Source: Sulfurimonadaceae bacterium
GTDB taxonomy: Bacteria > Campylobacterota > Campylobacteria > Campylobacterales > Sulfurimonadaceae
Assembly: GCA_028683835.1 (NCBI GenBank)
Contig: JAQUHB010000023.1
Location: forward strand, 1-41,280
Length of the DNA stretch: 41,280 nt
Direction of reading: 5' to 3'
Part shown: positions 1 through 41,280 of the stretch, one piece after another
How the letters are laid out: each line of letters opens with the position of its first letter
How positions within the stretch are numbered: position 1 is the stretch's first letter
The notes under the pieces: generated by a model
Told to the model about the DNA's origin: nothing
The model's database searches: none
What the model saw: the letters and a program-made list of their open reading frames with translations, nothing else
Made by a program: the position numbers and the translations under genes

Positions 1-83
1 TCTACTTGCTTAGTTTTCAATGATCTCAAACTAGTCAAACTCTCGTCTGTCAAGGCCTAAACTTTAGGTCTCTTCGTTTGTGG
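1..83 (-). other. Probable rRNA operon leader, running off the left edge
   Basis: Read on the minus strand, the segment downstream of the promoter at 90-118 is non-coding. It contains ATCATTGAAAACTAAGCAAG near its end, which resembles the boxA-like antitermination leader seen just before 16S rRNA in many bacteria. It also holds a small palindrome (CCTAAAGTTTAGG). The rRNA gene itself would lie beyond position 1 and is not visible. The assignment rests on promoter quality, the GC-rich discriminator and this leader motif. Confidence 0.55.
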
Positions 84-89
84 ACGGGA

Positions 90-118
90 ATTATAGACAA
101 ATCAGGAATGGATGTCAA
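90..118 (-). promoter_or_regulatory. Exact-consensus sigma70 promoter, rRNA P1-like
   Basis: On the minus strand TTGACA (118-113) and TATAAT (95-90) are separated by exactly 17 bases, a perfect sigma70 consensus. The -10 is followed by a GC-rich discriminator (TCCCGTCC), a hallmark of stringently controlled rRNA promoters. Upstream (119 to about 180) lies a very AT-rich stretch that could act as an UP element. Transcription would start near 83 and leave the window to the left. Exact consensus is rare in Campylobacterota, where -35 boxes are usually poorly conserved, which favours an rRNA or other very strong promoter. Confidence 0.8.
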
Positions 119-423
119 GAGGTTTTTTAAAAAAATTGCAAAAATATCAAATTTATAAATTTATGTATCAAAAAGGTGAATAATAGATTTACCGTTTATT
201 CATTAAAACAGACTATCTGAAAGTTTCATTAATAAATAAATAAAGTAGATTCGGTTACCTTAGATTGGATTTCCCAGAACTTAATAATAAAATTGCTAAG
301 CAAGGTATGTTCTCTTAAAAACGATAAACACTCGTTGCATCAAATATTCTAAATTCTTACATTAATGTTGCAATAACACAAAAAGACTACAATATACAAA
401 ATCAAAAATGGATCTGCCAAATT
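119..423. other. Intergenic region upstream of the efflux operon
   Basis: This region is AT-rich and I see no gene, tRNA or terminator hairpin in it. The left part probably serves as an UP element for the leftward rRNA-type promoter. For the rightward efflux operon a possible -10 (TACAAT, 388-393) lies 30 bases before the ATG at 424, with no convincing -35. A weak 7-bp inverted repeat (177-183 and 196-202) is present and is not interpreted. Confidence 0.5.
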
Positions 424-1662
424 ATGAAGAAAATTCTCTTTGCACTCAGTCTTGTGGTTACGCTACTACCTGCCCAAACACTCACAATGAAGGAGTGTAT
501 TGAAAAGACATTGCAAACGCATCCGGATATTAAGAAGTTTACTTTAGAAATATCTAAAAGTGAACAAAGTTATATTTCCACGCGTTCTGCACTTTTGCCG
601 CACTTTGATCTTCAAGCGGAGTATGATCCACAGCGCACGTATGTTATGCCTAAAAATGGGGAACTTTCTACTTTAAATCAGTCAAATCTTCAAATAGGGA
701 TCTCCTTACAACAAAAAGTTTTTGACTTTTATAAAACCTCTTCTTTGATTGAATCTGCAAAAGTGGATCAGGAGATGGCAAAACTCAGTTCACAAGAGGC
801 AAAAAATCTGATGGTTTATAAAGTAGAGACCCTTTATGAAACGGCTTTAATACAAAAAGAAGCGATAGAAGTTCGCAAAAAAGATCTTCAAGCGAAAGAG
901 GAACTCTACAAACAATCGCTCGCTTTTGTGGAGCAAGGGCTCAAAACAACTTCCGATTCAACCCGATTTTTATCTGCTTTGTATGCCGCGCAAGATGCAC
1001 TCTCAAAAGCCGAAGCGGAGTTTCAAAAAACAGTTACAACACTTTCATTATATACTTCACAAAATATCAGATTTGACGTAGAGTTTGAGAAAAATATTTC
1101 TATTGACAAAAGCCAAACAACAGAACTGACATTAAAAAACAATACTGAACTTCAGATCTATGATAAAGTGATTGAAAAAAACAGATTTCAAACACAAGCT
1201 CTTAAAGCAGAACATTATGGATCGCTTGACCTTGTTGCTGGATACAATCATTTTGATAATATCAATGCTTACGACACGCACTTTATCGGGCTCACTCTCA
1301 ATATTCCACTTTTTAGCGGCTTCGATATCAGCGCAAAAGAGCAGATCTCTGCAATATCCACAAATATTGCACAAGAGGCAAAGTCATCAAAAAACTTAGC
1401 GCTTCAAGAAGAGTTTGGCAAACTTTTAATCGATAAAAAACAGTATGCCAAAACCATAGAAGCTAAACAAGCGCAACTCGAGGCCTCATTAAGTACCAAA
1501 AATCTTTTACAAGCAAGATATAAAGAGGGACTTGCAACCTATATAGAATTGCTTGATGTCACAACTCTTTATCTCACGTCAGCGCTTGAGCTTCTGGAAG
1601 CTAAATATAATCTCTCTTTAATACAATACAAAATCATCTACCTCACTGGAGCAAAACAATGA
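424..1662 (+). CDS. TolC-family outer membrane efflux protein
   Basis: A 412-residue outer membrane channel of the TolC/OEP family that would form the outer duct of a tripartite exporter. The N-terminus is a clear cleavable signal peptide (MKKILFALSLVVTLLPAQ). The mature part has the typical long alpha-helical repeats rich in Lys, Glu, Gln and Ala, with short beta-strand segments such as LDLVAGYNHFDN and LNIPLFSG. Length matches the family. Its stop overlaps the start of the next gene (ATGA at 1659-1662), and the adaptor, permease and ATPase that follow make it part of one exporter. The substrate cannot be read from the sequence. Confidence 0.9.
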   Translation: MKKILFALSLVVTLLPAQTLTMKECIEKTLQTHPDIKKFTLEISKSEQSYISTRSALLPHFDLQAEYDPQRTYVMPKNGELSTLNQSNLQIGISLQQKVFDFYKTSSLIESAKVDQEMAKLSSQEAKNLMVYKVETLYETALIQKEAIEVRKKDLQAKEELYKQSLAFVEQGLKTTSDSTRFLSALYAAQDALSKAEAEFQKTVTTLSLYTSQNIRFDVEFEKNISIDKSQTTELTLKNNTELQIYDKVIEKNRFQTQALKAEHYGSLDLVAGYNHFDNINAYDTHFIGLTLNIPLFSGFDISAKEQISAISTNIAQEAKSSKNLALQEEFGKLLIDKKQYAKTIEAKQAQLEASLSTKNLLQARYKEGLATYIELLDVTTLYLTSALELLEAKYNLSLIQYKIIYLTGAKQ

Positions 1663-2798
1663 AAACTTGGACAAAAACTCTTCTTATCTTCGCCCTACTT
1701 CTTGGCGCAGCAACACTATTTTACTTTAAAATATATCTGCCAAAGATAAGTTATAAAACCGCTTCTGCCAAAATTGGTTCCTTACATGTGAGCGTTTTTG
1801 GCATAGGAAACGTGGATGCAAGAGATATTTATCCTATCACTGCACAGACAGGTGGAAAGATTAGCTCGATTTTAACCGATGAGGGGAAATGGGTAAAAAA
1901 AGGGGATCTCCTAGCAACTATTGATCCGGTTGATCTTCCCTCTTTGTTGGATGAAGCAAAGAGATCTCGTCAAAAAGCGCAGTTTGAGTCTGTTGCTTCC
2001 AAAAATGAGCTTAAAACGCTTCAAGCTCAAAAAGAGATGATAGCGATAACATTTAAAAGATATGAAAAACTGTATGCTCAAAAGTATATATCCAAAGCAG
2101 AATACGATAAAGCAGATACTGATCTTAAAGGGATCAATGCGCAAATAGCTGGGAATCTTGCACATAACAGTGCAAACGAGATAGAGATAAAAAAAGCTTC
2201 CAGTTCTCTTGAGGGTTTACAAACCAAACTCTCACGATTGCATATCATAGCGCCGGTTGATGGATATGTACTTTCAAAAGATGCACAAGTCGCACAAAAT
2301 ATTTCCCCAACTCAAAGCATCGTAACCATCGTTGATCCAAAAACAGTCTGGGTTAAAACTTTTGTAGATGAAAAGATCAGTTCTAACATAGCCCTCGGTC
2401 AAAATGCAAAAATCACCCTTCGCTCACAGCTAAATAGAGAGTTCGATGCAAAAGTGGTACGTATCTCAGCTATCAGCGATGCAACAACGCAAGAACGCGA
2501 AGTAGCTGTCGCCTTTGTAAACCTTCCAATCCCTTTTTATATCCACGAACAAGCAGAAGTAAGAATCGAGACAGGGCTTTTAAATAATGTCACTCTTCTT
2601 GATGAATCACTTCTCACCTATCTTAATAAAGAAAGCGGTGTCTGGATAGTCAAAGATTCAAAAGCCCACTTCTTAAAGCTCACTATCCTCGCACACAGTG
2701 ATAAAAAAGTCGCTTGCAAAGAGAAAGTTACAAGTCAAATATTAGTGCCAGATGCTACAAAAAGACCTCTTGTTGAAGGGATGAGAATCCACTTATGA
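1659..2798 (+). CDS. HlyD/MacA-type periplasmic adaptor protein
   Basis: A 379-residue membrane fusion protein linking an inner-membrane ABC transporter to the TolC-type channel encoded just upstream. Residues about 7-27 form a single N-terminal membrane anchor. A biotinyl-lipoyl-like half follows (GGKISSILTDEGKWVKKGD), then a long coiled-coil hairpin at about 80-190, the second lipoyl half (IIAPVDGYVLSKDAQVAQ), and a beta-barrel domain. It overlaps both neighbours by 4 bases (ATGA junctions), so translation is coupled across the operon. The family resembles DevB/MacA adaptors that pair with FtsX-type permeases. Confidence 0.88.
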   Translation: MKTWTKTLLIFALLLGAATLFYFKIYLPKISYKTASAKIGSLHVSVFGIGNVDARDIYPITAQTGGKISSILTDEGKWVKKGDLLATIDPVDLPSLLDEAKRSRQKAQFESVASKNELKTLQAQKEMIAITFKRYEKLYAQKYISKAEYDKADTDLKGINAQIAGNLAHNSANEIEIKKASSSLEGLQTKLSRLHIIAPVDGYVLSKDAQVAQNISPTQSIVTIVDPKTVWVKTFVDEKISSNIALGQNAKITLRSQLNREFDAKVVRISAISDATTQEREVAVAFVNLPIPFYIHEQAEVRIETGLLNNVTLLDESLLTYLNKESGVWIVKDSKAHFLKLTILAHSDKKVACKEKVTSQILVPDATKRPLVEGMRIHL

Positions 2799-3943
2799 TT
2801 CATCTGGCACAAAAAGATATTTCTCACACTTTTGGCAAGTTTATCGTTACGGCTATGGGTGTTGGGATGCTGCTTGGAATAGTTTTAATCATGATAGGAG
2901 TTTATAGAGGTTTGATCGTAGATGCGACCAATTTACTTGATGATGTGAATGCTGATATTTGGGTTGTTCAAGAAAATACTCTAGGGCCTTTTGCTGAATC
3001 TTCACGAATACATGAAGATTTAAAAAATACGCTCAAAGCCATAGAGGGGATCGACAAAGCGGAAGCGATAACATTTCAAAATATACAGCTTTACACGAAC
3101 TCTAAACCCATCAGAGTCGAAGCTGTCGGGTTTGATCCCTTTGGCGATATCGATCCCATCAACCCACTTCATCTCATCAAAGGTCGAACGCTCAACCGTG
3201 CTCATTATGAAGTCGTAGTATCTGCCGAAACAGGATTGAATCTTCATGATCATATAGATATTGGACGCGACTCTTATACTATAGTAGGAATCACACAAAA
3301 AACGGTCTCCTCTGGCGGCGATCCCTTAATTTATATGAGTCTCAAAGATGCGCAGCAACTTCAGTTCTCCTACTCCAATGCGACTATAAGAAACGATAGA
3401 GATAGAGGTGCTGTTTCAAATCCTGATCTGCATATTGTCAATGCAATCATTGGCACTATCAAGACAGGCTACAACAACAATATCATCTCAGATAATATCG
3501 CTCGTTGGAAACATCTCAGTGTTTATACAAATAATGAACAAAAAGAGATCCTAACTAAAAATGTGGTTGAAAAATCTTCAAAACAGATTGGCCTTTTTAC
3601 AATAATTTTAGTCATCGTTTCAACTATCATTATTGGTCTTATTATCTATACTATGACTCTTGAAAAGATCAAAGAGATCTCAATCATGAAGCTTATTGGG
3701 ATTCCTGATGGTGTCATTATAAAGATGATCGTACAAGAAACAGTTTTACTTGGGTTTTTTGCTTTTATATTTGGCAATATCTTCTCTCATCTCACCTATG
3801 ACAAATTTCCAAAAAGAGTGATCCTTGAAGCGCCTGACGCCCTAACGCTTTTTGGGGTAATCCTTATAGCTTCAGTTATCGCTTCATTTGTGGGTGTAGC
3901 TAAAGTCGTACATGCAGATCCAACAGTTGCAATCGGGGGATAA
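2795..3943 (+). CDS. FtsX/MacB-type ABC transporter permease
   Basis: A 382-residue inner-membrane permease. It has one membrane helix near the N-terminus (about 16-38), a large periplasmic domain (about 45-260) of the MacB-PCD type, and three C-terminal helices (about 265-290, 310-335, 350-375). This is the FtsX/MacB/DevC plan, in which the permease transmits ATP-driven motion to the periplasmic adaptor. The segment EKIKEISIMKLIGIPDGVI is the usual cytoplasmic coupling region after TM2. The ATPase follows directly, with no base between the stop and the next ATG. It most resembles DevC-like exporters; the cargo is unknown. Confidence 0.88.
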   Translation: MIHLAQKDISHTFGKFIVTAMGVGMLLGIVLIMIGVYRGLIVDATNLLDDVNADIWVVQENTLGPFAESSRIHEDLKNTLKAIEGIDKAEAITFQNIQLYTNSKPIRVEAVGFDPFGDIDPINPLHLIKGRTLNRAHYEVVVSAETGLNLHDHIDIGRDSYTIVGITQKTVSSGGDPLIYMSLKDAQQLQFSYSNATIRNDRDRGAVSNPDLHIVNAIIGTIKTGYNNNIISDNIARWKHLSVYTNNEQKEILTKNVVEKSSKQIGLFTIILVIVSTIIIGLIIYTMTLEKIKEISIMKLIGIPDGVIIKMIVQETVLLGFFAFIFGNIFSHLTYDKFPKRVILEAPDALTLFGVILIASVIASFVGVAKVVHADPTVAIGG

Positions 3944-4651
3944 ATGAGCACACAACAAAGTATAAAAATTGAAAATCTTGTCAAAGAGTTTGGAAAAGGG
4001 GACAGCCTTTTACGTGTTATTGATGGCGCTTCTTTTACTGTAAACAAAGGGGAACTCATTGCGCTTATTGCACCGAGCGGAGCTGGCAAAACAACCTTAC
4101 TTATGATGATAGGATGCGTGATAGATCCAACTTCAGGAACAATCTGGCTTGGAGAAGAAAAAGTGTATGAAGACAAGTGGATCACACACAACTCTCGAAA
4201 AATCAGAAGAGAAAAGATAGGTTTTATTTTTCAGGCGCACTATCTTATCCCTTTTTTAAATGTTATAGAAAATGTCACTCTTGTACCTCAAACAAATGGT
4301 GTTTCTGAAAAACAAGCCAAAGCTGATGCTATGAAACTGTTAGAGTATCTAGATATTGCCGATAAAGCTCACAGTAAACCTTCCGCTCTTTCAGGCGGAC
4401 AAAATCAAAGAGTTGCCATTGCACGCGCCCTTGCAAACAACCCTCAAATTATTTTAGCAGATGAACCCACAGCCGCGCTTGATAGTGCACGCGCACTGAG
4501 TGTTGTACAAATGCTTAAAAAAATAGCAACTGAACAAAATGTCGCAATTATTATGGTCACTCATGATGAACGTATGGTACAGCGGTGTGACAAGATCATG
4601 AAAATAGAAAATAAAAAAATCATCTTTGAAGCAGTGGAGATTCCATCTTAA
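3944..4651 (+). CDS. ABC transporter ATP-binding protein (MacB/LolD/DevA type)
   Basis: A 235-residue ATPase that would energise the permease encoded immediately upstream. The Walker A loop reads APSGAGKTT (about 43-51), the signature is LSGGQNQRVAIARAL, the Walker B is IILADEPTAALD, and the switch His is in VTHDER. The first glycine of the usual GxSGxGK loop is replaced by alanine, a mild oddity; the remaining catalytic residues are present, so activity is likely. This is the last gene of the four-gene exporter operon. It is followed by a promoter-like sequence and a response regulator gene, so the operon probably ends here. Confidence 0.9.
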   Translation: MSTQQSIKIENLVKEFGKGDSLLRVIDGASFTVNKGELIALIAPSGAGKTTLLMMIGCVIDPTSGTIWLGEEKVYEDKWITHNSRKIRREKIGFIFQAHYLIPFLNVIENVTLVPQTNGVSEKQAKADAMKLLEYLDIADKAHSKPSALSGGQNQRVAIARALANNPQIILADEPTAALDSARALSVVQMLKKIATEQNVAIIMVTHDERMVQRCDKIMKIENKKIIFEAVEIPS

Positions 4652-4673
4652 CACTCTTTTAACATCCTTTTAC

Positions 4674-4679
4674 TATACT
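4674..4679 (+). promoter_or_regulatory. -10 element for a probably leaderless response regulator mRNA
   Basis: TATACT ends only 6 bases before the ATG at 4686, so transcription from it would begin at about the A of the start codon. No Shine-Dalgarno sequence is visible in the 30 bases upstream of that ATG. Together these suggest a leaderless transcript. The -35 is weak, as is common in this phylum. Confidence 0.45.
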
Positions 4680-4685
4680 TGCTTC

Positions 4686-5339
4686 ATGGCAAATATATTA
4701 CTTTTAGAAGATGATACTGTTTTAAGTGAAACCTTGATTGAACTCTTGGAAAGCGAAGGTTTTCGTGTGCACCATGAGTTAGATGGTGAAGCTGCGCTTG
4801 ATACAACCTTTACAAAAGAATTCGATCTTTTAATACTTGATGTCAACGTTCCCTATCTGAACGGTTTTGATCTGCTCAAAAGCCTGCGTCAAAGCGGATC
4901 CAAAACTCCTGCTGTTTTTATAAGTGCTCTGAGTGATATTGCTTCTCTTTCAAACGCTTTTGATGTCGGGGCTGATGACTACATCAAAAAACCTTTTGAT
5001 TTCGATGAACTTCTTATTCGTATAAAAGCCCTGCTTAAACGTCAGTTCAATACCTACAACGATACTATTTTACTTAATAACTTTAGCTTCATAATCTCAA
5101 AAAATGAGCTTTATAAAGAAGACAAGTTCATTCAGCTCTCACCTTATGAGCTGACATTAACGAAACTTTTTTTTCAAAATCTTAATAAAACGATTCTCAA
5201 AGAGAACATTCTTAATAGCATGGATGAGGGAAGAGAAGTGAGCGAGGGTTCACTGCGAGTTTATATCAACAAACTTAGAAATATAGGACTTCCCATAACA
5301 ACCATCAAAGGGATAGGATACCGTCTTGCAGCATCATGA
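4686..5339 (+). CDS. OmpR-family response regulator
   Basis: A 217-residue regulator with an N-terminal receiver domain and a C-terminal winged helix. Receiver residues are clear: the acidic pair in LLLEDD, the phosphoacceptor Asp in LLILDVNVP (about residue 52), a switch Ser in VFISAL, and the Lys in IKKPFDF. The C-terminal half has winged-helix motifs (LSPYELTLTKLFFQN, LRVYINKLRNIGLP, TTIKGIGYRLA). An upstream in-frame start at 4626 would add 20 residues unrelated to receiver domains and overlap the ATPase gene, so the ATG at 4686 is preferred. The kinase gene overlaps its end by 14 bases. The pair probably controls the preceding efflux operon. Confidence 0.9.
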   Translation: MANILLLEDDTVLSETLIELLESEGFRVHHELDGEAALDTTFTKEFDLLILDVNVPYLNGFDLLKSLRQSGSKTPAVFISALSDIASLSNAFDVGADDYIKKPFDFDELLIRIKALLKRQFNTYNDTILLNNFSFIISKNELYKEDKFIQLSPYELTLTKLFFQNLNKTILKENILNSMDEGREVSEGSLRVYINKLRNIGLPITTIKGIGYRLAAS

Positions 5340-6387
5340 AAAAAAAGCATTTTTAAAATTTTTTCTTACCTATTTTTTTAGTGTTGCTCTGCTCATTCTT
5401 GTCAGTGGTTATTTCTATTTTCAACAGATATATGACCAAAAGCTAAAAGCCGAAGAGTTTTCTCTTATTGAATACGCCAGACATATTAAGATGAATGAAA
5501 ATCTTGAAGAATTCAAACCAGAACTGCATCATATATTTACAAAAAAACTTGCCAAGCACATAGATATAAGAAATTTTACAATGCAAAACGGAGAGTTTGT
5601 TAAATACCTTCCAGCCCAAAGTGATGGATACTACCTTGTAGTCTATAAACCTACCAAACAGTTTTATGATTCACTATGGCAAATCAACATAAAAATTATC
5701 ACCCTTCAATTCTTGTTGCTAACTTTTTTTGGAATATTAAGTTATAAGCTCGCAAAAAGCGCATTGAGCCCTCTTCAGACAAGCATACTTACTCTTGATA
5801 AATTTACAAAAGATCTTATCCACGATCTCAGTACTCCGGTAACGTCCATACAACTCAATATGAAAATATTACAAAAAGATCCCCATTTTCAAAGCAATGT
5901 TGCCTTAGGAAGAGTAAATAAAAGTGCGTCTATGATCTCAGAACTTCATGAAAATCTCACACTTTTACTTCATGAAGAAACTTTTTTAATCAGTGAGATA
6001 AATGTCTGCATTATTGTTGCAGACGTGATCGCGATGCAAAGACAAATCTATCCTAATCTCAAATTTATCAATGAGTGCAACTCTTGCATAAGCCGTCTCA
6101 ACCAACATGCCATAAAACAAATTTTGCAAAATATTGTCTCAAATGCTTGTAAATACAACACTGCAGAGGGATTTGTAAAAATATATTCAAAAGATAAAAT
6201 TTTATATATTCAAGATAATGGCAAAGGGATTAAAGAACCTGAGAAGATCTTTGAACGTTCTTATAGTGGAGAACACAGCAGTGGCATCGGCTTAGACATA
6301 GTAAAAAGACTTGCTACTGCTATGAATATCAAGATACACGTACATTCAGATGAAAAAGGCACTCTTTTTACCTTATTTTTACCTTGA
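5326..6387 (+). CDS. Sensor histidine kinase
   Basis: A 353-residue membrane kinase partnered with the regulator just upstream. Two membrane helices (about 10-32 and 121-141) flank a small periplasmic sensor of about 85 residues. The dimerisation box is LIHDLSTPVTSIQLN with phospho-acceptor His166. The ATPase domain shows the N box (NIVSNACKYN), G1 (DNGKGI) and G2 (SGIGLDIVKRL). No clear HAMP domain separates TM2 from the His box. The start is TTG at 5326, with an AGGA ribosome site 7 bases upstream; the ATG at 5336 is in another frame and stops after six codons. TTG plus a 14-base overlap implies translational coupling. Confidence 0.87.
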   Translation: MQHHEKKAFLKFFLTYFFSVALLILVSGYFYFQQIYDQKLKAEEFSLIEYARHIKMNENLEEFKPELHHIFTKKLAKHIDIRNFTMQNGEFVKYLPAQSDGYYLVVYKPTKQFYDSLWQINIKIITLQFLLLTFFGILSYKLAKSALSPLQTSILTLDKFTKDLIHDLSTPVTSIQLNMKILQKDPHFQSNVALGRVNKSASMISELHENLTLLLHEETFLISEINVCIIVADVIAMQRQIYPNLKFINECNSCISRLNQHAIKQILQNIVSNACKYNTAEGFVKIYSKDKILYIQDNGKGIKEPEKIFERSYSGEHSSGIGLDIVKRLATAMNIKIHVHSDEKGTLFTLFLP

Positions 6388-6417
6388 AAGGTGAACTGTT
6401 TATAAAGTTTGGTTTAT

Positions 6418-7113
6418 CTACTTTTCAATATAGTAGCCAACACCAAAAGTACTCTTGATAATATCTGTAGGCAGTTTATTTCTAAGTCTCCAAACCAGAG
6501 TTCGTACGCTATATTCTGTTACTTTATTGTTTTTCCATATATTCTCAATAATAAAATCAAAGCTCATGATTGAACCGAGTTTTGTAATAAAAAGCTGCAT
6601 CAGCAAATTTTCACTTTTTGTAAGGTTTAGCTTTTCATTATTATAAAAAGTTTGACAATTTTCCATATCAAAATGATATAACTCCGCAAAGGGGGTTAAG
6701 AGCGCAAGTGATTTTTGATCGGTTTCTCTCTTTTTTTCTTGTTCATGTTTGTATAGAGCCATTTTTATCATCGCATGAATAGCTGAGGGTTTAAAAGGTT
6801 TTACTATAAACCCATAAGGTTCAGTTTTGCTGGCGGCATCAAGAATATCTTCATCCGTATGTGCAGTTAAAAAGATAAAAGGGATAGCATTGTTTTGATG
6901 AATCGTATCTGCTAGATCAATACCGTCTAGCGTATCATTGAGAGAAATATCTATAAGAACAATATCTGGAGTAAGCAGCGCTATTTTATTTTTTGCAGAA
7001 GCAATATCGTATGCCACTGTTATATTGGCATAATTTTGCCTTTCAAGTGAAAATCGTAGATTCATGGCTGTTACTTCATCATCTTCTACAATAAGCAACT
7101 TTTTATTTTTCAT
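6418..7113 (-). CDS. Orphan response regulator, receiver plus winged helix
   Basis: A 231-residue regulator. The receiver has LLIVEDDE, the phosphoacceptor in IVLIDISLND, Thr in FLTAHT and Lys in IVKPFKP. After a short linker comes a winged helix with LTKSENLLMQLFITKLG, SVRTLVWRLRNKLP and STFGVGYYIEK. No kinase gene adjoins it: the neighbouring kinase is convergent and already has a partner. It is a clear paralogue of the regulator at 27794-28612, which ends the same way (VRTLVWRxRxKL, GVGYYIE). An inverted repeat at 7136-7165 and a Crp/Fnr-like box at 7194-7207 lie upstream, so both autoregulation and anaerobic control are possible. Confidence 0.87.
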   Translation of the reverse strand: MKNKKLLIVEDDEVTAMNLRFSLERQNYANITVAYDIASAKNKIALLTPDIVLIDISLNDTLDGIDLADTIHQNNAIPFIFLTAHTDEDILDAASKTEPYGFIVKPFKPSAIHAMIKMALYKHEQEKKRETDQKSLALLTPFAELYHFDMENCQTFYNNEKLNLTKSENLLMQLFITKLGSIMSFDFIIENIWKNNKVTEYSVRTLVWRLRNKLPTDIIKSTFGVGYYIEK

Positions 7114-7135
7114 TAACCAACCTCTCTTATAAGTA

Positions 7136-7165
7136 TATGCGTAATCTCTTCACTATTTACGCATA
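7136..7165. promoter_or_regulatory. Inverted repeat upstream of the orphan response regulator
   Basis: TATGCGTAA (7136-7144) and TTACGCATA (7157-7165) form perfect 9-base arms around a 12-base spacer. It lies 23 bases before the start at 7113 (minus strand). Its size and position fit a dimeric regulator site, perhaps for the response regulator itself. As RNA it could also fold into a hairpin in the leader. Confidence 0.5.
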
Positions 7166-7193
7166 ATATTACCTTTTTATAAAAGAGTTATGC

Positions 7194-7207
7194 TTGACTT
7201 AAGTTAA
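7194..7207 (-). promoter_or_regulatory. Crp/Fnr-type box (TTAAC-N4-GTCAA)
   Basis: Read toward the response regulator gene at 7113, the site is TTAAC TTAA GTCAA. The centre lies 29.5 bases from TAATAT (7171-7166), a poor -10, and 32.5 bases from TATTAT (7168-7163). It has the same half-site pair as the box at 18074-18087. It resembles the TTAAC-N4-GTTAA site of Campylobacter NssR. Confidence 0.45.
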
Positions 7208-7244
7208 CCAGTTGCAAATCACATCATGAAATTTTACCAATATA

Positions 7245-7805
7245 CTAAAACCAATAACGGGGATAATGTCTTTTAGTATTACTTGATAGGTTATTAATAA
7301 GCAATGCGATGGTAAACATCACAAAAGAATCTAACAAAATTGGAAAAAATGCGAACAGATAACCAAGTGCATGCGTTTGAGCACCTCCTACTATAGCCAC
7401 CAATGCAGTCGCTCCTCCGGGTGGATGAAGTGAGCGCGTAAAATGCATAACGACAATCGCCGATGAAACTGCAATCGCACTCAATATTTCTATATCTACA
7501 TGCAAAAATTTATAAAGGGTGATCCCTACTAACGCGGAGAGGACATGCCCTCCTAAAAAATTTCGAGGTTGGGAAAAATCTGCTTGAGGTGCTGCAAATA
7601 TCAAAACAGCCGAAGCTCCAAATGAGCCAACCAAAAAGAGAGTATCTTTGGGATCAATATGGATCTTTTCATTTAAGATTGAAATCACATAAATAGCGAC
7701 TAATGAACCAATCCATGACCAAAGAATTTTAGAAAGCGGTTTTCTTGGAGGACAGCCTTCGAACCCCTTCATTCTTCTTGTATATATTCTTACTTGATGT
7801 CGCAT
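7245..7805 (-). CDS. HPP-family integral membrane protein
   Basis: A 186-residue membrane protein with about four or five helices and the family-defining His-Pro-Pro motif in LHPPGGATALVAIVGG. Plant chloroplast and cyanobacterial HPP proteins have been implicated in nitrite transport, so a nitrite or related anion role is plausible next to a denitrification cluster. That is inference from family and context. It lies 42 bases downstream of the NsrR-like gene on the same strand and may be co-transcribed with it. No DNA- or nucleotide-binding domain such as CBS is attached, unlike many bacterial HPP fusions. Confidence 0.85.
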   Translation of the reverse strand: MRHQVRIYTRRMKGFEGCPPRKPLSKILWSWIGSLVAIYVISILNEKIHIDPKDTLFLVGSFGASAVLIFAAPQADFSQPRNFLGGHVLSALVGITLYKFLHVDIEILSAIAVSSAIVVMHFTRSLHPPGGATALVAIVGGAQTHALGYLFAFFPILLDSFVMFTIALLINNLSSNTKRHYPRYWF

Positions 7806-7847
7806 ACTCTCTCCCTATTTTTATTGCCACTTGGATATTGTGTAGAT

Positions 7848-8261
7848 TTATAATTTACAATCTTTACATGTAAGATTATTTAAAGTAGTTTCTTCAAACA
7901 TTTTACGCATCAAACTCTTTGGTTCCATCCATTGATCATGCAACGCACATTTGTTCACACTGTCGCAAATACCTATACCTAAAACACAGCTCTCATTATC
8001 TGTTTCATCATTAAAGGTATTTAAAATATCTATAAGTTTAATCTCTGATGCGGGTGTATTTAACTCATATCCACCTTCTCGACCCTGAATCGATGAAATA
8101 AATCCTGTTTTTACAAGTATCCCCATAATCTTAGTTAAAAATTTATACGGAATGTTTAATATCTCAGAGAGTTCTTTTGCACTATATAAACGGTCATCAC
8201 TATGATTAGCAATGAAATTTAAAACTCTGATTGCATATTGCGATGTATTATGTAGTTGCAT
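7848..8261 (-). CDS. Rrf2-family regulator, NsrR/IscR-like
   Basis: A 137-residue winged-helix regulator. The N-terminal half (MQLHNTSQYAIRVLNF, then YSAKELSEILNIPYKFLTKI and SIQGREGGYEL) is classic Rrf2. Three cysteines at 92, 99 and 105 (C-x6-C-x5-C) match the positions of Fe-S ligands in IscR and NsrR, so it probably binds an Fe-S cluster that can sense NO. Two more cysteines sit at the C-terminus. The ATG at 8261 has an AGGGG ribosome site about 7 bases upstream and begins at the usual family N-terminus; a TTG start at 8282 is less likely. It is divergent from norC across a large palindrome, so NO-dependent control of the nor operon is the natural reading. Confidence 0.82.
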   Translation of the reverse strand: MQLHNTSQYAIRVLNFIANHSDDRLYSAKELSEILNIPYKFLTKIMGILVKTGFISSIQGREGGYELNTPASEIKLIDILNTFNDETDNESCVLGIGICDSVNKCALHDQWMEPKSLMRKMFEETTLNNLTCKDCKL

Positions 8262-8304
8262 AAAAAACCCCTTTTTTGACAAAATTATACAACCATTCTT
8301 TAAA

Positions 8305-8347
8305 AATAAATATTAATTCTACCATTTAGTAGTATTTAATATTTATT
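8305..8347. promoter_or_regulatory. Large palindrome between nsrR-like gene and norC
   Basis: AATAAATATTAA (8305-8316) and TTAATATTTATT (8336-8347) are perfect 12-base inverted arms. Inside them CTAC (8319-8322) and GTAG (8329-8332) form a second symmetric pair. A further inverted pair, TTCTACC (8317-8323) and GGTAGAA (8374-8380), connects the centre with the region just before norC. It is the obvious operator candidate for the divergent Rrf2 regulator. It does not carry the TTGAT/TTGAC half sites found at other promoters in this window. Confidence 0.6.
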
Positions 8348-8398
8348 AGCTAGAATTTCAATTACTACTCAAAGGTAGAATTTAAAACAGGAGTTAAA

Positions 8399-8845
8399 AT
8401 GTCTGAGCGTATTACCAAAGATATGGCTAGGAATATCTACTTTGGTGGAGGTATTTTTGCTATTTTGATATTCGTAGGATTGGCATTTGACAGTGTTCAT
8501 CAAATACCGAAATTGAGCCATACAGAGAATATTACAAAATCTGTAGTGGCAGGAAAAAAGATATGGGAAAATAATGATTGTGTCGGCTGTCATACTCTCC
8601 TTGGAGAAGGCGCTTATTATGCTCCAGAACTAGGGAACGTATTTCAGAGACTAGGAAGCAGTGATGAAACAACATTTAAAGCTTATATGCAAGGGTGGAT
8701 GGCAGCTCAGCCATTAAATATTCCCGATAGAAGAAAAATGCCGCAGTTTCACCTAACACCAGAGCAAGTAAATGATCTTGCAGATTTTTTAATTTGGACA
8801 TCGAAGGTTAACACCCAACAATGGCCGCCAAATATTCAAGGATAA
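8399..8845 (+). CDS. norC: Nitric oxide reductase cytochrome c subunit NorC
   Basis: A 148-residue membrane-anchored c-type cytochrome that passes electrons from periplasmic donors to NorB for reduction of NO to N2O. One N-terminal helix (about 13-31) anchors it. The heme motif CVGCH is at 61-65, followed by the family sequence TLLGEGAYYAPELG. Met114 in RRKMPQFHLT is the likely distal ligand. The length matches cNOR NorC. A strong ribosome site (ACAGGAG) precedes the ATG. It is the first gene of the nor operon and norB follows after 9 bases. Confidence 0.96.
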   Translation: MSERITKDMARNIYFGGGIFAILIFVGLAFDSVHQIPKLSHTENITKSVVAGKKIWENNDCVGCHTLLGEGAYYAPELGNVFQRLGSSDETTFKAYMQGWMAAQPLNIPDRRKMPQFHLTPEQVNDLADFLIWTSKVNTQQWPPNIQG

Positions 8846-10237
<1,392 letters not shown>

Positions 10238-10238
10238 C

Positions 10239-12008
10239 ATGGATCAAAAAGTCGGTCAATTTTGGGACAGATATGTCACAAAAAAAGCATCTCGTTTTTA
10301 TGAGAAAAGTCAAATCTCTTTTGAAGATAAAGCCAAATCTTTAAAAATATTTTATCACCTCTTAGGCGGTGATAAAGCTAAAGAGTTGCATATTACCGAT
10401 AAAAGATTCCTCAAAACTTCAAGAACTTTACTTGAAAAATTTTCAGGAAAAGGAAAGAGTTTTTTTCTTGCATGGCAAGATGATAAAGCTCTTTATTTTC
10501 CTGCAACGCTCGCCTATTTTGAAGACAAAAAACTCAATGATATGCACTATTATTGGCTTTGTGCGATGCTTTCTCATGTCAACATCAATAGTCATAACAT
10601 CATAAATGAAAATAAAAAAATGGCAAATTTTCTTATCCATAAATATCCAGGATTCCAAGATTTCTATAAAAATGCTGAGGAATTCTTACTGGGCAAATAT
10701 CCTGAATTATCATATATTAATCCTTTAAGTGAAGATTTAATAGATGATAATAGCTATCCAAATCCGCTTTGGATATACCCCTCAGTCTCTAACTATACAA
10801 CACTTCTTGATTTCAATGATGAAGAAGAGATAAGCAGACAAGACGGCAAAAAGGATAAAACCGAAGAATTAAAGATGAAGAAAAAAGCTGAGCAAATCGA
10901 TGATGATAAGGAGACGGATGGTCTTTTACTCTTTCTGCCAGAATCTCTCATGAGTCTCATGGAACAGGTCAATGTAGACAGGCAGGAAAATGACAGTTTT
11001 GATGAAGATGCACTCTATAATGCTGAGGATCTAGACGAGATAACACTGGGAAAAAAAGATGCAAATCTGGCTTCTAGAATCAAAATGGATTTGGATATCT
11101 CTGCAAATAGTGCAGAGGATTATCCCCTTGGCAAAGGGTATTTTAGAGATGAATGGGACTATAAAAAAGAGAGTTATTTAAAAAACTATGTCTGTATAAA
11201 ACCGTATATATCTTTACATGTAGAGCCTTTACCTTTACCAAAACGACTTGAAAAGATGATGAAACAGATTCAAGCCGAATTGGATTTGATGGAGCTTGAT
11301 CGTATAAAGATAGATAATTTGCCTTATGGAGATGAGATAAACCTTGATTCTTGGATAGATTATAAAGGGCATCAAAACCACTCAAACCATCCGCAAAGAT
11401 TTTTTCAAAGTTACAAGAAAAAGACAAGAGATATGGCAACGCTTATCTTAGCTGATATCTCCCTCTCAACAGAATCGGGAATAACACAAGATATACGAGT
11501 CATAGACATGATAAAAGATTCACTGATGGTTTTTTCAGAATCGCTTCAAAAGCTACAAGATAGTTTTGGAATTTATGCCTTTTCATCCATCAGAAATAAA
11601 AAAGTCAATTTTCACATCATCAAAAACTTTAAAGAAAAGTACAGCGATCTAGTTCGTGGACGTATTGACGCCATTAAACCAGGTTACTACACCCGCTTGG
11701 GCGCGGCTATAAGAGAAAGTGCGAAGATTTTACAAAAGCAGCAAAGTGCCAATAAACTGCTTTTAATTCTCAGTGACGGCAAACCAAATGATGTTGACAG
11801 ATATGATGGAAGATATGGGATCGAAGATACAAAAAAAGCGATAGAAGAGGTAAAACAAAAGGGGATCATCCCTTTTTGTATCACCATCGATATAGAAGCA
11901 AAAGAGTATTTGCCCTATCTTTTTGGCAAAAACTCTTTTGCGGTTATCCGTGATGCAAAGAAACTGCCAAAAGTTGTTACAGAAATTTATATGAACTTAA
12001 CCAAATAA
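10239..12008 (+). CDS. norD: NorD-like von Willebrand factor A protein
   Basis: A 589-residue cytoplasmic protein required in other denitrifiers for assembly or activation of NO reductase, acting with the AAA+ ATPase NorQ. The C-terminal third is a vWA domain with a MIDAS motif, ADISLSTES (Asp406, Ser408, Ser410), and the later Asp in LLILSDGKPND. The central part is very acidic and low in complexity (about 195-300), typical of NorD/CbbO proteins. Only one base separates it from norB, and the ATG overlaps no other signal. Here norD precedes norQ, whereas many proteobacteria have norQ before norD. Confidence 0.92.
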   Translation: MDQKVGQFWDRYVTKKASRFYEKSQISFEDKAKSLKIFYHLLGGDKAKELHITDKRFLKTSRTLLEKFSGKGKSFFLAWQDDKALYFPATLAYFEDKKLNDMHYYWLCAMLSHVNINSHNIINENKKMANFLIHKYPGFQDFYKNAEEFLLGKYPELSYINPLSEDLIDDNSYPNPLWIYPSVSNYTTLLDFNDEEEISRQDGKKDKTEELKMKKKAEQIDDDKETDGLLLFLPESLMSLMEQVNVDRQENDSFDEDALYNAEDLDEITLGKKDANLASRIKMDLDISANSAEDYPLGKGYFRDEWDYKKESYLKNYVCIKPYISLHVEPLPLPKRLEKMMKQIQAELDLMELDRIKIDNLPYGDEINLDSWIDYKGHQNHSNHPQRFFQSYKKKTRDMATLILADISLSTESGITQDIRVIDMIKDSLMVFSESLQKLQDSFGIYAFSSIRNKKVNFHIIKNFKEKYSDLVRGRIDAIKPGYYTRLGAAIRESAKILQKQQSANKLLLILSDGKPNDVDRYDGRYGIEDTKKAIEEVKQKGIIPFCITIDIEAKEYLPYLFGKNSFAVIRDAKKLPKVVTEIYMNLTK

Positions 12009-12017
12009 AGGAAAAAC

Positions 12018-12800
12018 ATGTCAAGAACTTATTATTTACCACAATCAAATGAAGTTGAACTTTTTGAAGCTGCAGCCGGTATGAACTTACCTGTTCTTAT
12101 AAAAGGGCCTACGGGATGCGGAAAGACAAGGTTTATAGAAGCTATGGGCGAAAAATTAGGGCGCGATGTTTACACCGTAGTTTGCCACGATGACTTAAGC
12201 GCCGCTGATTTGATCGGCCGACATCTGATAGATGAAAATGGTACATTTTGGCAAGACGGACCACTGACAAAAGCAGTCAGAAACGGCGGAATCTGCTATC
12301 TTGATGAGATTATAGAAGCTAGAAAAGATACAACAGTTGTTCTTCATTCACTCGCAGACTATAGACGGGTTTTGCCAATAGATAGAACTGGCGAAGTTAT
12401 AGAAGCACATCCTGATTTTATGCTCGTCGTTTCTTATAATCCCGGATATCAAAACGTTCTCAAAGGGATGAAACCAAGTACAAAGCAGAGATTTTTATCT
12501 CTTAGTTTTACCTATCCTAAACCTGATATCGAAAAAGCTGTTATCATCAAAGAAAGCGGTGTAAGCGAGGAAATAGCACAAAAACTTGTCAATATCGCAG
12601 GAGAGATTCGCAGACTCAGTGACAGTGACATACAAGAAGCGGTATCAACACGACTTTTGATCTATGCAGCAAAACTGATGGCCAAAGGTTTTAACCCGCA
12701 TCAGGCGTGTATGCACTCCATTGTGGAGTCACTCAGTGATGAGGAAGATGTTTTGGAAGTTTTACAAAAACTTATTTCCTTGCATTTTAGTGCATCATGA
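12018..12800 (+). CDS. norQ: NorQ/CbbQ-type AAA+ ATPase
   Basis: A 260-residue MoxR-group AAA+ ATPase that works with NorD to mature NO reductase. The Walker A motif is GPTGCGKT (30-37) and the Walker B is ICYLDEI (Asp96, Glu97). A sensor region (MLVVSYNPGYQ) and the C-terminal CbbQ domain follow, at the family's usual length. AAAGGA lies upstream of the ATG. The stop overlaps the next start by 4 bases (ATGA at 12797-12800), linking it to norE. It is named norQ rather than cbbQ because it sits between norD and norE. Confidence 0.94.
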   Translation: MSRTYYLPQSNEVELFEAAAGMNLPVLIKGPTGCGKTRFIEAMGEKLGRDVYTVVCHDDLSAADLIGRHLIDENGTFWQDGPLTKAVRNGGICYLDEIIEARKDTTVVLHSLADYRRVLPIDRTGEVIEAHPDFMLVVSYNPGYQNVLKGMKPSTKQRFLSLSFTYPKPDIEKAVIIKESGVSEEIAQKLVNIAGEIRRLSDSDIQEAVSTRLLIYAAKLMAKGFNPHQACMHSIVESLSDEEDVLEVLQKLISLHFSAS

Positions 12801-13396
12801 ACAAAACGAGCAGTATCAAAGAACTTTACCCTCCAGGTGATTTTACTATTTGGATAGTCATCTATGTGGAGTTGATCACTTTTGGTTTGATGTTTGTGGG
12901 CTATGCATTTTCAAGAAGAGCAGATATCGCACTTTTTAACAATTCTCAGTTACTACTCAACCAAACAGCAGGATTCATCGATACTTTGATCCTTATCACA
13001 AGCAGTTATTTTATAGTTAAGGCCGTAAATTCTGTCAAAAATGCAAGAGGTGAAATGATTCAGTCTGCTAACATTCTTGCGTCAAAATGGCTTTTAGCTG
13101 CCATACTTTTTGGAGTTATATTTTTAGTCAATAAACTTTTAGAATTTTCAGCCATATTTTCTCAAGGTATCGGTTTAAGTACAAATACTTTTTTTATGTT
13201 TTATCTGCTTTTAACGATGTTTCATTTCATGCATGTTGCTTTAGGTACGGTTGTATTATTGAATATTCGCCAAAGAACAAAGAGAGATGGTTATAGTGCT
13301 GATGATAGCAGAGGGATAGAAACTGGCGGTGTGTACTGGCATTTAGTAGATCTTCTTTGGATCGTACTCTTTGTCCTTGTTTATATCATAAGGTAA
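12797..13396 (+). CDS. norE: NorE-like cytochrome c oxidase subunit III family protein
   Basis: A 199-residue integral membrane protein with about five helices, related to cytochrome c oxidase subunit III. Family motifs include PPGDFTIWIVIYVELITFG near the N-terminus, FMFYLLLTMFHFMHVALG in the middle, and TGGVYWHLVDLLWIVLFVLV near the C-terminus. NorE is not part of purified cNOR but is needed for full NO reductase activity in some denitrifiers. It is translationally coupled to norQ and followed after 4 bases by norF. Confidence 0.88.
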   Translation: MNKTSSIKELYPPGDFTIWIVIYVELITFGLMFVGYAFSRRADIALFNNSQLLLNQTAGFIDTLILITSSYFIVKAVNSVKNARGEMIQSANILASKWLLAAILFGVIFLVNKLLEFSAIFSQGIGLSTNTFFMFYLLLTMFHFMHVALGTVVLLNIRQRTKRDGYSADDSRGIETGGVYWHLVDLLWIVLFVLVYIIR

Positions 13397-13400
13397 CAAT

Positions 13401-13664
13401 ATGAAAAAATCACTTGAAGGCGTTTGGGCAGTTTTAATCATTTTTACAATTTTTGCTTATCTGCTCGGAGAATTAAAATTAGTAAATACCTTATTGGTCG
13501 ATATTCTACTCATAACCACATTTATCAAAGGGCAACTTGTGATCGATTATTTTATGGGTTTAAAAAATGTTCAACTAAGATACAGTATCATACCTACACT
13601 TTGGCTGAGTATTGTTATTTTTTCTATTGCTCTAGCCTATTATTTACCTATAACAATTAAGTAA
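13401..13664 (+). CDS. norF: NorF-like small membrane protein
   Basis: An 87-residue protein with three predicted membrane helices (about 8-24, 30-48, 62-80), similar in size and plan to NorF and to the prokaryotic cytochrome c oxidase subunit IV family. NorF proteins accompany NorE and are thought to help NO reductase maturation or activity. The sequence is too short and hydrophobic for firm assignment by motif; position after norE is the main support. The next gene begins 11 bases downstream, after a TAAACGGAG ribosome site. Confidence 0.75.
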   Translation: MKKSLEGVWAVLIIFTIFAYLLGELKLVNTLLVDILLITTFIKGQLVIDYFMGLKNVQLRYSIIPTLWLSIVIFSIALAYYLPITIK

Positions 13665-13675
13665 ACGGAGTAATT

Positions 13676-14581
13676 ATGCAGCAATACAGCACTTTAAAAG
13701 CACATTATAAATTCACGGACGAAGAAGCTCAGATATTAAAAGATCTGCAATCGAGAATGGAAACTCTCTCAGATGAGTTTATAGATGGATTTTATGATTA
13801 TATATGGGGTTTTGGAACAACGGCACAGTTTTTAAAAAATAAAGATATTATCGCTCATCATCGCAAAAAAATAAAAGAGTGGTTTATCAATCTATTTTGC
13901 GGAAACTACGATATGTCTTATTTTATGTATCTTTATAAAATTGGCGAAATACATGTAAAAATCGGCCTGCCAACACACTTCGTAAACTCTGCTTTTACTT
14001 TTGTCAGAACTTTTGTTTTGCAAAATATTGAAGGAAACTTTCACAATAAAGAGCAACACGTCAAAGAGATTCAAGCCGTTGAAAAGATCATCGATATGAA
14101 CCTTGACGTTTTGACAAGCTCTTATAGAGAAGAGGAGTTAAGTAAATTTCTATCTTTATCGAAGTTTGAAAAAACAATTTTACAAGGATTGAAAAAATTT
14201 AACTCTTATGTCAACTTTTTCCTTGCCGGAGCTTTGGCTTTAGTCGCTTTTTTTGCTATCGGCTTATTTAGTTATGATATTTATATACTGTTTACCTCAG
14301 AGATAGACATAGAAAAAGGGATTTTGACCGTTCTTGGAAGTTTATTGGTTTTATGGGCGGCTATCGAGCTGATTCATGAAGAGATCAATCACCTTCAAGG
14401 CAAAGGTTTTGCTATAGGAGCTTTCATTATGCTGGCGTTAGCTGCACTTATAAGAAAAGTTCTTATATATTCCCTATCGTCAGAAAAATCTGAAGAGCTC
14501 TTAATCATCGGTGCCGTTATCGTAGGTTTGTCTATCTCTTATTGGCTCGTAAGCTCAAAAAATAAAAATCCGGAGAAATAA
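13676..14581 (+). CDS. Protoglobin domain fused to a PsiE-like membrane domain
   Basis: A 301-residue protein ending the nor operon. Residues about 10-155 form a protoglobin / globin-coupled-sensor type domain: the segment YKIGEIHVKIGLPTHFVNSA carries the proximal His (His93) in the usual I-x-x-H-x-x-I-G-L setting. Residues about 178-295 hold four membrane helices matching the phosphate-starvation-inducible PsiE family, with an acidic face in AAIELIHEEINH and the conserved Arg-Lys in LAALIRKVLIY. A heme-bound NO or O2 sensor or scavenger tethered to the membrane is a reasonable inference, given that it follows norF by 11 bases. I know of no described function for this fusion. Confidence 0.78.
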   Translation: MQQYSTLKAHYKFTDEEAQILKDLQSRMETLSDEFIDGFYDYIWGFGTTAQFLKNKDIIAHHRKKIKEWFINLFCGNYDMSYFMYLYKIGEIHVKIGLPTHFVNSAFTFVRTFVLQNIEGNFHNKEQHVKEIQAVEKIIDMNLDVLTSSYREEELSKFLSLSKFEKTILQGLKKFNSYVNFFLAGALALVAFFAIGLFSYDIYILFTSEIDIEKGILTVLGSLLVLWAAIELIHEEINHLQGKGFAIGAFIMLALAALIRKVLIYSLSSEKSEELLIIGAVIVGLSISYWLVSSKNKNPEK

Positions 14582-14644
14582 CCATCGATCCTATCATAAG
14601 AGAAGTCCTTGATAAAAGTCTATTTTTTTTATAAATTTATACAC

Positions 14645-14650
14645 TATAAT
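14645..14650 (+). promoter_or_regulatory. Likely -10 box for the GGDEF/EAL gene
   Basis: TATAAT at 14645-14650 would start transcription near 14657, about 50 bases before the ATG at 14707. AAGGA at 14696-14700 is the ribosome site. A second TATAAT (14689-14694) is too close to the start codon to leave room for the ribosome site. No Crp/Fnr box is visible here. Confidence 0.4.
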
Positions 14651-14706
14651 TGAAAATATTAAAATAGTTGATAATCTCTTTTTCTCATTATAATTAAGGA
14701 TTTTAT

Positions 14707-17550
14707 ATGCGTTTAACAAATCTTTTTTCTCCTGCGGTGGCTATGATGAGCCGCATGAAATACCCTAAAAAGCTTGCTTTGGCGACAGCGGTATTTTTTC
14801 TCCCTTTTGTACTATTTTTATATTTGGGTTATGAGCATGTTGAAAGTGAGTCCCGTTCCATTCAAAAACTTCAGATAGGATTGGCCTATCAACAAAGCGT
14901 CAGATATTTTTTTGAATATATTCCGCTTGAGCGGGGAATGATGATGGCTGTACAGCAAGGAGATCCCTCTTACAAAGCGAAAATAGAAGAAAACTTTAAA
15001 ATTATCGAAGCAGCAATAAAAAAAATAGATTCCATGCCTGTGCCGACATTCTCGATCGCCACAGAATACAAAGATATCAAAACTCAATACTGGGAGCTCC
15101 AAAACGGACTTTGGAAACGCTCTGCAGACGAGAATTATCGTATGCATACGGCACTGATCGATAACATTTTGTTACTGATGCGCCACATTGGGGATGCTTC
15201 TTATACGATCAATGATTCAGACTTAAGCATATATCATCTCGTTAATATACTCAGCGACCATATTCCTGCTCTTGTTCAGTATACCGGAGAGGGACGAGCA
15301 ATCGGTACGGGAGTGATTTTGAAGCAATCGATGACGTTTGATGAAAAAAAAGAGGCTACAGTTCTTTATGGAAAAGTTCGTTCTCATTTAGACAGTATCA
15401 TTTATGACGGTACTGTCGCCTGCAAGCGCCATCCTGAACTGTGTCGCGTTATAACACCAACTATTTCGGACATAGAGAAGGAAACAGACAAATTTTCAAT
15501 TATTTTTACAACACAAATTCTTAATACGGATCATTGGGCAATCACTTCCAACCATTATTTTCAGAATACGACCAATACCATTGACACCTATTTCAATGCC
15601 TATGATATTTTTTCTGCTACACTTCAATCTCAACTCAAAGAGAAACTTGCCAATTTAGATCGAGAGATACTTGTCGGAGAGATCGTCGGTTTGGTAATAT
15701 TGGCGTCTATTATCTATTTTACAGTTGGATTTTATCTGGCATTTATTGGAGTTCTTGATGAACTGATGGGAGCAGCTCATTTAATCTCTACGGGGGAGTA
15801 TGTAGTTCGTGTTCCCATCACAACCGATGATGAAATGGCCGATATTTCCCACGCATTTAACAACATGACCAAAAAAATCCAGCAGTCATTTTCTTTTTTA
15901 AAAAGCTACAAGAAAGCAGTTGATGCGAGCGATATTCTCTCTATTACGGATATAAACGGCAATATCACCTATGTGAATGATAAGTTTTGTATGGCTACAG
16001 GATATACGCGTGAAGAGCTCATCGGACAAAATCATCGTATCTTTAGAGACAAAGAGACTCCCAAAGAGATTTATCGCCTCATGTGGGAAACCATTCTCAA
16101 TAAAAAAATATGGTCGGGCAGTTTAAAAAACATAAAAAAAGATGGAACCCCTTATTACACTGATTCAACGATTACCCCTATTTTGAACGAAAAAGGGGAG
16201 ATCGTTGAGTTTGTCTCAACAAAACATGATATTACAGAGCTTATCACTCAAAAAGAGCAGCTTATTCATCAACTATACACCGATTCATTAACACAACTTC
16301 CAAACCGAACACAACTTTTAGAAAATCTAGCTTTGATGAAAGAGCCTGTTTTGATCCTTATCAATATAGATCGTTTTGGAGAAATTAATGATTTTTACGG
16401 CGCGGAAATCGGTGATAATATCTTGATTGAGATGCGTGAACGTATCTATTCTAGTCTTATGCCAGAATGCTGTATCTTATACCGTATTTATGCGGATGAG
16501 TTTGCTTTAATGTGTGAACAAAGCTGCATTACAAACCATTCATGCGAGGAGATAGCAACCTCACTGCATGAACAAATCGAAGCACGTCCTTTTTCCGTGA
16601 AAGAAAACTCAGTAATCATCAAAGTGACCATTGGAGCAGTCATAGATCTTATTTTTGCAGCACAAGACAATACGCAGACAACGCATCTTCTAACCGATGC
16701 GGATATGGTATTGCGCCATGCCAAACGACATGACAAAGAGGTTCTTGTTCTTCACGATACCAGTATGCTCAAAAATGAAATCGCACATAATATTGAGTAT
16801 ATTAGTAAAATAAAAGAAGCTATTGCCACAGACCAGATCGTTCCGTTCTTTCAAGGGATTGTAAATAATCAAACTTTCCAAAAAAAGTCTTCCTATCATC
16901 AGAATATAGATAATTCTAGGGAAGTTCCGACCAAATATGAGTGTCTGATCCGCTTAATAGATCATGAGGGCAAAACTGTCTCCCCTTTCTTCTTCTTGGA
17001 TGTCGCAAAAAAAGCAAAACTGTATCCTCAGCTGACACGGATCATGATCGAGAAAACTTTTTCCTTTTTTGAGCAAAATAGTTATGCGTTTTCTATTAAT
17101 CTCTCTGTAGAAGATATCTTAGACAAAAAAACAGTTGAGTTTATACTTGATAAACTCGAACATTCCAGCATTGCAAAACGAGTCATCTTTGAAATTCTGG
17201 AATCCGAAGGAATTGAAAATTATGTAGAAGTACAACAGTTTATTAAAAAAGCCAAGCAGTGGGGAGCACGGATCGCTATTGATGATTTTGGAAGCGGATA
17301 TTCCAATTTTGCCTACATACTCAACCTGCAAGTTGATTTTATAAAAATCGACGCATCTTTGATCAAAAATATAGATAAAGATGAGCACGCTCGTATCATT
17401 GTCGAGACGATTGTTGCCTTTGCTAAAAGACTTAAGATTCAAACCATCGCTGAATTTGTCCATTCAAAAGAGGTTTATGAAATTGTCAAAGAGATCGGAG
17501 TCGATTTTTCACAAGGGTTTTATTTTCATGAGCCGGCACAATATTTATGA
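14707..17550 (+). CDS. Membrane GGDEF/EAL c-di-GMP protein with HAMP and PAS domains
   Basis: A 947-residue signalling protein. Two membrane helices (about 22-41 and 322-347) enclose a large periplasmic helical sensor containing LERGMMM (74-80), reminiscent of the ERG motif of NIT nitrate/nitrite sensors. HAMP follows (about 347-400), then PAS (about 403-515), a degenerate GGDEF domain reading YADEF (595-599), and an EAL domain from about 705. The EAL residues are largely intact: YECLIRL (Glu745), Asn in FSINLS, Glu in FEILESE, IDDFGSGYS, IKID and SQGFYF. It is therefore probably a c-di-GMP phosphodiesterase with a catalytically dead cyclase domain. It is monocistronic and follows the nor operon. 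Confidence 0.9.
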   Translation: MRLTNLFSPAVAMMSRMKYPKKLALATAVFFLPFVLFLYLGYEHVESESRSIQKLQIGLAYQQSVRYFFEYIPLERGMMMAVQQGDPSYKAKIEENFKIIEAAIKKIDSMPVPTFSIATEYKDIKTQYWELQNGLWKRSADENYRMHTALIDNILLLMRHIGDASYTINDSDLSIYHLVNILSDHIPALVQYTGEGRAIGTGVILKQSMTFDEKKEATVLYGKVRSHLDSIIYDGTVACKRHPELCRVITPTISDIEKETDKFSIIFTTQILNTDHWAITSNHYFQNTTNTIDTYFNAYDIFSATLQSQLKEKLANLDREILVGEIVGLVILASIIYFTVGFYLAFIGVLDELMGAAHLISTGEYVVRVPITTDDEMADISHAFNNMTKKIQQSFSFLKSYKKAVDASDILSITDINGNITYVNDKFCMATGYTREELIGQNHRIFRDKETPKEIYRLMWETILNKKIWSGSLKNIKKDGTPYYTDSTITPILNEKGEIVEFVSTKHDITELITQKEQLIHQLYTDSLTQLPNRTQLLENLALMKEPVLILINIDRFGEINDFYGAEIGDNILIEMRERIYSSLMPECCILYRIYADEFALMCEQSCITNHSCEEIATSLHEQIEARPFSVKENSVIIKVTIGAVIDLIFAAQDNTQTTHLLTDADMVLRHAKRHDKEVLVLHDTSMLKNEIAHNIEYISKIKEAIATDQIVPFFQGIVNNQTFQKKSSYHQNIDNSREVPTKYECLIRLIDHEGKTVSPFFFLDVAKKAKLYPQLTRIMIEKTFSFFEQNSYAFSINLSVEDILDKKTVEFILDKLEHSSIAKRVIFEILESEGIENYVEVQQFIKKAKQWGARIAIDDFGSGYSNFAYILNLQVDFIKIDASLIKNIDKDEHARIIVETIVAFAKRLKIQTIAEFVHSKEVYEIVKEIGVDFSQGFYFHEPAQYL

Positions 17551-17569
17551 GCTTCAAATATCTTAATCG

Positions 17570-18010
17570 TTAAAGCAGTGTCCTAATCTCCATCGCAAAC
17601 CATAAAATAGCGAGGTTCAAAAGAAAAATAGCCATTGAGCCTCCCCTTGAAAGAAGTTTTTGATAAAAAGTTCGTGTTTTTTTATGAGTTGAAAATGCAA
17701 TGATCAAATGCACGATTGTCGCAATAGTAAGAGCTAGAACAAGAATTAATTTAATTTCTACAGCATTTGCAAGCTCCCCTTGTGAACCTAAAAGTGCAAA
17801 TAAATTGTAATACTCTCCCATTATCAGTCCCGTAGTTATCAATACTATTAACCACACTGTTTCAAAATATCCATAAAAAGGGCCGATTGCTCCATATACC
17901 GCTTCTTGTGTTGCTGGTTCTTTTAAAAATACCCCCAAAGCAAATAACAATATACTCCCCCCAATCCATGAGCATGCAGCTAAGATATGTATATATAAAA
18001 TCCAAGTCAT
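17570..18010 (-). CDS. CopD-like four-helix membrane protein
   Basis: A 146-residue integral membrane protein with four helices. The N-terminal helix has ILYIHILAACSWIGGSILL, the His-x6-Trp-x-Gly-Gly pattern found in CopD and related small membrane proteins. A further His lies in helix three (TIVHLIIAFSTH). These histidines could bind copper or heme b. The family is broadly annotated as copper-resistance CopD-like; copper supply for respiratory enzymes would fit but is inference. A TTAAC-N4-GTCAA box is upstream at 18074-18087 on the same strand. Confidence 0.7.
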   Translation of the reverse strand: MTWILYIHILAACSWIGGSILLFALGVFLKEPATQEAVYGAIGPFYGYFETVWLIVLITTGLIMGEYYNLFALLGSQGELANAVEIKLILVLALTIATIVHLIIAFSTHKKTRTFYQKLLSRGGSMAIFLLNLAILWFAMEIRTLL

Positions 18011-18073
18011 TTAATCTCCTTACGAACCCATTTTCTTCTTTTCATATTTTTACATGTAAAGCCCATAAAAAGA

Positions 18074-18087
18074 TTGACCTAGGTTAA
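18074..18087 (-). promoter_or_regulatory. Crp/Fnr-type box (TTAAC-N4-GTCAA) upstream of the CopD-like gene
   Basis: On the minus strand the site reads TTAAC CTAG GTCAA, about 64 bases before the CopD-like start at 18010. The -10 expected from class II spacing is poor here (AAAAAT); TATGAA lies about 5 bases further downstream. Apart from its N4 spacer the site matches the one at 7194-7207. Confidence 0.45.
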
Positions 18088-18107
18088 GAAATCCTCAGGT
18101 AATATTA

Positions 18108-19679
18108 TCAATCCTCAAAAACTTGAACCTGATTTCTTCCACCCTCTTTTGCAAGATATAGAGCACTGTCTGCATGCTGTAGAAGGCTCTCAGGCGTATC
18201 TAAAAGTGTTAATGCAGCCAATCCAATACTACATGTAACAACTCCAACCTCTTCAAACAGATGATTTCTTATAATATCCAATAAATTTTGTGCAGCTAAA
18301 CATGCCCCATTTATTTCGGTATTCATAAAAAGGATTACAAACTCTTCACCGCCCCAACGCGCCAGTTTATCAGTTTGACGCATATTTTGTTTTAGTAATT
18401 CTGCAAAAGTCACCAAAACTTTATCACCGGTATTATGTCCGTAAGTATCATTGATTTTTTTAAAATAATCTATATCAAAGATAGCCAATGCAATGGGAGC
18501 TTGATACCGTTTGTAAAAAGCCAAAGCATCTGTAAGTTCCTCATTAAACCGATGACGATTGAACAATCCTGTCAATGCATCTGTCACTGCAATGCGTTCA
18601 ATCTCTGCTGTTCGTTCAACAACACGTTTTTCCAGTTCATCGTTTAGCTCTTTTAATTGCATCTTATCCGTAATATTTTGTCGAAATGCCCCAAAACCAA
18701 TAATAGTTCCATTATCATCCAAATCGGGAACGATATAAGACTCTAGCCAATAGTCTGTTCCGTTCTTATGTTTGTTTTTTACAATGTCATGATAAGGGTT
18801 TCCACTTAATATTGTTTTCCAAAGAGGAGCAAATACGCTGCTTGAGTTATCAGGATGTTTGATAAGACTATGAGTTTTCCCAAGTAATTCCTCTCGTGAA
18901 TATCCACTCAGTTCACAAAATGCATCGGTAACATAAGTAATAACTCCGTTTTTATCCGTATGGGTACTGTAAACATATTGATTTACAATATCTAGCATCT
19001 CATTGAGTCGCTTAGTTCGTCTTGCAACTTTATCTTCGAGTTCACTGTTTAATTGAAGAGTTTTTTGATTTTTGATTTTTAAGTACTGTAAAAGAGGATA
19101 AAAAATCAATACTGAGATGATCCCTAAGAGAACCAAGACGAGTAACAAGACACCACGATTGATCGTTTCTTGACTTAACTCATCACTCTTATGCTGTAGT
19201 TGATCTACTGGAAGGTTTAAGTCAGCAAGTATTTCTTCACGATGATCTAAAATTTCATGTATCTCTTTTGGATCAATGGGATATTTTAGTAAAGCTTTTG
19301 ATTCGTAAATAACTCTTAACGGTGAAGTTTTGTATCCTGATGTATATATATTTTGCTCTTTAAACTCAAGTTTATCAAGGGATTTTTTTAAAAATAAATA
19401 ATCATGTTTCATGAGAGCTAAATTCATTTCAAATTCACGATAACCCATTTGCGAAGGAGTAAATAGTATCTGATACAAAGAGGAATGAATTTTTTCAGAC
19501 AACATTCTTTGTTTTCCACTAAGATTAATCAGTTGCGCATACTGTTTTTGTTGTGTGACAAGGAAAAAAAGATTTAAAAAAGATAACACAACCAAAAAGG
19601 CCATAACAAATGTTGACCATTTCAGTATTTTAGATATTTCAATCTTTTCAAAAAAAATCATTGCTAACTCTCGTAACAT
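18108..19679 (-). CDS. Diguanylate cyclase with PilJ/NarX-type sensor and PAS domain
   Basis: A 523-residue membrane protein. A helix at about 18-42 is followed by a periplasmic four-helix segment starting QLINLSGKQRMLSEKI. This is the P-box-like Asn-x3-Gly-x2-Arg-Met-x-Ser pattern of nitrate sensors NarX/NarQ and of PilJ domains. A second helix (about 175-195), coiled coil, PAS (about 225-345) and GGDEF domain (about 360-523) complete it. The active site RWGGEEFVIL is intact, so it should make c-di-GMP. The first ATG (19679) has AAGGTG upstream; a later ATG (MIFFEK) is also possible. It is divergent from a NIT-domain chemoreceptor. Confidence 0.88.
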   Translation of the reverse strand: MLRELAMIFFEKIEISKILKWSTFVMAFLVVLSFLNLFFLVTQQKQYAQLINLSGKQRMLSEKIHSSLYQILFTPSQMGYREFEMNLALMKHDYLFLKKSLDKLEFKEQNIYTSGYKTSPLRVIYESKALLKYPIDPKEIHEILDHREEILADLNLPVDQLQHKSDELSQETINRGVLLLVLVLLGIISVLIFYPLLQYLKIKNQKTLQLNSELEDKVARRTKRLNEMLDIVNQYVYSTHTDKNGVITYVTDAFCELSGYSREELLGKTHSLIKHPDNSSSVFAPLWKTILSGNPYHDIVKNKHKNGTDYWLESYIVPDLDDNGTIIGFGAFRQNITDKMQLKELNDELEKRVVERTAEIERIAVTDALTGLFNRHRFNEELTDALAFYKRYQAPIALAIFDIDYFKKINDTYGHNTGDKVLVTFAELLKQNMRQTDKLARWGGEEFVILFMNTEINGACLAAQNLLDIIRNHLFEEVGVVTCSIGLAALTLLDTPESLLQHADSALYLAKEGGRNQVQVFED

Positions 19680-19795
19680 TATATTTCACCTTTTTTAGTA
19701 TAAATAGATCATTAGTTGTGAGTTACATAGTCCTCTATTATAGCTTTTTTTAAAGATGATTTTTCTTGATTTATGTTAAGAGATAAATAATTTAC

Positions 19796-19837
19796 TTGAT
19801 TTAAATCAATCATAAAATATTTTCAATGCGCTATTAT
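19796..19837 (+). promoter_or_regulatory. Class II FNR-type promoter of the NIT chemoreceptor
   Basis: TTGAT TTAA ATCAA (19796-19809) is a perfect FNR consensus palindrome. Its centre (19802.5) is 29.5 bases from the first base of TATTAT (19832-19837), which places it at about -41.5 from a start near 19844. The ribosome site (AAAGGAC) and ATG at 19856 follow. The promoter's position rules out the upstream in-frame ATG at 19826 as the translation start. Confidence 0.8.
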
Positions 19838-19855
19838 CAATTTTTTAAAGGACAT

Positions 19856-21814
19856 ATGATGAAGACAAGTATTCGCTTAAGGCTCATGATCTTAATTATC
19901 TTACCAATATTGGCTATTGTAGCTCTTTCAACTGGAAAAATAATTTATGATATATCCGAAAAAAGAGATCTCGAAGTAAGTAAAAGCCGTATTTTAGAAG
20001 TTGAGGCACTTGCAAGTGCAATCCATGTTATACAAATCGAACGAGGTTTAAGTGTAGGATTTGTAACAAGCAATGGAATAAAAAATCGAGACAAACTGCT
20101 AAGTATACGTCAAAAAGTTGATGATGCTATAGAGAACGCTAAAAAAGTTTACACCACAAACGGTGGTGATATGAAAGTCTTTGAAAGTCTCAGCGAGCTA
20201 ACTCAAAAACGACTCAATATAGACAATCTTTCATTGAATGGTCCACAAATAGGCGTATACTTTACTAAAACAATTGCTTCTTTAGCGAATACTCTTACAT
20301 CTATTCCTCCGCAAATGAGCGATCAAACGGGACGAAACATCATTCAAGCATATACACACTTAGCAACTGCGAAAGAGCAACTCGGGCAAATCAGAGCCAA
20401 TCTTAACGGTGCCTTTACTAAAGATAAATTTATGGGGGATACCTTTTTCACATTTGCAGGCAGTAATGGCGCTTACAGTATCAATCTACAAAAATTTACT
20501 CTTTTGGCCCCTACGGAACTATCACAATTTTATATCCAAACATTTAAAGGCGAAGCTGTTGATAATACAATGAAAATGATTGAAATTGCAAAAGAAAAAG
20601 GGCAAGATGGTGGATTTATGGTAGATCCATCTGTCTGGTTTTCCAACGTAACAAGCTCAATCGAGCTCCTTAGAACAGTTGAACTAGAACTTTTTAAAGT
20701 GGTTAATAATGAAATTGATAACAAAATCGCTAAAAAAATATTTAACATCATCTCTTTGCTGGCAGCTTTAGTTATCGGTATTATTATTTTTACTGTTTTT
20801 ATCATTTATTTTACAAAAATATCTATCTCAAATCCTTTGAATGATTTTAAACAAACACTATTAAATATCAGCACCGATAATGATCTCACCATTCGTGCAA
20901 ATGAAGATGCTCCTCTTGAACTCTCCCAAATGGCAAAAGGGTTTAATGATCTTATTAAAACCTTAAGAGATCTCATAGAGGCATCAAAATACGGCTCAAA
21001 TGAAAATGTATCTATTGCACATAAACTCTCTGATTCTGCAATCGGCGTAGAGAAAAATGTGGAACAATCTGTTACAATCGTCGATGAGGCAACAAATAAG
21101 GCAAGTAGAATAAAAGATGAAATAAAAGAGGCGATTGCTGCTGCTCAAGAGAGTAAACAAGAGATTATTTTCGCCAATGAAAATCTTAAAATTGCCCGAA
21201 ATGATATAGTGGCACTTACCTTAAAAGTACAAAACAGTGCACAACTCGAAACTGAGTTAGCACGTCGTATGGAAATACTTTCACGTGAAGCAAATGATGT
21301 AAAAAATATTCTAGGTATTATCTCTGATATCGCTGATCAAACAAATCTTTTAGCACTCAATGCGGCTATAGAAGCTGCGCGTGCAGGAGAACACGGCAGA
21401 GGCTTTGCCGTTGTTGCCGATGAAGTACGTAAACTAGCGGAACGAACCCAAAAATCACTCACGGAAATCAATGCAACTATTAACGTCATCGTACAATCAA
21501 TCATCGATGTAAGCGGTCAAATGCATGACAACTCTTTGGAGATGCAAGAACTTTCCGATAGTGCATCTGTTGTTGAAACTAAAATCAACAACAGTGTTTC
21601 TATTGTAAATCAAGCTGTACGTGAAAGCGATAAGACTGTAAGTGATTTCGAAAAAACAGGAGAAAATATAGAATCAATAGTTTTACAAATTTCAAAAATA
21701 AATGAGATATCAACACAAAATGCCAGAAGTGTCGAAGGAATAGCTTCAGCGTCTCAACATTTAAATTCTATGACAGACGCACTTCATACAAAACTAAAAG
21801 TTTTTCATACTTAA
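19856..21814 (+). CDS. Methyl-accepting chemotaxis protein with NIT domain
   Basis: A 652-residue chemoreceptor. TM1 is at about 9-30 and TM2 at about 300-325. Between them lies a long helical periplasmic domain with [17 protein letters not shown], the characteristic start of the nitrate/nitrite-sensing NIT domain. HAMP follows, then a signalling domain with the conserved hairpin tip ([38 protein letters not shown]). The start at 19856 is chosen because AAAGGAC precedes it and the FNR-type promoter lies just upstream; ATG at 19859 is equally possible. It probably directs movement toward nitrate or nitrite under low oxygen. Confidence 0.88.
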
Positions 21815-21828
21815 CAAGATCAGTTTGA

Positions 21829-21870
21829 TTGATACAAATCAAACAAAATTTTTACAAAAAAAAGTATTAT
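21829..21870 (+). promoter_or_regulatory. Class II FNR-type promoter of the FmdE/two-component operon
   Basis: TTGAT ACAA ATCAA (21829-21842) is a perfect FNR consensus box centred at 21835.5. TATTAT (21865-21870) begins 29.5 bases downstream, the same spacing as at 19796-19837. Transcription would start near 21877, just before the AGAAGGA ribosome site and the ATG at 21895. Confidence 0.8.
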
Positions 21871-21894
21871 TTCTCTTTATAAGAAGGAATAAAT

Positions 21895-22476
21895 ATGATA
21901 AAAATTAGTTTATACGATCCGCTTTTTGACCTGCTCGGTTCTAACACAAACGGTCTCATGACTTATACCTATGAAGACGTTGTAAAACTTACAGGTCACT
22001 CTTGTCCGACGGCTTCAGGTGCTTTTTTAATGGTAAAAAAAGGAGTTGAAGCTCTTTATGGTGATGAAACACCTCTTCGCGGCGGGATAAAAGCTGTTAT
22101 TCAAGGCAAACTGGGTGATGGAGTGGTAGGAGTTATCTCCTCTGTTGTCTCCTACATAACGGGGGCTACAGATATCAGCGGATTTCATGGGCTAGGAGGA
22201 AACTATGATCGTCGTGGACTTCTTTCTTATGATGAAAACTTAGATGCTCAAATGCTTCTTCAAAGAGTTGATACAGGAAAAAGTGTCAAAATCACCTACA
22301 ATCCGCAACTAGTTCCGCCAGAGCCTCAAATGCAACAGTTGATGCAGATGGTTTTAAGCGGCAATGCAGATGCGAAAACAAAAAAAGATTTTCAAGATGT
22401 GTGGCAAGGAAGAGTACAAAATATCCTTGCTGCATTTGATACAAATGCAAATCTTGTTACATGTAAATACGAATAA
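21895..22476 (+). CDS. FmdE-domain protein
   Basis: A 193-residue soluble protein with the formylmethanofuran dehydrogenase subunit E (FmdE) fold. The signature is LTGHSCPTASG (His35, Cys37), near the usual GHxCP metal-binding site. Other family-like elements are GGIKAVIQGKLGDGVVGV and FHGLGGNYDRRGLLSY. It has no signal peptide and no C-terminal zinc ribbon. FmdE proteins in non-methanogens are uncharacterised; some sit near molybdenum enzymes. It is the first gene of an FNR-type promoter and is followed after 18 bases by a histidine kinase and its regulator, so it may feed into that signalling pair. Confidence 0.75.
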   Translation: MIKISLYDPLFDLLGSNTNGLMTYTYEDVVKLTGHSCPTASGAFLMVKKGVEALYGDETPLRGGIKAVIQGKLGDGVVGVISSVVSYITGATDISGFHGLGGNYDRRGLLSYDENLDAQMLLQRVDTGKSVKITYNPQLVPPEPQMQQLMQMVLSGNADAKTKKDFQDVWQGRVQNILAAFDTNANLVTCKYE

Positions 22477-22494
22477 ACTTCTATATGATTTTGC

Positions 22495-23712
22495 ATGTTA
22501 GATCAGTACAAAGAAGCGATAGAAAAAACAAACATCATCTCCAAAACAGATACTGCGGGAATCATCACTTTTGTAAGTGATGAATTTTGCAATATATCTG
22601 GTTTTAGCCGTCATGAACTTATCGGCAAAAATCACAATATTGTCAGACACCCCGATGTTGATTCTTCAAACTTCAAGCTTCTTTGGGAAACTATAAAAAG
22701 TAAGAAAATCTATAAAAATACAGTTAAAAACCGTGCAAAAAACGGCTCTACTTTTTACGTAAATACCACGGTAATCCCTATCCTCGATGAAAAAGAAAAG
22801 ATTGTAGAGTATATAGCCATCAGATATGATGTAACAAAAGAGGTTTTTTACAAAGAGGAGCTCCAAAGAAAAGAGAAAGAGCTCGAAGAGTTAAATAAAA
22901 TTCTCGAAAACAAAGTAGAGGAAAAAACCAAACAGCTCCAAGAACTGAATCTTACGTTAGAGTTAAGGGTACAAAATGAGATCGCCAAAAATGAAATAAA
23001 ACAACAAGTGATGTTTTGGCAATCCAGACTAGCGAGTCTTGGTCAAATGCTTGCGAATATAGCACATCAGTGGAGGCAACCTCTAACAGAGCTGAGTCTT
23101 ACTCTTTTTAATATTAAAAAAGCCACGTTAAAAGAGGACTCAAAGGGTGTTAGCGAGTATTACAACCAAAGCAAAGTCATCATCCAAAACATGTCCAATA
23201 CGATAGAAGATTTTACAAACTTTTTTAGACCCAATAAAGATAAACATTATTTTGATTTAATGACCAGCATCCAAGAATCGCTTCATATTTTAAATACTCT
23301 GATAAAAAGTGAGATGATACATGTCACGATTAAAAGTGTTGAAAATATCAAGATTCTTGGTATACCAAATGAGCTTTCTCAAGTCATCATCAATATTATT
23401 AAAAACTCAAGAGATGCTTTTATACAAAACAGTATCCTCATCAGAGAGATAAATATCAACATCCAAAGAGAAGAAAATTTTGCGATTATTGAGATACAAG
23501 ACAATGCCGGCGGTATACAAGAAAAAGAGATGTACAAAATCTTTGAGCCCTATTTTACGACAAAACACACGACTCAAGGAACCGGACTTGGTCTGTTTAT
23601 GTCCAAAATGATCTGTGAACAGGGTTTTAACGGTTCTTTAGACGTAACTTCTAAAAAAAACATAACAACATTTAGCATAAAAATTCCTTTGGAGGAAGAT
23701 CATGGATACTAA
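22495..23712 (+). CDS. Cytoplasmic PAS-domain histidine kinase
   Basis: A 405-residue kinase with no membrane helix. The PAS domain (about 8-118; IITFVSDEFCNISGFSRHEL, then NGSTFYVNTTVIPI) is of the Aer/NifL-like group. A long coiled coil (120-175) leads to the His box ANIAHQWRQPL (His191). The ATPase has NIIKNSRDAF, IEIQDNAGGI and GTGLGLFMSKMI. The PAS type suggests redox or small-ligand sensing in the cytoplasm. The ATG at 22495 lacks a good ribosome site, so translation may be coupled to fmdE. Its end overlaps the response regulator by 11 bases. Confidence 0.87.
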   Translation: MLDQYKEAIEKTNIISKTDTAGIITFVSDEFCNISGFSRHELIGKNHNIVRHPDVDSSNFKLLWETIKSKKIYKNTVKNRAKNGSTFYVNTTVIPILDEKEKIVEYIAIRYDVTKEVFYKEELQRKEKELEELNKILENKVEEKTKQLQELNLTLELRVQNEIAKNEIKQQVMFWQSRLASLGQMLANIAHQWRQPLTELSLTLFNIKKATLKEDSKGVSEYYNQSKVIIQNMSNTIEDFTNFFRPNKDKHYFDLMTSIQESLHILNTLIKSEMIHVTIKSVENIKILGIPNELSQVIINIIKNSRDAFIQNSILIREININIQREENFAIIEIQDNAGGIQEKEMYKIFEPYFTTKHTTQGTGLGLFMSKMICEQGFNGSLDVTSKKNITTFSIKIPLEEDHGY

Positions 23713-24412
23713 AAAAAGTCGTTTTACTTTTAAAAACAAACTCTTAAAAGAGTTGAAAATTCTACTCGTCGAAGATGAGCACAAGCTTTCTTCTCTTTTA
23801 AAAAATGCTATAGGTGACAATTTTTATAGTTTCACAATCGCAAATAACGGAGAAGAAGGGATAGAAAAGTTTAAAAAAATAACTCCAGATATCGTCATCA
23901 CAGATATTATGATGCCTAAACTTACAGGCCTTGAGATGGCTAAAGAGATGAAAAAAATAAATTCTGATCTGCCAATTATTATTTTAAGCGCTTTTAGTGA
24001 AACCGATAAATTGTTAAATGCGATAGATGTCGGCGTGGTAAAATACTTTATAAAACCCTTTGATCCCCAAGAGCTTTTAGAGTACATAGAGGAAGTGGCT
24101 CAAAAATTTGAAAATAGAAATATTGAGCTCATCAACGGCTTTTCGTTTAACCAGACTAAAAACAATCTATATAAAAATGGCAGATATATAGCCATGACTG
24201 CGAAAGAAAAAATATTTATACAACAGCTACTTCAAAATCATCAAACATCCCAAACAATCAAAACGACCTTCTGGCCACAAGAGGATGTTAGTGATGATAG
24301 AGTTAGAAGTTTTATAAAAAGACTAAGAGAAAAAACTTCAAAAGGATTAATTAAAAATACAAAGGGGATTGGCTATGAAATCCAATTTAAATCGTCCAAA
24401 GTTGTTTGCTGA
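23702..24412 (+). CDS. OmpR-family response regulator
   Basis: A 236-residue regulator paired with the kinase upstream. The receiver has ILLVEDEH, phosphoacceptor Asp in IVITDIMMPK, Ser in IILSAFSE and Lys in FIKPFDP. A compact winged helix follows (MTAKEKIFIQQLLQNHQ, RVRSFIKRLREKT, NTKGIGYEIQF). It overlaps the kinase gene, confirming a two-component operon under an FNR-type promoter. The last 26 bases overlap the 3' end of the convergent nitrite/sulfite reductase gene, so the two transcripts are antisense there. Confidence 0.87.
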   Translation: MDTKKSRFTFKNKLLKELKILLVEDEHKLSSLLKNAIGDNFYSFTIANNGEEGIEKFKKITPDIVITDIMMPKLTGLEMAKEMKKINSDLPIIILSAFSETDKLLNAIDVGVVKYFIKPFDPQELLEYIEEVAQKFENRNIELINGFSFNQTKNNLYKNGRYIAMTAKEKIFIQQLLQNHQTSQTIKTTFWPQEDVSDDRVRSFIKRLREKTSKGLIKNTKGIGYEIQFKSSKVVC

Positions 24413-26048
24413 CAACAGACACCGCATCTTTAAAACTATCATTAATGAGTTCCAGTAGCTCTGATGAAGCAAAATTCTTTTCTAGTAAGCTTCTCTCATA
24501 TTCAAAATCTTTTCTTTCTTGTGAGTCTAATTTCACTTTTTTGTTCGTTTGAAGATTAGCTAAAAACCATAAGCCGAGAAACTCTTCGGAGTATTTATTT
24601 AAAACCTCGCGTGAATACTCTTGGAAATCATCATATCCACTCTCTTCATAAAGAGTAATGATAAGTGTTAAAAGTGAATGAAGATGCTGCAAAGGAACCA
24701 TAGAAAAGATCATTCTTCCGACAGCTGTGCCATCAGAATGTTCCGCTCCGAGAAATACACGTGCGCCTCCCTCTGCAGCACCGAAATTATTTGTTCTAAG
24801 ACCTATAAGACCTATGTCTGTATGTTGATGTCTGCCACATCCTTTGGCACATCCTGAAAATCCAACTTGAATCCCATGCTCACTTATTTTCTCAAGCGGA
24901 AGATAAGAGGTTTCGTTTTTTATATTCCAATAAGAATAGGGACAATATTCACTGCCCGCACATGCAAGGATCGTCGCACTTTGCTTTGCAGAACTAAGCT
25001 CTAGAGCCATCTCTTTTAATCCAATCAAATAGATGTTTTGATCTATTCCAAGGCGGATTTGAGCATTTTGTTGCGTAGCATAATTCGCGATAAGGTTGAT
25101 CTCTTTGGCATTAATACGTGCAAAATCTGTTTGGTAGCAAAAGGAATAAGTGCCATCTTTGAGTTTTTCATTTTGTGAAAACTTTACTTTTTGTAGCTGT
25201 AACTCTCCTGATTCTTCAAACGATTTGCCATATTCACTCTGTATATACTCTTTGAACTTCTCTATACCTATAACTTCAAGCAGGTGAAAAAGACGTGTCT
25301 TCAATCGTGAACCACGCAGACCATGCTTAAAAAAAGCCTCTACAAATGCTCCAAAAAAATTAACAACTTCGTATTCATGTAAGAAGATATTCGCATCTTT
25401 TGCAACTTCTGAATTTTTACCGCCCATATAAACATTAAAGCCAACGACTCCATTCTTGTTTGCTAACGCAAAATAGAGGTCATTTGCAAAAAGAGAAACC
25501 ACATTGGCCCTGTTTGCAGAGATGCCAACCGAGATGCGTCTTGGTAACATCCCTACATAACGCGGATTTTTTAAGATCTTCTCCTGCATTTGCATAATTA
25601 TCGGATAAGTTTCTATTTCACAATATTGCCCTACTCCATCATATATATCGGTGACGATATTACGCACATTATCACCAAAACTTTGCCAAGTAGTAAGTCC
25701 AAGATCATTTATTTGATTGAAAACATCTAAAATATTTTCTGAGTTCAGTCCATGAATCTGCATTCCAGCTCTTGCAGTGAGAATGAGATGAAGGTCATAT
25801 TTCGTCATAATATCTGCGATACTTTGAAATTGTTGAGTACTTAGTCTACCTGCAGGAACACGAATTCTCAACGTAAACTCATCTTCTAAAAAATCAGCAT
25901 TAAAAATACCAAAATCTTGCAAGTAATATCTATCTGCGTCTCCCAGATTTTCAAAATCAAGAGTTTGTATTTGAGGAAAAAATTCGTAGGGAGACATACG
26001 AAGTTTATAACGCTCATATTTATTTAATTTTTGTTCGACTTCTGACAT
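24387..26048 (-). CDS. Siroheme nitrite/sulfite reductase (NirA/Sir family)
   Basis: A 553-residue ferredoxin-type reductase carrying siroheme and a [4Fe-4S] cluster, catalysing six-electron reduction of nitrite to ammonia or of sulfite to sulfide. The cluster/siroheme cysteines are C363 and C369 (ACAGSEYC) and C400 and C404 (SGCAKGCGRHQH). The N-terminal half shows the ferrodoxin-like repeat motif FTLRIRVPAGRLS. Length matches single-subunit NirA/Sir. Nitrite versus sulfite specificity cannot be settled by eye; a nitrate-rich context and an FNR-type promoter favour nitrite. The ATG follows a TGGAGTAAC ribosome site. Confidence 0.87.
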   Translation of the reverse strand: MSEVEQKLNKYERYKLRMSPYEFFPQIQTLDFENLGDADRYYLQDFGIFNADFLEDEFTLRIRVPAGRLSTQQFQSIADIMTKYDLHLILTARAGMQIHGLNSENILDVFNQINDLGLTTWQSFGDNVRNIVTDIYDGVGQYCEIETYPIIMQMQEKILKNPRYVGMLPRRISVGISANRANVVSLFANDLYFALANKNGVVGFNVYMGGKNSEVAKDANIFLHEYEVVNFFGAFVEAFFKHGLRGSRLKTRLFHLLEVIGIEKFKEYIQSEYGKSFEESGELQLQKVKFSQNEKLKDGTYSFCYQTDFARINAKEINLIANYATQQNAQIRLGIDQNIYLIGLKEMALELSSAKQSATILACAGSEYCPYSYWNIKNETSYLPLEKISEHGIQVGFSGCAKGCGRHQHTDIGLIGLRTNNFGAAEGGARVFLGAEHSDGTAVGRMIFSMVPLQHLHSLLTLIITLYEESGYDDFQEYSREVLNKYSEEFLGLWFLANLQTNKKVKLDSQERKDFEYERSLLEKNFASSELLELINDSFKDAVSVVSKQLWTI

Positions 26049-26076
26049 AATGTTACTCCATTATTTATAAGTCACT

Positions 26077-26118
26077 ATGGTAGCAAATGAGATACTTAAA
26101 ATTAATGATATGTATCAA
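26077..26118 (-). promoter_or_regulatory. FNR-type promoter of the nitrite/sulfite reductase gene
   Basis: On the minus strand TTGAT ACAT ATCAT (26118-26105) has one mismatch to the FNR consensus. The hexamer 29.5 bases from its centre is TACCAT (26082-26077), an acceptable though not strong -10. Transcription would start near 26070. The box lies immediately outside the stop codon of the upstream chemoreceptor gene. Confidence 0.6.
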
Positions 26119-27708
26119 TTAACTTTTAAATTCATTGATCGCATTGTGTAATGATGCAGCAATACTGACTAGTTGCTTGAGATCAATGTCTATCTCCTGA
26201 ACGCTCTTTCTATTTGTAGTAGAAAGTCTGTCGATATCTGCGATATCATCAATAATCTCATTAATTTGTGAAGACATCTTTAGGCTATCTTCTCTTGAAG
26301 TATTCGCTACGGCAATAGAGGTATTTATCGCTTGAGATGTCATATTTATCTTTTTTTCTGCATCATCAGAAATATTTGAAAGCTTCTCTATATTTTTTGC
26401 ATTTTGTGACATCTTGTCACTAACATCATTAATCGATTGAACAATCGTGCTTACACTGATATCTATCTCATGTAAGCTTTTTTGCGTTCTTTCGGCCAGT
26501 TTACGTACCTCATCTGCAACCACGGCAAAACCTCTTCCATTTTCACCCGCACGAGCGGCTTCAATAGCAGCATTTAATGCTAAAAGATTTGTTTGGTCGG
26601 CTATATCTTTAATGACATTAAGAACATGTTTGACTTGATCCGCGTCATTTTTTAAAATTGAAAGTTCATGAGACAATTCATTTTCAATTGTGACAAATGA
26701 ACTTACTTCATGACTCAATTGTTCAAGGGAATTTTTTGCAATGTCAAGCTCATCGTTTGCCTCTTTTACATTTTTTTGAGTCTCTTGTGTCGTCTGAATA
26801 TTATGTTCTAAAAGATCTTTAATAAAAATACTTTTTTTGGTTGTTTGATCGACTATAGTTTTTTCTTGTAAAGTTCCTGTATTGATAACTTCGCTTGAAC
26901 TTTGAATTTTGGATGCTATATTTGTATTCTTAACTCCGAGCGTCTTTACATTATTGATGGTTTCTTGAATCATATTGATGAACTTATTCACCTCTTTTGC
27001 GGCATCCGAAAATTCGTTGTCATTTTTTGTATTCAAGCGTTTTGTAAGATCTTTATCGCCATCAACCAATTCTGAGATATGTACTTTTAAATTGCTAAGA
27101 GGAGCAAAAATCTCTTTTTTAAAAAATACTGCCGAAAGTATAATGAACACAATACTTCCAATAATAAAATTGATAGCCAGAGTTGTTTGTGTAGCGCTAA
27201 TATCCTTATCATTTTTATCTAAAGAGATAGTCAAATCCATAGCTCCAAGGAGATCTCCTTCATGAGCATTGTAGTGACAAGAGAGACATTTGGCTTCTGC
27301 AATCATAGGACGAATCATACGGATAGTATGATGGTTGTCATCTTTTTGCTCCTCTATTTTCATCTTATGGGTTTTTAAAACATCAAGTACTAATAGATCA
27401 GTCGTAAACTTTTCCTTTGGTGCAAAAATGTCAATAACAGCTTGTGATTTTAAGACTTTTAAAGATTGGATACCATTAATTTTACTTGCTGCATCTAAAG
27501 AATTCTGAACCAACGCAGAATCACCCACAAGCATAGTTCCAGTAAGCGTTTGAAAGATAGACTCGCTAAGCATTGTAAGTGATTTTTCAGTTGTCTTATG
27601 AGAAAGTTCGTGTAATGTTTTTGACAAATAATAATTCGTACTAATCATCACGATAATACTAAGGGATATAATAGAAAAAATAACTTTTGATTTGACGTTA
27701 TTTAACAT
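26119..27708 (-). CDS. Chemoreceptor with periplasmic c-type heme motif
   Basis: A 529-residue methyl-accepting chemotaxis protein. TM1 (about 7-29) and TM2 (about 176-196) flank a periplasmic sensor that contains [14 protein letters not shown], a CxxCH heme c attachment site (Cys141, Cys144, His145). HAMP and a signalling domain follow ([38 protein letters not shown]). Geobacter has periplasmic c-heme chemoreceptors of similar plan, so sensing of redox state, O2 or NO by a covalently bound heme is likely. AGGAGAG precedes the ATG. It is on the same strand as the reductase downstream but has its own upstream region. Confidence 0.88.
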
Positions 27709-27793
27709 AAAAAATACTCTCCTGAATTAAGTTGATATATAACAATAAACTTCTTAACTTATAGCCCTTCAATATTGCAATTGTGTTTCATTT

Positions 27794-28612
27794 TTAAGCT
27801 GAATCTCTCAGTTTTTGATTATAACTCAAAATAGTATCGTTTACGTTATTTTGCAGAGGAGTAAGTGTCCCTTCTATATAATAGCCCACGCCAGAAACTG
27901 TTTTTATAATGTCTGATTGTAACTTACTTCGCATTCTCCACACAAGCGTTCTAACATTATTTTCACTTACCTTTGTTTTACCCCATACATATTTTATGAT
28001 CTGTTCAAAATTGATAGTGTGCCCCATGTTAGATATAAGTAACTGGATCAAAAGGTTTTCTTTTTTAGTCAATGAAAGTCTCTTATTTTGATAAAATGTC
28101 TCACATGTACTTGAATGAAAATATAAATCTTTCCCAAAGCCTACTATAGGATTTTCAACTATCTCTTTTCCAAAAAGTAATTGTCTTAAATTTCTATTTT
28201 CATTTTTAATGTGAATAAAATTTTCATCGCTATTCTTTTCTTTGTCAAATTTATGTAATGTCATTTGAATCATTATGTGTAAGCTCAATACATTAAATGG
28301 TTTGACAAAGAAAGCACATAGTTCCATACAGCAAATATCTCTTAATATACTTGTATCTATAATATCTGTACAGATAATACAAGGAAACTCCGCTTTAATA
28401 ATATATTTCGCCCATTTCGCAGCATGCCTAATATCATCAACTATATTATCGATAATAACAATATCTGGTAGAAAATTTTTTAATTTATTTTTTACTTTTG
28501 ACATATTTTGATTTATCGACATCACTTGATATCCATAATTTTGTAATGACAATTTAATCTCAGATCTATTATCCTCGTCATTTTCAATAATTAAAATTTT
28601 ATATTTGTTCAT
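27794..28612 (-). CDS. Orphan response regulator with altered acidic pocket
   Basis: A 272-residue regulator, a paralogue of the one at 6418-7113. Receiver features include the phosphoacceptor in IVIIDNIVDD, Thr in IICTDI and Lys in FFVKPFNV. The usual acidic pair reads IENDED: the second metal-binding acid (E-D-D in the paralogue) is Asn here, so phosphorylation may be weak or absent. The winged helix (LTKKENLLIQLLISNMG, VRTLVWRMRSKLQ, GVGYYIEG) is well conserved. No kinase gene adjoins. A strong promoter with an overlapping palindrome lies 155-216 bases upstream, which would give a leader of about 180 bases. Confidence 0.82.
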   Translation of the reverse strand: MNKYKILIIENDEDNRSEIKLSLQNYGYQVMSINQNMSKVKNKLKNFLPDIVIIDNIVDDIRHAAKWAKYIIKAEFPCIICTDIIDTSILRDICCMELCAFFVKPFNVLSLHIMIQMTLHKFDKEKNSDENFIHIKNENRNLRQLLFGKEIVENPIVGFGKDLYFHSSTCETFYQNKRLSLTKKENLLIQLLISNMGHTINFEQIIKYVWGKTKVSENNVRTLVWRMRSKLQSDIIKTVSGVGYYIEGTLTPLQNNVNDTILSYNQKLRDSA

Positions 28613-28916
28613 GTATTAAATCCTAAAAATACTCAATTTAGTGGTTCTTTTTATAAAATCTAGAAGCATTTATAATGATTACACTTCTATTAGATATGAC
28701 AAAAACAGTTACTTAAGAGAAACACGCTCCCTAAAAGTTCTTAATAAAGCTTGCAACATCTATTATTTTTGAATGACTATTCATTCAAAATATGAAGAAA
28801 TTATAGAGAGTTTATTTATTATTGTCAAGTAATTTTATAATGAACCAAAAGTCTAAAATAACATTTATTTCTAAAAGAGATAGGATACATATGTAATATA
28901 TTTAAGCTATGAGTTT
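28613..28916. other. Gene-poor stretch with a strong promoter, palindrome and possible decayed reading frame
   Basis: This stretch holds no intact gene. On the minus strand it carries an exact-consensus promoter (28800-28828) and a 24-base palindrome (28767-28790). It then has a 17-codon frame starting inside the palindrome (ATG 28784, stop 28731) whose peptide SKIIDVASFIKNF faintly recalls the N-terminus of TetR-family repressors. The rest reads as leader for the response regulator at 28612. The right end (about 28850-28916) follows nrdG and shows no terminator hairpin. Confidence 0.4.
28767..28828 (-). promoter_or_regulatory. Exact-consensus promoter with overlapping palindromic operator
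   Basis: On the minus strand TTGACA (28828-28823) and TATAAT (28805-28800) are 17 bases apart. The palindrome TTTTGAATGA-ATAG-TCATTCAAAA (28790-28767) begins about 3 bases past the expected start site at about 28793. A perfect promoter blocked by a downstream operator is the layout of tightly repressed genes, and the operator's shape (10-base arms, 4-base centre) resembles TetR-family sites. No repressor gene of that kind is intact in the window. Confidence 0.65.
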
Positions 28917-29618
28917 CTATCGGAAAACTATTTCTAAATCATTTGACAATAAGGATCTGTCAAATTTCTTAAGAGAGGTTTTTAGGTCGCCGATATTTTC
29001 TCCCGTGTCAAAAAAATTTTGGAGATTATACTTATACTCGTAGCCTCTTGCTACAAGATCCTTCATGATAAAGTTAATATCTTTTTCATCCAATAAATCT
29101 GTATGAACAGTTGTTCTGACTTCAAATTTTATACTGCTTTGTAAAAGATAATCCAAAGTTTTACAAAACTGTTCAAACTTACTCGACTTCGTTACTTGTT
29201 GAAATTTGTATTTAGGCGCTTTATAATCAAGTGCTATATAATCAATCAGCTCTAAGTTGCACAAAGTTTGAAGTGTTTGAAAGTTTGTTCCATTAGTATC
29301 CAGTTTGATTTTAAAACCAAGATTTTTTATCTCTTTACAAAGAGATACCAAATCATGATCCGTCGCCTCTCCCCCTGAGAGAACGACTCCATCAAGCAAA
29401 CCTACTCTTGTTTTTAAAAAGTTTATGACGTCACTAAGAGTATAGTTTCCGCTTTTAGCAAAAACTATCTCCTTGTTATAGCAGTAATCACAGCGCATAT
29501 TGCATCCGGCAAACCAGATGATACAAGCTAGATTATCAGGAAAATCAAGATGCGTGAACTTTGTGATGTCGTAGACGATCTTAGTGTTCAGTAAACTGTT
29601 TTCTCTGTCTGTGTTCAC
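28917..29618 (-). CDS. nrdG: Anaerobic ribonucleotide reductase activating protein
   Basis: A 233-residue radical-SAM enzyme that installs the glycyl radical on class III ribonucleotide reductase under anoxia. The radical-SAM cluster motif is CNMRCDYC (Cys39, Cys43, Cys46), with GGE-type SAM contact in VVLSGGEATDHD. Length fits the NrdG/PflA-like activases. The start is GTG at 29618 with AGGG upstream; no closer ATG exists. The gene overlaps the small glycyl-radical ORF by 38 bases, which implies coupled translation of activase and radical-bearing subunit. Confidence 0.88.
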   Translation of the reverse strand: MNTDRENSLLNTKIVYDITKFTHLDFPDNLACIIWFAGCNMRCDYCYNKEIVFAKSGNYTLSDVINFLKTRVGLLDGVVLSGGEATDHDLVSLCKEIKNLGFKIKLDTNGTNFQTLQTLCNLELIDYIALDYKAPKYKFQQVTKSSKFEQFCKTLDYLLQSSIKFEVRTTVHTDLLDEKDINFIMKDLVARGYEYKYNLQNFFDTGENIGDLKTSLKKFDRSLLSNDLEIVFR

Positions 29619-29733
29619 CGATTTTCCCTAGATTGAAACTTTCAACTGGTCTGTGATACCCCATCACTCTCGTATAAACTGTGCATTTTTGTCTTTTTTC
29701 CCTTAACATGCTTAGAATTTCATTTTTACTCAT
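29581..29733 (-). CDS. Small protein carrying the NrdD glycyl-radical motif
   Basis: A 50-residue protein. Residues 20-36 read YTRVMGYHRPVESFNLG, which matches the C-terminal glycyl-radical loop of class III ribonucleotide reductases (Arg-Val-x-Gly-Tyr, radical on Gly25). Cys17 precedes the loop. A strong AAGGAG ribosome site lies 5-7 bases before the ATG at 29733. The large NrdD protein encoded just upstream ends before this loop, so the radical site appears to be supplied as a separate polypeptide, much as GrcA/YfiD repairs pyruvate formate-lyase. The 5' part (MSKNEILSMLREKRQK) may form a docking helix. Confidence 0.8.
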   Translation of the reverse strand: MSKNEILSMLREKRQKCTVYTRVMGYHRPVESFNLGKIGEHRQRKQFTEH

Positions 29734-29758
29734 TTTTTACTCCTTAGTTTTTTAAATT

Positions 29759-29810
29759 AGGCCCCCTACGAAGCTCCCGGAGGCTATTCAAGGAGCTTCG
29801 TAAGAGGCCT
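29759..29810 (-). promoter_or_regulatory. 19-bp stem-loop between nrdD and the glycyl-radical ORF
   Basis: Arms 29759-29777 and 29792-29810 pair over 19 continuous positions in the minus-strand RNA, with two G-U pairs and a 14-base loop. No U-run follows, so it is not a typical terminator. The end of the 5' arm plus loop contains CTCCTT, the exact complement of the AAGGAG ribosome site of the downstream ORF, so an alternative pairing that hides that site is possible. It occupies most of the 90-base gap between the two coding parts. Confidence 0.75.
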
Positions 29811-29823
29811 ATATTTTATATAA

Positions 29824-31932
29824 TCAAGATACCTCTCGTATTTGGACTTCATATTCTGCCATCAATTCTTCATCACATTTTGGGCAAAATTCATGTTCTC
29901 CGGCTACATAACCATGTTTTGGACACACCGAGAATAACGGTGTAATTGTTATATATGGAAGTCTGAAGTTTGATATAACATTTTTGACCAGCTTCCTACA
30001 TGCTTCAGTTGAACTCACTTGCTCTTGCATGTAAAGGTGAAGCACTGTTCCGCCTGTATATTTGCATTGAAGATCATCTTGTAACTGCAATGCCTCAAAT
30101 GGATCATTTGTCAAATCAACAGGAATCTGAGAAGAGTTTGTATAGTAGATATTCTCATCCATTCCCGCTTGAATGATGGAATCTCCGTATCTTTTCTTAT
30201 CCTCTTTTGCGAACCTGTATGTAGTTCCCTCAGCGGGCGTTGCTTCAAGATTATAAAGATTGCCTGTTTCCTCCTGATACTCAACCATTTTTTCTCTTAT
30301 ATGGTTTAATATCTGTGTTGTGAATGTTATCCCTTCATTCGAGCTGATATCATAACGATCACTTGTAAAGTTTCTAATCATTTCATTGATGCCATTGACA
30401 CCGATAGTTGAGAAATGGTTTTTAAATCCCGGAAGATATCTTTTGGTATAAGGGAAAAGACCTCTATCATACATTTCCTGAATGAAAATTCTTTTTTTCT
30501 CCAAAGTCGATTTCGCATAATTCATGAGCTCATCGATCCTCGCTATTAATGCGTCTTTATCACCTTTATATAGAAATCCTAGTCTTGCCATATTAAGAGT
30601 AACAACGCCTATACTTCCAGTCATCTCAGCACTGCCAAAAAGTCCGCCACCACGTTTAAGAAGCTCGCGAAGATCAAGCTGTAAACGGCAACACATACTT
30701 CTTACATGCCCTGGCTTATACGCTTCATCGTTGGCTATTAATTCTCCGTTTAAATCTCTTTTGTACTGACTTCCTATAAAGTTTTGAAAGTATGAAGAAC
30801 CTACTTTCGCCGTATTTTCAAACAAAATATCCGTATTTTCGCCATACCAATCAAAATCTTCTGTTATATTTACAGTAGGAATTGGAAAGGTGAAAGGCTG
30901 ACCGGTTTTATCGCCCTCAGTCATAATCTCATAGTAAGCTCTATTGATCTGATTCATTTCACTTTGAAAATGTTTGTATGTCATATCTTCGAGTTTTTCA
31001 CAGCCTCTCTCGTTTGCGAGAGCCAAAAGTCCTCTGTCAAATCTATCTTTTAAGAGATGTTTTTGCTTACATGTAGGGATCTGATCTTTAAGATCATCAG
31101 GTACTGTCCAATCTATCGTGATATTTGTAAATGGCGACTGTCCCCAGCGTGCGGGAACATTGAGGTTATATATAAAACTTCTTATCGCTTTTTTAATCTC
31201 TTTATATGGCAGCCTGTCTGCAAAAGCATACGGTGCAAGGTAAGTGTCAAATGATGAAAAGGCCTGAGCTCCCGCCCATTCACTTTGTAAGATCCCTAAA
31301 AAATTTGCCATCTGTCCAAGTGCTTCGCGAAAATGTTTTGGAGCATCGCTTTCCACTCTGCCTCGTACACCGTTAAAACCCTCATCAAGAAGCGCTCTTA
31401 GACTCCAACCAGCGCAATATCCGGTTAAACAATCAAGATCATGAATATGATAATCACCATTTCTATGGGCATACCCTTCCTCTTTTGAGTAGATCTTATC
31501 CAGCCAATAATTTGCTATCACTTTGCCCGCGGTGTTGTTTACAAGACCAGCATTTGAGTAGCCGGTATTTGAGTTTGCTTTGATACGCCAATCAGTGCCG
31601 CTGATATATTCCTCTATTGTTTGAGTAGAGTTAATGTATGTGGTATCCTCTTCAAGTAAACTTTCTCTCTGCATTTTATGGGTGTGACGATAAAGAATAA
31701 ACGATCTCATAACTTCAAAATATCTTGCTTTGTAGAGTTCTTTTTCTATTGAGTCTTGGATATCTTCTACTGCCACAGCTCTTTTGCTTTTTAGTTTTTC
31801 TAAGACATTAAAAAACACTGCACTGTCATAAGCAATATGTTCACTTTTAAAAGCTTTTTTTATGGCATCTTCAATCTTGAAGGCCAAAAACTCTTTATGT
31901 GTACCGTCTCGTTTTAAGATTTTCTCTATCAT
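29824..31932 (-). CDS. nrdD: Class III anaerobic ribonucleoside-triphosphate reductase, large part
   Basis: A 702-residue oxygen-sensitive enzyme that makes deoxyribonucleotides under anoxia. An N-terminal ATP-cone (IEKILKRDGTHKEFLAFKIE) precedes the ten-stranded barrel domain, which includes RSMCCRLQLDLRELLKRGGG with active-site cysteines. The C-terminus has metal-site cysteines (CPKHGYVAGEHEFCPKC) but stops 17 residues later. The usual RVxGY glycyl-radical loop is missing and is found in the separate ORF at 29581-29733. The start is ATG at 31932, with GGAG 6 bases upstream; TTG at 31944 and ATG at 31938 fit the ribosome site less well. Confidence 0.9.
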   Translation of the reverse strand: MIEKILKRDGTHKEFLAFKIEDAIKKAFKSEHIAYDSAVFFNVLEKLKSKRAVAVEDIQDSIEKELYKARYFEVMRSFILYRHTHKMQRESLLEEDTTYINSTQTIEEYISGTDWRIKANSNTGYSNAGLVNNTAGKVIANYWLDKIYSKEEGYAHRNGDYHIHDLDCLTGYCAGWSLRALLDEGFNGVRGRVESDAPKHFREALGQMANFLGILQSEWAGAQAFSSFDTYLAPYAFADRLPYKEIKKAIRSFIYNLNVPARWGQSPFTNITIDWTVPDDLKDQIPTCKQKHLLKDRFDRGLLALANERGCEKLEDMTYKHFQSEMNQINRAYYEIMTEGDKTGQPFTFPIPTVNITEDFDWYGENTDILFENTAKVGSSYFQNFIGSQYKRDLNGELIANDEAYKPGHVRSMCCRLQLDLRELLKRGGGLFGSAEMTGSIGVVTLNMARLGFLYKGDKDALIARIDELMNYAKSTLEKKRIFIQEMYDRGLFPYTKRYLPGFKNHFSTIGVNGINEMIRNFTSDRYDISSNEGITFTTQILNHIREKMVEYQEETGNLYNLEATPAEGTTYRFAKEDKKRYGDSIIQAGMDENIYYTNSSQIPVDLTNDPFEALQLQDDLQCKYTGGTVLHLYMQEQVSSTEACRKLVKNVISNFRLPYITITPLFSVCPKHGYVAGEHEFCPKCDEELMAEYEVQIREVS

Positions 31933-31986
31933 AATCATCTCCAAATATTTTGGTAGTTTATAGGAAGATGAGTTAAGCTCTTATAA

Positions 31987-32016
31987 CAATTTGTGTCACT
32001 TTTGTGTCACAAATTG
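31987..32016. promoter_or_regulatory. Near-palindrome upstream of nrdD
   Basis: CAATTTGTG (31987-31995) and CACAAATTG (32008-32016) are perfect 9-base arms, and the interior repeats GTGTCAC twice. The -10 candidate TATAAA (31962-31957, minus) begins 39.5 bases from its centre, near -51.5, so it suits an activator or repressor site for nrdD. No T-run follows on either strand, so it is not a standard terminator for the MFS gene whose stop it nearly touches. Confidence 0.5.
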
Positions 32017-32017
32017 A

Positions 32018-33235
32018 TTAGTTTTCTCTTTCATCTTTGAGTTTAAGTGAAGTAAAAAAAGAGGCAATAAGTACTACAGACGTGATAGTGTAAAGCATTG
32101 TATAGTTGCTCACATGTAAGATCAATCCTCCAACTATTGAGAAAAACATCCCAAAAGAAACAAGATTAATCTGCAGTGCAACGTACAAAGGGCGTTTTTC
32201 TGGTGGCGCTAGAATTAAGATGAGATTTCCAGAAGCGATGCGATTACCATCGGCCGCCGCTCCGATAAGAAAAAACACTAGCATATACGCATGCAAGCTT
32301 GAAGCAAAGCTAGCAACTAAAATAGCAATCAGATGCACTGCAATCGCAAGATTGGCAGTATGTCTATTTTTACCTCTACCGCTGAGTTTTCCCCACAAAA
32401 GATTACTAAGCATTGCGCCAACCATCTGTGTAGTAATAAGTATGCCAATAGCAGATGCACTGAGATCTATGTTTGTTTTAGCGTCAAGGATAATAAAAGG
32501 CAAAGCTATAAGATAACCGTAGGCGAGTAAAAATGTAGTGATTTGAATACGAAGATCTTTATCTGATTTAAATATATCTAGAGCGTTATGTAAAAATTTT
32601 TTAAAAGAGTTCTCTCGTGGCATGATTTCCTGTTTTATAGGTTCATCTACGGTTGCAAAAGCTAGATAACCAAATCCCATAAAAAATGAACTAATAATAA
32701 AAAGATATCCATAACTTAATGGCGGCTCAAATATTTTTAGTATTAATGCTGCGAGTGAACCGCTTATTAAGCCACCTAATGCCGTAAAAAATTGTCTGTA
32801 AGCCATACTCTTGCCGCGAAATTTATGAGTAAAGATCTTTGCGAGAATATCTTTAAAATAGATCGCTCCAAAACCGGCACTAAACGAGAAGATAAAAAGA
32901 CCAAAACCAATACTAAAGAGAGTGATATCCGGATGTGACTTACCAAAAAGAACAATCGCAACTCCTATCCCAAACCATGCGAGAAAGCGTATAAGAAAAA
33001 CACGTCTGAGATAAGGCAACATCCGCTCATAACTTTGTGATTGAAAAGCAGCCAACATCTGCACTATAATCGCACCACCACGCAATAAAGATGAAAAAAA
33101 ACCAACTAAAAGTGAGCCTCCACCAAAAGCGTTCACGATTAATGGCAGGATTGTCGAAGGCTCTGCAATGGTCGTACCGATAGAGAGAAAAAATCCGTGA
33201 AGAATATTTTTTATATGATTGGAATTTTTATCCAT
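32018..33235 (-). CDS. Major facilitator superfamily transporter
   Basis: A 405-residue, about 12-helix inner-membrane transporter. The loop after helix 2 carries charged residues (SQSYERMLPYLRRVF), and a cytoplasmic central loop (DEPIKQEIMPRENSFKKFLH) separates the two six-helix halves, as in MFS proteins. The substrate cannot be named. It is divergent from the cytochrome c peroxidase operon and upstream of nrdD on the same strand. An FNR-type box at 33281-33294 lies in the shared intergenic region and would overlap this gene's own -35 region, so opposite control of the two directions is possible. Confidence 0.78.
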   Translation of the reverse strand: MDKNSNHIKNILHGFFLSIGTTIAEPSTILPLIVNAFGGGSLLVGFFSSLLRGGAIIVQMLAAFQSQSYERMLPYLRRVFLIRFLAWFGIGVAIVLFGKSHPDITLFSIGFGLFIFSFSAGFGAIYFKDILAKIFTHKFRGKSMAYRQFFTALGGLISGSLAALILKIFEPPLSYGYLFIISSFFMGFGYLAFATVDEPIKQEIMPRENSFKKFLHNALDIFKSDKDLRIQITTFLLAYGYLIALPFIILDAKTNIDLSASAIGILITTQMVGAMLSNLLWGKLSGRGKNRHTANLAIAVHLIAILVASFASSLHAYMLVFFLIGAAADGNRIASGNLILILAPPEKRPLYVALQINLVSFGMFFSIVGGLILHVSNYTMLYTITSVVLIASFFTSLKLKDEREN

Positions 33236-33280
33236 TTTACACCTTTATTCTTCATTTTTACATCAATACTATGCTCTTTC

Positions 33281-33322
33281 TTGATTTGTATCATATCATA
33301 TCCTAGACGTATGATATATACT
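33281..33322 (+). promoter_or_regulatory. Class II FNR-type promoter of the peroxidase/multiheme operon
   Basis: TTGAT TTGT ATCAT (33281-33294) differs from the FNR consensus at one position. Its centre (33287.5) is 29.5 bases from the first base of TATACT (33317-33322). Transcription would begin near 33329, upstream of the GAGGAG ribosome site (33376-33381) for the ATG at 33392. This placement excludes the in-frame upstream start at 33197. Confidence 0.7.
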
Positions 33323-33391
33323 GAGCCAACTAAAATCAACAAAATCAGTCGCGTAAAAAAAAGGTGGAAATTTTCAGAGGAGAACAGTGTT

Positions 33392-34636
33392 ATGAGATCA
33401 TTGGCTATATCAATAATTGTCGCAACTTCTATTATATTATTGCTATCATTATCAGGACTATTCACTAAAAAAGAGAGCAAACCGTTCAGTGATGACGAGT
33501 TAAGAGAAGCGGCTCTTTCTAAAAATATGTCAAGCAATCCAAGTACCTATAAAGAGCTCTTAAAAGTTGTCGATACTCCCGAAAATAGACTAAGTAAAGA
33601 AAAAATTGCTTTAGGTAAAGAGCTCTATTTTAATACAATTTTATCTAAAGAACAAGATATCAGCTGCAACACCTGTCATATGATAGACAAAGACAATAAT
33701 AAAAATAAACCTTATTCAAGTATGCTTCTCACACCTTCTAAAACTTCTCCAAAAGACTGTGTTGTGTGTCACTTATCTGATCAAAGCGGTACAGACAGAC
33801 TCTCAACCGCCATTGGATACCATCAACAAGAAAATCCTTTTCATTTAAATACTTTGAGTATTTTAAATTCTGCACTAGCCAAACATTTAACATGGAACGG
33901 AGAAGTCGATACCGTAGAGCAAGAGGCCGGAAATTCTATTAAAGATCCTTACAAAATGAATATGAGCCCATCAGAAGTTGAACAAAGACTCTCTTTAGAC
34001 AAATCGTATGTAGAAAAATTTCAAAAAGTTTTTCAAGATTCTCATAACAAGCAAGCTCCGACGCTTACTTTTTTAAATGTACAAAAAGCAATAGGCGCTT
34101 ATGTCAGAACACTTTTAACACGCGGTGATTACGATAGATTTTTAGACGGAGACAATAATGCGATAAGTGAAAAAGCGAAAAGAGGTTTGGCAAACTTTAT
34201 CACTTTTGGCTGTAAAGGATGTCACACAGGAAAAAGTGTTGGAGGACAAAGCATACAAAAATTTCCACTTAGAACCTATAACAGTATCCTTGATTTAACA
34301 ACTACTTTACACCAAGGGGAAGAAGGGAGAGAAGTAAGCCATTTTGGCTTCAATTTCAATACTTATCATCAATATCCATTTAAAAATATCGGAGGGTTTA
34401 TGGGCAAAGATGATAAGCAGTTATTCAGAGTACCTATACTGCGAAATGTAACCAAAACATCACCCTACTTTCACAACGGTTCGATTGCAAAACTGCGAGA
34501 CGCTATACACATAATGGCAAAGTACCAGCTTGGACTCAATATCACTGACACACAAACAGATGAAATAATAGCATTCTTTAAAACCTTGGATGGTGATATT
34601 GTGGATTATACTATTGACGATAAGGATAACTTATGA
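33392..34636 (+). CDS. Tri-heme cytochrome c peroxidase/MauG-family protein
   Basis: A 414-residue exported protein with an N-terminal membrane anchor or signal (about 3-22). It has three CxxCH motifs: CNTCH (92-96), CVVCH (123-127) and CKGCH (274-278). The first and third correspond to the two hemes of bacterial cytochrome c peroxidases; the second is an insertion. The family motif FRVPILRNVTKTSPYFHNG is present near the C-terminus. It would reduce peroxide or, as in MauG-like enzymes, oxidise a partner. ATG 33392 is chosen for its GAGGAG site and promoter position. The next gene overlaps by 4 bases. Confidence 0.85.
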   Translation: MRSLAISIIVATSIILLLSLSGLFTKKESKPFSDDELREAALSKNMSSNPSTYKELLKVVDTPENRLSKEKIALGKELYFNTILSKEQDISCNTCHMIDKDNNKNKPYSSMLLTPSKTSPKDCVVCHLSDQSGTDRLSTAIGYHQQENPFHLNTLSILNSALAKHLTWNGEVDTVEQEAGNSIKDPYKMNMSPSEVEQRLSLDKSYVEKFQKVFQDSHNKQAPTLTFLNVQKAIGAYVRTLLTRGDYDRFLDGDNNAISEKAKRGLANFITFGCKGCHTGKSVGGQSIQKFPLRTYNSILDLTTTLHQGEEGREVSHFGFNFNTYHQYPFKNIGGFMGKDDKQLFRVPILRNVTKTSPYFHNGSIAKLRDAIHIMAKYQLGLNITDTQTDEIIAFFKTLDGDIVDYTIDDKDNL

Positions 34637-36453
34637 AAACCGCACATATTAAAATATACTTGATCCTCATCTTTATAACGGGTTTATTACAAATAGATAT
34701 TTTACACGTTGAATGGAATTATTTTAAATATATACAAGCAATACATATTATCAGTTCTATTCTTTTAACTATTTTTCTCTTGATCCCTCTTGTCAATATT
34801 CATGTGTACAGACATTTAGTTGTAAAAAAACAAAACAGTATAAATGGCATAGTGTTAGGAGTTGTCTTATTTTTAATTACAATAAGCGGCTTTTATCTAT
34901 TTTTCATTGGAAACCGAGGCGGAGATATATATGGAATCATCTCTTTTTATATTCATCTCTATGGTTCTTTCTTTTTACTCTTAGCTTTATTTCTTCATAC
35001 AAAAAAAAGAGTTAATGCGACATTTACCTCAAAGCTTATGCTTATATTGATAGCCGGTACTTTCTACTCTACTCCTTCTTTTAGTGCTATTAGCAGTAAA
35101 CTTACCAATATCAAACTCGAAGAGAATGTTGAGAGATACCATAATCAAGATTGGACAAATTCTGCTAGATGTAAATCATGTCATACTGATATCTTTAACC
35201 AATGGGCAGATTCAAATCATAGACATATGACAGGATCAAATCCTTATTATATGGTTATGGAGAATCTGGCTGCAGAAGATAAAGGAAATGGATTTAGAAA
35301 ATGGTGTATGGGGTGTCACAACCCAAGTGCCGTAACGACAGAACAAGATAAAACAACTCATACTATGAATGGCAATATCATGCCTGATCCTCTTTTTGAA
35401 AGCGGCTCTAGCACTTTAATCGATGAGTTAAAGATCCATGGAAACTCACAGCTTGAGCAAGGAGTCTCCTGCTTGGCATGTCACCGAATCACAAAAGTCG
35501 ATTCAAGCGGAAACAGCTCATATAGCTTAGACTTAACCAATAGAAAAAAATATACTTTTGAAGAAAGTGATTCACAGACAGAGCAGTGGCTGAGTGAAAA
35601 ATTTATCAATGCAAATCCAAAAATACATAAGAAAAGCTACTCAAATAAGATTTACAAACAAAGTGGATACTGTGCTTCTTGTCATGATGAATATTTGCCA
35701 GATAGTCATCTTGGGGTCGTATCAACTTTTAAAGAGTGGGAAAAATCACCTTATAACGACCCAAAAAATCCAAATAAACACAAAGATTGTATCGATTGTC
35801 ATATGACAAATCTTAAAGACAATAAATTTTCACCTTTAAAAGGTCGCTCAACAAATGGCGGAACAATGAAAGATGACGTGAAAGTTCATTATTTTTCAGG
35901 ATCAAATCACTTTTTATCAGGTTTAAAAAATAAGATTAATGAAGATCAAACGATTCAGTTGCTTAAAACTTCTGCAAAATTGGATGTAGATATAAAAGAG
36001 GGGAAAGTGATAGTCGGTGTGAAAAATATCGGAGCAGGACATCACTTGCCCACAGGAGTTTCTGATTTTAGAGAGTTATGGCTTGAGATCACAGTTAAAG
36101 ATAAAAATAATAAAGTTGTATTTGAGAGTGGAAAACTACAAGCTGACAACAACCTTGGCAAAGATGCAAGACCTTTTATGAAGGTATTCGGGGATGAAAA
36201 TAACCAACCTGTCGGTTTGCAATTTTGGAGGTACAAAAAGCTTATAAGTGATACACGAATACCAGCAGGTGAGCGAAGAGAAGAGATTTACACTATAAAA
36301 GAGGTTAAAAAATCACAATATCCATTGACCGCCATTGTAAAACTCAACTTTAGGATTTATCCGCAATGGGTGACTAGTATAGTTCAAAAAGCATATCCGC
36401 AGCTTCCAAATCCTCCAGTCATCGAGTTGAACAAAATAGTAAAAAAGTTTTAA
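34633..36453 (+). CDS. Membrane cytochrome b-like domain fused to a pentaheme cytochrome c
   Basis: A 606-residue protein. The first about 150 residues contain five membrane helices with several histidines (AIHIISS, NIHVYRHL, FYIHLYGS, LFLHTKK), resembling a di-heme b-type anchor. The periplasmic part has five CxxCH motifs: 180-184, 225-229, 280-284, 347-351 and 386-390, similar to the cytochrome c-554 group. A C-terminal beta-rich domain with NIGAGHHLPTG follows. It would collect electrons from quinol in the membrane and pass them to periplasmic hemes, perhaps to the peroxidase-like protein encoded just upstream (4-base overlap). The b-heme assignment is inference from His placement. Confidence 0.8.
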   Translation: MKTAHIKIYLILIFITGLLQIDILHVEWNYFKYIQAIHIISSILLTIFLLIPLVNIHVYRHLVVKKQNSINGIVLGVVLFLITISGFYLFFIGNRGGDIYGIISFYIHLYGSFFLLLALFLHTKKRVNATFTSKLMLILIAGTFYSTPSFSAISSKLTNIKLEENVERYHNQDWTNSARCKSCHTDIFNQWADSNHRHMTGSNPYYMVMENLAAEDKGNGFRKWCMGCHNPSAVTTEQDKTTHTMNGNIMPDPLFESGSSTLIDELKIHGNSQLEQGVSCLACHRITKVDSSGNSSYSLDLTNRKKYTFEESDSQTEQWLSEKFINANPKIHKKSYSNKIYKQSGYCASCHDEYLPDSHLGVVSTFKEWEKSPYNDPKNPNKHKDCIDCHMTNLKDNKFSPLKGRSTNGGTMKDDVKVHYFSGSNHFLSGLKNKINEDQTIQLLKTSAKLDVDIKEGKVIVGVKNIGAGHHLPTGVSDFRELWLEITVKDKNNKVVFESGKLQADNNLGKDARPFMKVFGDENNQPVGLQFWRYKKLISDTRIPAGERREEIYTIKEVKKSQYPLTAIVKLNFRIYPQWVTSIVQKAYPQLPNPPVIELNKIVKKF

Positions 36454-36454
36454 G

Positions 36455-36862
36455 ATGGTAGCTAAATGGAAAATCTTAATTATTGTCATTTTATTTGGGA
36501 CGTTCAACCCTTTGAACGCTTCTCATGTAAGATGGTATTTTGACTTTGAAAAAGCGCACCAAGAAGCACTCAAACAAAACAAGTGCTTGATGGTACTACT
36601 TCTTCAAAAAGATTGTCCTGCATGTAAAGAGGTATTAGCTACTACATTTATGAATCAACCTTATATTAATGCCATAAATAAAAAATTCATCTCTGTCGTC
36701 ATTATTAAAGATCAAACATCGAGTTATCCCATAGAGATGCTTTATACCGTTACGTATCCGACTCTATTTTTTTTAGATAATTCAGAACTCTTTTGCTGCA
36801 AAACGTTAGAAGGAAACATAACGCCCCAAAGATTTAAAAATCATCTGAAACTTTGTAAATAG
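36455..36862 (+). CDS. Periplasmic thioredoxin-like protein
   Basis: A 135-residue exported protein with an N-terminal signal (about 1-22) and a thioredoxin-fold domain with active site KDCPACKEV (Cys54, Cys57). The pattern of the fold, including cis-Pro in TVTYPTLFFLD, resembles SoxW- or DsbD-gamma-like proteins that reduce periplasmic disulphides. It starts one base after the multiheme cytochrome gene stop. A role in keeping CxxCH cysteines reduced for heme attachment to the eight predicted hemes of the operon is plausible. Confidence 0.82.
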   Translation: MVAKWKILIIVILFGTFNPLNASHVRWYFDFEKAHQEALKQNKCLMVLLLQKDCPACKEVLATTFMNQPYINAINKKFISVVIIKDQTSSYPIEMLYTVTYPTLFFLDNSELFCCKTLEGNITPQRFKNHLKLCK

Positions 36863-36885
36863 TTACCATATAACACTTCAAAAAA

Positions 36886-37782
36886 CTACCCGTTTAGCAT
36901 TTCAAAACCTTTATCAATACTCTCGGCCTTTTGTGCAACAAAAAGATAGATCGCCGCATTGAGTTTTGCTAATTTAAGGTATTCGCTTGATGGATTGTTT
37001 AACTGTTCAAGAGACTCTTCTAGCGTGATGCTCTCCCATGATTTTTGATAATTTATATCGTAATATTCAGGATCAATTATAAACTCTTCTACTGCATCAC
37101 CATCGGCTATCCACAGTCTTCCTTTGCTAAAGAGCTCTGGTGTTCCCTCGTTCCCCTGAATTAAGGCAAATCTTTTATAGCGATCAGCAAAAACTTCAAT
37201 ATATTTTTTTACATAAGGCTTATGAAATACTCCCGTTATTGCATAATCACTTTGTGCAATTCGTGGAAGCTTTTCAATCGTATTAAATCCGCTACGTAAT
37301 CCTAAGCGCATTCGTATATCTGTTAGTTGATGCATCTTATTAAAATAATCTTTACGGTCAAAAAAGTGACAGTTTTCACTCAAATCAATATTTGTACAAA
37401 TCTCTTTTAAGGTAATACCATGTTTTGCTGGCTGAAGTTCATCTCCCATTACAACAAGACTCAGAGCCTTTTCTTCAAGCACTTTGGCGACTAAAGGAAA
37501 GATATAAGGATTGTTTGCCTTTCCGTCAAATGGATAACCAAGCTCTATCGAATTTTCAATCTTTACAGGCGTGATATAAGTATCACAGGCACTAAGCGCA
37601 CCGCGAAACTCTTCTGTCGTCTCAGGCTTTAGCCTCCAACCCAGCAAAAATGCTGCAATCTGCTCAGGATGAGCACTTTGCTCTAAAATCTGATGCATCA
37701 TATCTTTGGCCTCTTCAAAGCTTAAATCCCTATTGCCTTTTACCCCAGTACCGACTGCATGTATATATTTAAAAAAATCCAT
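36886..37782 (-). CDS. TrpD2/YbiB-like phosphoribosyltransferase-fold protein
   Basis: A 298-residue protein of the anthranilate phosphoribosyltransferase-like family (TrpD2, YbiB), recognised by the helical N-terminal domain (SFEEAKDMMHQILEQ, QIAAFLLGWRLKPETTEEF) and the glycosyltransferase-like body (GYPFDGKANNPYIFPLVA, IRMRLGLRSGFNTIEKL). YbiB lacks the tryptophan-pathway activity and binds nucleic acid in E. coli. The start at 37782 is chosen for GAGGG 7 bases upstream; an in-frame extension to 37866 has no ribosome site and would cross the promoter of the divergent operon. Its function here is unknown. Confidence 0.78.
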   Translation of the reverse strand: MDFFKYIHAVGTGVKGNRDLSFEEAKDMMHQILEQSAHPEQIAAFLLGWRLKPETTEEFRGALSACDTYITPVKIENSIELGYPFDGKANNPYIFPLVAKVLEEKALSLVVMGDELQPAKHGITLKEICTNIDLSENCHFFDRKDYFNKMHQLTDIRMRLGLRSGFNTIEKLPRIAQSDYAITGVFHKPYVKKYIEVFADRYKRFALIQGNEGTPELFSKGRLWIADGDAVEEFIIDPEYYDINYQKSWESITLEESLEQLNNPSSEYLKLAKLNAAIYLFVAQKAESIDKGFEMLNG

Positions 37783-37836
37783 TATTTTGCCCTCTTTTTT
37801 TATCTTATATACTACAACAATCAAACAAAATAGTTC

Positions 37837-37878
37837 TTGACATTTGTTAATGCATAAAAATATCATTTGTCCTATTAT
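37837..37878 (+). promoter_or_regulatory. Class II Crp/Fnr-type promoter of the DUF2249 operon
   Basis: TTGAC ATTT GTTAA (37837-37850), centred at 37843.5, is followed 29.5 bases later by TATTAT (37873-37878). Transcription would begin near 37885, and AAGGAC and the ATG at 37912 follow. Geometry matches the FNR-type promoters elsewhere in the window, but the half sites are TTGAC/GTTAA rather than TTGAT/ATCAA. Confidence 0.7.
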
Positions 37879-37911
37879 TTTATAAATTATCTTCCAAATA
37901 AAGGACTGTTT

Positions 37912-38223
37912 ATGAACTTACTCCCTGAGAATGCTACAAAAATTGATGTTGAAAATGCAACTGTTGATTTTTTTACGTACACGAGAAATGATGTGACTTA
38001 CTATCAGTTCGATACATCCATGTGTGAACCGCCAGAGCCTATGGTAAATGCAATGATTGGATTACAACTTATAGGTTCTACAGATCACAAACTTGTTATG
38101 ATAAACCACAAAAAACCAATGGGGCTGTTAGAAAAAACAAGTCAAGATTATGACATTTACACAGAATATCTTGATGATGGACGGATCAAACTGATTTTCA
38201 GTTGTAAAAATGTTCGCGATTAA
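37912..38223 (+). CDS. DUF2249-family protein
   Basis: A 103-residue cytoplasmic protein of the DUF2249 family, marked by CEPPEPMVNAMIGLQLI and HKKPMGLLEK. DUF2249 proteins occur with NO- and denitrification-linked genes and sometimes fused to hemerythrin or sulfur-transfer modules, but have no settled function. The ATG at 37912 has AAAGGAC upstream; an in-frame start at 37867 would lie before the predicted transcription start. It overlaps the next gene by 14 bases, so expression is coupled to the oxidase-like membrane protein. Confidence 0.8.
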   Translation: MNLLPENATKIDVENATVDFFTYTRNDVTYYQFDTSMCEPPEPMVNAMIGLQLIGSTDHKLVMINHKKPMGLLEKTSQDYDIYTEYLDDGRIKLIFSCKNVRD

Positions 38224-39448
38224 TCGTGATTTTGCTCCACCGTTTAAATTAATAGCGCCCTATTTTATTATCGGGGTCTTGTTTTATCTTTTGAGCAGTC
38301 TCTTCGCCTTCTCTTTAGATATCTCCTCGATTGGATATATGGACCCTTCTGTCATAGCATGGGTGCATATATTTCTTTTGGGATTTATCATGATGATCAT
38401 CTTCGGGGCTATGGCACAACTCGTCCCTGTTGTGCTTGAAAACGGGCATTTTGCGGTAGATCTCTATTATATCATTTGGCCTTTACTCCTTTTTGGAACA
38501 CTGATGATGGCATACGGATTCATTTTCTCGCCCCTTGCCCTTCCCTTTGGTGGTTTAACTGTATTGATAGCAATGCTCACATTTCTCTTTGATACATTCA
38601 TGACCATACGAAAAATAGAAAAAAAATTAAACTTTACGATGGTTAGCGTTATCATCGCAAATATATTTTTGCTTTTAGGAGTCGTTTTCGGTATCGTTTT
38701 GGCATTGGGATACTCTGGCATGATCAGTATCAATTTAGCTGATCTTCTCAAAGGACATGTCTATTTGGTAGTTATGGGTTATATCGTGACTACTATTTTT
38801 GGCTTATCCATGGTTTTAATTCCTATGTTTGGGCTTTCGCACCATTTTTCTTGGCGTCCGATAAAAACAGCGCTTGTACTTATGAGCATTGGAGTATTAT
38901 CAGTCGCCATCTCGTCACTTTTTGATTTACTTGCTCTGAGTTATTTTGGATACTTGTTGAGTGCTTTGTCTCTTCTACTATATGTGTTTCAGATGTTTGT
39001 TTTATACAAAACCCGTGCACGCAAAGAACATGATGTGTATGCAAAATCATTATATATATCTCTTACATCGCTTGTAAGCTCATTTTTACTTTGTATACTC
39101 TATCTATTCAGTAAAAATGAAGCTATGATTTTAGTAACAGGTTGGTTAATATTTACAGGTTTTTTTGGTTTTATAATTACAGGGCATCTCTACAAGATAG
39201 TACCTTTTTTGGTATGGTTTGAGCGTTTTTCACCTCTTGTGGGAAAAGAAAAAGTACCTATGTTAGCCAATATGATACCGATAAAAAGTGCTAATTCTCA
39301 AGTTCTATTTAGTGCACTTGGTGTGTTCATAGGAGCTTACGGCTTATTTTTAAGCAACAATAATTTGTTTAAAGTCGGTGTGTTATTTTTATGTGTAGGC
39401 GGTATTTTTTTACTGCGCAATTTAATTTATATAATAAGGTTTAAATAA
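38210..39448 (+). CDS. Heme-copper-oxidase-like multi-pass membrane protein of unknown function
   Basis: A 412-residue, about 12-helix membrane protein. The segment WVHIFLLGFIMMIIFGAMAQ (His53) resembles the low-spin-heme helix of NorB and cbb3-type oxidases (compare Nor[18 protein letters not shown], also His53). Other candidate ligands are His183, His211, His212 and His326. It is shorter than NorB and lacks the NorB glutamates and the HGH-type heme motif, so it is unlikely to be a normal oxygen or NO reductase. It may bind heme and act as an NO or redox sensor, transporter or maturation factor. NnrS family membership is an alternative reading. Confidence 0.6.
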   Translation: MFAINRDFAPPFKLIAPYFIIGVLFYLLSSLFAFSLDISSIGYMDPSVIAWVHIFLLGFIMMIIFGAMAQLVPVVLENGHFAVDLYYIIWPLLLFGTLMMAYGFIFSPLALPFGGLTVLIAMLTFLFDTFMTIRKIEKKLNFTMVSVIIANIFLLLGVVFGIVLALGYSGMISINLADLLKGHVYLVVMGYIVTTIFGLSMVLIPMFGLSHHFSWRPIKTALVLMSIGVLSVAISSLFDLLALSYFGYLLSALSLLLYVFQMFVLYKTRARKEHDVYAKSLYISLTSLVSSFLLCILYLFSKNEAMILVTGWLIFTGFFGFIITGHLYKIVPFLVWFERFSPLVGKEKVPMLANMIPIKSANSQVLFSALGVFIGAYGLFLSNNNLFKVGVLFLCVGGIFLLRNLIYIIRFK

Positions 39449-39747
39449 TGTTAAATGAAGAAAAAGTATATGAGGCTATCTCAACAGTTATCGATCCGGA
39501 AGTTGGATTTAATCTAGTGGAAATGGGACTAATTTACAAGGTAGAAATCAAAGATTCCAATCATGTTATAGTGACTATGACGCTCTCAACGCAAGCTTGT
39601 CCTTTACATCAGATGATAGTGCAATGGGTAAAAGAGGCATGTGAGAGAGTTGAAGAGGTATCTGAGTGTGAAGTGAATGTAGTGTGGGAACCAGCTTGGA
39701 ATATTACTATGGCGAATGAGAATGTTAAAAAAGCTTTAGGAGCATAA
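39448..39747 (+). CDS. DUF59/MIP18-family Fe-S assembly protein
   Basis: A 99-residue protein of the SufT/PaaD/MIP18 (DUF59) family, with ISTVIDPEVGFNLVEMGLIY, the conserved Cys in STQACPLHQ, and VVWEPAWNITMANENVKKAL at the C-terminus. These proteins help assemble or repair Fe-S clusters. The start codon overlaps the previous stop by one base (TAATG), placing it in the DUF2249 operon. A role in repairing clusters damaged by NO fits the context but is inference. Confidence 0.85.
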   Translation: MLNEEKVYEAISTVIDPEVGFNLVEMGLIYKVEIKDSNHVIVTMTLSTQACPLHQMIVQWVKEACERVEEVSECEVNVVWEPAWNITMANENVKKALGA

Positions 39748-39784
39748 CATTCGTACTCTAAAGCATCTTTATGGTGCATTGATT

Positions 39785-39943
39785 ATGTTTTTTTATTTTC
39801 TTAAATGGCCATTATTGCTTGGTTTGCCAACACTCTATTTACTGAGTAACTTTCAAAACAACTATATTCTTGATTTTTTATGGGTTGTGTGTATAGTTTT
39901 AGTCTTTCAAGATTTATATCTTTTTATCTCAAAAAAGAACTAA
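39785..39943 (+). CDS. Small membrane protein, 52 residues
   Basis: An ORF with two hydrophobic segments (about 8-20 and 28-45) and a basic tail (FISKKN). It follows the DUF59 gene and lies before the cytochrome c553 promoter. From ATG 39785 there is no good ribosome site. The frame is open back to 39740, and an ATT codon at 39749 sits 6 bases after a perfect AGGAG at 39738-39742, so initiation at a non-standard ATT (adding 12 residues, IRTLKHLYGALI) is possible. I do not recognise the family. Confidence 0.45.
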   Translation: MFFYFLKWPLLLGLPTLYLLSNFQNNYILDFLWVVCIVLVFQDLYLFISKKN

Positions 39944-39956
39944 AAAGTTATTTTTT

Positions 39957-39998
39957 TTGACATAAGTCAAGCCATAGAATATAAATCTCCTATATAAT
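39957..39998 (+). promoter_or_regulatory. Class II Crp/Fnr-type promoter of cytochrome c553
   Basis: TTGAC ATAA GTCAA (39957-39970) is a perfect 5-4-5 palindrome centred at 39963.5. TATAAT (39993-39998) begins 29.5 bases downstream, identical spacing to the other boxes. The start site would be near 40005, before GGGG and the ATG at 40028. Confidence 0.75.
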
Positions 39999-40027
39999 TA
40001 TTTCATATATTCAAATAGGGGTTACGA

Positions 40028-40321
40028 ATGAAAAAAATAGCGATAAGTATTTTAGCATTGTTGGCATTGTCGAGTTCAGTCATGGCAGATGGCGCGACAA
40101 CTTTCAAGAAATGTTCAGGATGCCATGGAGCGACAGGGGAAAAATCTGCTCTAGGTAAAAGTAAGATTATTAATACTATGACAAAAAAAGAGATTGCTAC
40201 TGCTCTTAAAGGTTATCAAGACGGCACTTATGGTGGAGCTTCAAAAGGTTTGATGAAGGGACAGGTGGCTAAACTATCTGAAACAGATATCAAAGAAGTT
40301 TCAGATCTTATAGGTAAGTAG
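40028..40321 (+). CDS. Periplasmic cytochrome c553-like protein
   Basis: A 97-residue class I cytochrome c. A signal peptide (MKKIAISILALLALSSSVMA) is followed by KKCSGCHG, the single heme site, and Met in SKGLMKGQVAKLSE as the likely axial ligand. Its size fits the small soluble cytochrome c553 found in Campylobacterota, which shuttles electrons from the bc1 complex to terminal reductases or peroxidases, here plausibly NorC or the peroxidase. A rho-independent terminator follows at 40336-40356. Confidence 0.9.
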   Translation: MKKIAISILALLALSSSVMADGATTFKKCSGCHGATGEKSALGKSKIINTMTKKEIATALKGYQDGTYGGASKGLMKGQVAKLSETDIKEVSDLIGK

Positions 40322-40335
40322 CCTCGCATAACATT

Positions 40336-40356
40336 CGCCTGTTGAACAGGCGTTTT
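40336..40356 (+). terminator. Rho-independent terminator after cytochrome c553
   Basis: CGCCTG (40336-40341) and CAGGCG (40347-40352) form a GC-rich 6-bp stem, extendable by two A-T pairs, with TTTT directly after it. It lies 15 bases past the cytochrome stop codon. Confidence 0.75.
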
Positions 40357-40436
40357 GGTCAAGCAGCAGTTTACGTAAAACTCTAAAACATTCTCCTTTG
40401 TATGATTCAAGCGACTATACTGCTGTTTGACCAAAA
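40353..40436. repeat. Long inverted repeat upstream of the Crp/Fnr gene
   Basis: TTTTGGTCAAGCAGCAG (40353-40369) and CTGCTGTTTGACCAAAA (40420-40436) are inverted with one mismatch (a G-U pair in RNA), separated by 50 bases. The right arm overlaps a -10 candidate (TATACT, 40416-40421) for the regulator gene. The spacer contains the perfect palindrome TTTACGTAAA (40370-40379). It could be a pair of operators supporting DNA looping or a leader stem-loop. Confidence 0.6.
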
Positions 40437-40459
40437 TTTATCTAATAAAGGACGTTAAA

Positions 40460-41104
40460 ATGTCTGATTTAAAAAAATTTTATTTTTTTAATAACCTTTC
40501 TGAAGAACAGTTAGCGATTATAGATACCTTTGCCACACGTGTCAAAATGCCAAAGGGTTCTGTTCTTTTTTATGAAAAAGAACAACCAAAATCACTTACA
40601 TTATTAACAGAAGGTGTCTTAAAAGTTTATAAAACTGATTTAAAAAACAATGAGATTGTCATGCACCGTTTTATGCCGACAACTTTGATCGCAGAAATGG
40701 CTGTTCTTGAAGGTTTACCCTATCCTGCTTCTGCTGTATTTGAATCAGATGGTGAAGTTATTCAGATCGATTTTGCCCGATTCAAAAATGAATTTTTACA
40801 TGATCCTGATATTGCCTTTTTATTCTTTAAATCTCTTTCTAAAAAAATACGCTACCTTGAGTCAGTCATTGCTCTCAACGTTGTGCTTGATTCTACCACT
40901 CGACTTGCAAAGTTCATCTATGATACAGATGGAAATGCGCTTATCACCTATAAAAACTATCAACTAGCAGAACATCTGCATATGACACCTGAAACACTTT
41001 CACGTGTATTTAAAAAACTATTAAAACTTAATCTTCTAGAAAAAGATCTCAATAATACCTATAAAATTAAAAACAAAGAAGGGTTACAAGCGCTTTTTGA
41101 CTAG
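40460..41104 (+). CDS. Crp/Fnr-family regulator without cysteines
   Basis: A 214-residue regulator with an N-terminal cyclic-nucleotide-like effector barrel (SVLFYEKEQPKSLTLLTEG), a long dimer helix (about 115-142), and a C-terminal helix-turn-helix (NYQLAEHLHMTPETLSRVF). The recognition helix has Glu178-x-x-Ser181-Arg182, the FNR signature that reads TTGAT-type half sites. There is no cysteine, so no Fe-S cluster like that of true FNR; heme- or NO-sensing DNR/NssR-like behaviour is possible. The start at 40460 follows AAAGGACG; an in-frame extension to 40427 lacks a ribosome site. Confidence 0.87.
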   Translation: MSDLKKFYFFNNLSEEQLAIIDTFATRVKMPKGSVLFYEKEQPKSLTLLTEGVLKVYKTDLKNNEIVMHRFMPTTLIAEMAVLEGLPYPASAVFESDGEVIQIDFARFKNEFLHDPDIAFLFFKSLSKKIRYLESVIALNVVLDSTTRLAKFIYDTDGNALITYKNYQLAEHLHMTPETLSRVFKKLLKLNLLEKDLNNTYKIKNKEGLQALFD

Positions 41105-41125
41105 TAGTCTTTGATCTCTTTTACA

Positions 41126-41275
41126 TCATCCGCCGGTCTCATAAAAAGCCCGAGTAGAGACTTCATCACTTGCTTCACTCCAGCGGTTTTTCTCAGGCTT
41201 GGTTCGCACTACTTCTTTTAAGACAAGAGCAGCATTTTTGATATCTCCGCGTTGGATAAAATCTTTAATACTCAT
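41126..41275 (-). CDS. Short or partial minus-strand frame at the window edge, unresolved
   Basis: On the minus strand, a frame from ATG 41275 to TGA 41126 encodes 49 residues (starting [20 protein letters not shown]), and it may extend past the window edge. A second minus frame ends at TAG 41101-41103, palindromically sharing CTAG with the Crp/Fnr stop, and encodes a C-terminus [18 protein letters not shown]. They could be two overlapping small genes or one gene with a frameshift. I recognise neither. Confidence 0.35.
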
Positions 41276-41280
41276 CGCTT

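Follow-up and report, generated by a model that had tools for sequence, protein, structure and literature searches.

From sequence, structure prediction and genome comparison, we conclude that the gene closing the nor operon of a Sulfurimonadaceae bacterium (assembly GCA_028683835.1) encodes a protoglobin fused to a PsiE membrane domain. We interpret this protein, with confidence evenly balanced between acceptance and doubt, as an inner-membrane globin-coupled sensor with PsiE as its output, recruited here into an NO-responsive operon. The gene lies on the forward strand at positions 13676–14581 of the 41,280-nucleotide stretch of contig JAQUHB010000023.1 that was analysed (the window), starts with ATG and encodes 301 amino acids. 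Residues 4–154 (13685–14137) match the Pfam Protoglobin profile PF11563 (1.1e-26; 94.1 bits, cut-off 25), and residues 179–296 (14210–14563) the PsiE profile PF06146 (1.1e-21; 77.7 bits, cut-off 23.9). A first-pass annotation of the window had proposed both halves together with such profile searches, and each half scored well above its curated cut-off. In an AlphaFold model built from 39 aligned relatives (pLDDT 80.7), residues 1–158 adopt a globin fold, followed by four long helices; hydrophobic segments lie at about residues 178–206, 214–234, 245–267 and 274–293. The four-helix architecture of the C-terminal half and its membrane tethering, both anticipated by the annotation, are thus supported by prediction.

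The best sequence match of the globin half is the globin domain of GsGCS from Geobacter sulfurreducens (PDB 2w31, 8e-42). The predicted globin superposes on it with Z 23.8 and an rmsd of 1.4 Å over 151 residues at 44% identity, in agreement with the 3-over-3 fold of sensor-type globins, and the next structural matches are AfGcHK (Z 22.3) and HemAT (Z 21.9). The globin half therefore belongs to the already described globin-coupled-sensor branch of GsGCS. The PsiE half had no counterpart among the PDB matches listed, which were obtained with the full-length model as query and have no bearing on its fold. A role as a sensor is favoured by the closest solved relatives, all of which are heme sensor domains (GsGCS, AfGcHK and HemAT), and by the nearest cousins in the Campylobacterota, the protoglobin-EAL proteins, which are signalling fusions. 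Soluble globin-coupled sensors (HemAT, AfGcHK, DosC, BpeGReg and the protoglobin-EAL proteins of Campylobacterota) share the globin family and fold, but carry chemotaxis, kinase, GGDEF or EAL outputs where the fusion has a membrane module. We use the term sensor by analogy, since neither an output partner nor a catalytic residue was identified for PsiE.

The N-terminal protoglobin would bind heme in the cytoplasm, with His93 (13952–13954) as the proximal F8 ligand. This histidine, already singled out in the first-pass annotation, is invariant in 39 diverse fusions, as is Tyr40 (13793–13795), a B10-type residue of the distal pocket that aligns with Tyr45 of AfGcHK; the combination of a proximal His F8 and a distal Tyr B10 is therefore present. 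His62 (13859–13861) lies one turn before the E11 site, four residues ahead of position 66, where E7 would fall, and is probably a distal heme ligand. It occurs in every row of the 39-member alignment except five of the Desulfuromonadales type (the Geobacter-type clade), which have a histidine at aligned position 66. In GsGCS, the distal ligand is reported to be His66 at E11 (PMC4476040), and the protein is described as bis-histidyl in literature cited in PMC4686822 and PMC4476040. In contrast to that clade, the window protein has Ile66, and hence differs from a GsGCS-type bis-histidyl sensor; His62 is the histidine of the Campylobacterota/Nitrospinota clade. The distal histidine thus appears to be swapped between two positions inside one family.

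We propose that the ligand or redox state of the heme is passed via the last globin helix into the four-helix PsiE module, so that the signal would run from the globin to the membrane. In this module, Glu231 of TM2 (14366–14368) and Arg260 of TM3 (14453–14455) are invariant and, like Phe245, Phe250 and Ala257, common to the fusion and Escherichia coli PsiE (psiE, b4030; PF06146). These retained TM2–TM3 residues and the four predicted transmembrane helices place the C-terminal half in the PsiE family, although E. coli PsiE is free-standing, has no globin and shows only 27% identity. Among Campylobacterota, the mean pairwise identity is 0.83 in the membrane half versus 0.73 in the globin half, and reaches 0.94 in the TM2-loop-TM3 region, which argues that the membrane half is not a mere anchor. 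Over the whole family the PsiE half contains no invariant His or Cys, which speaks against heme, an iron-sulfur cluster or a comparable centre in this half. As no catalytic or cofactor motif was seen in the module, it probably signals within the membrane by a change of conformation or by contact with another protein.

These properties also bear on the main rival to the sensor reading, a membrane-tethered NO scavenger, in which NO would be bound by the globin, or oxidised by it where traces of O2 are present, at the membrane in which NorCB operates, with PsiE providing the localisation. Such a protein would profit from the likely co-transcription with nor in the window, and its chemistry finds a precedent in a globin-coupled sensor of Azotobacter that was reported to react rapidly with NO (PMC3820574). 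The occurrence of single-domain globins, truncated globins and flavodiiron proteins beside the fusion in other genomes points the same way. However, the fusion has no reductase domain and its PsiE half no cofactor-type residues to re-reduce the heme, conservation is stronger in the membrane half than in the globin, which does not suit a simple anchor, and most genomes with the fusion are without cNor, so that we consider scavenging unlikely, if still a serious contender. The Campylobacter globins Cgb and Ctb come from the same phylum and are linked to nitrosative stress (literature cited in PMC1457004), but belong to other globin families and, unlike the fusion, are soluble, single-domain and NssR-controlled.

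Full-length fusions were found in 20 genomes besides that of the window, at 69–88% identity, among 397 Campylobacterota genomes. A scan of named genomes yielded 72 loci, nearly all of them encoding fusions of about 300 amino acids, in Sulfurimonas, Sulfurovum, Sulfuricurvum, Arcobacter relatives, Desulfuromonadales, Nitrospinaceae, Nitrospirota and Gammaproteobacteria; members from Pelotalea and Nitrospinaceae also clear both Pfam cut-offs. Searches of plasmids with tblastn returned distant globin domains alone. In one Geobacter-related family, a relative of the GsGCS globin is present in 56 of 76 genomes, and the same PsiE domain follows it in all 12 loci that were checked. Given this spread over several bacterial groups, protoglobin-PsiE fusions form an old and dispersed family, and GsGCS is probably one of its members, with a PsiE half like that of its relatives; a search by identity to 2w31 did not find the full-length G. 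sulfurreducens protein among the genomes covered. The Geobacter-type loci examined differ from the window in that no linkage to nor was seen.

The prevalence of PsiE-fused proteins in the Geobacter-related family, the reported bis-histidyl state of GsGCS and the anaerobic members of the family also fit an O2 or redox sensor that is not tied to NO in particular. Redox state would then be reported to the membrane by a bis-His or His/Tyr heme switch, and nor operons would carry the gene only because they are linked to anoxia. An FNR-like palindrome near −60 in 7 of 58 fusion genes, against 1.9 expected, agrees with this. As an account of the whole it seems improbable to us, as it leaves the repeated arrival of the fusion at nor loci unexplained; as for the signal itself, the data are explained equally well by O2 or redox sensing and by NO sensing.

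In the window, norC-norB-norD-norQ-norE-norF occupy positions 8399–13664 of the forward strand, recognised by domain content and order (Pfam Cytochrom_C, COX1, VWA, AAA_5/CbbQ_C, COX3 and COX4_pro). The norF stop (13664) and the start of the fusion gene are 11 bp apart; the fusion gene has the same direction and is the last gene of the run, exactly as first annotated. The gap between the two showed nothing resembling a promoter, so the fusion is most simply taken to be co-expressed with nor. The next gene on the forward strand begins 125 bp downstream and is of the PAS-GGDEF-EAL type (14707–17550). We considered it as a stable partner of the fusion and rejected it, since it is present in a near-identical genome (L071) and absent from the Sulfurimonas locus L076.

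Upstream of norC, and divergent from it, a Rrf2-family regulator is encoded on the reverse strand (7848–8282; PF02082, 4.8e-28; above the rrf2_super cut-off). Its 50 bits fall well below the 182 required by the NCBIfam NsrR equivalog model; we call it NsrR-like by position and operator only, because only the Rrf2 superfamily model passes. A 23-bp palindrome resembling an operator, AATTACTAC-N4-AGGTAGAATT, is present twice in the region that separates this gene from norC, at 8315–8337 (reverse strand) and 8360–8382 (forward strand, an exact match). The window has no further copy (0.07 expected). About 15 nor operons of the phylum have this palindrome ahead of norC, usually as a pair. Two other matches in the genome are weaker; one of them, on contig C72 inside a CorA-like gene, was taken as chance. 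The tandem palindrome clearly qualifies as a candidate operator of the Rrf2 protein, which, we infer, reads NO and binds this site. The nor-linked fusion would accordingly be produced along with NO reductase, under the control of the NsrR-like Rrf2 protein, and would probably respond to NO or to an anoxic, NO-producing state. Before free-standing fusion genes, the nor operator was not convincingly found (a degenerate half-site was seen in L061), and no NssR-type sites were present upstream of them.

Linkage to nor is recurrent, but confined to few genomes. None of the first 20 relatives of the fusion adjoins nor, and the survey of nor operons that had been suggested gave a divided answer: the same gene stands at nor loci in only five genomes (those of the window, L071, L076, L120 and L061), whereas none is linked in 15 other nor operons examined. 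L071 is the near-identical genome, and L076 (Sulfurimonas) has the order HPP-Rrf2-norCBDQEF-fusion of the window. In the two Sulfuricurvum genomes, the fusion follows norF (L120) or heads into an Rrf2 gene of the opposite strand, with a single-domain globin gene alongside (L061); these are the only two genomes of their genus (g5) with a fusion, and both have it at nor. In a low-coverage assembly, the L120 gene (L120:7986-8890) is broken into two reading frames, through sequencing error or decay. The nor-linked copies fall in at least three places on the tree, on which L120 was not placed, and in at least three arrangements, and repeated arrival of the fusion at nor is unlikely to be chance. 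At a further locus, L072, the HPP gene and the fusion are kept and the remaining nor genes are absent, apart from a norF relic of 42 residues between the two (L072:7791-7916; 60% identity, no start); here a nor operon was deleted and the fusion retained.

Within the family of the window, the fusion is present in 49 of 228 genomes, cNorB in 53 and both in 14, where 11.4 would be expected (p 0.34); the genomes counted include incomplete ones. A co-occurrence at the level of the phylum (6 versus 0.76 expected, p 3e-5) vanished within the family and was therefore treated as shared ancestry. In four genomes (G319, G252, G129 and G307), cNor and the fusion lie at separate places, so that both arrangements exist in one family. 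The absence of co-occurrence with cNor in the family, and the fact that most copies stand alone and lack an NO-type operator, count against our sensor reading. We conclude that the link between fusion and nor is real, but local and optional, and that the fusion, which nearly always lies away from nor, is not a nor accessory by descent.

This distribution also speaks against a protein that delivers NO to NorCB or assists Nor assembly, which the position after norF might suggest and of which delivery had been raised in the first-pass annotation. The fusion is carried without cNorB in 35 of 49 relatives, 39 of 53 cNorB genomes do without it, the 15 other nor operons have no linked copy, and L072 kept it after losing nor; moreover, NO diffuses freely in membranes. 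Delivery as a general role is contradicted by these counts and by L072, and we regard delivery or assembly as very improbable.

In other genomes, the genes one or two places from the fusion include, besides HPP genes in several arrangements, those for single-domain globins (L061, L078 and L090), truncated globins (L112, and L101 by sequence reading only, without a Pfam match), flavodiiron proteins (L075 and L094) and NosL (L085). Farther out, at three to six places, these families are seldom met, the nor operon itself excepted. Together with the nor loci, these neighbours count in favour of the sensor reading. Since these families were chosen after looking at the neighbours, their enrichment is suggestive only; the neighbours support a nitrogen-oxide context without proving one. 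The HPP gene of the window (7245–7805, reverse strand; PF04982, 4.8e-54), which encodes a membrane protein, is an example of a type that recurs beside the fusion elsewhere; a protein of the HPP family was reported to transport nitrite in cyanobacteria and chloroplasts (Maeda et al. 2014, cited in PMC4137279).

In the open-access literature, we found no paper in which protoglobin and PsiE are named as a pair. The globin type is known, and so is the idea of a globin-coupled sensor that has a membrane part (GsGCS). Not described, as far as could be checked, are how widely the fusion is spread, its two designs of distal histidine, the conservation of its PsiE half and its recruitment into nor operons. 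To our knowledge, PsiE has no known biochemical role. Tentatively, and with more doubt than conviction, we put forward the broader proposal that PsiE is a membrane signal-output module, that protoglobin-PsiE proteins are a gas or redox branch of the globin-coupled sensors and that those in nor operons sense NO. If true, this branch would exert its effect within the membrane, instead of signalling by way of kinases or cyclic di-GMP, the copies in nor operons would adjust respiration directly, and PsiE would gain its first biochemical role. The earlier suggestion that the fusion could give PsiE a role therefore remains fair: a heme sensor domain of known type on PsiE, retained in Campylobacterota, Geobacter relatives and Nitrospinota alike, is a direct handle on PsiE function. 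For the nor-linked copies, NO is plausible as the signal and the promoter is a regulated one, and the distal histidine at two positions in one family provides a ready-made comparison of heme-pocket designs.

Two further kinds of protoglobin were observed in these genomes. Proteins of about 400 amino acids with a protoglobin-EAL architecture, from six Campylobacterota loci (L025–L027, L029, L031 and L032), are the closest cousins of the globin half, at about 40–48% identity. The genome of the window itself encodes a second, weaker protoglobin domain (L002; G000:C65:13053-13409), which lies inside a 777-codon open frame.

Follow-up and report, generated by a model that had tools for sequence, protein, structure and literature searches.

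A conserved operon linking an oxidase-fold membrane protein with DUF2249-like and DUF59 proteins accompanies nitric oxide-producing metabolism

The window analysed here, a stretch of 41,280 nucleotides from a Sulfurimonadaceae bacterium whose nearest named relatives are Campylobacterales and Sulfurimonas-type MAGs, contains three consecutive genes that encode a small DUF2249-like protein, a membrane protein (hereafter MEM) and a DUF59 protein (Table 1). As the initial annotation claimed, the three genes overlap: the DUF2249-like and MEM genes share 14 bp, and the MEM and DUF59 genes share TAATG. The survey of gene neighbourhoods that the same annotation recommended revealed that the order and strand DUF2249-MEM-DUF59 are kept in 73 of 80 named relatives' loci, and nearly all of the first 30 relatives' loci keep this order too; the DUF59 gene does not adjoin MEM in every locus. 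The three-gene operon is real and far from a chance arrangement, and both the operon and its type of control are conserved.

Table 1. Features of the operon and its surroundings (positions within the window)
Feature	Position	Strand	Size	Remarks
FNR/Crp-type box TTGACATTTGTTAA	37837..37850	+		upstream of operon
DUF2249-like gene	37912..38223	+	103 aa	first gene of operon
MEM gene	38210..39448	+	412 aa	12-helix membrane protein
Codon of His53 (TM2)	38366..38368	+		candidate heme ligand; invariant
Codon of His183 (TM6)	38756..38758	+		candidate heme ligand; invariant
DUF59 / FeS_assembly_P gene (SufT/PaaD-like)	39448..39747	+	99 aa	
Small membrane protein	39749..39943	+	~64 aa	probable ATT start after GGAG 39739-39742
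Crp/Fnr-family regulator	40460..41104	+		PF00027 and PF13545; neighbour, outside operon

A tiny membrane ORF had been added to this set, with a start at TTG 39779. The ORF itself is real, and relatives of it occupy the corresponding position in 10 other loci (of 103 compared), but it overlaps none of the other genes. Its relatives have in common an N-terminal stretch resembling ELRHLYGA, which the window encodes upstream of the TTG, and the DNA at the 5' end of the ORF is identical in one relative's locus (L048). Because the residues encoded upstream match the conserved N-terminus of the relatives, translation probably begins at the non-standard ATT that the GGAG precedes.

The Crp/Fnr-type promoter that had been proposed for the operon can be recognized as a box upstream of the first gene. 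The pattern TTRACNNNNGTYAA occurs at 4 sites in the window, compared with 0.3 expected. Of 105 relatives' loci, 85 carry TTRAYNNNNRTYAA upstream of their first gene; the number averaged 2.8 in 100 randomised sets and never exceeded 6. The box is likely controlled by the Crp/Fnr-family regulator encoded nearby, a homologue of which is found near MEM in many relatives. Elsewhere in the window, a perfect FNR-type palindrome, TTGACATAAGTCAA, is located at 39957-39970, where it precedes a gene for a small cytochrome c (40028-40321), and more sites of the FNR-palindrome type are present at 7194 and 18074.

MEM has no match above the cut-off in Pfam, in NCBIfam or among the sequences of the PDB. Its structural model (mean pLDDT 92.4, built on an alignment of 33 relatives) comprises 12 helices, and the best structural matches of this model are, without exception, heme-copper oxidases and NO reductases (CcoN, Z 35.3, rmsd 3.1 and 386 residues aligned). 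The comparison with NorB, for which structure prediction had been suggested, likewise returned the oxidase fold (Z 33.5). A G-x7-G-x6-P motif is repeated in TM2, TM6 and TM10, and the three copies are in register by profile alignment. According to the model, MEM has the heme-copper oxidase fold, i.e., three four-helix units that match CcoN and NorB over the whole chain. Sequence profiles tie MEM weakly to NorB and NnrS. Transporter families, named at the outset as a competing assignment, gave no profile match in Pfam or NCBIfam and are not found among the significant fold matches.

In known structures of the oxidase fold, the low-spin heme sits between TM2 and TM10 and the binuclear site between TM10 and TM6/7, and TM2 and TM6 oppose each other across a pore that holds no cofactor in oxidases. 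NorB and CcoN are like MEM in their 12-helix three-unit fold and in the His on TM2, but they differ in possessing the ligands of heme b3 and CuB/FeB and a second low-spin His on TM10. NorB relatives retain His on TM2, His plus Glu on TM6, HH on TM7 and HGH on TM10, whereas MEM has no TM10 HxH, no TM7 HH and no catalytic Glu; of the binuclear-site histidines, it keeps only His183 on TM6, and the TM10 position of the low-spin ligand is occupied by W312 or another non-His residue. Since HxH, HH and the catalytic Glu are missing, there is no room for heme b3 or CuB/FeB in MEM. The initial annotation was therefore correct that the glutamates and HGH of NorB, which are invariant there (as is the HH), are absent from MEM, and that MEM is not a known oxidase.

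His53, His183, His211 and His326 are all invariant across 110 close relatives of MEM. In a wider set of 24 sequences, which spans two phyla and three paralog classes and includes partner-less and hemerythrin-linked paralogs as well as rhizobial/Alphaproteobacteria proteins, no histidines other than His53 and His183 are invariant (24/24 each); His326 on TM10 is exchanged for Met, Asn or Gln in MEM relatives. Thus, non-conservation of the histidines, which had been put forward as an argument against a heme protein, was not observed for this pair in either set. His53 is, as had been noticed, invariant both in MEM and in the window's NorB; however, the idea that it marks the low-spin heme site of NorB is not supported, because the second invariant His of MEM sits on TM6 and not on TM10. 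Since NorB and NnrS pair TM2 with TM10, MEM probably carries one heme at another helix interface. Given that TM2 and TM6 lie on opposite sides of the cofactor-free pore, the simplest interpretation places one heme between His53 and His183. Judging from the conserved residues, MEM most likely holds a single b-type heme between these two histidines, in a position shifted relative to that of known oxidases.

NnrS resembles MEM in being a three-unit membrane protein with few conserved histidines and a link to NO, but it conserves His on TM2 and TM10, whereas MEM conserves it on TM2 and TM6. The Pfam search gave no match of MEM to NnrS (PF05940), and in the window's own genome NnrS is encoded by a separate gene. 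MEM unit 2 finds its best profile match in NnrS unit 1 (probability 76% when unit is compared with unit, 37% in the doubled test), and the profile alignment of MEM with NorB is colinear, at very low probability. The three units of MEM may be circularly permuted relative to NnrS and NorB, or the heme site may have moved by one unit; the register alone cannot decide on a permutation because the spacing of the His from the Gly motif varies, differing by one or two between known families. His211 displays a pattern of its own: in Campylobacterota, it is found in every MEM with both partners and in none with neither. A rule connecting His211 with the DUF2249 and DUF59 partners was nonetheless rejected, as the partner-less members form one clade and the rhizobial members have partners and no His211. 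For these same reasons, the pattern reflects one or two events.

MEM is flanked by a small DUF2249-type protein and an Fe-S assembly protein, as had been recognized from the start. The former scores 13.9 bits against Pfam DUF2249 (PF10006), which is below the gathering cut-off of 29.5; in rhizobia, the protein encoded at this place in the operon reaches 100 bits, well above the cut-off. The model of the window protein (pLDDT 92.3) matches TsuB (Z 8.7), SirA-like (Z 7.9) and TusA (Z 7.2) structures over approx. 72 residues each. These Z values are modest, yet the top three matches belong to one family, and the model indicates a TusA-like fold. This kinship is supported by the partner of the hemerythrin-linked MEM paralog, for which TusA gives a higher score than DUF2249, and by the existence of a rhizobial DUF2249-TusA double domain. 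The fold appears to be common to the DUF2249-like protein and TusA, SirA and TsuB, whereas the catalytic Cys is theirs only. At the position of the catalytic Cys of TusA (CPxP), the window protein has P40 (PPEP), and all 42 DUF2249-like sequences have Pro or His there; this replacement of the catalytic Cys makes a TusA-type persulfide transfer unlikely. The second partner belongs to PF01883 (FeS_assembly_P; 60.9 bits, cut-off 23.5), and its Cys51 is kept in 31 of 31 relatives. Thus, it has the domain and the conserved Cys in common with DUF59 proteins of the SufT/PaaD type, but it misses the equivalog cut-offs of TIGR02945 (SUF_assoc; 93.6 bits, cut-off 143.4) and TIGR03406.

MEM-type proteins also occur in other settings. 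In the window's own genome, another contig (C78; L031 4791-6656) has an operon of overlapping genes that combines a hemerythrin and a TusA/DUF2249-like protein with a second MEM-type protein; this hemerythrin-linked paralog is approx. 28% identical to MEM and has an FNR-type regulator nearby. A third paralog class lies beside a truncated hemoglobin in 7 of 14 loci (L041, L178, L179, L180, L181, L182 and L194), where the partner-less MEM paralog divergently adjoins the truncated hemoglobin gene; one paralog clade has neither the DUF2249 nor the DUF59 partner. Hemerythrin and truncated hemoglobin are classic NO/O2-reactive proteins, and from these paralog neighbours it appears that each MEM class tends to have an NO-/O2-reactive or iron-assembly companion.

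The distribution of the module agrees with the link to NO that had been suspected. Among 100 related genomes, genes of the cd1 nitrite reductase family are present in 41 of the 50 with the module and in 2 of the 50 without it (Fisher p 1.6e-16, kinship not corrected), where NirN- and NirF-like members were counted within the cd1 family, genomes with no MEM other than a partner-less one were scored as module-absent, and presence calls were compiled by hand at E-value limits of 1e-40 (MEM), 1e-30 (NorB) and 1e-19 (cd1 family). The association with NorB is weaker (39/50 vs. 13/50 genomes): 12 well-sequenced genomes with NorB are devoid of the module, and some Campylobacterota with the module have neither NorB nor the cd1 family. 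In eight genera that contain both kinds of genome, the module and cd1 switch together with no exception; exceptions to joint switching are genera g6, g8 and g39, plus g26. The module and NO-producing metabolism are tightly linked. Because its presence follows that of the NO-making genes, the module is likely to be part of the way in which denitrifiers survive NO.

Outside Campylobacterota, where the comparison was drawn from plasmid records, the module copies are also found among NO genes. On Rhizobium etli plasmid p42f, the row reads norB-norQ-norD, hemN, DUF2249, MEM homologue, DUF2249/TusA, DUF59, nnrS, nirK, nirV-like, Crp/Fnr and nnrU (the names norB, norQ and norD were assigned here from gene order and annotated product names), and a plasmid labelled Roseateles has nearly the same order. 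The rhizobial copies lie between hemN and nnrS, beside norD, with nor, nirK and nnrR genes also in the neighbourhood, and variant arrangements occur in Sinorhizobium medicae, Mesorhizobium and Paracoccus; the S. medicae homologue is 28% identical to the window's MEM (E 2e-19). No literature on the rhizobial MEM-homologue gene was found using guessed locus tags. The rhizobial stretches examined contain a copper-containing NirK and no cd1 gene, and on account of these nirK neighbourhoods the module goes with NO-producing nitrite reduction of either the cd1 or the copper type.

Several other features of the neighbourhoods should be mentioned. In the window, 33197-36862 is a single run of genes: one of the MauG/diheme-peroxidase type that carries an additional heme-motif region, one for a membrane multiheme cytochrome of 606 aa and one that is thioredoxin-like. 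Parts of this run recur near MEM in relatives. On the Aliarcobacter butzleri plasmid NZ_CP104333.1 (L198), the module is located between Tn3-family transposase and IS21 genes, and because of this flanking it may be mobile. Three contigs from assemblies titled Helicobacter pylori, Methylomirabilis and Desulfosporosinus MAGs (L055, L109 and L124, respectively) carry typical Campylobacterota copies of the module and are probably mislabelled or misbinned.

Taken as a whole, these observations might best be explained by a non-catalytic, oxidase-fold heme protein that, together with its partners, protects or repairs iron centres under NO, a reading to which we give an even chance. An FNR-type regulator would activate the operon during nitrite respiration, when NO is formed. 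MEM would have lost the binuclear O2- or NO-reducing centre of its fold and kept one b heme, held by His53 and His183, while the Cys-less TusA-like adaptor (DUF2249) and the SufT-like Fe-S factor (DUF59) would act at its cytoplasmic face. The heme would most likely pass electrons from the quinone pool to these cytoplasmic partners, or MEM might serve them as a scaffold, and NO-damaged iron and iron-sulfur centres would most likely be rebuilt, or else guarded. A parallel is known from Sphingopyxis: under anoxia, or on exposure to an NO donor, nnrS2 is induced, as are SUF genes and ytfE, a gene for Fe-S repair (PMC6472365), and the repair reading fits this joint induction. The narrower proposal, in which a single TM2/TM6 heme occupies the cofactor-free pseudo-symmetric pore and is used with the Cys-less TusA-like protein and the Fe-S factor for rebuilding iron centres under NO, is put forward only tentatively, as it is somewhat doubtful that all of its parts are correct together. 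For no member did we find an experiment that demonstrates chemistry of heme, NO or Fe-S centres.

It could also be assumed that the module repairs no damage and is instead a maturation factor that supplies iron, heme or Fe-S to the centres of nitrite or NO reductases. The tighter co-occurrence with the cd1 family than with NorB and the Fe-S assembly protein among the partners speak for such a role, as do the genes for NirDL-like siroheme decarboxylase and siroheme synthesis that recur beside the module (L110 2979-3995, L068 9633-10235). However, the rhizobial module goes with copper NirK in stretches that contain no cd1 gene, and some module-bearing Campylobacterota lack both cd1 and NorB genes; we regard maturation as unlikely, although it and the sensing role considered next are serious alternatives. 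Sensing is another option, i.e., MEM and the DUF2249 protein might sense and adjust the denitrification regulon to NO, nitrite or redox state, in the manner proposed for DrpA and DrpB of Thermus. Indeed, the loss of DrpA, a DUF2249 protein, alters nar expression (PMC6282519), and a Crp/Fnr regulator is a frequent neighbour of the module. MEM, however, has no output domain, an Fe-S assembly partner would not be expected of a sensor, and DrpB, the partner of DrpA, is a protein of 273 aa found in soluble and membrane fractions (PMC6282519) that is not described as an oxidase-fold or MEM-type protein; we therefore regard a sensory role as rather improbable.

A role in electron transport alone, with MEM as a quinol-oxidising cytochrome b feeding nitrite or NO reductases, would suit the oxidase fold and the invariant His pair, but it appears improbable to a high degree, given partners of a cytoplasmic type, no periplasmic cytochromes among them and a link to DUF59 that it leaves unexplained. 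Finally, a fold the same as that of CcoN and NorB might suggest an oxidase or NO reductase of a new catalytic type; the missing TM10 HxH, TM7 HH and catalytic Glu contradict an oxidase or NO reductase reading of MEM, and we consider it next to impossible.

Parts of this picture have precedents. Pei et al. (2014, Protein Sci 23:1220) described HCO-homology (HCOH) proteins, which reportedly have a 12-helix oxidase fold with two conserved histidines and one heme, and occur in a denitrification context. MEM displays the features of this type in its three-unit oxidase fold and two conserved histidines and probably belongs to the group. The link of DUF2249 to denitrification and oxidase-like proteins is also mentioned elsewhere, with reference to Pei et al. 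2014 (PMC11218638). Similarly, Thermus DrpA and haloarchaeal DUF2249 proteins are small DUF2249-type proteins in denitrification gene sets, although the window protein stays below the Pfam cut-off. What seems to be new is that a conserved triad is under FNR control and co-occurs with nitrite reductase, that the DUF2249-like partner has a TusA-like fold devoid of the Cys, and that the invariant histidines are placed on TM2 and TM6.

Bacteria that produce NO must keep their own iron-sulfur enzymes alive, and the triad offers a concrete gene set with which this question can be approached. The module follows nitrite reductase from Campylobacterota to rhizobia, and its central protein, MEM, has neither a family name nor an assigned function. 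Within the context of protein evolution, MEM appears to represent a reuse of the three-fold-repeat oxidase fold, in which the positions of the invariant histidines suggest that the heme site has moved to another interface.
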